NCBI RefSeq assembly: GCF_001436305.1
Contig: NZ_AZFO01000015.1
Coordinates: 1 to 46,004, forward strand
DNA length: 46,004 nt
From: Lactobacillus ultunensis DSM 16047
GTDB taxonomy: Bacteria; Bacillota; Bacilli; Lactobacillales; Lactobacillaceae
Reading direction: 5' to 3'
A model generated the notes under the pieces. The model saw only the letters and a list, made by a program, of their open reading frames with translations, had not been told where the DNA came from and searched no databases. The position numbers were made by a program, and so were the translations under genes. Below, one piece after another: positions 1-46,004 of the stretch. The first letter of the stretch is position 1, and each line of letters starts with the position of its first letter.

Positions 1-23
1 CTACTTGACAGGGAATGTATCAA

Positions 24-37
24 AGTAAGCGCTTTTA
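24..37. promoter_or_regulatory. cre-like palindrome (possible CcpA site) at left edge
   Basis: The 14-mer AGTAAGCGCTTTTA is centred on the palindrome AAGCGCTT, which resembles CcpA-binding cre sites. It lies in the noncoding 1-204 stretch and probably belongs to a promoter of a gene outside the window to the left. The target gene cannot be seen, so the assignment is tentative. Apart from this and the terminator at 150-192, nothing else was recognised in positions 1-204. Confidence 0.35.
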
Positions 38-149
38 TCTTTTACAATTATTACTATCGTCTTATTTCAAACTAAAGTCAACAAAAGTTACTTATAAGAT
101 AATAATATTTATTTTTTACTCATTTTTTGTCCGCTATCTTAACATCTTA

Positions 150-192
150 AAGTAAAACAAAAAAGCCTTGATGCCAATTGCATCAAGGCTTT
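150..192 (-). terminator. Intrinsic terminator of the recJ-apt unit
   Basis: A perfect 13-bp inverted repeat (162-174 with 180-192, arm AAAGCCTTGATGC, 5-nt loop) is followed on the minus strand by a T-rich run at 149-161. It sits 13 bases after the apt stop codon, where a rho-independent terminator is expected. Confidence 0.9.
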
Positions 193-204
193 AACCGACT
201 TTAA

Positions 205-732
205 CTAAGCGCCATGATATTGAACTAAACTGTAAATATCAACATCAGGCAATTTCTCTCTACCCTTCAAATCAGGTAATTTAATGTAAAATGCTGCACC
301 AACTAACTTACCGCCAAGGTTTTCAATTAATTCCTTAGAGGCTCTTAAGGTCCCAGCAGTAGCCATCAAGTCATCACAAACAACTACTCTTTGCCCTGGC
401 TTAATAGCGTCTTTATGCATTTCCAGGCTGTTTGAACCGTATTCCAAATCATATGAAGCACGTTCAACTTCTCTAGGCAACTTATGAGGCTTTCTTGCTG
501 GAACAAAACCAATGCCTAATTCAGTTGCAACAGGACAACCTACAATAAAGCCACGTGCTTCAGGACCAACAATAACGTCAGCATTCTTTTCCTTAGCATA
601 CTCTGCTAATTCATGTGTTGCTGCACGATATAAGTCGCCATCTTGCAAAATAGGTGTAATATCACGGAAGACAATTCCCTTGTTAGGAAAGTCCTTAACA
701 CTTGCGATATATTTACTAAAATCAATTGCCAT
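205..732 (-). CDS. apt: Adenine phosphoribosyltransferase
   Basis: A 175-residue purine-salvage enzyme that converts adenine and PRPP to AMP plus pyrophosphate in the cytosol. The N-terminus has the family pattern [15 protein letters not shown], followed by a conserved GPEARGF segment, and the PRPP-binding loop is [13 protein letters not shown] in the middle third. Length is normal for the family. The start at 732 (MAIDFSKY) was preferred over an upstream TTG at 750, because that TTG overlaps the GGAGG ribosome-binding site at 744-748. The gene follows recJ on the same strand, as in many Firmicutes. A 104-bp gap with an extended -10 suggests it can also be transcribed alone. Confidence 0.97.
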
Positions 733-789
733 AAGAAGAAAAACCTCCAAAAATCTTTGTGTTTGTATTCAAACACTTTTGACTTGTAT

Positions 790-798
790 ATTTTACCA
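790..798 (-). promoter_or_regulatory. Extended -10 promoter candidate for apt
   Basis: On the minus strand TGGTAAAAT (TGn plus TAAAAT) lies about 60 nt before the apt start in the recJ-apt gap. No good -35 hexamer is visible at the right distance, which is common for extended -10 promoters. Confidence 0.5.
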
Positions 799-836
799 AA
801 TTTTTTAGCTAAAAGCATTGAAAACTTGATATTTAT

Positions 837-3110
837 CTAATTATTCGCCACATTATTAACATACGTAATTAATTTTTGAGTAGGCATTGTTCTCAATTGA
901 TTTACAAACTTAATTTGAGAACTGGTAGCCATTAAATACTTGGAAGCTGTTAACGGCTGTTTTTTAGGATTATTTTCACCTACTAGTTTACCCTCATCTA
1001 ATTTAACAAAACCCAATTCAAAGAAAACACGCAGAATAAACAAGACGCTATCATAATCTAAACCAATATATGGGGCAACCATTCGATAATCATCTGGACT
1101 AAGAGTCGGATGAGCATAAATATATTTCAGTACTTTGCTAAAATAGCTTTTAGCTGGAATTTGTTCAACTGGTAATTGATCAAGTAAAAAGCGTAAATAT
1201 ATCTGATGATAATTTTTCTCTAAGGCAGCGTTTAATTCAACCTGATTATGAGGTACATCAAGCAAAGCAACTGTTTCTCCTGATTGATCATAATCTTTTA
1301 CTAAACTAATTTTATTATCACTAATTTGTAGACGATTACGTACAATTGGAATATTTTTCTTATCAAACAGCAAGTAACGATCGGCAAAGCCCATCACTAA
1401 CTTTTCCTGTCTCAAATCTATTACCGGTGTTGGTACTGCTAATTTTGGTGAAGCAAATTCAATTCCTTCAATAATTCCTTGTAATGAAACTTGTTTACGA
1501 AAAGTATTTAAAGAGAGTTGTACAAAAACCTTTGATATAAACGGCAACAAATTGTTATTCAAGAAATCCTTATTAAAACCGATTACAGACAAGCTACCGC
1601 CATTTTTAGCAGCGGTGAATTTTACATGATTTTTATCTTTACCAATCTTATAAAATTGGGTAATTGTTGGATTAGAAATACTAAAAACAGGTTGTGCATC
1701 CCCTGTTCCAAAAGGCCCAACTTGATTAATCTTAGCCAAAGTCTGAGGCGAAAGATCTTTCATTGGTAATTCCATATCATATTTTCGACTTTCCAATCCG
1801 CCTTCAACATGGAAGCCTTGTTCAAGCTTTTCTCTTAACGGAGCTATTTTATCCTCCGTCATAGATAAACCACATGCAAAATCATGTCCGCCAAATTTGG
1901 TAAATAGATCATCTTTTAGCGGATTAAGCGCATCAAACAAGTTAAAACCATCAATAGATCGACCGGAACCTTTAATTTCGCCTTTCTTATTTTTAGTTAA
2001 AACAATTGTTGGCTTATGTGTTTTTTCTACAATTTTGTTAGCTACTAAACCGAGAACTCCTTCATGAAAATCTGGATTGTACAAAACAAGAGTATTTTGC
2101 TTCTGCCAGCTATTTTCTCGAATCAGCTGCATGCAGCGATCATAAACTTTAGTAGTTAACTCCTTTCGTTGGTTATTCAAGTCTTCAATTTGATCAGCAA
2201 TTTTTTGTGCTTCAACATCGTCATCGCTAAGCAAAAGTTCAACTGCCAAATTTGCATTCGCTAGACGACCAACTGCATTTAAACGAGGAGCAATGTTAAA
2301 ACCAACATCCGTTTCATTAATCGTCCCCATAGTTAAGCCAGCATTTTTAATTAAAGCTCTTAAACCAGGACGTTCAGTTTGATTCAGTACCTCTAAACCA
2401 CGCTTAACAATTACATGGCCTTCGCCTGTAACTTTAACCATATCACCAATGGTCCCAATCATGGCTAAATCAAGAAGCTCTGGCATAGTATCTTGCATTA
2501 AACCACGGCAAATAGTATAAGCAACGCCAGCTCCACAGTAGTCATCAAAAGGATACTTTTGACCAGGATAATTACAGTGAACAATTGCACAAGCATCTGG
2601 CTTATTCTCTTGAAAAGTATGGTGATCCGTTACGATAGTGTCAACGCCATGGTCTTTGGCATATTTAACTTCATCAATCCCAGTAACACCATTATCTACA
2701 GTAATAATCAGCTTAGTGCCGTCAGCAACGATGTCCTTGTAACGATCAATATTAGGACCATAGCCGTCTTTAAAACGATCTGGTATAAAGTAATGCACAT
2801 CAGCACCTAAAATGCTAAGAGTCTCTGTCATAATTGTTGTGGCAGTAATTCCATCCGCATCATAGTCACCATAGATAGTAATCTTTTCACCATTATCAAT
2901 CGCCTGATTAATACGATCGATTGCTTTATCCATATCATGCATCAAAGACGGATCAGCTAAATTTTCTTCTGTTGCATTGAACCAAAAATCTAGCTTTTCA
3001 TCTGTATTAATACCACGTAAAGCAAAAAGTTGAGCTGCAATTGGACTTAATTGATATTTTTCAACTAAATCTGATGACAATTCTTCAGCTTTATTCTGTT
3101 GCCATTTCAT
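837..3110 (-). CDS. recJ: Single-stranded-DNA-specific exonuclease RecJ
   Basis: A 757-residue 5'-3' single-strand exonuclease used in recombination and repair. DHH phosphoesterase motifs are visible: GDYDADG at residues 81-87, TVDNG near 137-141 and TDHH at 161-164. The DHHA1 domain follows, with GSGRS and KFGGHDFACG, then an OB-like segment and a C-terminal extension typical of Firmicute RecJ. The start MKWQQNK was chosen over the longer open frame (to 3155), whose extra 15 codons run through the upstream terminator region. The Shine-Dalgarno match (AGGGTG, about 12 nt upstream) is loose, so the ATG at 3131 remains possible. It lies between srtA and apt on the same strand. Confidence 0.95.
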   Translation of the reverse strand: MKWQQNKAEELSSDLVEKYQLSPIAAQLFALRGINTDEKLDFWFNATEENLADPSLMHDMDKAIDRINQAIDNGEKITIYGDYDADGITATTIMTETLSILGADVHYFIPDRFKDGYGPNIDRYKDIVADGTKLIITVDNGVTGIDEVKYAKDHGVDTIVTDHHTFQENKPDACAIVHCNYPGQKYPFDDYCGAGVAYTICRGLMQDTMPELLDLAMIGTIGDMVKVTGEGHVIVKRGLEVLNQTERPGLRALIKNAGLTMGTINETDVGFNIAPRLNAVGRLANANLAVELLLSDDDVEAQKIADQIEDLNNQRKELTTKVYDRCMQLIRENSWQKQNTLVLYNPDFHEGVLGLVANKIVEKTHKPTIVLTKNKKGEIKGSGRSIDGFNLFDALNPLKDDLFTKFGGHDFACGLSMTEDKIAPLREKLEQGFHVEGGLESRKYDMELPMKDLSPQTLAKINQVGPFGTGDAQPVFSISNPTITQFYKIGKDKNHVKFTAAKNGGSLSVIGFNKDFLNNNLLPFISKVFVQLSLNTFRKQVSLQGIIEGIEFASPKLAVPTPVIDLRQEKLVMGFADRYLLFDKKNIPIVRNRLQISDNKISLVKDYDQSGETVALLDVPHNQVELNAALEKNYHQIYLRFLLDQLPVEQIPAKSYFSKVLKYIYAHPTLSPDDYRMVAPYIGLDYDSVLFILRVFFELGFVKLDEGKLVGENNPKKQPLTASKYLMATSSQIKFVNQLRTMPTQKLITYVNNVANN

Positions 3111-3140
3111 TACTGTAAAAACACCCTGCATTTCTTCATA

Positions 3141-3171
3141 AAAACTAAAAGGCACTCACAATGAGTGTCTT
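3141..3171 (-). terminator. Hairpin terminator between srtA and recJ
   Basis: Arms at 3149-3158 and 3162-3171 (minus AAGACACTCA / TGAGTGCCTT, one G-U pair, 3-nt loop) are followed by TTTTAGTTTT. It is placed to end the lepA-srtA transcript. It also lies downstream of a candidate recJ promoter, so it could act as an attenuator in the recJ leader. Confidence 0.75.
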
Positions 3172-3191
3172 TATTGAAAAATCTATTTATA

Positions 3192-3219
3192 ATTCTAACG
3201 CAAATTCATACCTGTTAAA
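3192..3219 (-). promoter_or_regulatory. Candidate recJ promoter
   Basis: Minus-strand TTTAAC (3214-3219), 16-bp spacer, TAGAAT (3192-3197). It is upstream of the hairpin at 3141-3171, so a transcript from it would have to read through that hairpin to reach recJ. The hexamers are only moderate matches. Confidence 0.4.
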
Positions 3220-3229
3220 AGATTGCTGA

Positions 3230-3919
3230 TTATTTCAATTTGAAAACGCGCAGATTTTCATCGTTTGCTTTCGTAGTCTTAATTAGATTTCCACGAATCG
3301 CCCATCTATTAGCACCACCATCAGCACAAGTAATTAGGGTAACAATATTTTTCTTAGTATTGTTAACTAACCAAACTGCAGAAGGATCAACAATCTTCTT
3401 CATATAAATTCGATAGACATAGACCTTCTTCAAGTCAGTTAGATAGATTAATTCGCCTTTTTTAACGTCTTCAAGTGGAGAAAATAGAATTCCTTTAGCG
3501 GTCATATAGTGACCAGCGAGCGGATAATTGCCCTTGCCCATTACTTGGTTAGCACGCATTGTTCCACCACCAGTAGACATGGCATCATCAGACATCCCTA
3601 ACATGACTGGCAGATACATGTTTACATCAGGAATAGCTAAAGCACCAATTGCACCTGAAGTTTTCTTAATTTGAGAACGAGTTGCCTGAGCAATGCCCAT
3701 TGATTTGACCTTTGTAAAATCGTACATGCCCTTTTTCTTCTGATTTTGCTCAATTTGTTTTCGCGTCAAACCTGACAAAGCTGAAGTCTGATTATGACTA
3801 ATCATTTGGTTGCCTATTTGTTTATTAAAAATAAGAGCAATTCCAACAATCAGAAGAATTATAGCTAGAACTCTGATTACAATTGTACTAACATTACTTC
3901 TCTGCTTTTTCTTAGCCAT
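3230..3919 (-). CDS. srtA: Class A sortase
   Basis: A 229-residue membrane-anchored transpeptidase that cleaves LPxTG-type sorting signals and links surface proteins to peptidoglycan. There is one N-terminal membrane segment (about residues 13-31) after a basic start, so the catalytic domain faces outward. Catalytic residues are His137 in LAGHYM, Cys198 in TLITC and probably Arg205, seven residues after the Cys. Length is usual for housekeeping SrtA. The start ATG at 3919 follows the lepA stop by 9 bases with GGTAAGTGAT upstream, so it is probably cotranscribed with lepA. No LPxTG substrate is encoded nearby, as expected for a housekeeping sortase. Confidence 0.95.
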   Translation of the reverse strand: MAKKKQRSNVSTIVIRVLAIILLIVGIALIFNKQIGNQMISHNQTSALSGLTRKQIEQNQKKKGMYDFTKVKSMGIAQATRSQIKKTSGAIGALAIPDVNMYLPVMLGMSDDAMSTGGGTMRANQVMGKGNYPLAGHYMTAKGILFSPLEDVKKGELIYLTDLKKVYVYRIYMKKIVDPSAVWLVNNTKKNIVTLITCADGGANRWAIRGNLIKTTKANDENLRVFKLK

Positions 3920-3928
3920 AATCTATTA

Positions 3929-5767
3929 TCACTTACCTTTTATGTCATCATCATTCATCTTAAGCACTGCCATGAAAGCATCCTGTGGAACTTCTACTTT
4001 ACCGACGGCCTTCATTCTCTTTTTACCGCGTTTCTGTTTTTCCAACAGCTTGGCACGACGATCAGGGTCCCCAGTATGGATCTTCCAAGTAACATCCTTA
4101 CGATATGGCTTAATCGTAGCCCGTGAAATAATCTTGGCACCAATCGCACCTTGAATATCAACTTCAAAGTTCTGCCGTGGAATTAATTTTTTAAGCATCG
4201 AAGTCATCTGACGAGCACGCTCTTGAGCTTCACTTCTATGAGCAATAAAGCTCAATGCATCAATTGGTTCCTTATTAAGCAAAATATCAATCTTGACCAA
4301 ATCAGTAGCACGATAGCCTGTTATTTCGTAATCGAGTGAAGCATACCCTTTAGTTGAGGACTTCAAATCATCAAAGAAGTCAAAAATAATTTCAGCTAAT
4401 GGCATATTGTAAATTACATTTACACGGTATTTATCAAGATAATCCATCGTGACAAATTCGCCACGTTTACGTTGACAGAGTTCCATTACAGGACCAACGA
4501 AATCATTTGGCACCATAATTTCTGCTTTAACATAAGGTTCCTGAACTTCCTTGTACTCACCGGCATCTGGTAAATCAGATGGATTATCAATTACTTTCGT
4601 TGAACCATCATTCATAATTGCGTGATAGTCAACAGATGGAGCTGTCATAATTAAATCAAGATCAAATTCCTGCTCTAATCGTTCTTGAACAACATCCATG
4701 TGAAGCAAGCCTAAGAAACCGCAACGGAAACCAAAACCTAAAGCAGTTGAAGTTTCTGGTTCGAATTCCAAAGCAGCATCATTTAATTGCAACTTTTGCA
4801 GAGCTTCTTTTAAATCTTCATAATCACGGTTATCAACTGGATACATACCAGAGTAAACCATTGGTGGAATCTGACGGTAGCCTGGAAGTGGTTCTGCAGT
4901 TGGATTATCTGCTTGTGTAATCGTATCACCAACACGCGTTTCACGAACGGACTTAATATTGGCAGTAATATAACCAACATCTCCGGCAATCAGAATATCC
5001 TTCTTAATTGGATGAGGACTAGAAACACCGACTTCAGTAACTTCGTATTCCTTGCCAGTATTCATAATTTGAATTCGATCACCAGGCTTAACAGTTCCAT
5101 CTTCAATTTTGACAGACATAACGACTCCACGATAGTCATCATATTTAGAGTCAAAAATCAGAGCCTTCAAAGGAGCAGTAATATCTCCGGCAGGAGCTGG
5201 AATATCTTTAACTACTTTCTCCAACATATCCTTAATGCCTTGACCAGTTTTTCCGGAAACTTCAGCAGCTTCTGAAGCATCCAAACCTAACATTTCTTCA
5301 ATTTCTTCCTTGGTCTTAGGAATATCAGCAGATGGCAAGTCAATCTTGTTGATTACCGGTAAAATTGCCAAATCATCATCAATTGCTAAATAAGTATTGG
5401 CCAAAGTTTGTGCTTGAACACCTTGAGAAGCATCAACTACCATTAAAGCCCCTTCACAGGCTGCTAAAGAACGTGAAACTTCATAAGAAAAGTCTACGTG
5501 TCCTGGTGTATCGATTAAATGGAAAATATAATCCTCACCATCTTCAGCATGATATTTAACTTCAACGGAGTTCATCTTAATGGTAATCCCACGTTGACGT
5601 TCAAGTGGCATATCATCTAACATTTGATTTTTAAGCTGACGTTGACTAACTGTATCAGTCAACTCCAAAATTCTGTCAGCAATAGTTGATTTACCGTGGT
5701 CAATATGCGCCACGATAGCAAAATTTCGAATGTGTTTTTGATAGTCTTTTAATTTTTCTAAATCCAT
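3929..5767 (-). CDS. lepA: Elongation factor 4 (LepA), ribosome back-translocase GTPase
   Basis: A 612-residue translational GTPase that acts on stalled or post-translocation ribosomes. The P-loop AHIDHGKST is at residues 20-28, followed by the G2 region RGITIK, G3 DTPGHVDF and G4 NKID. The LepA-specific C-terminal part contains [12 protein letters not shown] and a basic end (KRGKKRMK). The start at 5767 was chosen because the GTG at 5779 overlaps the AAAGGGTG ribosome-binding site. It leads lepA-srtA and lies head to head with the gene at 5985; the two promoters are close together. Confidence 0.97.
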
Positions 5768-5800
5768 AAATAAATGCACCCTTTTATTTCTATCCTGTTA

Positions 5801-5809
5801 ATTATAGCA
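5801..5809 (-). promoter_or_regulatory. Extended -10 promoter of lepA
   Basis: The minus-strand sequence TGCTATAAT is a perfect extended -10, about 35 nt before the lepA start. The matching -35 position (TTTATA at 5824-5829, 17-bp spacer) is weak. Confidence 0.65.
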
Positions 5810-5876
5810 AAGGAAGCGAATCTTATAAAATTATTGGACCAAAAAGTAAACAAGCACTTTTTATTTTGTAAATTGA

Positions 5877-5915
5877 TGTAAGCGCTTGCTTATATTAACT
5901 AAAAACGTGTATACT
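5877..5915 (+). promoter_or_regulatory. Promoter with overlapping cre-like site upstream of the 5985 gene
   Basis: TTGCTT (5886-5891), 18-bp spacer, TATACT (5910-5915). The 14-mer TGTAAGCGCTTGCT at 5877-5890 fits the cre consensus except near its 3' end and covers the -35. Carbon-catabolite repression by CcpA is therefore a reasonable inference. No CcpA gene is in the window. Confidence 0.55.
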
Positions 5916-5984
5916 GTTTTTTAGAAGATTAAAACTTCTGATGTCATAAGTAAAAAATTAGTTTGTAGAACTAGAGGCACAAAA

Positions 5985-6647
5985 ATGAGTGAAGAAAATA
6001 GCTTACAAACAAGAGAATATTCTTTACCTTTCGGTAGAGAACACATGGCTGTTTTTGTATTAAAAGGCGACCGTGTAATTGACTGTGGTATTGGTAAAGT
6101 TACTGAATACCATTTTGAAAAGGAACTTAACTCCAACATCAAAGAAAAGATTGCTGAAGAATTACAAGAAAATTCCACTGACAACTTAATTGATGATTAT
6201 CTGAGTATTTCTGAAAGTGGCTCAATGCAACAAGTTTACTGGCAATATTGGAAACGTGAATACTTAGACGAAAATGAAATGAACATTCACTTTGGTCACT
6301 CATGGTTACCAAACACTAATGATCAAACTGTTTTGATCATGAGCGTTGCTGAAAAAACTCGTCATTTGAACTTATACTTTATGGAGCAATTGCTTGAAAC
6401 CCGTCGTGAAGAAGAAGAACTTCCTGACCAAACTGAAAAAGATTTGCACCATATGAAGCACATTTGCCAAGTTGCTCAAAGCTATGTAGATGGCGATGGT
6501 CGTCCATTGATCGACTATTTGAAGATGCGTGCCAGCGACAACCCTGACATTTTAAAGGAAGACAGGATTGTTAAGAGAGTTTTGAAGCACTTCTGGGGCT
6601 TCCAAGATGACCTTTATGCTAAACAAAAGGTACACCACACTATGTAA
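5985..6647 (+). CDS. Conserved-looking protein of unknown function
   Basis: A 220-residue soluble protein that I do not recognise. It has no signal peptide or membrane segment and no catalytic motif I can name. The N-terminal third holds a beta-rich stretch around HMAVFVLKGDRVIDCGIGKV. The middle has aromatic-rich SMQQVYWQYWKREYL, and the C-terminal half is charged and helical with several His (DLHHMKHICQVAQSYVDGDG). It ends with a basic, aromatic segment. The start ATG at 5985 follows a weak AGAGGC. Codon use looks like the neighbours, and the gene has its own promoter and a shared terminator, so it is very likely real. The cre-like site suggests sugar-dependent expression. It converges with the MFS gene. 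Confidence 0.85.
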   Translation: MSEENSLQTREYSLPFGREHMAVFVLKGDRVIDCGIGKVTEYHFEKELNSNIKEKIAEELQENSTDNLIDDYLSISESGSMQQVYWQYWKREYLDENEMNIHFGHSWLPNTNDQTVLIMSVAEKTRHLNLYFMEQLLETRREEEELPDQTEKDLHHMKHICQVAQSYVDGDGRPLIDYLKMRASDNPDILKEDRIVKRVLKHFWGFQDDLYAKQKVHHTM

Positions 6648-6665
6648 TCAATTTAGAGTAAAAGA

Positions 6666-6701
6666 AATAGCGCATTGCTAATCATGCAGTGCGTTATTTT
6701 T
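6666..6701. terminator. Bidirectional terminator between the 5985 gene and the MFS gene
   Basis: Arms at 6666-6678 and 6686-6698 (AATAGCGCATTGC / GCAGTGCGTTATT, 7-nt loop, two wobble positions) are followed by T's on the plus strand and by TTTCTTTTA on the minus strand. It overlaps the last codons of the MFS gene and serves both converging genes. Confidence 0.8.
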
Positions 6702-7908
6702 GTAGTTTCTTTTGATTAAACGCATAAAAGATTGTAACACAGATAATTACAATACTAATACTGAAGATTACGAAACCTAACTTAAGGTTTAGGTTAAGCA
6801 AACGTGAGAAGATCGGAATCATGATAATGTTAAGCAGCGCTACCATCGCATCCCTCAAACTAGATATCTTCCCTTTCATCTCATTAGCAAAACTTACGTG
6901 AAGCTGAGTTTGAAAGAGTGATTGGGATGCGCCATTAAAAATGCCAATGATAAACATAAATGCAGTAGCTACGTAGACTGACCTAGTCAAAGTCAGACCA
7001 ATAAATCCTACTGCTTGAAAAAATAAACCAGACCATGATATACGTGCAAAAGCAAATTTTTCAAAGATTAAATAGATGACAGTAAAATTTAACATTGCTC
7101 CTAAAGCAAAAGTTCCATCTAAAACAGTTAAATATACCGAATTCTTTAAGATCGCAGTAGCATATTTTATTTCCATCAAGTTAATAAATGCTACAATTAC
7201 TGAATCAATTGAGGCAAAAAATACTAGTAAAAACAGCTTTTTGGAAATAAACAATGATTTAAGCAACTTAAACCAATCCGTATAGAGCTGTTTTAATCCT
7301 AAATTGTTGCTTGTTTCAGTCTGTCGTTCTCTTCTAAACTTTAGAAAGAACGTGCAAAAAACAGATGTAAAAAACGTAATTGCATCAATTACTAATGCCA
7401 ATCTGGTCAGATTTAAAGCAATCAGAGGCGTAGCCAAGGCCACACCAAGCAGTTGCCCACTCTGATTAACCGAACTACGCAGTCCGTTCAACGAGAGTAA
7501 ACGCAACTTGCCTCTTTGAATACTAGCTACAATTTTAAAATTGGCAGCTCTGAAGAACGGCATGATCAGATTTAACAGAATCATCGAAATCATTAGGATG
7601 GTCACAATGTCTCCTGCACCTAGAAAGATTACGCTCAGAATCAATATTATTCCGCGCAAGCTATCAGCAATTTCTGAGATAAGCTGCGGTCGTTTGATAT
7701 CAGCAACATAACCTGCAACCAAATTTAACAAAAATGATGCTAAATTTTGAACGATTAATACTAAACCGAATGCAGATACAGATCCTGTTTTGTCATATAG
7801 TACTTTGGAAATGATTAAGGTGAATATTCCATCACCCAAATTAGAGATAAAGGTACCAAAGAGGTATAAATATGCAGATCGGGATGCATATTTTAATTTT
7901 GCTAGCAT
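6694..7908 (-). CDS. Major facilitator superfamily exporter
   Basis: A 404-residue integral membrane protein with about 12 hydrophobic segments along its whole length. It resembles the MFS_3 / macrolide-efflux-like group: an N-terminal SAYLYLFGTFISNLGDGIF helix, then GYVADIKRP in the loop after helix 2, as in EntS-type exporters. The substrate cannot be told from sequence; drug or metabolite efflux is the family-based guess. The start at 7908 (MLAKLKY) is preferred over the TTG two codons upstream, although the ribosome-binding site is weak. It stands alone between dnaJ and lepA, flanked by terminators, so it looks like an accessory insertion in a conserved region. Confidence 0.85.
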   Translation of the reverse strand: MLAKLKYASRSAYLYLFGTFISNLGDGIFTLIISKVLYDKTGSVSAFGLVLIVQNLASFLLNLVAGYVADIKRPQLISEIADSLRGIILILSVIFLGAGDIVTILMISMILLNLIMPFFRAANFKIVASIQRGKLRLLSLNGLRSSVNQSGQLLGVALATPLIALNLTRLALVIDAITFFTSVFCTFFLKFRRERQTETSNNLGLKQLYTDWFKLLKSLFISKKLFLLVFFASIDSVIVAFINLMEIKYATAILKNSVYLTVLDGTFALGAMLNFTVIYLIFEKFAFARISWSGLFFQAVGFIGLTLTRSVYVATAFMFIIGIFNGASQSLFQTQLHVSFANEMKGKISSLRDAMVALLNIIMIPIFSRLLNLNLKLGFVIFSISIVIICVTIFYAFNQKKLQK

Positions 7909-8007
7909 TTTCAATCACTACCATCTAGTTTAAACTTTACATATTTGTTATTGAATTCTTTTGCAAATTTGTGCTTCCTAATATTTCGATTTATAAATTT
8001 GATCTTA

Positions 8008-8036
8008 ATTATACTCTTATTTTTATTTAAGTAAAT
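8008..8036 (-). promoter_or_regulatory. Candidate promoter of the MFS gene
   Basis: Minus-strand -10 TATAAT at 8008-8013 with a poor -35 (ATTTAC) 17 bp upstream, giving a leader of about 95 nt. A second weaker option nearer the gene is TTGCAA, 17-bp spacer, TATGTA. Confidence 0.45.
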
Positions 8037-8052
8037 ATTCTTTATAGATTCA

Positions 8053-8094
8053 CAACAAAAAGGCGTTGAAACTACAACTTGTAGCTTCAACGCC
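8053..8094 (-). terminator. Terminator of the hrcA-grpE-dnaK-dnaJ operon
   Basis: A 14-bp inverted repeat (8062-8075 with 8081-8094, arm GGCGTTGAAACTAC, 5-nt loop) is followed on the minus strand by TTTTTGTTG. It lies 24 bases after the dnaJ stop. Confidence 0.9.
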
Positions 8095-8117
8095 TCAATT
8101 TTTATATTTTTTAAACT

Positions 8118-9275
8118 CTATTCTCCACTTAATTTATCTTTAAGTCTTTCAAAAAAGCCTTTTTCTTGTGGAGTAATATTGCCACCACCATCGTGAACAA
8201 ACTTAGTCAAATCTTCCTTCTGCTTATCATTGATATGCTTAGGAATCACAATGTTGATAGTCGTAATCTGATCACCATTACCATTACCACGAAGGTAAGG
8301 CACGCCTTGACCACGCAACGTAAATTTCTTATTAGGTTGCGTACCAGCTGGAATAGTCAATTTAACATCACCATGAACAGTCTTAATGGTAATTTCATCA
8401 CCTAAAGTTGCTTGAGCAAATGAAATTGGCACTTCTGTATAAATATTTTGACCACGACGTTCAAAGTCTTTAGAAGGCTTAATCCGGTAATTAATGTAAA
8501 GATCACCATAAGGTCCACCGTTAATCCCGGCTTCACCTTGGCCTTGATAACGAAGTTGTTGACCATTATCAATTCCGGCTGGAATATCTACTTCAATAGT
8601 ATTCTTTCGTTCAACAGTACCCTTGCCATGACAAGTTTTACATGGATGCTCGATAAGTACACCACGACCATGACACTTATCACAAGTAGTTTGACGACGA
8701 ATCATTCCCAACATTGATCGTTGAGTAATTGTCATATAACCAGTACCATGACATTTATCACAAGTTACTGGGTGAGTACCCTTCTCGCAGCCATTGCCAC
8801 CACAAGTTTCACAGGTCTCATCACGAGTATAGCTGACTTGCGTCTTCTTTCCCTTGATTGCATCCATGAAATCAATTGTCAAAGTATAATCCAAATCTTG
8901 TCCACGTTGTGGTGCAGTTGGATCAACTCTTTGTTGACGAGTACCTTGACCAAAAATGTCACCAAAGATATCACCAAAGTCGCCAAAACCTGACGTATCA
9001 AAACCGGCACCGCCAAAACCTTGACCAGCACCGCCACCAAAACCACCTTGGCCGTTTACACCAGCTGATCCAAATTGATCATACTGAGCACGCTTTTGCT
9101 TATCATGAAGAACTTCATAAGCTTCATTTACTTGCTTATACTTTTCTTCGGCACCAGGTGCGTGGTTTAAATCTGGGTGATACTTCTTGGCTAATTTACG
9201 ATACGCCTTATTTATTTCTTGTTCACTCGCGTTACGATCAACGCCAAGCACTTTATAATAATCTTCTTGTGCCAT
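8118..9275 (-). CDS. dnaJ: Chaperone DnaJ (Hsp40)
   Basis: A 385-residue co-chaperone that delivers substrates to DnaK and stimulates its ATPase. The J domain carries HPD at residues 33-35, followed by a Gly/Phe-rich linker (about 70-115). The zinc region has four Cys repeats: [22 protein letters not shown] and CKTCHGKG. The C-terminal substrate-binding domains complete a full-length type I DnaJ. The start ATG at 9275 has GGAG about 10 nt upstream. It is the last gene of the HrcA-controlled operon and is separated from dnaK by a hairpin. Confidence 0.98.
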
Positions 9276-9300
9276 TCACTGAACTCCTTATAGTTTTCAA

Positions 9301-9330
9301 AAGAAAAGAACTACTCAATGGGTAGTTCTC
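9301..9330 (-). terminator. Intercistronic hairpin between dnaK and dnaJ
   Basis: A perfect 8-bp stem (9308-9315 with 9323-9330, AGAACTAC / GTAGTTCT, 7-nt loop) is followed on the minus strand by TTTCTTTT. It has the shape of a partial terminator or an RNA-processing hairpin that would lower dnaJ relative to dnaK. Confidence 0.65.
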
Positions 9331-9357
9331 TTCTCCTTTTGTTTAATTATAAACCCA

Positions 9358-11220
9358 TTACTTGTTTGGATCTACCTTGTGGAATTCACCATCTTGGGCA
9401 CCACCGTTATTACCGTTGTTTGGGTTACCACCTTGAGGGCCTTGTGGGCCTGCTTGAGGTCCAGTTTGACCGGCTGCACCTTGTGCTCCACCATTTTGTT
9501 GGTAAAGCTTAACAGCTAAGTCTTGAGCAGCCTTGGACAAAGCATCTTTCTTTTCCTTCATTTCATCCAAGTTGTTATCCTTTTGAGCCTTCTTCAAAGC
9601 TTCAAGAGCATCTTCAACTGGCTTACGATCACTGTCTGAAAGCTTACCCTTAGTTTCCTTCAAAGTCTTGTCAGTGGTGAAGATTAATTGATCAACTTCG
9701 TTTCTAAGGTCTGCTTCTTCCTTACGCTTCTTATCTTCGTCAGCGTGTTCTTCAGCATCCTTTTGCATACGTTTGATTTCTTCATCTGACAAACCGGATG
9801 AACTCTTAATGGTAATCTTTTGTTCCTTACCAGTACCCATATCCTTAGCAGATACATTTACGATACCGTTCTTATCAATATCGAAGGTAACTTGAATTTG
9901 AGGAACACCACGTGGTGCAGGTGGAATATCAGTTAATTCAAATCGACCAAGAGTCTTGTCATCTGCAGCCATTGGACGTTCACCTTGCAATACGTGAACA
10001 TCTACGGCTGGTTGGTTATCTGCAGCAGTTGAGAAGATTTGACTCTTTGAGGTTGGAATAGTAGTGTTTCTATCAATTAACTTAGTAAAGACACCACCCA
10101 TGGTTTCAATACCAAGTGACAATGGAGTAACATCAAGTAAAACGATATCCTTAACGTCACCTGAAATAACACCACCTTGAATAGCAGCACCTAAGGCAAC
10201 AGCTTCATCTGGGTTGATTGAGTGGTCTGGTTCCTTACCAGCCCATTCCTTTACTGCCTTTTGAACAGCAGGAATACGAGTTGAACCACCGTTTAAGATA
10301 ACTTTATCAATATCGTTAACAGTAAGACCAGCATCCTTTAAAGCATTATCAAATGGAACCTTAGTCTTGTCAACTAAGTCACTAGTCAATTCATCAAACT
10401 TAGCACGAGTTAAGTCAGCTTCAAGGTGAAGTGGACCACTTTCGCCAGCAGAAATGAATGGAAGTGAAATATGAGTAGTAGATACGCCTGATAAGTCTTT
10501 CTTAGCCTTTTCAGCAGCATCCTTTAATCTTTGCATTGCCATCTTGTCTTTAGACAAGTCAACGCCATTTTCATCCTTGAAGTTCTTAATAAGCCAATCC
10601 ATGATCCGCTTATCGAAGTCATCACCACCAAGGTGAGTATCACCGTTAGTTGACAATACTTGGAAGACACCGTCACCTAATTGAAGTACGGAAACATCGA
10701 AAGTACCACCACCAAGGTCGTAAACCAATACTTTTTCATCTTGGTCTTTGTTCAAACCAAAGGCTAAAGCTGAAGCAGTAGGTTCGTTGATGATTCTCTT
10801 AACGTTTAAGCCGGCAATCTTACCAGCATCCTTAGTAGCTTGACGTTGAGCGTCGTTGAAGTAAGCAGGAACAGTAATAACTGCATCTGTAACTTTTTCA
10901 CCTAAGTAGTCTTCTGAGAATTTCTTAATGTATTGTAAAATGAATGCTGAAATTTCTTGAGGTGTGTAACTCTTGTCACCAACTTTAACCTTGTAATCAG
11001 CTTCACCCATGTGACGCTTAATTGAAACGATAGTGTTTGGGTTGGTAATAGCTTGACGCTTTGCAACTTCACCAACTTGAATTTCGCCATCTTTAAAGGC
11101 AACTACAGATGGAGTAGTACGGTTACCTTCTGGGTTAGTAATAATCTTTGGTTCTTTACCTTCAAGAACTGCAACTGCTGAGTTAGTAGTTCCGAGGTCA
11201 ATACCAATAACTTTTGACAT
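9358..11220 (-). CDS. dnaK: Chaperone DnaK (Hsp70)
   Basis: A 620-residue ATP-dependent chaperone. The nucleotide-binding domain begins [14 protein letters not shown] and contains [10 protein letters not shown]. The interdomain linker region [11 protein letters not shown] is intact. The substrate-binding and lid domains follow, ending in a disordered Gly/Gln/Pro/Asn-rich tail and the conserved short tip DGEFHKVD. The start at 11220 was chosen because GAGAGGAAG sits 7 nt upstream; the longer frame to 11247 runs into grpE. It lies 16 bases after the grpE stop. Confidence 0.98.
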
Positions 11221-11236
11221 GTATAAACTTCCTCTC

Positions 11237-11821
11237 TTATTGAGCAACTACAACCATAGCTGGTCTTAGTGTCCGATCTTTATATTGATATCCTTTTTGT
11301 AAAACCTGAACAACGTGATCTTTTTGATCATCATTCTCAGCTGCCACTGTTTGAACAGCTTGATGCAATGTCGGATCAAATTTAACGCCTTCAGCCTCAA
11401 TCTCAACAATACCGTGATCTTTCAGAGCCTTATTCAGTGAATCAAGGGTCATTTGAACACCTTTCTTCAACTGTTTAGACACATCATCATCGGCTTTAAC
11501 GCTTAAAGCTCTTTCCAAATTGTCCATTGCAGGCAAAATGTCTTTTGCTAAGCTTTGAGATTCGTATTTGATAAGTTGCGCTCTTTCTTTAGAATAACGA
11601 TTTTGCATATTTTGGATTTCTGCTTCGCTACGCAAATATTTATCTTCAAGATCTTTATTCTTCTCTTTTAAGTCAGCTAATTCTTTAGCTAACTTTTGAT
11701 CTTGATCATCTTTTTTATTTTCTTTACCCTTCACTGTCTCTTTCTTGACAGTTTTTTCAGGTTTAGAAGTGTTTTCTTTTTTATCTAAATCTTTTTCGCT
11801 AGGAAACTCTTCTTTACTCAC
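11237..11821 (-). CDS. grpE: Nucleotide exchange factor GrpE
   Basis: A 194-residue cofactor that releases ADP from DnaK. A charged, Lys/Glu-rich N-terminus (about residues 1-50) leads into a long coiled-coil dimerisation helix. The C-terminal beta domain follows, with FDPTLHQAV and [18 protein letters not shown], the GrpE signature. The start is a GTG at 11821 with GGAGG ahead of it. It lies 12 bases after the hrcA stop within the heat-shock operon. Confidence 0.97.
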
Positions 11822-11833
11822 GGCTAGCCTCCT

Positions 11834-12883
11834 CTATTGAAATTTACCGTAATAATCAAGCAACTTCTTAGCTAATTCATTTCTGAAATATTCAAGAAGT
11901 CCAATCATTTGTGAATACGGCATATTTGTTGGCCCAAGTAAAGCGATTGTTCCTTTACCATGGGAGCCGACGCTATATTCAGCAGTCAGCAAACTATAAT
12001 TCTTTAATAAATCATTAGGCAATTCTGATCCTAATTTAACTTTGACTGGATACTTTTCAGTCTTTGGATCGGCCCTTGCATCCATCAAATTAGAAAACAG
12101 ATTGTCACGATCAATCAACTCATACAGAGAACGAATATCGTTCACATTATGCTCAGACGTATTGTTTAACAAATTAATTTGTCCATCAACATACATCTGC
12201 TCACTAGCAGCATCTTTTAAGACATCCTCCACCAAACTTAAAAGCTCAGTAACATGTTCACTGCCTAGCTCTGTCTTGGCTAACTCATCTAATAATGATA
12301 TATTGATCTCTTTTAAACTCTTGCCAACCAATTGATCATTGATCATGCGAACTGCTTTTTCAATTTCTTCACCATGAATATTATGTGGCAAAGCATAGAT
12401 TTGATTTTGGACATTACCATTACTAGTTACTAAGATTGCCATTATTTGTCTTTCAGATAAAGGAACAATCCTAAAACCAGTAACTTTAACATCTTGACTT
12501 TCAGGTCCCTCTGCAAAAGCAGTATAGTTAGTCAAATCAGACAAGATGCGTGCTGCTTCTTGTACGATTTCGTTTACTTGATGGAAAGGTCGATTCAATT
12601 GACTGCCAATCGTGGTATAAACGGACTCTGGTAATTGCAACGGCTCAACTAAGTTATCTAGATAATAACGATATCCGTCACTTGAAGGAATTCTACCACT
12701 AGAAGAGTGCGTCTTTTCAATTAAGCCTTGATCCTCTAGTACAGCCATTTCATTACGAATTGTTGCACTCGATACCTTAATTGGCAACTGTTTCATTACC
12801 GTTTTTGAGCCAACGGGCTCATGCGTTTTTGTAAAGTCCGTAATTATTGTTTTTAAAATAAGCTCTTGACGTTCGGTCAACAT
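11834..12883 (-). CDS. hrcA: Heat-inducible transcription repressor HrcA
   Basis: A 349-residue repressor that binds CIRCE operators and is kept active by the GroE chaperonin. An N-terminal winged helix ([19 protein letters not shown]) is followed by the dimerisation and inserted domains, ending in the typical [14 protein letters not shown] segment. The start at 12883 (MLTERQEL) has GAGGGCG upstream; the longer frame to 12910 would overlap the CIRCE operator. It is first in the operon and therefore autoregulated. Confidence 0.97.
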
Positions 12884-12899
12884 ATTATCGCCCTCACTT

Positions 12900-12926
12900 T
12901 TAGCACTCATATCTCTTAGGTGCTAA
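12900..12926. promoter_or_regulatory. CIRCE operator 1 (promoter-proximal leader)
   Basis: TTAGCACTC, nine bases, AGGTGCTAA. The left half-site is perfect and the right half differs from GAGTGCTAA at two positions. It lies between the predicted transcription start (about 12928) and the hrcA start codon. Confidence 0.9.
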
Positions 12927-12934
12927 CAGATTCT

Positions 12935-12962
12935 ATTATACTAAAAATTAGCAATAATGCAA
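12935..12962 (-). promoter_or_regulatory. Vegetative promoter of the hrcA operon
   Basis: Minus-strand TTGCAT (12957-12962), 16-bp spacer, TATAAT (12935-12940). It is bracketed by the two CIRCE elements, so HrcA bound at both would block polymerase. Confidence 0.8.
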
Positions 12963-12974
12963 CCCGAGTGCTAA
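12948..12974. promoter_or_regulatory. CIRCE operator 2 (overlaps the -35)
   Basis: TTAGCAATA, nine bases, GAGTGCTAA. The right half-site is perfect and the left matches 7 of 9. It covers the -35 hexamer of the hrcA promoter and ends close to the stop codon of the upstream ABC-F gene. Confidence 0.85.
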
Positions 12975-12980
12975 CTTATT

Positions 12981-14495
12981 TTAAACTTTTTGTAGTTTTA
13001 TTCTCTGCTTAGCAACTTGCTGAATAAAGTATTGATCATGCTCTATTAATAGCATGGCAGGCTGCTTTTCTTTTAGAAGCTTAATTAATTGATCTTGATT
13101 AAAAACGTCTAAGTAGTTTGCAGGTTCATCCCATAAATACAAATTTGCTGGTTCAACTAAAGACTTTGCTAGTGCTACCCGTTTCTGCTGACCCATACTC
13201 ATTTCTTCAATTTTTGTTGCAAAGCTTTCTCTTGGAAAACCCATTTTTTTCAAGTTATTGAGCAGTTCTTCATACGAAATCTTTTGCTTCTCGGCAAACT
13301 CTTTCAAGGTACCACTATATTCTGTAAAGTCTTGTGGCAGGTACGAAATCCTCAAACCATTAGCTAACTCTGACTTACCTTTATAAGAAATATCAGTAGT
13401 TTGACCTAGCAGAAATTTTAAAAACGTTGACTTACCAGATCCATTTTTACCTTCAAGTGAAACTACGCCATGATTCTCAACCTGAAGATTTAAATCTTTA
13501 AACAATTCTTTACCCTGAATACTCAAAGATAAATGCCGGGTTTCAAGCAAAGTTTGATGATAATTTGGATCAAAATTCATCGTCAAATCTGGTACATCCT
13601 CGATGTTAGTCATCAATCCTTTTTTGGCTTCGATATTTTTATTAAGTCTGTGCTCAATATTTTTAGCACGTCTCATATCATTGGCGGCTATTTTTGTTAC
13701 ATCAAATCGTAAAGAATGAAAAGCTCGGTGATTAATTTTTCCCTTAAATTTTCGAGCACTATTTTTGGTGCTTTCAGACCTTTCCGCAAACATTAGGTTC
13801 TTCTGCAGTGAATCATTCAACCTGCGAACCTCATTCTTTAGTTTTTCATTCTTTTCACGGTTAAACTCATCACGCTTGTTCTTTGTACCCTCATAACTAG
13901 CGTAGTTACCTTGATACAAATGAATCTCAGTATTTTCAATTGCCAAAATATGATCAGTCACTTCATTCAAGAAATCACGATCATGACTAACTACGATATA
14001 GCCTTTATCATGCTTTTTCAGATAATCTGCAACTTGCTTTCGGCTATCTTCATCCAAATGGTTCGTTGGCTCATCAATCAGTGGAAATACATCCCTATCA
14101 GTAAATGATAAAGCTAACAATACTTTAGTTTGCTCACCACCACTTAAAGTTTCAAACGGTTGCCAAAGCAGATCTGGATCGGTATTCATCAAATTCAGTT
14201 CTCGTTCAAGCTCCCATTCTTCAAAGTTAGCTTGCTCTTGTAACTCATATAAAGTAATATTCTCAGGATTCTTAATCTGAAGAGGAAAATATGAAAAAGT
14301 CAGTTTACTCTGAATTTTTCCTAAACCCGTTAACTTACCTCTTAACAAATTTAAGAAAGTAGTTTTGCCCCTTCCGTTTCTACCAACTAGTCCTAATTTC
14401 CATGTACTGTCTAAGTTCAAATTTAAATTGTTGAAAATATTAAAACTTGCATCGTCATATTTAAAGGAAAGATTAGTAATCTTAATGTTGCTCAT
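12981..14495 (-). CDS. ABC-F ATPase, probable ribosomal-protection antibiotic resistance protein
   Basis: A 504-residue soluble protein with two ABC ATPase domains and no membrane segment. Domain 1 has Walker A GRNGRGKTT, signature LSGGEQTK and Walker B LIDEPTNHLD. A charged linker of about 90-100 residues follows. Domain 2 has GKNGSGKST, signature MSMGQQKRV and LWDEPANYLD. Length, the GRNGRGKTT loop and the layout resemble Lsa/Msr-type proteins that dislodge lincosamide, streptogramin A, pleuromutilin or macrolide drugs from the ribosome. Substrate is inference; a housekeeping ABC-F role is possible. The start at 14495 follows GAGGTGATTT. The leader carries attenuator-like hairpins and short ORFs, which favours the resistance reading. 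It sits between ribF and hrcA with its own promoter and looks like an added gene. Confidence 0.88.
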   Translation of the reverse strand: MSNIKITNLSFKYDDASFNIFNNLNLNLDSTWKLGLVGRNGRGKTTFLNLLRGKLTGLGKIQSKLTFSYFPLQIKNPENITLYELQEQANFEEWELERELNLMNTDPDLLWQPFETLSGGEQTKVLLALSFTDRDVFPLIDEPTNHLDEDSRKQVADYLKKHDKGYIVVSHDRDFLNEVTDHILAIENTEIHLYQGNYASYEGTKNKRDEFNREKNEKLKNEVRRLNDSLQKNLMFAERSESTKNSARKFKGKINHRAFHSLRFDVTKIAANDMRRAKNIEHRLNKNIEAKKGLMTNIEDVPDLTMNFDPNYHQTLLETRHLSLSIQGKELFKDLNLQVENHGVVSLEGKNGSGKSTFLKFLLGQTTDISYKGKSELANGLRISYLPQDFTEYSGTLKEFAEKQKISYEELLNNLKKMGFPRESFATKIEEMSMGQQKRVALAKSLVEPANLYLWDEPANYLDVFNQDQLIKLLKEKQPAMLLIEHDQYFIQQVAKQRIKLQKV

Positions 14496-14499
14496 CAAA

Positions 14500-14541
14500 T
14501 CACCTCACGCAAAAAGAGAGCCCACACTTTTGTCCCAGCAT
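14500..14541 (-). CDS. Leader ORF spanning the second attenuator hairpin (13 codons)
   Basis: Encodes MLGQKCGLSFCVR and stop. AGAGGAGAG stands 3-10 nt before the ATG. The start codon falls in the 5' arm of the terminator hairpin (14511-14549). The TGA at 14500-14502 precedes the ABC-F start at 14495 by only four bases and overlaps the end of its GAGGTGAT ribosome-binding site. The placement suggests a regulatory upstream ORF or translational coupling. Confidence 0.6.
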   Translation of the reverse strand: MLGQKCGLSFCVR

Positions 14542-14549
14542 AGACTCTC
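14511..14549 (-). terminator. Attenuator T2: terminator hairpin just before the ABC-F gene
   Basis: On the minus strand GAGAGTCTATGC can pair with GTGTGGGCTCTC (12 bp including wobble pairs, 10-nt loop), followed directly by TTTTT at 14511-14515. It lies downstream of the gene's promoter and upstream of its start, so it would end transcription in the leader by default. Confidence 0.75.
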
Positions 14550-14596
14550 CTCTTATTTTCTTATAAATATGAAAAAAAAGGATAAACCGTCCACGT

Positions 14597-14617
14597 CTAA
14601 TCTTGACAAAAGTGCAT
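14597..14617 (-). CDS. Leader ORF of six codons (MHFCQD) inside attenuator T1
   Basis: GAGGGAG at 14623-14629, five bases of spacing, then ATG CAC TTT TGT CAA GAT TAG. The strong ribosome-binding site sits in the loop and the codons in the 3' arm of T1, so a ribosome stalled here would disrupt the upper stem. Short drug-sensing leader ORFs are known upstream of other ABC-F and Erm genes. Confidence 0.6.
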   Translation of the reverse strand: MHFCQD

Positions 14618-14651
14618 AGTAACTCCCTCATAAAAAAGAGAAATTATTAAA

Positions 14652-14690
14652 CTATGCTTCATTTTGCAAGATTAAAGACGCAACGGACAT
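14652..14690 (-). CDS. Possible first leader ORF (12 codons, MSVASLILQNEA)
   Basis: ATG at 14690 with AGAAAGAAGG immediately before it, a spacing that is shorter than ideal. It covers the whole 5' arm of T1. If translated, a ribosome stalled on it would free the 3' arm to pair with T2. Weaker than the other two leader ORFs because of the ribosome-binding-site spacing. Confidence 0.35.
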   Translation of the reverse strand: MSVASLILQNEA

Positions 14691-14726
14691 CCTTCTTTCT
14701 AAACGTAAATTTCAATTGATGTTTTA

Positions 14727-14755
14727 AATATATCATCTAATTTGCTAGTTTGCAA
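14727..14755 (-). promoter_or_regulatory. Promoter of the ABC-F gene
   Basis: Minus-strand TTGCAA (14750-14755), 17-bp spacer, TATATT (14727-14732) preceded by TGA (extended -10). The -35 lies inside the end of ribF. Predicted start near 14720, giving a leader of about 225 nt. Confidence 0.75.
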
Positions 14756-15686
14756 CTTCTTGATCAAAATAAGCCTTAATTTCAGTCTTATCTTTCATTA
14801 ATTGATCTTTTAATTCATCAAGACTATCAAACTTGACCTCACCACGTGTATATTTATACCATTTTATTTTCATAGGCTTACCATATACATCTTGATTAAA
14901 ATCAAACAAATTTGACTCAATATAAATTTTATCTGGTTGGCCAATCGTGACATTATAACCAACACTTGTCATTGACTCATACCACTTACCATCAATTTCA
15001 GTTTTAGTAGCATAAACCCCAATCTTAGGAATCACTTTATGTTCTGCCCATATGAGGTTAGCTGTTGGAAAACCAAGCTTATGACCATTACGTTTACCAT
15101 GTCCAATGGTTCCACTCATCACATAATGATGACCCATCAACTCATAAGCTAATTCCATCTTGCCATCTTTGATTGCTTGCCGTATTTCAGTAGACCCGAT
15201 TTTTTTACCTTCAAAAATTTGCTTAGGCATCATCACAATGTCAAATCTACCTTTTGCAAAATCAGGTAAATGTTCCATATTAGCAATCTCTTTAGGGCCA
15301 TAAGTATAATCAAAACCTGCGACAACTGTGTCAGCATTTAGTTTGACAATTACATTATCAACAAAATCTTGTGCCCCAATAGAACTAAATTTTTTAGTAA
15401 AAGGCATCACTGCTAAATAATCGACACCTAACTCTGTCATTTTATCGGCTTTTTCTTCAAGGGTTTCTAAATATTTAAAATTCTTCTTATCCTCATAAAT
15501 TTCTTTAGGATGTCGATCAAAAGTCATAACTACCAAAGGTAAATTCTTCTGTTCCGCTATTTCTTTAGCACGTCGAACTAATCTTTGATGACCTAAATGA
15601 ACACCATCAAAGAAACCTAAAGCCAGCACAATTTTAGATGACAAAATATTTTCTTTAACTGGGTAAGTTAAATGAACGATTTTCAC
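14745..15686 (-). CDS. ribF: Bifunctional riboflavin kinase / FAD synthetase
   Basis: A 313-residue enzyme that phosphorylates riboflavin to FMN and adenylates FMN to FAD. The N-terminal nucleotidyltransferase domain has GFFDGVHLGH at residues 24-33 and GSTEIR near 150. The C-terminal flavokinase domain has GHGKRNGHKLGFPTAN. Length is typical. The start is GTG at 15686 with AAGGAA about 8 nt upstream, 20 bases after truB; truB-ribF pairing is standard in Firmicutes. Confidence 0.97.
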   Translation of the reverse strand: MKIVHLTYPVKENILSSKIVLALGFFDGVHLGHQRLVRRAKEIAEQKNLPLVVMTFDRHPKEIYEDKKNFKYLETLEEKADKMTELGVDYLAVMPFTKKFSSIGAQDFVDNVIVKLNADTVVAGFDYTYGPKEIANMEHLPDFAKGRFDIVMMPKQIFEGKKIGSTEIRQAIKDGKMELAYELMGHHYVMSGTIGHGKRNGHKLGFPTANLIWAEHKVIPKIGVYATKTEIDGKWYESMTSVGYNVTIGQPDKIYIESNLFDFNQDVYGKPMKIKWYKYTRGEVKFDSLDELKDQLMKDKTEIKAYFDQEVAN

Positions 15687-15706
15687 AACTAATTCCTTCG
15701 TTTCAA

Positions 15707-16600
15707 TTATTCATTTTGAAGCAACATCAAACTTGGGCAATAAAGCTTCCCTTTATTCTCATAAATTGCCTTAACTTTTTTATTGTACCTTAATGCGACC
15801 TTTTTAGCATCTGTTTCTAAGGAAATCCATGCTCCATTTTTAACTTTTAGCCATTTTCCTTCAGATAAATCAATTGTTTCATAATCTTTGAAAAAAGCAT
15901 CAATAGGTTGAATCAACTTTTCAGCTTCTTCAGGATGTTCTTCGATCTCGTTAAGTTTTACTGCTTGTGAAAGATCGAAACCAGAACTTGCTGTTCGTCT
16001 TAGATAAGTCATAACAGCAGGAACATTTATTTTTTCACCAAGGTCGTTCACTAAAGATCTCACATAAGTGCCTTTACTGCATTTGATTTTGAAGTCAAAG
16101 CGCTCTTGACCATTTTCTGGATCAAATTGTGGCTCATTAACTAAATCATATGCATAAATATCTACTACACGTTTTGGCCGCTCCACAGAAATTCCCTCAC
16201 GTGCATACTCATATAGATGCTTACCATTAACTTTAACAGCCGAATAGATAGGTGGTACCTGTTCAATTTTTCCTTTAAACGTAGACATACTAGCTTGAAT
16301 TTCTTGAGCGGAAAAAGGTTGATTTAGTTTTTGCTCTCTTAAAATTGTTCCAGAAGTATCATATGAATCTGTAGCATAACCCAACAGACCTGATCCCTGA
16401 TACTCTTTAGGGCGCTTATGCATCATTTCAATCAATTTAGTTGCTTGGCCTATTGCAATTGGTAAAACTCCAGTAACTTCTGGATCTAAAGTACCTGCAT
16501 GACCCATTTTTTTAATATGAAGTGCTTTTCGTAAATGATAAACTACATCAGCACTAGTCATGCCTTTATCCTTATCAATAACTAAAATTCCATTTAACAT
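15707..16600 (-). CDS. truB: tRNA pseudouridine-55 synthase
   Basis: A 297-residue enzyme that makes pseudouridine 55 in the T loop of tRNAs. The catalytic Asp39 is in [12 protein letters not shown], with the KEYQG and GTYVRSL motifs further on and a short PUA-like C-terminal region. ATG at 16600 with AGGAT 7 nt upstream. It lies downstream of a terminator that follows rbfA and upstream of ribF. Confidence 0.97.
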
Positions 16601-16624
16601 AAATAATCCTATCTGTATTTCAAC

Positions 16625-16647
16625 AAAAAAAGCGCCTTACGGCGCTT
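16625..16647 (-). terminator. Terminator after rbfA
   Basis: A 7-bp stem AAGCGCC/GGCGCTT with TTAC-type loop (16630-16636 with 16641-16647), followed on the minus strand by TTTTTTTGTTG. It is three bases past the rbfA stop. Expression of truB-ribF would then need readthrough or a promoter I cannot see. Confidence 0.85.
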
Positions 16648-16650
16648 CTT

Positions 16651-17016
16651 TTACTTACTTGCCCGTTCTGCATCTTGTTTCTTAACTTCTGCAATTAAAC
16701 GGTCAATCTTGCTACCATATTTAACTGAATTATCACGCTTAAAAATAAGTTCAGGAACTTTATAAACAGTCAAAGTTTGTCCAAGCAAATGACGCATCAT
16801 GCCTTTTGCTTTTTCAAGACCTTCTTCAACTTCTTTTTCCTTCTCTGCGTCTTCAGTCAATAAACTATAGTAGACAGTTGCATATGACAGATCATTCGTA
16901 CATTCTACAGCAGTGATTGTAACTTCACTTAAACGAGGATCGCGAATGTTCTTTTGCAAAATTTTGGTTAATTCACGAAGGATTTCTCCTTCTACACGAC
17001 CAATTCTATGCTTCAT
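16651..17016 (-). CDS. rbfA: Ribosome-binding factor A
   Basis: A 121-residue 30S maturation factor with a KH-like fold. RIGRVEGEILRELTKIL at the N-terminus and DPRLSEVTITAVECTNDLSYATVYYS are family hallmarks. ATG at 17016 with AGGAGG upstream, 19 bases after the infB stop, in the nusA-infB operon. Confidence 0.96.
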   Translation of the reverse strand: MKHRIGRVEGEILRELTKILQKNIRDPRLSEVTITAVECTNDLSYATVYYSLLTEDAEKEKEVEEGLEKAKGMMRHLLGQTLTVYKVPELIFKRDNSVKYGSKIDRLIAEVKKQDAERASK

Positions 17017-17035
17017 GTTTTCCTCCTAAAAATTA

Positions 17036-19630
17036 TTACTTAGGTTCAACTTGTTGCATTTCATAAACTTCGAATTCGTCGCCGACTTTAATATCGTTGT
17101 AATCCTTAATAGTTAAACCACAATCGTTACCTTGCTTAACTTCCTTGACATCATCCTTAAATCTCTTCAATGATGCAATTTCGCCATCGTACTTAACAAT
17201 ACCGTCACGGATAACTCTAATCTTAGAATCATTCTTAACGACACCCTTGTCTACGAATGAACCGGCAATAGTACCAACCTTTGAAACCTTCCAAGTTTCA
17301 CGAACAGTAAGGTTACCGATAACCTTTTCTTCATAAGTTGGTTCAAGCATACCCTTCATAGCTGCAGTTACGTCATCAATAGCTTTGTAGATGATACTGT
17401 AAAGACGAATATCTACGCCTTCAGTTTCAGCTTGACTCTTAGCAGTTGCAGTTGGGCGAACATTGAAACCGATAATAAATGCATTTGAAGCACCAGCTAA
17501 GGTAACATCTGATTCATTAATGGCACCTACACCAGAGTGAATAATATTTACACGAACGCCCTCAACTTCGATCTTTTCAAGTGATTGTTGTAAGGCTTCA
17601 ACAGAACCTTGAACATCAGCTTTAAGAACAATGTCAACTTCCTTCATGTTTTCCTTCTTCATAGTATCGAAGAGGTTATCAAGAGTTACATGTTGAACAT
17701 TCTCACGAGACTTTTGCAAAGCTTGTTGAGCTCTAGCTTCACCAACACTTCTAGCTGTCTTTTCATCCTTAAATTCAACCAACTTATCTGCTGATTCTGG
17801 GACATCATTCAAACCAGTAATTTCAACAGGTTCTGATGGTGTAGCTTTCTTAACTTGACGACCACGATCGTTAGTCATAGTACGTACACGACCGAATGTA
17901 TCACCAACAACAATTGGATCACCAATATTCAAAGTACCTTGTTGGATCAAAACGTCGGCAACAGGTCCACGTCCACGTGATAAGCGAGCTTCAATTACAG
18001 TACCAATAGCCATTTCAGTTGGGTTGGCTTTAAGTTCCATCACATCGGCTTGAAGCAAAATCATTTGTAACAAATCATCCACATTTTGTCCAGTCTTAGC
18101 TGAAATATTAACGTAAATGGTGTCACCACCGTAATCTTCTGGAATTAAGTTGTACTTCATTAATTCTTCGGTTACGTGTTGTGGGTTAGCACCCGGCTTA
18201 TCAATCTTGTTAATAGCTACAATAATTGGCACCTTGGCACTCTTGGCATGATCAATAGCTTCAACAGTCTGAGGCATTACACCATCGTCTGCAGCAACAA
18301 CTAAGACAACAATATCAGTGATCTCAGCACCACGAGCACGCATGTTTGAAAAGGCTGCGTGTCCTGGAGTATCTAAGAAAGTAATTAAGCGATTATCCAA
18401 ACGAACTTGGTAGGCACCGATCTTCTGAGTAATACCACCAGCTTCATGAGCTGAAACATGAGTATGACGAAGACGATCAAGCAAAGTAGTTTTACCGTGG
18501 TCAACGTGTCCCATAATAGTAACAACTGGTGGACGTTTAACTTGGTTCTTAGACTTCTTTGATGCTTCCATTCTCTTGTTGTAAAGAGTATCAATATCAG
18601 AGATATCTTCATGAACCTTTTGCTTAGCATCAATATTGTATTCTGCAGCCAAAAGTTCAATTGTGTCTTTATCCAAAGATTGGTTTTGATTAGTCATTAC
18701 ACCAAGCATGAATAATTTCTTCACAATTTCAGCTGGTTCTCTATGAAGAAGCTTACCAAGATCTTGAGCATTCATACCTTCTTCATAAACTAACACATCT
18801 GGTAATGGACGTTCCTTACGCTTGGTTGGTTGCTTCTTTGGCTTTTGTTCTTGTTGACGCTTCTTATTCTTACGACGTTTTCTTTCAGAACGATCAGAAT
18901 GTTCATTATGACCATTAAAGAATTGGTTCTTACCCTTACGACCAGGTTTACCCATGTTTCTGCCGCGACCATTTCCACGTTTCTCATCTTTTGGAGCTTC
19001 AGGAATAGTTACCTTAGCAGCAACTCGTTCATTAGCTGAAGGTTGGCTCTTCTTTAAACGAGCTGGAGATGGTTTGAGAATCTTAGGACCAATAACTTTC
19101 TTTTCCACTGGTTCTGATTTTTTCTTAGTACTTTCTTTAGTTGGTTTCTTCTTATTCTTCACTGCTTGTTCTTGTTTTGGATGTTTCAATTGTTCGTGAT
19201 ATTCTTTTTTAGCTTTTTGAGCCTCACGATTTAATTGGCCCTCTTCAGCACGTTGCTTTTGCTTGAATTGCTGCAACAAAGCAGCTGCCTTTGGCTTACC
19301 CGAATTATTTTTATGATTGCGTTCATTCTTCTTTTCACGATTGCGATCATTACGACGTTTATTATTGCGTTTTCTTGCCTTCTTTGGGGCAGCATTATCT
19401 TCTTGTTTCTTTTCATTCTTACGAATTGAAGAAACTGAGATCTTAATCTTACTATTCTTTTTAGCGGGAGCGGAGTTTTGGAAACTGCTCTTTAACTTTG
19501 TAACCTGTGAATCATCTATTGATGACATATGATTTTTCACATCAAAGCCCAAATCCTTTGCTTTTTGGACTACAACTTTATTATCGACGCCAACTTCTTT
19601 TGCGACTTCATAAATTCTTTTCTTTGCCAT
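17036..19630 (-). CDS. infB: Translation initiation factor IF-2
   Basis: An 864-residue GTPase that brings fMet-tRNA to the 30S subunit. An N-terminal IF2_N module (residues 1-60) is followed by a long, very basic, low-complexity region (about 65-285). A second IF2_N module comes before the G domain with [17 protein letters not shown] and NKID. Domains II-IV follow, including QGSVEAL. The start at 19630 (MAKKRIYEV) has AAGGAGTGTG upstream; the ATG-less extension to 19648 overlaps the previous gene. It lies five bases after ylxQ. Confidence 0.98.
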
Positions 19631-19634
19631 CCAA

Positions 19635-19946
19635 TCACACTCCTTCATTTATTCTTTTAACTAACGCTTTGGTAAAACCAGCATCAGTTAATCCTAAAAC
19701 TTTTCGCTTTTTGCCAATTGCTTGAGACAATTCAGCAGCAGAAAACGAGTTTATTATCGGAATACTATTTTTTCTGGCTACACGATCAACTTTTTCAGCA
19801 GTATTATCATGAATATCACTGGCCATGATGATCGCTTTAATTTTTCGTCTATTAAGGTTATTAATTACAGTTTCTGCACCAGTTGTTAATTTACCAGCGC
19901 GCTCTGCTAAACCTAACAAATTAATTGCTTTTTGTCTATTCTGCAA
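19635..19946 (-). CDS. ylxQ: L7Ae-family ribosomal protein YlxQ
   Basis: A 103-residue RNA-binding protein of the L7Ae/L30e/S12e family, with [14 protein letters not shown] and an IIMASD motif. Its position between ylxR and infB is conserved across Firmicutes. It likely binds K-turn RNA in the ribosome, but the precise role is not settled. The start is a TTG at 19946, just two bases after the ylxR stop codon; no in-frame ATG gives a sensible length. Confidence 0.9.
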
Positions 19947-19948
19947 TC

Positions 19949-20245
19949 TTATTTATCACCAAATAATTCTTTTCTTGCTTTTTGATGATCAACATAAGTA
20001 TAAAGCTCATCGTAAAAACTGTCTGGAACCTTTGCACCTAAGCTACGGTCCAACACATGTTTTTCTTTAGCAGCTTCAATCTTTGTTGGATCTAATGAAA
20101 CATATGCACCTCGTCCTGCTTTTTTACCAGTAGGATCAACAGATACATTCTTTTCCTTATCAATCACAATACGTACCAATTCCTTTTTTGGCTGCATTGT
20201 ATCGGTCAATAAATCCTTCCGCATTGGGATTTTTCTTTTTTTCAA
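19949..20245 (-). CDS. ylxR: YlxR family nucleic-acid-binding protein (DUF448)
   Basis: A 98-residue basic protein with the family pattern MKKRKIPMRKD, RIVIDKE and GRGAYV, ending after KARKELF. Reported members bind RNA or DNA and influence transcription; the role here is not shown. The usual CxxC-type positions of some YlxR proteins are absent. The start is a TTG at 20245 with AGGTGAT six bases upstream. It lies eight bases after the nusA stop. Confidence 0.92.
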   Translation of the reverse strand: MKKRKIPMRKDLLTDTMQPKKELVRIVIDKEKNVSVDPTGKKAGRGAYVSLDPTKIEAAKEKHVLDRSLGAKVPDSFYDELYTYVDHQKARKELFGDK

Positions 20246-20253
20246 AAAATCAC

Positions 20254-21450
20254 CTATTCTTCAGTATTATCATCAGCGCTTGTATTTTCATCAATATCTG
20301 ATGATGTCTTATCAGAAGCTTCTTCACTATCAGAATTCTTAGTATTTTCAGCTTCATTATTGGCATTGTTATCTGTTTCTGTAGTATTATCTGTTGACTT
20401 TTCATCGACAAATTCTACTTCAGATTCTGGACGAATATCAATCTTATATCCTGTCAAACGTGCTGCTAAACGCACATTTTGACCTTTTTTACCAATAGCA
20501 AGAGACAATTGATAATCTGGAACAATTACTAAAGCACTCTTTTCGTCTTCATCTTCACCAAATTGAACAGCAATTACTTCTGCTGGATTTAATGCATTAG
20601 CAATAAAGTCTGATGGATCATCTTCATATTTAACAATATCAATATTTTCTCCACCAAGTTCATTAACAACGTTTTGAACACGCGTACCCTTTTGACCAAC
20701 ACAAGTACCAACTGGATCAATATTTGGATCATTGGACTTAACTGCCATCTTGGTACGATCTCCAGCCTCACGAGCAATTGATACAATTTCAACAGTTCCG
20801 TCATAAATTTCAGGAACTTCTTGTTCAAATAATCTCTTAACCATATCAGGTGCAGTTCTTGAAACAGTAATTTGCGCACCTTTTGAATCAGAACCGACAT
20901 GGGTTACTAAGACACGGATTTGATCTTGTGGATTGTAAACTTCATTTGACATCTGATCACGATGAGGCATTACTGCTTCAACGTTGCCAATTTTAACATA
21001 AACAAAACGATTGTCGCGTCTTTCAACTGTACCAGTTACCAATTCATCTTCATATTGAGAATATTCATCGATAATATGGTTTCTCTCAGCTTCACGTAAG
21101 CGTTGCATGATAACTTGCTTAGCTGTTTGAGCAGCAATTCGGCCAAAATTCTTTGGTGTTACTTCAAAACGAATTTCATCGCCAACTTCATATGCACGAT
21201 TAATTGCTAAAGCATCTTTCAAACTAACTTCCAGGCGATCATCTTGAACTTCATCAACAACCGTCTTTACTGCCATGACCTTAAAGTTGCCTTTTCTTTC
21301 ATCAAAATCAACTTCAACGTTTTGTGCTTGATTATAATTCTTTTTATATGCAGCTACCAAAGCGGCCTTAATTGCATCAATAATAACATCTTGTTTAATG
21401 CCCTTGGTCTTTTCCAAAGTGGCAAACGCTTCTAGCATTTCTTTAGACAT
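20254..21450 (-). CDS. nusA: Transcription termination/antitermination factor NusA
   Basis: A 398-residue RNA polymerase-associated factor that promotes pausing and intrinsic termination. It has the N-terminal domain (MSKEMLEAFATLEKTKGI), an S1 domain around residues 130-200, and two KH domains (VGQKGTRVQ and GKKGQNVRLAARLTG). After residue 345 or so comes a tail of about 50 residues rich in Asp, Glu, Ser, Thr and Asn that B. subtilis NusA lacks. The start at 21450 was chosen from homology, because the longer open frame overlaps rimP; its ribosome-binding site (AAAGG) is far upstream. Confidence 0.96.
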   Translation of the reverse strand: MSKEMLEAFATLEKTKGIKQDVIIDAIKAALVAAYKKNYNQAQNVEVDFDERKGNFKVMAVKTVVDEVQDDRLEVSLKDALAINRAYEVGDEIRFEVTPKNFGRIAAQTAKQVIMQRLREAERNHIIDEYSQYEDELVTGTVERRDNRFVYVKIGNVEAVMPHRDQMSNEVYNPQDQIRVLVTHVGSDSKGAQITVSRTAPDMVKRLFEQEVPEIYDGTVEIVSIAREAGDRTKMAVKSNDPNIDPVGTCVGQKGTRVQNVVNELGGENIDIVKYEDDPSDFIANALNPAEVIAVQFGEDEDEKSALVIVPDYQLSLAIGKKGQNVRLAARLTGYKIDIRPESEVEFVDEKSTDNTTETDNNANNEAENTKNSDSEEASDKTSSDIDENTSADDNTEE

Positions 21451-21469
21451 AAGTTTTTGATCAGCCTTT

Positions 21470-21946
21470 CTAAAATTCAATTGCAAAACGAACATTTGCA
21501 ATTAACTTACGGGGAACAGTTAATGTTTTTCGTCTTGTCTTATCCTTTATTTCCAATACAATCTCATCATCATTATAGGACTTGAGCGTACCTTCATACA
21601 CCTTTTTATCCTCAACTTTTTGATAAAGACCAATATGAATATAATCATTCAAGGCTCTCTTCCAGTCAGCAGCAGTTTTAATTGGTCGCTCTGCACCTGG
21701 CGATGATAGCTCCAAAACATATGGCTCAGGAAAAGGATCTGGATTGAGTGAATCTAGTTTTTCTGAAACTAATTCACTCAAGGCTGCGATTTCATCAATA
21801 TCAATTCCATCTGGTTCACGATCTACGTATATACGCAAATATTTTTTACCCTTTTCTGTTACATACTCCATATCAACCAACATGTCGCCATGTTCATCGA
21901 TAATCGATTCGACAACTGGACGAACAAGATCTATAACTTTAGACAA
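21470..21946 (-). CDS. rimP: Ribosome maturation factor RimP
   Basis: A 158-residue 30S assembly factor. The N-terminal domain has [15 protein letters not shown], followed by [13 protein letters not shown] and a C-terminal SH3-like domain. The start was set at the TTG at 21946, since TCCTCC (minus GGAGGA) at 21953-21958 gives ideal spacing; the open frame to 21988 runs through a terminator hairpin. It is the first gene of the rimP-nusA-ylxR-ylxQ-infB-rbfA operon, with a leader containing a terminator. Confidence 0.95.
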
Positions 21947-21961
21947 AAATTTTCCTCCGTA

Positions 21962-21990
21962 ATAAAAAGAGTGAGCATTACTGCTCACTC
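21962..21990 (-). terminator. Terminator hairpin after polC, inside the rimP leader
   Basis: A perfect 9-bp stem (21969-21977 with 21982-21990, GAGTGAGCA / TGCTCACTC, 4-nt loop) followed on the minus strand by TTTTTATT. It follows polC but lies downstream of the promoter at 22018-22026, so it is also in the leader of rimP-nusA. Confidence 0.85.
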
Positions 21991-22017
21991 GAATTTACCT
22001 ATTCGAACTTCTTTATT

Positions 22018-22026
22018 AGTATAACA
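22018..22026 (-). promoter_or_regulatory. Extended -10 promoter of the rimP-nusA operon
   Basis: Minus-strand TGTTATACT, about 75 nt before the rimP start. The predicted transcript starts near 22011 and must cross the hairpin at 21962-21990. Confidence 0.6.
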
Positions 22027-22057
22027 TGATTCATCAAAAAATGTAAAATCAGAATAA

Positions 22058-25000
22058 CTAGAAAAGCGATAGTTGATTTTCATCTGGCATACCGTCTAAA
22101 ACTCCATTATCTTCAAAGTAATTCATAATCGTTTGTGAAACTTTTCCACGTTTAGAGAGATCTTCTTTAGATAAGAATTTCTTTTCAGCACGAGCTGCTA
22201 CAATTTGCTTAGCAGCGTTATCACCTAGACCCGGTACAGCATTAAACGGTGCTAAAATAGTATGTTTATCTAAAATCTTAAAGTCTGTTGCTTCTGACTT
22301 ATCAATATCAACCATCTTAATCTTTATGCCTCTTTCAAGACATTCATTTGCAATTTCCAAAACAGTCAATAAGCTCTTATCTTTAGCAGAAGCATCCATT
22401 CCTTTATCCTGAATTTCCTTCATAGCAGCTTTAACTGTATTCTTACCATGACTCATTGCGACCAAATCAAACAAGTCAGCACGAACAGAAAAGTATGCAG
22501 TGTAATAAATTTCAGGATAATAAACCTTAAACCAAGCAATTCTTAAGGCCATTAGAATATAGGCTGTAGCGTGGGCTTTAGGGAACATGTACTTGATTTT
22601 TAGGCAAGACGGAATATACCAATCAGGAATATTTTTATTTTTCTTAAGTACTGCCATGTTTTCATCACTAATCCCACGACCGTGACGCACTGATTCCATA
22701 GTTGAAAAGGCAATTTCCGGCTTAACTCCCCAGTGAATTAAGTCCATCATAATGTTATCACGACAACCAATAACATCTTTCAGTTTGCAAGTTCCTTGGT
22801 TAACTAAATCTTCTGCATTTCCCAACCATACATCGGTACCATGAGACAATCCTGAAATCTGTAAAAGTTCAGAAAAAGTGGTTGGCTTAGTTTCCTCTAA
22901 CATTCCACGAACAAATCTCGTCCCAAATTCAGGAACTCCTAAGGTTCCTGTTTGTGAACCAATCTGTTCTGGTGTAACACCAAGAGCTTTTGTACTAGAA
23001 AAAAGTGACATAACACCAGGATCGTCAGGTGGAATAGTCAAAGGATCAATTCCGGACAAATCCTGTAAGTGACGAATCATAGTAGGATCATCGTGTCCCA
23101 AAATATCGAACTTCAGAATGTTATCGTGAATGGAATGGAAGTCGTAGTGAGTAATCAGCCATGCAGCATTTACATCATCAGCTGGATATGAAACCGGAGT
23201 AAAATCATAAATATCCATATCATCAGGAACAACAACAATACCAGCTGGGTGTTGACCGGTTGTTCTTTTAACTCCTCGAATACCACTAGCCAAACGATCA
23301 AGTTCAGCATTACGAAGCTTCAAATCACGTTCTTCATCAAAGTGCTTTGCATAACCATAAGCAGTCTTATCGGCAACCGTGGCAATTGTCCCCGCACGAT
23401 ATGAATTATCCGGCCCGAACATAACTCGAATGAAGTTATGGGCAACTGGCTGATAATCTCCAGAGAAGTTTAAATCGATATCAGGCACCTTATCCCCATG
23501 GAAACCTAAGAATGTCGCAAATGGAATATCCTGACCATCTTTAACTAAAGGCGTACCGCATTTAGGACAATTTTTGTCTGGGAGGTCAAAACCTGAACCA
23601 TACTCACCGTTCTCAAAGAATTGAGAATATTTACATTTAGGACAACGATAATGCGGTGCCAAAGGATTAACTTCTGTAATTCCTGACATTGTGGCAACTA
23701 AACTTGAACCAACAGAACCACGGGAACCTACCAAATATCCATCTTTGTTTGATTTAGCTACCAACCGTTGTGAAATCAGATAAATAACTGCATAAACATT
23801 AGAAATAATTGAGTTCAGTTCTAGATCAATTCGATCTTTTACAATCTTTGGCAAAGGATTTCCATAAAGTTCATACGCTTTGTCATAAGTTAATTTCTTC
23901 AGTTCTTCATCGGCATGCGCAATATGAGGTGGATATAAACCATCTTTAATTGGCTGAATCTCAGAAATTTCATCCGCAATTTTGTTGGAATTATCAATAA
24001 CAATTTCTTTTGCCACATCCTCACCTAAGAAACTAAAGGCATTCAACATTTCTTGAGTAGAATAGAAATGTAAATCTGGTTGTGGCTTGTTTCGATTAGG
24101 GTTAGAACGCTGAGCTGAAATTAAAATAGTCCGGTAAATTGCATCATGAGGTTCTACATAGTGTGCATCCCCCGTTGCAACAACTGGTTTCTTCAGTTCC
24201 TTGCCTAATTTATAAATATTGCTAATGATTTCCTCTAGTTGTTCCTCATCCTTAATCAAACCGTCTTCAATTAATTGAGAATAATTCTTAGGTGGCTGAA
24301 CTTCCAAAAAGTCATAAAACTTAGCCTTTTCACGTGCTTCATCATAGCCCTTTTGCATCATAGCCACGAAAACATCACCCTGCCAACAACCAGATCCATA
24401 AAGCAAGCCTTCATGCAAACGGGCTAGATCTGATTTTGGCGTACGTGGAATTCGATAAAAGTCCTTCGTACTTGCAATAGAAACCAACTTGTATAGATTC
24501 TTCAAACCTTTTTGGTCTTTAGCAAGAACAGTCATATGTGAAGGGCGAGCACGTTTATAAACTTCACCATGAGCTGCATAACCATTTAAGTTATTCAAAT
24601 TGTCTTCGTTGTACTTTTTCTTAAATGCATCAAGCAACTTATACATTAAATAGCCAGTAGCTTCCGCATCCTGATTAGCACGGTGGTGATGTTCCAAAGA
24701 TACATTATACTTTTTAGCCAATGAATCCAGAGTATGTCGATTCTGCTCAGGATGCAATAAACGTGAAACTTCTAGAGTATCAACGACTGGTTGAGTAATT
24801 TCTTTTAATCCAGCTCTTCTTAATGCAGCATTTACAAATCCTACATCGAATTGAACATTATGTCCACAGAGCGGACGATCACCATAAAAGTCTTGGAATT
24901 GTTTTATTACCACCGCTTCATCATCAGCCGCACTTACCATTTCATCTGTAATAGAGGTCAAATTGATAGTCTGTTCACTCAAAGGATGGTGTGGATTGAT

Positions 25001-26365
25001 AAACTTATCAAATCGTTCCAACACTTCACCATTTTTCATCTTTACAGCACCAATTTCAATAATTGTGTCATATACAGATGAAAGACCGGTAGTTTCAACG
25101 TCAAAAATAACAAATTCACGATCCTCATAAGTCATTGGAGCGGGATTTAGTACCAAAAGCGCATGATCATCAATCATGTTTGCTTCAAGTCCATAAAGGA
25201 TCTTCATCCCTGTTGCCTTACCAGTACTATATGCTTCAGGGAAAGATTGAACATCACCATGGTCTGTAATTGCAATTGCCTTCTGCCCAAACTTCTTAGC
25301 TGTTTTAATAAAATCACTTGGTGCATTAGTTGCATCTAATTGGCTCATATTAGTATGCAAATGCAATTCAACTCGTTTTTGTTCACCTTTATAGTCTTCA
25401 GTGCGACCAACATGCTCAACCGTTTCAAAACTGCTAATATTGAATACCACATCGTGTTGATATTGGTCTTCAGCAGCTCCACCTTGCATCTTAGCCCAAG
25501 TACCAGGTTTAATAGCTGACATTTGCTCAATTTGTTCCTTATCAGAAACAAATTTTTTAAAGGCAATAGAGTCACTGTAATCGGTAATTTCCCCAGTAAA
25601 GATCACTGAACCAGTCTTCAATTCACGACTTTCAATATTAAAAATATTTCCTTCAATTACGACATTTCGAGTCCCATCTTCTAGTTCTTTAATTTGCGTA
25701 ATTGGAGCATTCTCATCTAACTTGCGCTTACCATAACTAGTTCTCTTTGTTGGATATTGCCGTGGCTGAGGCTTAGGTTTTTCAGGAGTTTGTTCAAACT
25801 GTTGTTGCATATTTTTTTCATGCTCTTGATGCAACTCCTGTAAGCTTTCCATATTATTTTGCAAACTGGCTTGATCTACCTGTGTAATAAACTTCAAATT
25901 GAAAAAGCCATATTTACGCATTTCTTCAGCTAAATTATCTAAAGCTTCTTGTTCAATCATTCCATCAATTACATTATTATCAACAGGAATGACCCAACGA
26001 CCATCTTCTTTTGTTGGTTTTTGAGCCGCTAAAAATTCACGTGCAATAGTCTGCAAAACATTCGAATTTTCAACAGCATAGTGCCAATATTTTGGTAAGT
26101 ATTTATCTGATCCATCAGCTGTTCTTACAAAAAATCGTACATTTACAAAAGAAGAAAAAGTTTCTTCTATAGCTTTTCTTAATGCTACATAAGTATCGTA
26201 TTGTAATGGAGTATCAAAAAAAACGTGGATATCCCACCTGTGTTCCTTAGCGTAAACATCCACGTTTTCAATCTTTCCTTTTTGAAGAAGGTCATTATCT
26301 TCAAAACTATCAGGAAAGTGAACCTGTTTGAGCAATTTTAAGAAAAGATCGTTTTTATTTGTCAC
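22058..26365 (-). CDS. polC: DNA polymerase III alpha subunit, Gram-positive PolC type
   Basis: A 1435-residue replicative polymerase with built-in proofreading. After an N-terminal domain and an OB fold come a PHP domain (ELHLHTNMS, AITDHGDV). A DnaQ-like 3'-5' exonuclease is inserted in it (FVIFDVETTGLSS). Downstream are a zinc site (CPKCKYSQ, CPKCGTP), the catalytic PDIDLNFSG and a helix-hairpin-helix near the C-terminus. Length is typical. The start is GTG at 26365 with AGGAT about nine bases upstream, inside the end of proS. It is cotranscribed with proS. Confidence 0.98.
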   Translation of the reverse strand: MTNKNDLFLKLLKQVHFPDSFEDNDLLQKGKIENVDVYAKEHRWDIHVFFDTPLQYDTYVALRKAIEETFSSFVNVRFFVRTADGSDKYLPKYWHYAVENSNVLQTIAREFLAAQKPTKEDGRWVIPVDNNVIDGMIEQEALDNLAEEMRKYGFFNLKFITQVDQASLQNNMESLQELHQEHEKNMQQQFEQTPEKPKPQPRQYPTKRTSYGKRKLDENAPITQIKELEDGTRNVVIEGNIFNIESRELKTGSVIFTGEITDYSDSIAFKKFVSDKEQIEQMSAIKPGTWAKMQGGAAEDQYQHDVVFNISSFETVEHVGRTEDYKGEQKRVELHLHTNMSQLDATNAPSDFIKTAKKFGQKAIAITDHGDVQSFPEAYSTGKATGMKILYGLEANMIDDHALLVLNPAPMTYEDREFVIFDVETTGLSSVYDTIIEIGAVKMKNGEVLERFDKFINPHHPLSEQTINLTSITDEMVSAADDEAVVIKQFQDFYGDRPLCGHNVQFDVGFVNAALRRAGLKEITQPVVDTLEVSRLLHPEQNRHTLDSLAKKYNVSLEHHHRANQDAEATGYLMYKLLDAFKKKYNEDNLNNLNGYAAHGEVYKRARPSHMTVLAKDQKGLKNLYKLVSIASTKDFYRIPRTPKSDLARLHEGLLYGSGCWQGDVFVAMMQKGYDEAREKAKFYDFLEVQPPKNYSQLIEDGLIKDEEQLEEIISNIYKLGKELKKPVVATGDAHYVEPHDAIYRTILISAQRSNPNRNKPQPDLHFYSTQEMLNAFSFLGEDVAKEIVIDNSNKIADEISEIQPIKDGLYPPHIAHADEELKKLTYDKAYELYGNPLPKIVKDRIDLELNSIISNVYAVIYLISQRLVAKSNKDGYLVGSRGSVGSSLVATMSGITEVNPLAPHYRCPKCKYSQFFENGEYGSGFDLPDKNCPKCGTPLVKDGQDIPFATFLGFHGDKVPDIDLNFSGDYQPVAHNFIRVMFGPDNSYRAGTIATVADKTAYGYAKHFDEERDLKLRNAELDRLASGIRGVKRTTGQHPAGIVVVPDDMDIYDFTPVSYPADDVNAAWLITHYDFHSIHDNILKFDILGHDDPTMIRHLQDLSGIDPLTIPPDDPGVMSLFSSTKALGVTPEQIGSQTGTLGVPEFGTRFVRGMLEETKPTTFSELLQISGLSHGTDVWLGNAEDLVNQGTCKLKDVIGCRDNIMMDLIHWGVKPEIAFSTMESVRHGRGISDENMAVLKKNKNIPDWYIPSCLKIKYMFPKAHATAYILMALRIAWFKVYYPEIYYTAYFSVRADLFDLVAMSHGKNTVKAAMKEIQDKGMDASAKDKSLLTVLEIANECLERGIKIKMVDIDKSEATDFKILDKHTILAPFNAVPGLGDNAAKQIVAARAEKKFLSKEDLSKRGKVSQTIMNYFEDNGVLDGMPDENQLSLF

Positions 26366-26370
26366 AAAAA

Positions 26371-28068
26371 TTATCCTAACTCTTGATTTACAAATTTATC
26401 TAATTCATCAATTGACATTTCGGTTGCCTTTTCGTCTGTTGGTCTCTTAACTTCAACGATTCCATCAGCAGCCTTCTTGCCAACCGTAATTCTAATTGGT
26501 GCACCAACTAAGTCAGCATCGGCAAACTTAACACCTGCACGTTCCTTACGGTCGTCATATAAAACATCATACTTGTCACTGAATTTCTTTTCAAGTTTTT
26601 CAGCTAATTCAGTTTGATCATCTTTGTTCATCTTCATTTGAACAATGTGAATTGAAAATGGTGCAATTTCTTTTGGCCAAGCAACACCATGTTCGGTTAA
26701 ATGTTGTTCAACTGCAGCTGAAAGCATTCTAGTAACACCGATACCATAGGAACCCATGATAACTGGCTTAGCTTTACCATTTTGGTCTAAGAAATCAGCA
26801 CCCATAGTCTTAGTGTAGTAAGTACCAAGCTTGAAAATGTGACCAACTTCAATTGAAGTCGTAAATTTAAGTGGCAAATGATCAACTGGATCTGGTTCTC
26901 CTTCATTTGCAGTTCTCAAATCTGCAAATTCATCAACCTTGAAATCACGATCTAAGTTTGCATTTTCAAATTGATAATCAGTTTCACCAGCACCTACAAC
27001 TACGTTATAGAGGTTCTTAACAGTCTCATCGGCAATGATCTTATCAGCCCAGTCTGCATTTACAGGACCCACGCCGCCTTTTTCACTACCAGTAATTTTC
27101 TTTAAGTCAGCGGTATTGGCTTCATGAACATCATCAGCATCAAGAACGTGGCCTAATTTAACTTCGTTGATTTGTTTATCGCCACGAATTAAAACTAATA
27201 CCTTTTTACCATCAGCAATATAAAGGATACTCTTTACAATTCTAGTTGCAGGTACATTAAGGAATTTAGCTAACTTCTCAATAGTGTCACAATCTGGAGT
27301 TGCAACCTTAGTAAGTTCCTTAGCTTCTTCTGGTTCCTGTTTAAATGTATCAATACTCTTAGCCATTTCCAAGTTAGCAGCATAAGTACCAGTTTCATTC
27401 ATTGCAATAGTATCTTCCCCAACTGCGGCTGGTGCTTGGAATTCAGTTGAGTTTTTACCACCCATTGTTCCGGAGTCAGCAATTACTGGGTGCACAGAAA
27501 CGCCTGCACGCTTAAAAATACGTTTATAAGCGTTCTTTTGATCATCGAATTGTTCGTCTAATTGATCACGAGTTGCCGCAAAACTGTAACCATCTAACAT
27601 TACAAATTCACGACCTCTAAGAAGCCCAAAACGAGGACGATTTTCATCCCGGAATTTAGTTTGAATTTGATATAAAGCAAGAGGCATTTGCTTGTAACTC
27701 TTTAAATTCTTAGCGATAATTTCAGTAAATGTTTCTTCATGCGTAGGTCCAAGCAAACTTTCACGACCATGACGGTCCTTCAGTTTGAACATTTCTGGAC
27801 CATATTTCTTATAACGACCAGATTCTTGCCACAAAGTGGCTGGCAATAAGTGAGGCATAATCATTTCAGGAACATTAATTCTGTCCATTTCTTGTTCAAT
27901 GATTGCTTCTGCCTTACGTAAAACACGATAACCTAATGGAAGATATGCATATACACCAGCAGTAACCTGACGAATATAACCTCCTCTAATCATCAACTTG
28001 TGACTTTCGGCCACAGCATCTGATGGAGCTTCCTTTAAAGTTGGCATGAAAAATTTTGATTGACGCAT
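26371..28068 (-). CDS. proS: Prolyl-tRNA synthetase, bacterial type with editing domain
   Basis: A 565-residue class II synthetase. Motif 2 region (TKFRDENRPRFGLLRGREF) and motif 3 (MGSYGIGVTRML) bracket an inserted YbaK-type editing domain (about residues 225-390, with KSILYIADGKKVLV), which hydrolyses Ala-tRNAPro. The anticodon-binding domain ends the protein. ATG at 28068. It lies 32 bases after rseP and five before polC. Confidence 0.98.
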   Translation of the reverse strand: MRQSKFFMPTLKEAPSDAVAESHKLMIRGGYIRQVTAGVYAYLPLGYRVLRKAEAIIEQEMDRINVPEMIMPHLLPATLWQESGRYKKYGPEMFKLKDRHGRESLLGPTHEETFTEIIAKNLKSYKQMPLALYQIQTKFRDENRPRFGLLRGREFVMLDGYSFAATRDQLDEQFDDQKNAYKRIFKRAGVSVHPVIADSGTMGGKNSTEFQAPAAVGEDTIAMNETGTYAANLEMAKSIDTFKQEPEEAKELTKVATPDCDTIEKLAKFLNVPATRIVKSILYIADGKKVLVLIRGDKQINEVKLGHVLDADDVHEANTADLKKITGSEKGGVGPVNADWADKIIADETVKNLYNVVVGAGETDYQFENANLDRDFKVDEFADLRTANEGEPDPVDHLPLKFTTSIEVGHIFKLGTYYTKTMGADFLDQNGKAKPVIMGSYGIGVTRMLSAAVEQHLTEHGVAWPKEIAPFSIHIVQMKMNKDDQTELAEKLEKKFSDKYDVLYDDRKERAGVKFADADLVGAPIRITVGKKAADGIVEVKRPTDEKATEMSIDELDKFVNQELG

Positions 28069-28100
28069 TATTTCTCCTAAAGTAAAAATAAAACTTAAAA

Positions 28101-29357
28101 CTATTTAATGAAGTAACGATAAATATCGTTACCTGTAACTGCAATAATTAAAACTAATAATAAACCAAAACCGATTAACTCGACAATTGCTTCATGTTCT
28201 TCTGAAATCGGCTTCCCACGAACTAACTCAATTAAGTTTAATAAAAGTTTACCACCATCTAAACCAGGAATTGGAATTAAATTGACGATTCCTAGGTTAA
28301 TCGAAATCATTCCCAAGAAAGCCAAAATATAAGTAAATCCCATTTGAGAAACCTGTGAGGTTTGAGAATAAATTCCGACTGGACCTGACAACTTATTTAA
28401 ACTAAAGTGTTCAAATAAATTACCTACTGCATTAAATATTAAACCAGTAGTTGAAACAGCGGTGTTCCAACCCCTTTTCAATTTAACAATGGCATTTTCA
28501 TCGCTTTTAGCTTCAATACCAATTTGGTAGAAAGTCTGCTTTTGAATTTTACGAGCTTTTGGCTTGATAGAAACAGTCCGAGTAGAACCATTTTTTTCTA
28601 ATTCAAACAACATTTTCTTACCCTTACTTTGATCAATCAATTCTGATACTTGATCAAAAGTATTAACCTTTTTACCATTAATAGCGATAATCTTATCTCC
28701 AGCTTCAATTTTGGCATTTCTTGCTGGAGAATTTGCCATAGTCGAATTAATAGTTGTAGTTGCAGGGCCAGGAACAGTAAATGTCCAAATTAAGAACACA
28801 ACAAAACCTAGTACGATATTCATAAAAGGTCCTGCAAAATTAGTTGCTAATTTTTGCCAAACATTAGCCTGATTAAATTGAGTATCACGTGGTGCGATAA
28901 TTAATTCAGTACCATTTTTTTCAATAATTGTTGCATCATGATTAACATGATAAGTTACTGGATCATTTTCATCGCCGTTTTCATAACCCTCAATTACTAA
29001 CTTGTCGACTAAATCTGCTTTAGTAACTTGTACGGGCACACCTTCTATTGGCATATCTGATTCAGAAGCGTCTATCCGAACGACTTCTTTTTGATCATTT
29101 AATTGCAAAACAACCATCATCCCAGGATCCAGCGTACTTTCATCATCTGATCCTGCCAAACGAACATAACCACCCAGAGGCAACCACCGGATGGTATAAG
29201 TCGTAGGATTCCGTCTGATTTGAAAGAGCTTAGGCCCCATACCAATTGAAAACTCACGAACAAGGATACCCGACTTTTTAGCTACTATAAAATGTCCAAA
29301 TTCATGAACAAATACAAGTAAACCAAAGACGACTAAAAAGATTAGTATACCTTTCAA
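28101..29357 (-). CDS. rseP: Site-2 intramembrane zinc metalloprotease RseP
   Basis: A 418-residue membrane protease of the RIP family (Eep/RasP group) that clips membrane-embedded substrates such as anti-sigma factors or signal peptide remnants. Zinc ligands HEFGH are at residues 18-22 in the first membrane helix, and the second metal motif is in NLIPIPGLDGGK. A PDZ domain lies between (around NSPARNAKIEAGDKIIAING). Four hydrophobic segments are visible. It lies 12 bases after cdsA. Confidence 0.96.
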   Translation of the reverse strand: MKGILIFLVVFGLLVFVHEFGHFIVAKKSGILVREFSIGMGPKLFQIRRNPTTYTIRWLPLGGYVRLAGSDDESTLDPGMMVVLQLNDQKEVVRIDASESDMPIEGVPVQVTKADLVDKLVIEGYENGDENDPVTYHVNHDATIIEKNGTELIIAPRDTQFNQANVWQKLATNFAGPFMNIVLGFVVFLIWTFTVPGPATTTINSTMANSPARNAKIEAGDKIIAINGKKVNTFDQVSELIDQSKGKKMLFELEKNGSTRTVSIKPKARKIQKQTFYQIGIEAKSDENAIVKLKRGWNTAVSTTGLIFNAVGNLFEHFSLNKLSGPVGIYSQTSQVSQMGFTYILAFLGMISINLGIVNLIPIPGLDGGKLLLNLIELVRGKPISEEHEAIVELIGFGLLLVLIIAVTGNDIYRYFIK

Positions 29358-29369
29358 TAAAAAACTCTC

Positions 29370-30185
29370 CTAATGAACAATGCCTAAAATAGCGGCTACT
29401 ACAGGCAGTACGAACAGCATACTATCAAAACGATCTAAGATGCCACCATGTCCAGGTAAAATTTTACCGGAATCTTTTACACCATAGAAACGCTTATATG
29501 CTGACTCTACCAAGTCACCCATTTGTCCTACAATTGAAAGGAAGAATGACAAAATTACCATAGTCAGTTCAGAGGTACCAAAAGTAATGTTAAAATAACT
29601 CAAAACTGCTACATAAATTGCACTACAAATTAGAGCACAAATAACTGCTCCAATTGAGCCTTCCCAAGTCTTGTTAGGACTAATTACTGGCCATAATTTA
29701 TGCTTACCGATTTTACGACCGATCATGTAGGCACCAATATCTGTTGACCAAACGACTACAAAGACATAACCCAAAAGAGCTAATCCATTTTGGGGATATG
29801 CTCTAATTGCAGCCATATAGTGAAAACCAATTCCGATGTAAAGAGCAGCTAAAGTGTAAACACCCACATCATCGAAAGTAGTCTTATTCTTTGAAAGAAC
29901 ACTCCAAGTTAGGAATACCATAATAATGCCGTAAAATACGCCTAACTTAGTAATATTTGATGGAAATACCTTAAAGAAAGAATCTGGTACCGTCCAAGTT
30001 AAAGTTGCAAGTAAAGCTAGTATAAAATCAAATGAAACAAGAATCTGTTTCTTCATCAAAAAGATTTCACTAATACCAACTGCAGCAAAAAGTACAGTCA
30101 GCCAGTCCATATAAAGACCGCCTACGAGCACAATTGGAATAAAAAAGATTAAGGCAACAATTGCCGTAATTACACGTGTTTTCAT
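29370..30185 (-). CDS. cdsA: Phosphatidate cytidylyltransferase
   Basis: A 271-residue membrane enzyme making CDP-diacylglycerol from phosphatidic acid and CTP, the branch point for phosphatidylglycerol and cardiolipin. The signature KDSGKILPGHGGILDRFDS is near the C-terminus, with about eight hydrophobic helices before and around it. It begins one base after the uppS stop, so translation is probably coupled. Confidence 0.96.
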   Translation of the reverse strand: MKTRVITAIVALIFFIPIVLVGGLYMDWLTVLFAAVGISEIFLMKKQILVSFDFILALLATLTWTVPDSFFKVFPSNITKLGVFYGIIMVFLTWSVLSKNKTTFDDVGVYTLAALYIGIGFHYMAAIRAYPQNGLALLGYVFVVVWSTDIGAYMIGRKIGKHKLWPVISPNKTWEGSIGAVICALICSAIYVAVLSYFNITFGTSELTMVILSFFLSIVGQMGDLVESAYKRFYGVKDSGKILPGHGGILDRFDSMLFVLPVVAAILGIVH

Positions 30186-30186
30186 A

Positions 30187-30921
30187 TTAACTATCCGATT
30201 CGTCTACCTTACCAAAGCGCCGATTTCGGTGCTTATAATCATCTACAAACTTTCTTAAATCATCTTCATTAAAATCTGGCCAGTTTTTATCACTAAAAGC
30301 TAATTCAGAATATGCTAATTGCCATAATAAAAAATTAGAAATTCTTTGCTCTCCAGAAGTTCTAATTAATAAATCTGGATCTTGATATTTACCAAAATTT
30401 CCAGTCATTAAATGATCGGAAATCATTTTTTCAGTAATATCTTCACTTTTTAGTTCCCCAGTTTCAATCATGCCGCCTAACTCTTTCATAGCTGAGGTAA
30501 TCTCTCTTCGAGAACCATAATTAAAGGCAAAGTTAAGAATCAAGCCAGTATTTTGGGCAGTCTCCGCCATTGCACGTTCGACAATTTGATACGTTTTCTC
30601 AGGTAATTCATCTAAATAACCCATAATATTGACTTTTACGTTATTTTGCATCAAAGTTGGCATATATTTATCGAAGAAACGCACGGGAAGATTCATTAAA
30701 TAAGCGACTTCTTCCTTAGGACGAGCCCAATTTTCAGTAGAAAAAGCATATAATGTTAGAACTTTTATCCCTAACTTGTCTGCCGCTAAAGTAATGCGTT
30801 CTACATTATCCATTCCTTCGCGGTGACCTACAAAACGTGGCTTATGCCTTTTCTTAGCCCAACGTCCATTACCATCCATAATAATGGCAAGATGATTTAA
30901 TTCGTTATCCTTCTTGCTCAT
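30187..30921 (-). CDS. uppS: Undecaprenyl diphosphate synthase
   Basis: A 244-residue cis-prenyltransferase that makes the C55 lipid carrier for cell-wall synthesis. [13 protein letters not shown] carries the catalytic Asp, and [19 protein letters not shown] is the diphosphate-binding signature. Length is typical. ATG at 30921, two bases after the frr stop. Confidence 0.97.
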
Positions 30922-30923
30922 TT

Positions 30924-31481
30924 TTATCCTTGAGTAATTTCTTTACGCTTATCATCAGCAAGTTGATCTATCTTTTTAGCTGCATCATCAGTAACTTTTT
31001 GAACTTGCTTCTCTAAATTTCTTTGTTCATCTTCGGTGATATCGCCATTCTTTTCGTCTCTCTTTAAAGAATTCATAGCATCACGACGAACATTTCTAAC
31101 AGCAATCTTTGCTTCTTCAGCATACTTACCAACTTCTTTAGCAATTTCTTCTCTTCTTTCACCAGTAAGTTGAGGAATTACCAAACGAATTACCTTACCA
31201 TCATTTGCTGGCGTTAAACCAAGGTTAGAAGCTAAAAGTGCATGCTCAATATTATCCAAGCTGCTTTGATCATAAGGGGTGATCAATAAAACACGTGGTT
31301 CTGGGATGGTAATACTAGACATTTGTGTCAAAGGTGTAGGTGCACCATAGTATTCAACTTCTACGTTATCAAGAAGTGCAGCATTAGCAACACCTGCACG
31401 AATGGAAGCTAACTTCTTTTGATAAACCTTAATAGATTTATCCATATTTTCTTGTGCTTTTTTAATAGTCTCGTTATTCAT
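30924..31481 (-). CDS. frr: Ribosome recycling factor
   Basis: A 185-residue factor that splits post-termination ribosomes with [22 protein letters not shown] and the ending [17 protein letters not shown]-like helix are characteristic; the protein is mostly a three-helix bundle. Its ATG overlaps the pyrH stop (TAATG), implying coupled translation. Confidence 0.97.
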
Positions 31482-32206
31482 TATTTGTTACCTCTAATAA
31501 CAGTACCAATATTTTCTCCCATAACAACTTTCTTAATGTTACCTGGAGTATTAACGTTAAATACAATTAATGGGATTTCAGTATCCATTGAAAGTGAGCT
31601 GGCTGTTCTATCCATTACTTTCAAATTCTTAGAAATCAAATCAAGTTGGGTTAATTCTGTAAACTTGGTTGCTGATGGATCAGTCTTAGGATCAGCTGAG
31701 TAAACTCCATCTACACCATTTTTAGCCATTAAAATAACATCTGCACCGATTTCAGCAGCACGTAAAGCAGCGGTAGTATCAGTTGAGAAGTAAGGGTTAC
31801 CGGTACCACCACCAAAAATAACTACACGCCCCTTTTCAAGATGACGTAAAGCTCTTCTTCTAATATATGGTTCCGCAATTTGTCTCATTTCAATTGAGGT
31901 TTGCATTCTAGTTGGAACACCAACTTTTTCAAGACCATCTTGCAAAGCCAAACCATTCATAATAGTGGCAAGCATACCCATGTAATCAGCTTGAGCGCGT
32001 TCCATCCCCAATTTAGCACCAGTTTCACCACGCCACATGTTACCGCCACCACAGACGATACCAATTTCAACACCTAAGTCATGAACTGACTTAATCTCAT
32101 TGGCTAAGTGACCAATAACAGTTGGGTTAATACCAGTGCCCTTGTCACCAGCTAAAGCTTCACCTGAAATTTTTAAAATGATACGTTTATATTTAACTTG
32201 ACTCAT
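31481..32206 (-). CDS. pyrH: UMP kinase
   Basis: A 241-residue hexameric kinase making UDP from UMP. It begins with [20 protein letters not shown], then [10 protein letters not shown] and ATMNGLAL-type segments, and [13 protein letters not shown] in the C-terminal half. ATG at 32206 with GAGGAGGTC upstream. It heads pyrH-frr-uppS-cdsA-rseP-proS-polC with its own promoter after the tsf terminator. Confidence 0.97.
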
Positions 32207-32232
32207 AATGACCTCCTCTAATAGCTTTAATT

Positions 32233-32262
32233 ATTCTACCATATATAAGCCTGCAATGTCTT
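32233..32262 (-). promoter_or_regulatory. Promoter of the pyrH operon
   Basis: Minus-strand AAGACA (32257-32262), 18-bp spacer ending in TGG, then TAGAAT (32233-32238). Extended -10 with a partial -35. Confidence 0.6.
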
Positions 32263-32292
32263 TTAACTCATGAAAGACAAAAGAAATTTATA

Positions 32293-32322
32293 AAAAAAGA
32301 GGAGCACCAATCGTACTCCTCC
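32293..32322 (-). terminator. Terminator of rpsB-tsf
   Basis: The stem GAGGAG/CTCCTC (outer arms 32300-32305 and 32317-32322) extends imperfectly inward, and is followed on the minus strand by CTTTTTTTAT. It lies about 20 bases after the tsf stop. Confidence 0.8.
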
Positions 32323-32342
32323 TTTCTAATTTGCAGTTAAAA

Positions 32343-33368
32343 CTACTTCATTTGTTCACGAACTTCAGCGGCAAAGTCTTCTTGCTTCTTTTCAATACCT
32401 TCGCCTACTTCAAAACGCTTGAAGGCAACTAACTTAGCGCCCTTTTCCTTCAAGAATTCGCCAACAGTCTTACTATCATCCATGATGTAGTCTTGTGATA
32501 ATACTGCAAATTGCTTATCAACTTGAGTATTGTCATCAATAAAGCGTTGCATCTTACCAGGAATAATTCTGTCCCAGATCTTTTCTGGCTTACCTTCTTC
32601 TTTAAGTTCAGCCTTAATGTCTTCTTTAGCCTTAGCTAAAACATCATCAGTTAATTGCTTTTCTGAACCGTAAACAAGGTGAGGTAATGGCTTCTTATGA
32701 ACCAATTCACGACTTTCGTTATCTTGGTCAATCTTGTGGTTCATTAATGCCAATTGTTCCTTAATGAATTCATCGTCTAATTCATTTGGTGAGATAACCT
32801 TAGGCTTCATAGCAGCAATATGCATTGCTAAGTGCTTAGCAGTGGCAGCATCAGCACCTTCTAAGACAGTAATAACACCGATTTGACCACCATTGTGTTG
32901 GTAAGCACCAAATTCTTGATCATCAGTCTTTTCTTCCAAAGCGAAACGACGTAAAACAATCTTTTCACCGATAGTAGCAGTAGCATTAACAAATGCTTGA
33001 TCTAAAGTTGAACCATCCTCCATCTTTAATTCTTCAGCTGCCTTCATATCAGCTGGCTTACCTTCTGCGATAGTCTTAGTAACATCTTTTACCAAGTTAA
33101 CAAATTTATCGTTTTGTGAAACGAAGTCAGTTTCTGAGTTAACTTCAGTAATAGCTGCAACATTACCGTTAACATAAACGCCAGTTAAACCTTCAGCTGC
33201 AACACGGTCAGCCTTCTTAGCAGCCTTAGCCATACCCTTATCACGAAGATATTGGATGGCTTTATCCATGTCACCGTCAACTTCTACCAATGCCTTCTTA
33301 GCGTCCATAACGCCAGCACCAGTACGTTCACGTAATTCCTTAACTTGCTTTGCAGTAATTTTTGCCAT
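32343..33368 (-). CDS. tsf: Elongation factor Ts
   Basis: A 341-residue nucleotide exchange factor for EF-Tu. The N-terminal UBA-like module has [16 protein letters not shown], followed by [10 protein letters not shown] and the core HIAAMKP region. It is somewhat longer than B. subtilis EF-Ts. ATG at 33368 with GGAGG upstream. It follows rpsB by 33 bases, the standard pairing. Confidence 0.98.
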
Positions 33369-33401
33369 TAATATGTCCTCCTACAGAACTAATAGTAAAA
33401 A

Positions 33402-34175
33402 CTAGTCTTCTGGATTTTCTTTAGCGCCAGTGACTTCTTCTGAACCATCAGCGTTTTCCTTGAAGTCAACTTCAACAGATTCGTCATCTTGACCTTGCTT
33501 ACCTTCAACGATAGCATCTGCCATAGCACCTGAGATCAAGCGAATAGCACGAATAGCATCATCATTTGAAGGAATAACAACATCAATTGGGTCTGGATCG
33601 GTGTTAGTATCAACCATAGCTACAACTGGGATACCCAAAATGTTAGCTTCGTGAACAGCGATCTTTTCCTTCTTAGGGTCTACTACGAACAATACGTCAG
33701 GGATTCTTGGCATGTCTTCAATACCACCTAAGAATCTTTCAAGCTTGTCCATTTCCTTAGTTAAAAGAGCAACTTCCTTCTTTGGTAATACATCGAAAGT
33801 GCCATCTTGTGACATTTCCTTCAATTGCTTTAATCTTCTAACACGACTTTGAATAGTAGTCCAGTTAGTCAAAGTACCACCTAACCAACGTTGGTTAACG
33901 TAGTATTGACCTGCACGAGTTGCTTCTTCAGCAATTGAGTCTTGAGCTTGCTTCTTAGTACCTACAAACAAGAATACGCCACCGTCTTGTGCAACAGCCT
34001 TCATAAAGTTGTAAGCATCATCTAACATCTTGATAGTCTTTTGCAAATCAATGATGTAGATACCATTTCTTTGAGTAAAAATGTAAGGAGCCATCTTTGG
34101 GTTCCATCTTCTAGTTTGGTGACCGAAGTGGACACCAGCTTCAAGCAATTGCTTCATTGTAACAACGTCTGCCAT
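33402..34175 (-). CDS. rpsB: 30S ribosomal protein S2
   Basis: A 257-residue small-subunit protein. [20 protein letters not shown] and FVGTKKQAQ are S2 signatures, and the C-terminus is acidic. ATG at 34175 with AGGAGGAAT upstream. It starts the rpsB-tsf unit after a structured leader that may mediate feedback control. Confidence 0.98.
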
Positions 34176-34298
34176 ATTTTATTCCTCCTATGGTTTTAAT
34201 CCTCTCAAGCGTTCATTTCATCATCTAACCACTACCTAGGGCACCACGATGATGATCGCTCTTGATGTGTTTTTAACTTATATGCCTACACAGCATAC
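34176..34298 (-). promoter_or_regulatory. Structured 5' leader of rpsB (candidate ribosomal-protein leader)
   Basis: About 120 nt of leader forms a nested long-range helix. TCAAG(A)GCG (34257-34265) pairs with CGCTTGA (34205-34211). Inside it CATCATC (34248-34254, minus strand) pairs with GATGATG (34219-34225), enclosing a 22-nt apical region with CCTAGG. The base of the structure ends close to the ribosome-binding site. This suggests an S2-binding autoregulatory element, by analogy with known rpsB leaders in other bacteria. Confidence 0.6.
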
Positions 34299-34304
34299 TT
34301 GACT

Positions 34305-34333
34305 ATTCTACAAAAAATTTTTTTGACTTGCAA
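34305..34333 (-). promoter_or_regulatory. Promoter of rpsB-tsf
   Basis: Minus-strand TTGCAA (34328-34333), 17-bp A/T-rich spacer, TAGAAT (34305-34310). Predicted start about 34298. Confidence 0.75.
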
Positions 34334-34335
34334 GA

Positions 34336-35367
34336 TTAAAATTGAATATTATGCTCTCGTAAAAATTTTTCTTTCCAAGCACGACTATGATGTTTAAACC
34401 AGTATTCTCTTTTTAAAGCTAAACGTTTATCATCAAATTGTTCATGATAAATCATTTTTACCGGTCGTCTTGTTTTAGTATATTTTGCACCTTTACCAGA
34501 ATTATGCATTTTCAATCGATGTGCTAAGTCATTAGTGAAACCACCATAAAAGCTGCCATCGTTACAAAGTAAAACATAAAAGTAATATTTGCCGCGAGCA
34601 TCATGTTTTTCTTTATCTTCTTTTGTTTCGCGTACAATTCTTTGTATCAATGGTCTAAATTCACCATTTGGGTCATGTACTTCAATTGCATCCCGCAACT
34701 CTGCTCCGTCGGTACCTGTATGTTTTACCGCTTCAATAATAATTAAATTTGCATTATCACCACGATGAGAAACAAAAGGCTGAATCATTTTAACGCTTAA
34801 ATCATGCTTTATACAGTAGTAACAAATTTCACCCAAACGTTCTGGGCGATGCACCATGTACATCCTCCCTTTCATCTTCAATAATCCGCTGGCAACTTCA
34901 ATAATCTGCTCTAAATTAATTAAAAGTTCATGACGAGCGATGGCTTTCTTACGATCTGGATTTACCTCATGGCCTTCGGGCGCTTTAAAATATGGCGGAT
35001 TGACTGTTACAACATCATAGCTATCTTTACGCAAAAAACTAGGAGCATTTAATACATTATCTTTATAGACTGAAATTCTATTTTCCATCTTATTTAACTC
35101 AACAGAACGTTTGGCTTGAGAATACACTTCATCTTGAATTTCTATTGCATCATAATGTGCTCTATTAAAGTAGGCCATATAGATTGTAGCTGCACAGTTC
35201 CCCGCGCAAAGATCAGCTACTTTGTCACGATCACGAATTGTTTCTTTTGCCCAGTATGCCAAAAGAAGAGTATCCATGGAAAAACTAAAGGCAGTCTTAT
35301 CTTGGATAATCCGCAAATCATCACTGTACATATAATCAATTCGTTCATTATCTTTTAAATCCACCAT
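34336..35367 (-). CDS. Fusion of a TrmN6-like N6-adenine methyltransferase with a GIY-YIG domain
   Basis: A 343-residue two-domain protein. Residues 1-250 form a Rossmann methyltransferase with SAM motif [12 protein letters not shown] (51-62) and the N6-methyltransferase motif NPPY (123-126), similar to B. subtilis YabB and E. coli TrmN6 (tRNA1Val A37). Residues 260-343 are a GIY-YIG nuclease domain of the YazA/UPF0213 group ([18 protein letters not shown]), with an Arg near 284 and a candidate metal-binding Glu near 321. In B. subtilis these are separate adjacent genes. The substrate is inferred to be tRNA; the GIY-YIG role is unknown. ATG at 35367; the gene stands alone between the rpsB promoter and the divergent plsC. 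Confidence 0.88.
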
Positions 35368-35376
35368 AAAAAATAT

Positions 35377-35406
35377 TTGCCTTTCTCATCTATCTATTTT
35401 TATAAT
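35377..35406 (+). promoter_or_regulatory. Promoter of plsC
   Basis: TTGCCT (35377-35382), 18-bp spacer, TATAAT (35401-35406), just 26 bases before the plsC start. Confidence 0.6.
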
Positions 35407-35431
35407 AGCTTACAACAAATTGGAGGACAAA

Positions 35432-36046
35432 ATGTTTTATAAAATTATTCGTCCTATTGCCCGCTTCATTGTTTGGGTATTAAATGGACATTTGCATATC
35501 CATCATAAAGATCGTTTACCTAATGGAAATTACATCTTAGTTGCTCCACACCGCACCTGGTGGGAACCAATCTTATTTGCTCTTGGTGCCAGTCCAATGG
35601 AATTCATGTTTATGGCAAAAATTGAATTATTCAAGAATCCAATTCTGCGTTTCATTTTAAAGCATGCTCACGCTTTCCCTGTTGACCGAAAAAATCCTGG
35701 ACCTTCTGTTTTAAAAATTCCTGTCAAAGGTTTACGAAAAGGAGAACTTTCCTTAATTATTTTTCCATCTGGAACAAGACATTCAGCTGAATTAAAAGGC
35801 GGTGCTCTAGTAATTTCTAAGATGGCACAAAAGCCTATGGTACCAGTTGTTTATCAAGGACCATTATCTTTTAAAGATTTACTAAAAAGAAGACCACTTA
35901 AAGTAAACTTTGGCAATCCCATCACTATTGATCGTAAAACCAAATTGACTCATGAAAACGAAGAAATTATCTATCAAAAATTAGAAGATGCATGGAAAAA
36001 ACTGGATGATGAGTTGGATCCTAGCTTTCATTACATCGCAAAATAG
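35432..36046 (+). CDS. plsC: 1-acylglycerol-3-phosphate acyltransferase (PlsC family)
   Basis: A 204-residue membrane-associated acyltransferase expected to turn lysophosphatidic acid into phosphatidic acid. The N-terminus is hydrophobic (RPIARFIVWVLNG). The acyltransferase motifs deviate from the textbook form: HX4D appears as H40-RTWW-E45, and FPEGTR as FPSGTR (111-116), followed by LKGGALVISKMA. The second variant is common in lactic acid bacteria as I recall; the Glu in the first is less usual. The start ATG at 35432 follows GGAGG; the TTG at 35420 overlaps it. It is monocistronic and next to cfa. Confidence 0.93.
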   Translation: MFYKIIRPIARFIVWVLNGHLHIHHKDRLPNGNYILVAPHRTWWEPILFALGASPMEFMFMAKIELFKNPILRFILKHAHAFPVDRKNPGPSVLKIPVKGLRKGELSLIIFPSGTRHSAELKGGALVISKMAQKPMVPVVYQGPLSFKDLLKRRPLKVNFGNPITIDRKTKLTHENEEIIYQKLEDAWKKLDDELDPSFHYIAK

Positions 36047-36048
36047 AT

Positions 36049-36090
36049 AAAATACTTAATCTACTACGCTAGATTAAGTATTTTTTATTG
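36049..36090 (+). terminator. Terminator of plsC
   Basis: A perfect 15-bp inverted repeat (36049-36063 with 36070-36084, arm AAAATACTTAATCTA, 6-nt loop) ending in TTTTTT. It begins three bases after the plsC stop. Confidence 0.92.
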
Positions 36091-36105
36091 CAGATTTCCT
36101 TTTAG

Positions 36106-36114
36106 TGTTAAAAT
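36106..36114 (+). promoter_or_regulatory. Extended -10 promoter of cfa
   Basis: TGTTAAAAT, 38 bases before the cfa start. A TTGCAG lies 15 bp upstream and TATTGC 17 bp upstream. Confidence 0.5.
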
Positions 36115-36151
36115 AAATAATTAGGTTTGATAATTATTGGAGGAAAGATAA

Positions 36152-37330
36152 TTGTTAGAAAAAACATTTTATAAAATGATGCTCAAAAAATCCTTCCCTT
36201 TTCCCGTTAAAGTAACTTACTGGGATGGCAAAAGTGAAGTCTACGGAAATGGCGATCCTGAAATCGAAATCGTTTTTAACGAAAAAATTCCTATGGGCGA
36301 CATTACTAGAAATGCTTCACTTGCACTTGGTGAAGCATACATGGACAAAAAGATCGAAATCCACGGAGACATTCAAAAACTAATCTTAGGTGCTTACGAA
36401 AGTGCCGACAGCTTCATGCGTTCTTCCAAGTTTCGCAAGTTTTTGCCTAAACAAAAGCATACTGAAAAGCAAAGTGAAGAAGATGTACAAAGTCACTATG
36501 ATATTGGTAATGACTTCTACAAGTTATGGCTTGATCCAACTTTAACTTATTCATGTGCTTACTTTGAAGATGGCAATGAAAATGATCTCGAACAAGCACA
36601 AATTGCTAAGGTCCACCATATTTTAAATAAATTACACCCTCAGAAAGGCAAAACTTTGCTCGATATTGGCTGTGGTTGGGGAACTTTAATGCTCACTGCT
36701 GCCAAAGAGTATGGTTTAAAAGTTACTGGTGTTACTCTGAGTGAAGAACAATTTAAATTAGTACAAAAACGTATTTACGATGAAAACTTACAAGATGTAG
36801 CCGAAGTTAAATTAGAAGACTACCGTGAGCTTGGAGATCAACACTGGGACTATATTACTTCAGTTGGTATGTTCGAACACGTTGGATCAGAAAACTTGCC
36901 TGAATATTTCCAAGATGTGTACAAGTACTTAAATAAAGATGGAGTTGCATTAATCCACGGTATTACTCGTCAACAAGGCGGTGCTACTAACGCTTGGATT
37001 AATAAATACATTTTCCCAGGTGGTTATATTCCAGGTTTGCAAGAAATTGTTGGTGACATCGTCGACAATGGTTTACAAATCACAGATATGGAAACACTAC
37101 GTCGCCACTATCAAAGAACTTTAGAAATTTGGGACAAGAACTTTAATGCTGCTCGTGACCAAATCCAAGAAAAAATGGGTGAACGTTTCACTCGTATGTG
37201 GGATATGTACTTAAATGCCTGTGCAGCCTCATTTGAATCAGGCAATATCGATGTTATCCAATATCTTTTAACTAAGGGTCCATCTGGCAAAAACTTACCA
37301 ATGACTAGAAAATACATGCTTGATAAATAA
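36152..37330 (+). CDS. cfa: Cyclopropane-fatty-acyl-phospholipid synthase
   Basis: A 392-residue SAM-dependent enzyme that adds a methylene bridge to unsaturated acyl chains of membrane lipids, a stationary-phase and acid-stress adaptation in lactobacilli. The SAM motif [11 protein letters not shown] is near residue 170. SVGMFEHVG follows, with YSCAYFED ahead, and the C-terminus carries the [11 protein letters not shown] signature. The start is TTG at 36152 with GGAGGAAAG five bases upstream. It is monocistronic, between two terminators. Confidence 0.97.
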
Positions 37331-37336
37331 ACTTAA

Positions 37337-37377
37337 GTAAAAAAATAAGCGCTGAATTTCAGCGCTTATTTTTTTAC
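37337..37377. terminator. Bidirectional terminator between cfa and pepO
   Basis: An inverted repeat with arm AAAAAAATAAGCGCTGA and its complement (left arm from 37337, right arm to 37375), with A and T runs on both outer sides. It serves the convergent cfa and pepO genes. Confidence 0.9.
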
Positions 37378-37382
37378 CCTTT

Positions 37383-39326
37383 TTACCAAATAGTAATCCT
37401 TTCCTTGGGATCAAGCCACATGCCATCTTCAGGCTTAACATCAAATGCCTCATAAAATTCATTTTGACATTGAACCGGAATGTTTACTCTCGTTGGTTGC
37501 GGGGCATGTACATCAGTTTGCACTTCTGTCTTGATTGCCTCTGGACGTTGCTTTTCCATCCAGCTTCTAGCATAGTTTTCAAATAAATCTTTTAAATCTG
37601 CTCCGTCGTTTTTAGCAGTTTGGATAGCACATGCTAAACCTGCCAAATCAGCAATATTTTCAGAAACTACTTGTTTACCATTGACCTTTGCAGGACCATA
37701 TTGCAAACCGTCAAAGATATTAACCATTTGACCAACTCGGTTATTGAATTCCGCAAAGTCTTTCTTAGTCCACCAGTTCTTCATATTACCGTGCTCATCA
37801 AACTTGGCCCCGTCATTATCAAAAGCGTGTGAGACTTCATGACCAATGGTTGCACCAATACCGCCATAATTTGCACCACGAGATTGCTTTATGTCATAGA
37901 ATGGTGCTTGCAAAATACCAGCTGGGAAAGTCAAATCATTTCTTTGAGGATCATAGCAAGCATTGTTTAGATTCCCTGGCATTAACCATACTGACCGATC
38001 AACTGGCTTAGTCAATTTATCCAGCATATATTGCGTACGCACCGTATCCATCGCAGCTTCATTTTCATATAAGCTCTTTTCAGGATCAACTTGCAAAAGA
38101 TCAAAGAGTTTTTCAATCTTTTCAGGATAACCAATCTTTAAGACCAAAGCCTTCAACTTAATTATTGCCTTTTTCTTGGTATCTTCAGACAACCAATCGT
38201 TTTGATTAATTCTTTCTTCGTATACCTTAAGCATGTTATGAATCATATCTTCAACATCATGCTTTGCCTTTTCACCAAAATATTTTCTACCATAGAAAAT
38301 ACCCACAACTTCATCAAAGGCACTATTGGCTAAACGGTAAGCTTGTTTGATTTGTGATGGCATTTCTGGCGTACCAGTAATTGCCTTATTAAATGGAAAT
38401 GCAGCTTTACGGAATTCTTGTGACAAGTATTTAGCCACACTATTAATATATTTGACCAGCATCCAGCCTTTGATCTCGTCAAAATTATTTTCATTAATCA
38501 ATTCTTCAGCATGATCAAGAAAACGTGGTTCCATTACGATGACACGATCAGTTTTCTTGGTTAAAAGCGCACTTAAAAATCGATCCATATCAAATGCTTT
38601 AAACTTAGCAATAAAATCAGCATAGGATACAGGATTATAAATAGCGGCATAATCAGCCCACTCTTCAGTAGATTTAACTACTTTTGCGACCTTGGCATCA
38701 AAAGCTAATGCATTTTCAACATATTCTCTCGCTTCAGTTTTACCAAGTCCGGCCATCATCAATAAATTAATACTTTGTTTTTGCAAAATATCTAATAATT
38801 TTTTAGCATCTGGAGTTTTATAAGTAGTCGTGTCTGGCAAGAATGTGCTTGGACCACCAAAATACAGCACGTTAACGTCCGTATTTTTCATATCGGCATC
38901 AACATCAAAGCTGAACGGTAAAGCATATGATCCCATGAAAAGCTTCTTTGCCTTTCCCTCAAAATCAGCAAAGTTGCTCAAATCCAATAACTCCTCCAAA
39001 TCTTTTTGAATTGAATGTGCTTTTTCTGCATCCCTCTTTTCAAAGTTCTTGGCAATTTTATACAAAGCAATTGCTTTATCAAAATCCTTAATCTTTGGCA
39101 TCTCTTCTTTACCAGATGCAATATCGGCAAAGTCTTCCATCATACGTTTTTCGATCTTGATATCCAATTCTGAGTTAACACCAGTTGATGTCCGATCTGC
39201 TGGAATTTCAGCTTTGGATAACCACTCTGAGTTAACAGCTAAGTATAGATTATCTTGTGGTTTAGCATTAACATCTGGTTCAGCGACATCTCCTGCACCA
39301 CCACGAACAGCTAAATATCTTCTCAT
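37383..39326 (-). CDS. pepO: M13-family metalloendopeptidase PepO
   Basis: A 647-residue zinc endopeptidase (neprilysin family) that cuts casein-derived and other oligopeptides. Zinc site HEVSH is at residues 496-500 with the third ligand Glu556 in SENIAD. The substrate-binding NNACYDPQRN and catalytic His607/Arg613 in DVHAPQPTRVN are present. There is no signal peptide or membrane anchor, so it is cytosolic, as in lactic acid bacteria. ATG at 39326 with GGAGG upstream. Its promoter overlaps the terminator of the ABC exporter genes. Confidence 0.96.
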   Translation of the reverse strand: MRRYLAVRGGAGDVAEPDVNAKPQDNLYLAVNSEWLSKAEIPADRTSTGVNSELDIKIEKRMMEDFADIASGKEEMPKIKDFDKAIALYKIAKNFEKRDAEKAHSIQKDLEELLDLSNFADFEGKAKKLFMGSYALPFSFDVDADMKNTDVNVLYFGGPSTFLPDTTTYKTPDAKKLLDILQKQSINLLMMAGLGKTEAREYVENALAFDAKVAKVVKSTEEWADYAAIYNPVSYADFIAKFKAFDMDRFLSALLTKKTDRVIVMEPRFLDHAEELINENNFDEIKGWMLVKYINSVAKYLSQEFRKAAFPFNKAITGTPEMPSQIKQAYRLANSAFDEVVGIFYGRKYFGEKAKHDVEDMIHNMLKVYEERINQNDWLSEDTKKKAIIKLKALVLKIGYPEKIEKLFDLLQVDPEKSLYENEAAMDTVRTQYMLDKLTKPVDRSVWLMPGNLNNACYDPQRNDLTFPAGILQAPFYDIKQSRGANYGGIGATIGHEVSHAFDNDGAKFDEHGNMKNWWTKKDFAEFNNRVGQMVNIFDGLQYGPAKVNGKQVVSENIADLAGLACAIQTAKNDGADLKDLFENYARSWMEKQRPEAIKTEVQTDVHAPQPTRVNIPVQCQNEFYEAFDVKPEDGMWLDPKERITIW

Positions 39327-39370
39327 TTCGTCCTCCTTTACCTGATCATTAATATTTCATCTTTTACTCA

Positions 39371-39379
39371 ATTATAGCA
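39371..39379 (-). promoter_or_regulatory. Extended -10 promoter of pepO, embedded in a terminator T-tract
   Basis: Minus-strand TGCTATAAT, a perfect extended -10, 45 bases before pepO. It begins within the T-run of the preceding terminator. The -35 position falls in the hairpin loop. Confidence 0.65.
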
Positions 39380-39410
39380 AAAAGAATGCTGGCAATATGG
39401 CCAACATTCC
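39377..39410 (-). terminator. Terminator of the ABC exporter pair
   Basis: A 10-bp stem (39384-39393 with 39400-39409, GAATGCTGGC / GCCAACATTC, one G-U, 6-nt loop) followed on the minus strand by TTTTTGC. It starts six bases after the stop of the second ABC gene. Confidence 0.85.
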
Positions 39411-39415
39411 TTAGC

Positions 39416-41212
39416 TTAATCTTTGTTTTTATTATTTTGTAAAGTATACAACTTATAATAATAACCTTTTTGCGCTAACAATTCTTCATGCGTACCTCTT
39501 TCAACGATGCGTCCTTTATCTAATACAATGATTTGATCAGCATCAGCAATCGTTGAAAGTCTATGGGCAATAGCCAAGGTAGTTCGACCTTTACGCAATC
39601 TCTTTAACCCCTTTTGAATTAAATCTTCTGTTTCTGTATCTACATTAGCTGTAGCCTCATCTAACACCAAAATCTTGGGATCAGTGACCAAAGTTCGAGC
39701 AAAAGAAATCAGCTGTCTTTCCCCTTGGCTTAGTTCACTACCGCCTTCAATCACTTTAGCATGATATTTGCCTGGCATTTTTTCAATAAAACGATCCGCT
39801 TGAACAGCTTGAGCAGCCTTTTTAATCTGCTCATCGGTAATATTCTTATTATATAACCGGATATTCGAAGCAATATCTCCATAGAACATAAAAGGTTCCT
39901 GTAAAACCAAACCTAACTTTTTACGCAATTCCTTTTTAGAATATTTTTTAATATCAACACCATCAATTAAGATTTCGCCCTGATAATATTCATAAAAGCG
40001 CATCATCACATTAATAATTGAACTTTTACCTGAACCAGTATGTCCTACGATACCAAGTGTTTCACCAGGATTTACTGTAAAAGTAATATCATGCAAAATT
40101 TCATTCTTACCATCATATGAAAAACTAACATGTTTAAATTCAATCTTACCTTTGCTAATAGTCAAACCTGGTTGCACTTTTTGAGCTGGTTCATATTCCG
40201 TATCATCAAGAATTCTAAAAATACGCTTACCAGCAACAATCCCATCTTGAAAGAGTGTCATTTGATCCATCATTGTAGAAATTGGATTGAAAAACTGAGA
40301 AATATATTGTGAAAAAGCATACACTACCCCTGCTGGTACAAATGTTGCTTGCAAAGGGAAGCCAAAATATATTAAAGAAACGGCTAAAGCTAAGGAATAG
40401 AGCAAACTAGTTAGTGGCGACAGAAGCAACGAATTAATTCGAATCATATTGAAACGAGTATTCATTAAGCCACCATTCTCATTTTCAAATTCCTTAGTCA
40501 TTCGTTTCTCTTGCTTAAACTGTTGAATTAAAGAAACCCCTTCAATTGATTCATTCAAATTAGTATTAATTCTACTCAAGCGTTCACGATAGTTACGATA
40601 CAAGCGTGAACTATATTGCGAATAAAGCCAAATAATAAACAGCATAATTGGCAGAAAAATCAACATTAACCAGCCAGCCGTTCTATTAGTCGCAAACATT
40701 GCTACCAAGGCTGAAACAATTGAAAAGAAACTAATGACTACACTCGATAAAACAGTCAAGAATTGGCTCAAAGTCATCGTATCATTTGTTACTCTTGAAA
40801 CGATTGAACCAGCAGGCGTTTGATCAAAGTAACGCATGCCTAAAGTATGCAGTTTACGGTAAAGCGCACGTCGAACACTTTCTAAGGATTTTTCTGATCC
40901 TAAAGCAAAAAAGTATTGATATGTAAATTGAATAATAGCCTTCAGTAAAGAACCTAAAGCATATAAAAAGCCAGCAAATAGAACTATCTGAACTGTTGCA
41001 CTCTTTTTAATCAAAAAATGATCAAGAAAGTATTGTAAACCAAACGGTAAGAGCATATTAATAATGCTTACAAAAAGAGCACCAACTAAGGCAATTATCA
41101 TCTCAAATTTGAATTGTTTAACAAAACCCATCAATCTTTTAAAGATCCCAACTTGCTCTTTAATTGGTATCGCCTTTGCCCAAACTGATTGATTGCTTTC
41201 ATCGTTATTCAT
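39416..41212 (-). CDS. Heterodimeric ABC exporter subunit with intact catalytic Glu (LmrD/YheH-like)
   Basis: A 598-residue half-transporter: six membrane helices (about residues 25-310) fused to an ATPase domain. It has Walker A GHTGSGKS, signature LSQGERQLIS and Walker B VLDEA with the catalytic Glu, then an AHRLS switch. Together with the partner encoded just upstream it resembles LmrCD/BmrCD multidrug exporters. The substrate is not determinable. The ATG at 41212 overlaps the partner's stop by eight bases with GAGGTGG nine bases upstream; the GTG at 41221 is too close to that site. Confidence 0.92.
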   Translation of the reverse strand: MNNDESNQSVWAKAIPIKEQVGIFKRLMGFVKQFKFEMIIALVGALFVSIINMLLPFGLQYFLDHFLIKKSATVQIVLFAGFLYALGSLLKAIIQFTYQYFFALGSEKSLESVRRALYRKLHTLGMRYFDQTPAGSIVSRVTNDTMTLSQFLTVLSSVVISFFSIVSALVAMFATNRTAGWLMLIFLPIMLFIIWLYSQYSSRLYRNYRERLSRINTNLNESIEGVSLIQQFKQEKRMTKEFENENGGLMNTRFNMIRINSLLLSPLTSLLYSLALAVSLIYFGFPLQATFVPAGVVYAFSQYISQFFNPISTMMDQMTLFQDGIVAGKRIFRILDDTEYEPAQKVQPGLTISKGKIEFKHVSFSYDGKNEILHDITFTVNPGETLGIVGHTGSGKSSIINVMMRFYEYYQGEILIDGVDIKKYSKKELRKKLGLVLQEPFMFYGDIASNIRLYNKNITDEQIKKAAQAVQADRFIEKMPGKYHAKVIEGGSELSQGERQLISFARTLVTDPKILVLDEATANVDTETEDLIQKGLKRLRKGRTTLAIAHRLSTIADADQIIVLDKGRIVERGTHEELLAQKGYYYKLYTLQNNKNKD

Positions 41213-42968
41213 TGCTGTCACCCACCTCGTCTTCTAATTCTTGCTTACGCCACATTTCTGCATACCAACCATTTTGAGCTAATAATTGATCATGTGTACC
41301 ACGCTCAACGATTTTACCGTCTTTTAAAACCAAAATTAAATCAGCATTCATCACTGAAGTTAAACGGTGAGCGGCAATTAAAGTTGTCTTATCTTTTCTT
41401 TCTTTACGCAACGCCTGTAAGATTTCAGTCTCTGTCTTAGCGTCAACTGCTGATAATGCATCATCTAAGATCAAAATTTGACTCTGCTTTAGAAGAGCAC
41501 GAGCAATTGACATTCTCTGCTTTTGTCCACCAGATAGAGACACACCGTTTTCACCAACTAATGTGCTGTATTCTCGCGGCATTTGTAAAATATCATTATG
41601 CAAATCACTCTTCTTGGCCGCTGCAATAATTTGATTATCTTGTGCATTAACATCTGAAAAAGCAATATTCTTTTGAATACTCGTTGAAAACAAGTAATTA
41701 TTTTGTGGTACATAAGCAATTTGCCTTAACAAAACATTTAAAGGTATATTCCGAATATCATGTCCATTAAGGGTTATCTTACCTTCATAATTATCAAATT
41801 CTCTCAAGAGTAGCTGAATTATGGTAGTTTTACCTGCACCGACTCTACCAACTAAGCCTAGAGTCTGTCCGGTTTTAAGAGCAAAGTGAATATCCCGTAA
41901 AACTGGAATATCTTTTTCATCTGGATAAGCAAATAATTTAACATCATATTGCAAATCACCGTGAATGTCTGTCGGTGTCAACCTCTCATCTGCGTGAGCA
42001 TCAGTAATCAACGGTTTCTCATCTAACAGCTTTTGTACACGGTCATAACTGGCACTTCCACGTTCCAAGATATTGAATAAATAGCCAATTGCAAACATAG
42101 GCCAAACCATGTTTCCAATATAAGCAATAAAAGAAACTAGCTGACCAACAGATAAGATTTTATCGGATACCAATAAACCACCATAAATAATAGTAATTGT
42201 ATAAGTTAAGCCAATAATAATAGTTCCCAATGGATCAAATAATGAATCCCAAATAAAGACTTTTTTATTAATTTTAATTGTATCATCAACCATCTTATCA
42301 AAAGCATTGGTATCTTGCTCACTTTGACCAAATGTCTTAATAACCTTGATACCAGAAATTGACTCTTGAGTTTTATTATTTAAACGAGAAAAAGCCGCTT
42401 GAGACTTATCAAAAGCATTGTGTAAATTGTCTCCTAAATGTTTAGCACTCCAAGCAAGAAACGGCAATGGCAACAATGCAACAATCGTTAAACGCCAATC
42501 GACAAACACAATCATTGCAATCATAGTCGACAGCCCCATAATCAGTGAATCAACCAACGTCAAGACACCATCTCCAGCGACATTTTGAATTGCAGAAACA
42601 TCATTAGTGGCATGGGCCATCAGGTCACCAGTTCTGTGTCTTTGATAAAAAGTACGATCCATGATCATAAAATGATCAAATAATTTTGACCTCATTTGCC
42701 GTTCTAGTTCGGCAGCTCCACCCCAGATTTGTTTACGCCAAAAATAGCGCAAAATATAAAGAACAAAAGCTGCTGCTAAAACAGCAATAATCAGCATCCC
42801 ATATTGACCCCAAGAAATATGTCCTTTATCTAATTGATCAGCCATTAAGCCTAATACTCTTGGCGGAACCAAATTTGCTAAAGAAGTCAAAGCTAAAAAA
42901 GTAATACCAACAATATACCGCTTTTTCTCCTGCTTAAAAAACCAACCCAACTTACTAAAAATATTCAT
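41205..42968 (-). CDS. Heterodimeric ABC exporter subunit with degenerate catalytic site (LmrC/YheI-like)
   Basis: A 587-residue half-transporter: six membrane helices then an ATPase domain with Walker A GRVGAGKTT and signature LSGGQKQRMS. Walker B reads LILDDALS, with Asp where the catalytic Glu normally stands. That asymmetry with the partner is the known hallmark of heterodimeric multidrug exporters. Residues TGDLMAHATNDV are the coupling-helix region. GAGGTGAGG precedes the ATG at 42968. It may depend on readthrough from yneF, since no promoter is obvious in the 82-base gap. Confidence 0.92.
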   Translation of the reverse strand: MNIFSKLGWFFKQEKKRYIVGITFLALTSLANLVPPRVLGLMADQLDKGHISWGQYGMLIIAVLAAAFVLYILRYFWRKQIWGGAAELERQMRSKLFDHFMIMDRTFYQRHRTGDLMAHATNDVSAIQNVAGDGVLTLVDSLIMGLSTMIAMIVFVDWRLTIVALLPLPFLAWSAKHLGDNLHNAFDKSQAAFSRLNNKTQESISGIKVIKTFGQSEQDTNAFDKMVDDTIKINKKVFIWDSLFDPLGTIIIGLTYTITIIYGGLLVSDKILSVGQLVSFIAYIGNMVWPMFAIGYLFNILERGSASYDRVQKLLDEKPLITDAHADERLTPTDIHGDLQYDVKLFAYPDEKDIPVLRDIHFALKTGQTLGLVGRVGAGKTTIIQLLLREFDNYEGKITLNGHDIRNIPLNVLLRQIAYVPQNNYLFSTSIQKNIAFSDVNAQDNQIIAAAKKSDLHNDILQMPREYSTLVGENGVSLSGGQKQRMSIARALLKQSQILILDDALSAVDAKTETEILQALRKERKDKTTLIAAHRLTSVMNADLILVLKDGKIVERGTHDQLLAQNGWYAEMWRKQELEDEVGDSNE

Positions 42969-42995
42969 TTCCTCACCTCATTCTTAAAAAAGAGC

Positions 42996-43028
42996 ACAAA
43001 AAAAGACGGAGGAAAATCCTTCGCCTTT
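42996..43028 (-). terminator. Terminator after yneF
   Basis: Imperfect 12-bp stem (43002-43013 with 43017-43028 region; AAAGGCGAAGGA opposite TCCTCCGTCTTT, two wobbles) followed on the minus strand by TTTTTTTGTGC. Confidence 0.75.
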
Positions 43029-43050
43029 GCATACAAGATAATTTACTTAA

Positions 43051-43269
43051 TTATCTTTGTTGATGCTTCATCATGTTCATTACTTGATGTACCTTCTTAT
43101 TTGAAGGTTTTTGTCCCATTTGAGACATCATAGCAACAATCATGTCTTCACTAATAGGAGGATTATCCCTGAAATATTTCTTCATGTATGCTCTTGCACC
43201 ATAAAAACCTGCAGTTGCACCAACTAAAAGGGCAACAATGATTAAAAAAATTGCTAAACCTAAATTCAT
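43051..43269 (-). CDS. yneF: YneF family small membrane protein (UPF0154)
   Basis: A 72-residue protein with one N-terminal membrane helix (about residues 3-25, with GATAGFYGARAYMKKYF) and a conserved cytosolic tail PPISEDMIVAMMSQMGQKPS. The function is unknown. Neighbourhood with ynzC and lexA parallels the B. subtilis lexA-ynzC-yneF region. ATG at 43269 with GGAGG upstream. Confidence 0.93.
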   Translation of the reverse strand: MNLGLAIFLIIVALLVGATAGFYGARAYMKKYFRDNPPISEDMIVAMMSQMGQKPSNKKVHQVMNMMKHQQR

Positions 43270-43334
43270 ATTATATCCTCCATCTAACTAACAATATTAT
43301 TTTACATAATTTTTCATATTTTTTAAAGGCTTAA

Positions 43335-43598
43335 TTAATCTTTTCTAAGTCCTTTTCTTCTTTGAGCGCGTTTAGCTCTTTCAGAAGTAACTTCTTTACC
43401 ATTCTTATCGATAATTACCATATCCTCGACATCTTGCCTAAAAGCAGCTCTGAAGTTTGCGATAAATTTTTTATGAAGTTCCTTACGCTCTTGTTCCTCT
43501 GCAGGTGTTAAGCCTTCTCTTTCCTTCTTGTGGTAAAGTTCATTAATACGATCAGTTACCTTTTTTTCTTCTTCTTTGCTCATAATATCTTTATTCAT
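43335..43598 (-). CDS. ynzC: YnzC family small cytosolic protein (DUF896/UPF0291)
   Basis: An 87-residue charged helical protein with the family pattern INELYHKKEREGLTPAEEQERKELHK-like (two-helix hairpin) and RAAFRQDVE. The function is unknown; the B. subtilis homologue is in the SOS-regulated lexA region. The start at 43598 was chosen because GAGGTGG lies 5-11 bases upstream and the GTG at 43607 overlaps it. It is divergent from lexA, whose SOS box lies between the two genes. Confidence 0.93.
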   Translation of the reverse strand: MNKDIMSKEEEKKVTDRINELYHKKEREGLTPAEEQERKELHKKFIANFRAAFRQDVEDMVIIDKNGKEVTSERAKRAQRRKGLRKD

Positions 43599-43666
43599 AA
43601 TATCCACCTCACATTGACAATCATTAGTCTACCTTATTTTTAAACTAAAAAAAAGGTATAATTCTT

Positions 43667-43706
43667 AGAACGCTTGTTTGAGATTATTTGATTTTTCTGT
43701 TAAAAT
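43667..43706 (+). promoter_or_regulatory. SOS box and promoter of lexA
   Basis: AGAACGCTTGTTTG (43667-43680) matches the Bacillus-type LexA box CGAACRNRYGTTYG at about 12 of 14 positions. It overlaps TTGAGA (-35, 43678-43683), which is 17 bp from TAAAAT (43701-43706) preceded by TGT. LexA bound here would block its own promoter. Confidence 0.8.
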
Positions 43707-43749
43707 TACTTATAAGAATAAATAACTAAAATTAACGGAGAAAATGAAA

Positions 43750-44376
43750 ATGCCTAAGAAAAACAGTGAAACTAAACAATTAGAAATTTTACGCTATATT
43801 TATGATACTGTCGACCATCGAGGCTTTCCACCAACCGTTCGTGAGATTTGTTCCGCCGTTGGCTTATCTTCAACCTCCACTGTTCATGGTCATTTGGCAC
43901 GTCTCGAACGCAAAGGTTTATTGATTAAAGACGCAACTAAGCCTCGTGCCCTAGAAATTACTGCCGAAGGTAAGGAAAAATTAGGTATTAAACCTAAGGA
44001 AATTCCTGTGGTCGGTGTGGTTACTGCTGGTCAACCAATTTTAGCAGTAGAAGATATCGATGAATACTTTCCACTCCCACCAGACCTTGAAAACGATGCT
44101 GGTGAACTATTTATGCTTAAAGTTCACGGTGAAAGTATGATAAATGCTGGCATCTTAAACGGAGATAATGTAATTGTCAGAAAGCAAACCTCTGCTAACA
44201 ACGGTGAAATTGTTGTAGCCATGACCGAAGAAAATGAAGCAACGGTTAAACGTTTCTACAAAGAAAACGGTCATTATCGTCTACAACCGGAGAACGATAC
44301 AATGGATCCTATCATTTTACCTAAAGTAAGTATTTTAGGTAAAGTTGTTGGCCTTTACCGTAACGATATAGATTAA
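43750..44376 (+). CDS. lexA: SOS repressor LexA
   Basis: A 208-residue repressor that cleaves itself when RecA filaments form. The N-terminal winged helix has [23 protein letters not shown]. The cleavage site is Ala93-Gly94 in VVTAGQP, and the catalytic dyad is Ser129 (HGESM) and Lys167 (ATVKR). The start at 43750 (MPKKNS) is favoured because the GGAG at 43737-43740 is nine bases away; the ATG at 43744 is only three bases from it. It is autoregulated through the SOS box. Confidence 0.97.
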
Positions 44377-44392
44377 TAGATATTGTAAATTC

Positions 44393-44431
44393 AATAAGTC
44401 AGGCTCTTTATTAGCTTGACTTATTATTTTT
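44393..44431. terminator. Bidirectional terminator between lexA and the SGNH hydrolase gene
   Basis: A 13-bp stem (44393-44405 with 44413-44425, AATAAGTCAGGCT / AGCTTGACTTATT, one wobble, 7-nt loop) followed by ATTTTTT on the plus strand. It overlaps the stop codon of the hydrolase gene. Confidence 0.85.
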
Positions 44432-45212
44432 TGCCTAAATTTTCTATAAGCTTAACTTCAAATAGCGGTAGCCACTTCTCTAAGTAACCTGCACGAGTCG
44501 GATGAATTGCATCTGCCATATAAAGTGAATCCTGTTTCTTAAAAGCAGAATTGTTATATAAATCAAGTACGTCAATATTCCATTTTTTAGCTATCTCAAG
44601 TGTTTCTTCGACCATTTTTTGATATAAGGAATTGTCAAAAAATGGATTTGTATAAATCAAAATTGGGCAGTGCCACTTATTTTGAGCGGAACTAATAATA
44701 AACTCAATGGCTCCTAGAATTGTTTGTGTATCATAATTACTATTCGTGCTTATCTTACCTAGTTTTTGATTAGTATTGGCATCATTAGTAGAAAGTTGCA
44801 ACACCATCATATCTGGTCTAGTCTCATCCAACTCTTCCTTAAAACGAGCTACATAAGAATCACCATGATAACTAGTATCCTGATCCACCAAAGTAGTGCC
44901 ATTTTCTGCGTCTTTAATGGCAGCTACCCCATCTTTCTTCCAAAGATAGTCAACAAAGGATTCACCCAAAGCGCCAAAACCAAAGGTTACTGAAGATCCT
45001 AAAAACAAAATTTTTTTATTTCTTAAAGGACTTTTAACGGTCTGGACTCTATTTAAACTATATTTGCGACTGTTCCCCGGTAAATAAGCGAGGTCGGAAT
45101 AATAACGCTGATTTAAGGGATGCTCATCCAAATCCATTCGTAACTCTTTTAATGCAATATCTGATAAATCATTATTTTGTTTAATTGGAATCAAAAATGT
45201 TTCGTTACTCAT
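44424..45212 (-). CDS. SGNH/GDSL-family hydrolase
   Basis: A 262-residue esterase-like protein without signal peptide. Block I is FLGSSVTFGFG (nucleophile Ser), block III STNDAN (Asn) and block V DAIHPT (Asp and His of the triad). The N-terminal 60 residues precede the core and contain HPLNQRYYSDLAYLPG. The substrate (acetylated sugar, lipid or other ester) cannot be told. The ATG overlaps the stop of the UDG-like gene by eight bases, so the two are translationally coupled, though no functional link is apparent. Confidence 0.87.
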   Translation of the reverse strand: MSNETFLIPIKQNNDLSDIALKELRMDLDEHPLNQRYYSDLAYLPGNSRKYSLNRVQTVKSPLRNKKILFLGSSVTFGFGALGESFVDYLWKKDGVAAIKDAENGTTLVDQDTSYHGDSYVARFKEELDETRPDMMVLQLSTNDANTNQKLGKISTNSNYDTQTILGAIEFIISSAQNKWHCPILIYTNPFFDNSLYQKMVEETLEIAKKWNIDVLDLYNNSAFKKQDSLYMADAIHPTRAGYLEKWLPLFEVKLIENLGKK

Positions 45213-45861
45213 ATTTTTCTTCTTTCAAGATAAAGGGCTTAATTACTTCCCAATCCTTTTTTATATCTTTAGCTAATTTTCGATTATAGAATACAGCTGC
45301 TGGGTGATATTCTGGGAAAATAGTATATTTTTCTTCAGACCAAATATAACCATCTTTCTGTTTATTCAATTTTAAAATTGAAGTATTCTTGATCACTTTT
45401 CCATGTTCAGCAGAAATTTTATGTCCAGGTCCAATTAATCTCTCTAAACCAGTATTTCCCAATGCCACAATCAACTTAGGCTGGGCATATGCAATTTCAT
45501 AATCCAAAAAAGGTGCATGTGCTAATATTTCTTTTTTAGTAGGTTTACGATTAGGATATTTAGTAACCTCCTTGTTTTCTCTTTTACTAAAAACCTTCTT
45601 AATACTATAAGGACGACTTCGAACAGCACTAGTGATATAAACCTGATCTCGAGTTAAGCCAATCTGTTTCAAAGATTTATCCAGTTCTTTGCCAGCGTCA
45701 CCACTGAATGGAATATTGTTTACAATCTCGTTACGACCTGGCGCTTCACCTACAATCATTAATAATGGGTATCGCGGACCACTTCCCGAATTAATGCCCT
45801 CAAGTTTCATACCCTTTGAACGTTGCCTAACTTCATTAATCAATTTTTTTGGATAATCCAT
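45205..45861 (-). CDS. Uracil-DNA glycosylase superfamily protein, family-4-like
   Basis: A 218-residue protein with UDG motif A GEAPGRNE (about residues 38-45), PFSGDAG, the structural segment LIVALGNTGLERLIG and motif B HPAAVFYN near the C-terminus. This is the family-4/5 pattern of base-excision-repair glycosylases. The protein contains no cysteine, so the 4Fe-4S cluster typical of family 4 is absent. Activity is therefore inferred, not assured. ATG at 45861. Coupled with the SGNH hydrolase gene. Confidence 0.85.
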   Translation of the reverse strand: MDYPKKLINEVRQRSKGMKLEGINSGSGPRYPLLMIVGEAPGRNEIVNNIPFSGDAGKELDKSLKQIGLTRDQVYITSAVRSRPYSIKKVFSKRENKEVTKYPNRKPTKKEILAHAPFLDYEIAYAQPKLIVALGNTGLERLIGPGHKISAEHGKVIKNTSILKLNKQKDGYIWSEEKYTIFPEYHPAAVFYNRKLAKDIKKDWEVIKPFILKEEKYE

Positions 45862-45917
45862 TATTGTTCACTTCCTAATTTATTAATTACACTAATTATA
45901 ATTAATAAGCAAATGTA

Positions 45918-45946
45918 TTTCATGTAATAGAAATTTAATGTATAAT
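45918..45946 (+). promoter_or_regulatory. Plus-strand promoter candidate at right edge
   Basis: TTTCAT (45918-45923), 17-bp spacer, TATAAT (45941-45946). It would drive a gene or RNA that continues past the window. The last 30 bases hold CCAC/GTGG (45991-46002) as a short hairpin. Confidence 0.4.
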
Positions 45947-46004
45947 GAATTCAATTTAAGATAGCAAAAACCGCCGGTGTTGATACAATCCCACTAAAGT
46001 GGAC

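What the first reader, a model, noticed from the sequence alone, without database searches (positions are those of the whole stretch)
14511..14755. Tandem-attenuator leader upstream of an ABC-F resistance-type gene
After a good promoter (TTGCAA, 17 bp, TATATT), the roughly 225-nt leader can form two terminator-shaped hairpins in series. T1 is 14580-14692 with eight T's at 14572-14579. T2 is 14511-14549 with five T's. The 3' arm of T1 (14605-14614) is also perfectly complementary to the T2 loop region (14525-14534), giving an alternative fold that breaks both. Leaders with short ORFs and terminators are known for some ABC-F and Erm genes; this arrangement with two gates is not one I recognise.
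Basis: partly seen in the sequence, partly recalled or inferred. Interest (0 to 1): 0.8.

Follow-up and report, generated by a model that had tools for sequence, protein, structure and literature searches.

The report
Two-gate RNA switch before resistance gene
Ahead of a ribosome-protection (antibiotic-resistance type) gene in a Lactobacillus lies a conserved RNA switch in which a ribosome stalled on a three-codon mini-gene probably opens two successive transcription stop signals at once; the general principle is known, while this two-gate wiring was not found described in the papers searched.

Summary
Upstream of an Lsa-like ABC-F gene in a Lactobacillus, two terminator-shaped hairpins (T1, T2) lie in series, and T1's 3' arm is complementary to the loop and 3' arm of T2.

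Best model: without drug T1 terminates and T2 stops read-through. A ribosome stalled on the uORF covers T1's 5' arm; the freed 3' arm captures T2, so one stall opens both gates.

Evidence: in 18 aligned Lactobacillus leaders the T1/T2 cross-pairing covaries (95.8% of cells paired; 0/500 shuffles as high), also at a column pair left unpaired in both hairpins as drawn. Swap tests agree in the genus and the wider family, weakly in the order. A script found T2 in 16/22 Lactobacillus and 7/9 other Lactobacillales leaders, but 3/25 from other Lactobacillaceae. Folding predicts a clear switch in the window and in only 5 of 18 leaders at equilibrium.

It works like the vmlR/cplR attenuators, with an anti-antiterminator hairpin that is apparently itself a terminator. 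Not in Rfam. Termination and induction are untested. New variant of a known kind.

The parts
14727..14755 (-). promoter-like site TTGCAA / 17 / TATATT with TG before the -10
   Evidence: start of RNA near 14720 is inferred; relatives show a TATNNT-like hexamer at a similar distance before the ATCAATTGAAAT stretch (read by eye)
14691..14697 (-). Shine-Dalgarno of the uORF (AAGAAGG)
   Evidence: similar purine runs before the uORF in the leaders listed
14672..14683 (-). three-codon uORF TTG CGT CTT TAA (M-R-L-stop), the likely ribosome-stall sensor
   Evidence: three codons in 26 of 30 Lactobacillus representatives (set chosen to start with a start codon + CG)
14571..14700 (-). T1: long hairpin with the uORF and its SD in the 5' arm; U tract 14579-14572; presumed terminator and anti-antiterminator
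14605..14616 (-). T1 3' arm segment, antiterminator strand A (TGCACTTTTGTC)
14523..14534 (-). T2 loop and 3' arm segment, antiterminator strand B (GACAAAAGTGTG)
14511..14550 (-). T2: second terminator-like hairpin with TTTTT 14515-14511
14503..14506 (-). Shine-Dalgarno (GAGG) of the ABC-F gene, outside T2
12981..14495 (-). Lsa-like ABC-F ribosome-protection protein, 504 aa

Best explanation
A ribosome-controlled transcription attenuator with two terminators in series worked by one sensor. Shown by sequence comparison: the uORF, T1, T2 and the T1-T2 cross-pairing are conserved in Lactobacillus leaders and the cross-pairing covaries. Inferred: without drug a ribosome finishes the three-codon uORF at once, T1's arms pair, and T1 stops RNA polymerase at its U tract; polymerases that pass meet T2, which is free to form because T1 holds the 3' arm. 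With a drug that stalls ribosomes in the first codons (lincosamide, pleuromutilin or streptogramin A, by analogy with vmlR and cplR), the stalled ribosome covers SD and uORF, i.e. T1's 5' arm. T1 cannot form, its 3' arm is free, and it captures the loop and 3' arm of T2 as they emerge, before T2 closes. One stall thus opens both gates and the ABC-F gene is transcribed.
For:: cross-pairing in 18 leaders, 95.8% of 265 cells paired, 6 pairs with changes on both sides (shuffle mean 1.8), covariation score 0.264 vs 0.158, 0/500; slid controls 23-62% paired. Column pair 108-206 (A-U 7, G-C 4, G-U 4, U-A 1, U-G 1, unpaired 1) is unpaired in T1 and T2 as drawn; its nearest T1 rival, 45-108, pairs in 11 of 18; own duplex mean -32.1 vs swapped -26.0 kcal/mol in 30 representatives, 0 of 20000 permutations as good; own duplex within the best 5% of shuffles in 26 of 30; family outside the genus (22 leaders) own score 22.3 vs 17.7 swapped, 0 of 20000; when the best partner of the uORF arm is found without asking for U's, a U-rich tract lies next to it in 23 of 30 genus, 19 of 25 family, 9 of 9 order leaders (expected 10.6, 9.4, 3.8); in the window, cross-pairing 0.00 and T2 0.91 with the leader free; 0.53 and 0.11 at the end of the T2 stem with the uORF arm masked; 45 of 47 model matches at E <= 1.9e-5 in 75 Lactobacillus genomes abut an ABC-F gene. 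Mechanism of relatives: PMC9226507, PMC10201436.
Against: No transcript data. With the uORF arm masked T2 still outweighs the cross-pairing at the end of its stem in 14 of 18 leaders; T2 falls by 0.3 or more in 5 of 18; in the window T2 recovers to 0.42 eight bases later. In the swap test the own partner ranks first in only 4 of 30 and within the best three in 17 of 30; it ranks 20th or worse in 4 (L055, L087, L088, L089), and in L016, L020, L088 and L091 the duplex is not within the best 5% of shuffles. Swapped partners also pair often (10 pairs or more: own 13/22, swapped 144/462 in the family; 8/9 and 53/72 in the order; 14/19 and 165/342 in the genus), and the order set gives 168 of 20000. 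T1 pairs are kept in 73.8% of cells. The structures counted come from the fold of one member (L010), which favours them over slid versions. T2 was found in 3 of 25 leaders of other Lactobacillaceae. In Lactobacillus T1's U tract is also complementary to the uORF SD, so its conservation has a second possible reason. 7 of 44 Lactobacillus genomes with the ABC-F gene have no match to the leader model.
Confidence: 0.68

Rival explanations
1. One gate only, as in vmlR: T1 is an anti-antiterminator (and covers the uORF SD) that does not itself terminate; T2 is the only terminator and the cross-pairing is its antiterminator.
For: vmlR SL-1 is such a hairpin. In Lactobacillus the T1 U tract pairs with the uORF SD. 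In some leaders the T1 tract is poor (L012 TTCTTTTAAT, L003 TTCTTTTATT).
Against: U-rich tracts lie next to the T1 stem in 23/30, 19/25 and 9/9 leaders, also in lineages whose SD (GTGAGGGATC) is, by eye, hardly complementary to it; in 22 of 25 leaders of other genera no T2 was found, so T1 would be the only terminator.
Confidence: 0.2
2. T1 is the drug-controlled gate; T2 is an unregulated fail-safe terminator, and the complementarity to T1 has no role during transcription.
For: T2 outweighs the cross-pairing at the end of its stem in 14 of 18 leaders even with the uORF arm masked.
Against: Covariation of T2 loop letters with T1 3' arm letters, and own-partner preference in lineages with unrelated letters, ask for a function of the pairing.
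Confidence: 0.12
3. Ordinary tandem terminators that end the upstream ribF unit.
For: The window leader starts at the end of ribF, the -35 overlapping its last codons.
Against: The leader goes with the ABC-F gene: it abuts second copies of the gene in the same genome (e.g. G034) and copies on plasmids of L. amylovorus and Limosilactobacillus reuteri; uORF, SD and promoter-like site are part of it.
Confidence: 0.03
4. Translational attenuation of the erm kind, in which a hairpin hides the SD of the ABC-F gene.
For: cplR and vmlR combine both layers; in lineages without T2 the complementary segment lies near the gene's start.
Against: In the window the SD 14506-14503 lies outside T2, and only a seven-pair helix of mostly weak pairs with the 5' end touches it.
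Confidence: 0.05

Closest known systems
vmlR leader of Bacillus subtilis (PMC9226507; passages, and section 18, read)
   Same: three-codon uORF with SD in a first hairpin; stall frees an antiterminator; downstream ARE-ABCF gene
   Different: uORF is M-I-N; SL-1 is described as anti-antiterminator, with one terminator (SL-3) and an SD-hiding hairpin SL-4; here the uORF hairpin ends in a U tract and a second terminator-like hairpin follows
cplR leader of Clostridioides difficile (PMC10201436; passages read)
   Same: uORF M-R-I, very like M-R-L/F/I/N here; intrinsic terminator; ARE-ABCF gene
   Different: one terminator, which also covers the gene's SD
LsaA uORF prediction (PMC10201436; passages read)
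   Same: Lsa-type gene with a predicted regulatory uORF
   Different: consensus given there as M-A-G-N; the leaders selected here have M-R/K-x, mostly with a TTG start
hflXr/rli80 of Listeria (PMC6310831; passages read) and msrD (PMC10314930; passages read)
   Same: ribosome stall on a leader ORF prevents a terminator
   Different: leader peptides of 14 and 6 residues; one terminator for the gene in the passages seen
rimP leader with a second terminator in tandem (PMC2965389; passages, and section 9, read)
   Same: two terminators in series in one leader
   Different: other gene; no uORF mentioned in the passages seen. The same paper shows a leader of unknown mechanism in L. gasseri and L. johnsonii before a 'multidrug export system operon'; whether that is this leader could not be checked

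Membership tests
ribosome-mediated transcription attenuators of ARE-ABCF genes | very short uORF with SD in the 5' leader | tested here: met
   (translation itself not shown)
ribosome-mediated transcription attenuators of ARE-ABCF genes | uORF lies in a hairpin whose 3' arm also belongs to an antiterminator | tested here: met
   (prediction and covariation, not probing)
ribosome-mediated transcription attenuators of ARE-ABCF genes | intrinsic terminator before the gene | tested here: inconclusive
   stem plus U tract present and conserved for T1 and T2; termination itself not measured
ribosome-mediated transcription attenuators of ARE-ABCF genes | gene downstream is an ARE-ABCF | tested here: met
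   by sequence; resistance phenotype not tested
ribosome-mediated transcription attenuators of ARE-ABCF genes | induction by the cognate drug through stalling on the uORF | not testable with these tools
   needs RNA 3'-end data and toeprinting
Rfam families (riboswitches, T-box, leaders) | score above gathering threshold | tested here: not met
   0 matches in the window; best of 3 weak matches 17.9 bits against a threshold of 100
erm-type translational attenuation | gene SD hidden in a hairpin | tested here: inconclusive
   SD 14506-14503 lies outside T2, but three of its four bases are paired with the 5' end in the predicted minimum-energy fold

The most novel reading that the evidence does not exclude
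A dose-reading two-gate switch: besides the M-R-L uORF, a second SD-like run plus start codon (ATG CAC TTT..., in some relatives M-H-F-stop) sits on the antiterminator strand itself. At low drug a stall on uORF 1 opens both gates; at high drug a second stall on the antiterminator strand would block its pairing with T2 and close gate 2 again, giving a biphasic response.
Probability: 0.08. Interest if true: 0.85.

Novelty: new variant of a known kind. Interest (0 to 1): 0.6.

Why it matters
It would be a leader-RNA family not in Rfam, placed before Lsa-like ABC-F genes in Lactobacillus and other Lactobacillales, that shows how one ribosome stall can control two terminators in a row: the 3' arm of the first takes the place of the 5' arm of the second. 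This would explain how a resistance factor is kept tightly off yet quickly inducible. Leaders with a long cross-pairing but no second terminator offer a natural series in which the two steps can be told apart.

Tried and rejected
Genome-wide repeat: GGGACAAAAG looked like a dispersed intergenic repeat; GGGACAAAAGTG occurs once in the genome, rejected. Known RNA family: none. Longer ORFs over the leader (43 aa from 14631 on the minus strand; 84 aa on the + strand) and the ATG at 14690 did not look kept in the relatives that I read (by eye, not counted). lsa(E) on an E. faecium plasmid has a different leader by eye. The ungapped helix search picks other helices where a bulge interrupts the pairing, so energies were used too. 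PMC8196190 (passages) held nothing on leaders in the passages seen. T1 was placed by a script that asks for at least 5 T in 7 and by hand in L015, L043, L069, L070, L071, L083, L085, L087 and L101. The script took T2 for T1 in L088 and L089, kept, where they count against the model; in L093, L112, L129 and L148 its T1 lies 26-34 nt from the gene and may be T2 as well, so the T2 counts may be low. In some searches the family and order sets hold only leaders with an M-R/K-x uORF and a placed T1, less than 85% alike (22 or 25 of loci L100-L153, 9 of L154-L173; one search's genus set holds 19). For the pair counts 12 of the 30 representatives were dropped (L005, L008, L015, L016, L070, L072, L085, L087, L088, L089, L091, L095) as their antiterminator region did not align or was thought too different; the alignment of all 30 (A1) was not counted. 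Printed output was cut, so some rows were used in scripts but not seen. Protein structure prediction was not run.

Full report
What is there. The window is part of a 2.16-Mb genome, a Lactobacillus by its relatives. On the minus strand the order is infB, rbfA, truB, ribF, then an ABC-F gene (12981-14495), hrcA and grpE (gene names by recognition of the sequences, not by search, except the ABC-F). The ABC-F protein scores 602.9 bits with the Lsa family model (strict cut-off 750, so that model does not call it Lsa) and 446.6 with 'ribosomal protection-like ABC-F' (cut-off 380); its best solved relative by sequence is Lsa(A), 7nhk.

Check of the finding. T1, T2, their T tracts and the 10-base complementarity are at the stated places. 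The leader is far more structured than shuffles of itself (z -7.4). Six of the ten columns that are invariant in 30 aligned Lactobacillus representatives fall in it, though the representatives were chosen to have CG after the start codon.

Relatives. The ABC-F protein was found in 44 of 75 Lactobacillus genomes (E <= 1e-50), 205 of 397 genomes of the family (E <= 1e-80) and 61 of 198 of the order (both draws include Lactobacillus genomes). Upstream regions of 169 loci were collected, duplicates and distant relatives included. Of 72 Lactobacillus leaders with a placed T1, 67 began the uORF with start codon + CG; 30 remained after those 90% or more alike were merged. In 26 of these 30 the uORF has three codons; L015 and L070 have six, L069 seven, L084 two. 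In other lineages short uORFs of the form M-R/K-x were picked (M-R-I, M-R-N, M-K-N, M-K-K, M-K-I, M-K-F, which selected for this form).

The cross-pairing is under selection. On an alignment of 18 of the 30 representatives (A2) a 15-pair cross-helix between T1's 3' arm and T2, taken from L010, is formed in 95.8% of cells with changes on both sides in 6 pairs; none of 500 shuffles did as well, and sliding the partner by 1-3 columns drops pairing to 23-62%. The shuffles do not keep relatedness and the structure comes from one member, so both controls lean in its favour. T2 itself: 97.4%, 3 pairs changed on both sides. T1: 73.8%, 20 pairs changed on both sides, score 0/500. The telling pair is column 108 with 206: five kinds of standard pair in 17 of 18 leaders, although 108 is unpaired in T1 and 206 in T2 as drawn. 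In leaders with G at 108 it could pair with C45 in T1, but 45-108 forms a standard pair in only 11 of 18. A test without alignment agrees on average: each leader's T1 region pairs better with its own downstream part than with those of other species (mean -32.1 against -26.0 kcal/mol, 0 of 20000 permutations, 30 leaders). It is not uniform: the own partner ranks first in 4 of 30 and in the best three in 17 of 30; L055, L087, L088 and L089 rank 20th or worse (T1 was mislocated in the last two). With ungapped helices the own score exceeds the swapped one in the family outside the genus (22.3 against 17.7, 22 leaders, 0 of 20000), the genus (25.3 against 19.8, 19 leaders, 1 of 20000) and, weakly, the order (24.4 against 21.8, 9 leaders, 168 of 20000). 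The letters differ altogether between lineages, for example TGCACTTTTGACAAG with CTTGTCAAAAGTGTA in L010 and TTTTCAGAATCAGTT with AACTGATTCTGAAAA in L105.

Are T1 and T2 terminators? For T1, the best partner of the uORF arm was located with no demand for U's; a tract with at least 5 U in 7 lay next to it in 23 of 30, 19 of 25 and 9 of 9 leaders (10.6, 9.4 and 3.8 expected at random places). For T2, a hairpin of -9 kcal/mol or better followed by U's was found in 16 of 22 genus, 7 of 9 order and 3 of 25 other-family leaders; where the script had taken T2 for T1 (L088, L089, perhaps L093, L112, L129, L148) these counts are low. So the two-terminator form is kept in Lactobacillus and in other Lactobacillales families (a named example, read by eye, is Enterococcus raffinosus), while in other Lactobacillaceae genera a cross-helix of 10 or more pairs (13 of 22) is commoner than a second terminator. 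What the downstream segment does there is open; it lies near the gene's start, as SL-4 does in vmlR.

Can the switch work? Folding of growing transcripts: with the leader free, cross-pairing stays at or below 0.05 in 16 of 18 leaders (transient in L003 and L071) and T2 forms. With the ribosome's footprint on the uORF masked, cross-pairing reaches 0.5 or more before T2 is complete in 17 of 18 (not L020). When the T2 stem is complete, T2 is lowered by at least 0.3 in 5 of 18 (window L043 0.91 to 0.11; L004, L071, L075, L098), and T2 outweighs the cross-pairing in 14 of 18. In the window T2 recovers to 0.42 eight bases on. The model therefore needs the cross-pairing to hold for the short time the polymerase takes to pass. 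This is the weakest step.

Specificity. A covariance model of T1+T2 (R1) matched 39 of 75 Lactobacillus genomes at E <= 0.01. Of 47 matches at E <= 1.9e-5, 45 abut an ABC-F gene (my comparison of coordinates), one lies at a contig end (G016), and one (G039, L190) is a leader between ribF- and hrcA-like genes with no ABC-F match in the fetched stretch. Seven of the 44 genomes with the ABC-F gene have no model match (G002, G009, G010, G022, G032, G036, G057). The model was built from leaders of these species, so this is no independent count of sensitivity. The leader is also carried with the gene on plasmids of L. amylovorus and Limosilactobacillus reuteri, in the latter beside an IS3-family transposase gene.

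Comparison with what is known. Attenuation by stalling on a three-codon uORF is established for vmlR (M-I-N) and cplR (M-R-I) (PMC9226507: passages and section 18; PMC10201436: passages). In vmlR the uORF hairpin is an anti-antiterminator, followed by one terminator and one SD-hiding hairpin. Here the uORF hairpin carries its own U tract and a second terminator-like hairpin follows, so the same three-way logic appears to run two transcription gates. Searches of the held papers listed no title or abstract start on an Lsa leader with two terminators; three lists were capped (20 of 22, 20 of 59 and 15 of 49 papers shown). The 2016 term-seq paper is recalled and was not looked up; a vga(A) study cited is not held. 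A 2010 survey reports an unexplained leader in L. gasseri and L. johnsonii before a 'multidrug export system operon' (PMC2965389, section 9), which may or may not be this one.

Verdict.

Noticed in passing
window 14616-14596, minus strand; columns about 93-110 of A2: A second SD-like purine run plus start codon (ATG CAC TTT TGT CAA GAT TAG, M-H-F-C-Q-D) on the antiterminator strand; the pattern matched 19 of 30 representatives, 7 of them x-H/Y-F-stop (it misses some, e.g. L071 and L085). It may only reflect T1 and T2 pairing constraints.
   Followed up: partly
window 14720-14709, minus strand: ATCAATTGAAAT at the presumed RNA 5' end is exact in 17 of 30 Lactobacillus representatives; its role is unknown.
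   Followed up: no
L190 (G039:C7:70419-70651): Leader left at a ribF-hrcA locus with no ABC-F match in the fetched stretch: probably a relic.
   Followed up: partly
L186, L187: Plasmid copies of the ABC-F gene with the whole leader in L. amylovorus and Limosilactobacillus reuteri; an IS3-family transposase gene lies beside the latter.
   Followed up: partly
L102-L134 (other Lactobacillaceae): Several leaders keep a long pairing between the T1 3' arm and a segment near the ABC-F start but show no second terminator.
   Followed up: no
Limosilactobacillus leaders L022, L024, L026-L029: uORF TTG AAA TTT/TTC TAA (M-K-F); a GGTAGA-like segment pairs with a later hairpin (e.g. L029 CTACGGGTAGA with TCTACCTGTAG): possibly the same logic with other hairpins.
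   Followed up: no
L067, L068: Two Lactobacillus ABC-F genes of this family (67-68% identical) have no M-R-x uORF or leader of this kind by eye and no model match (G022, G036).
   Followed up: no
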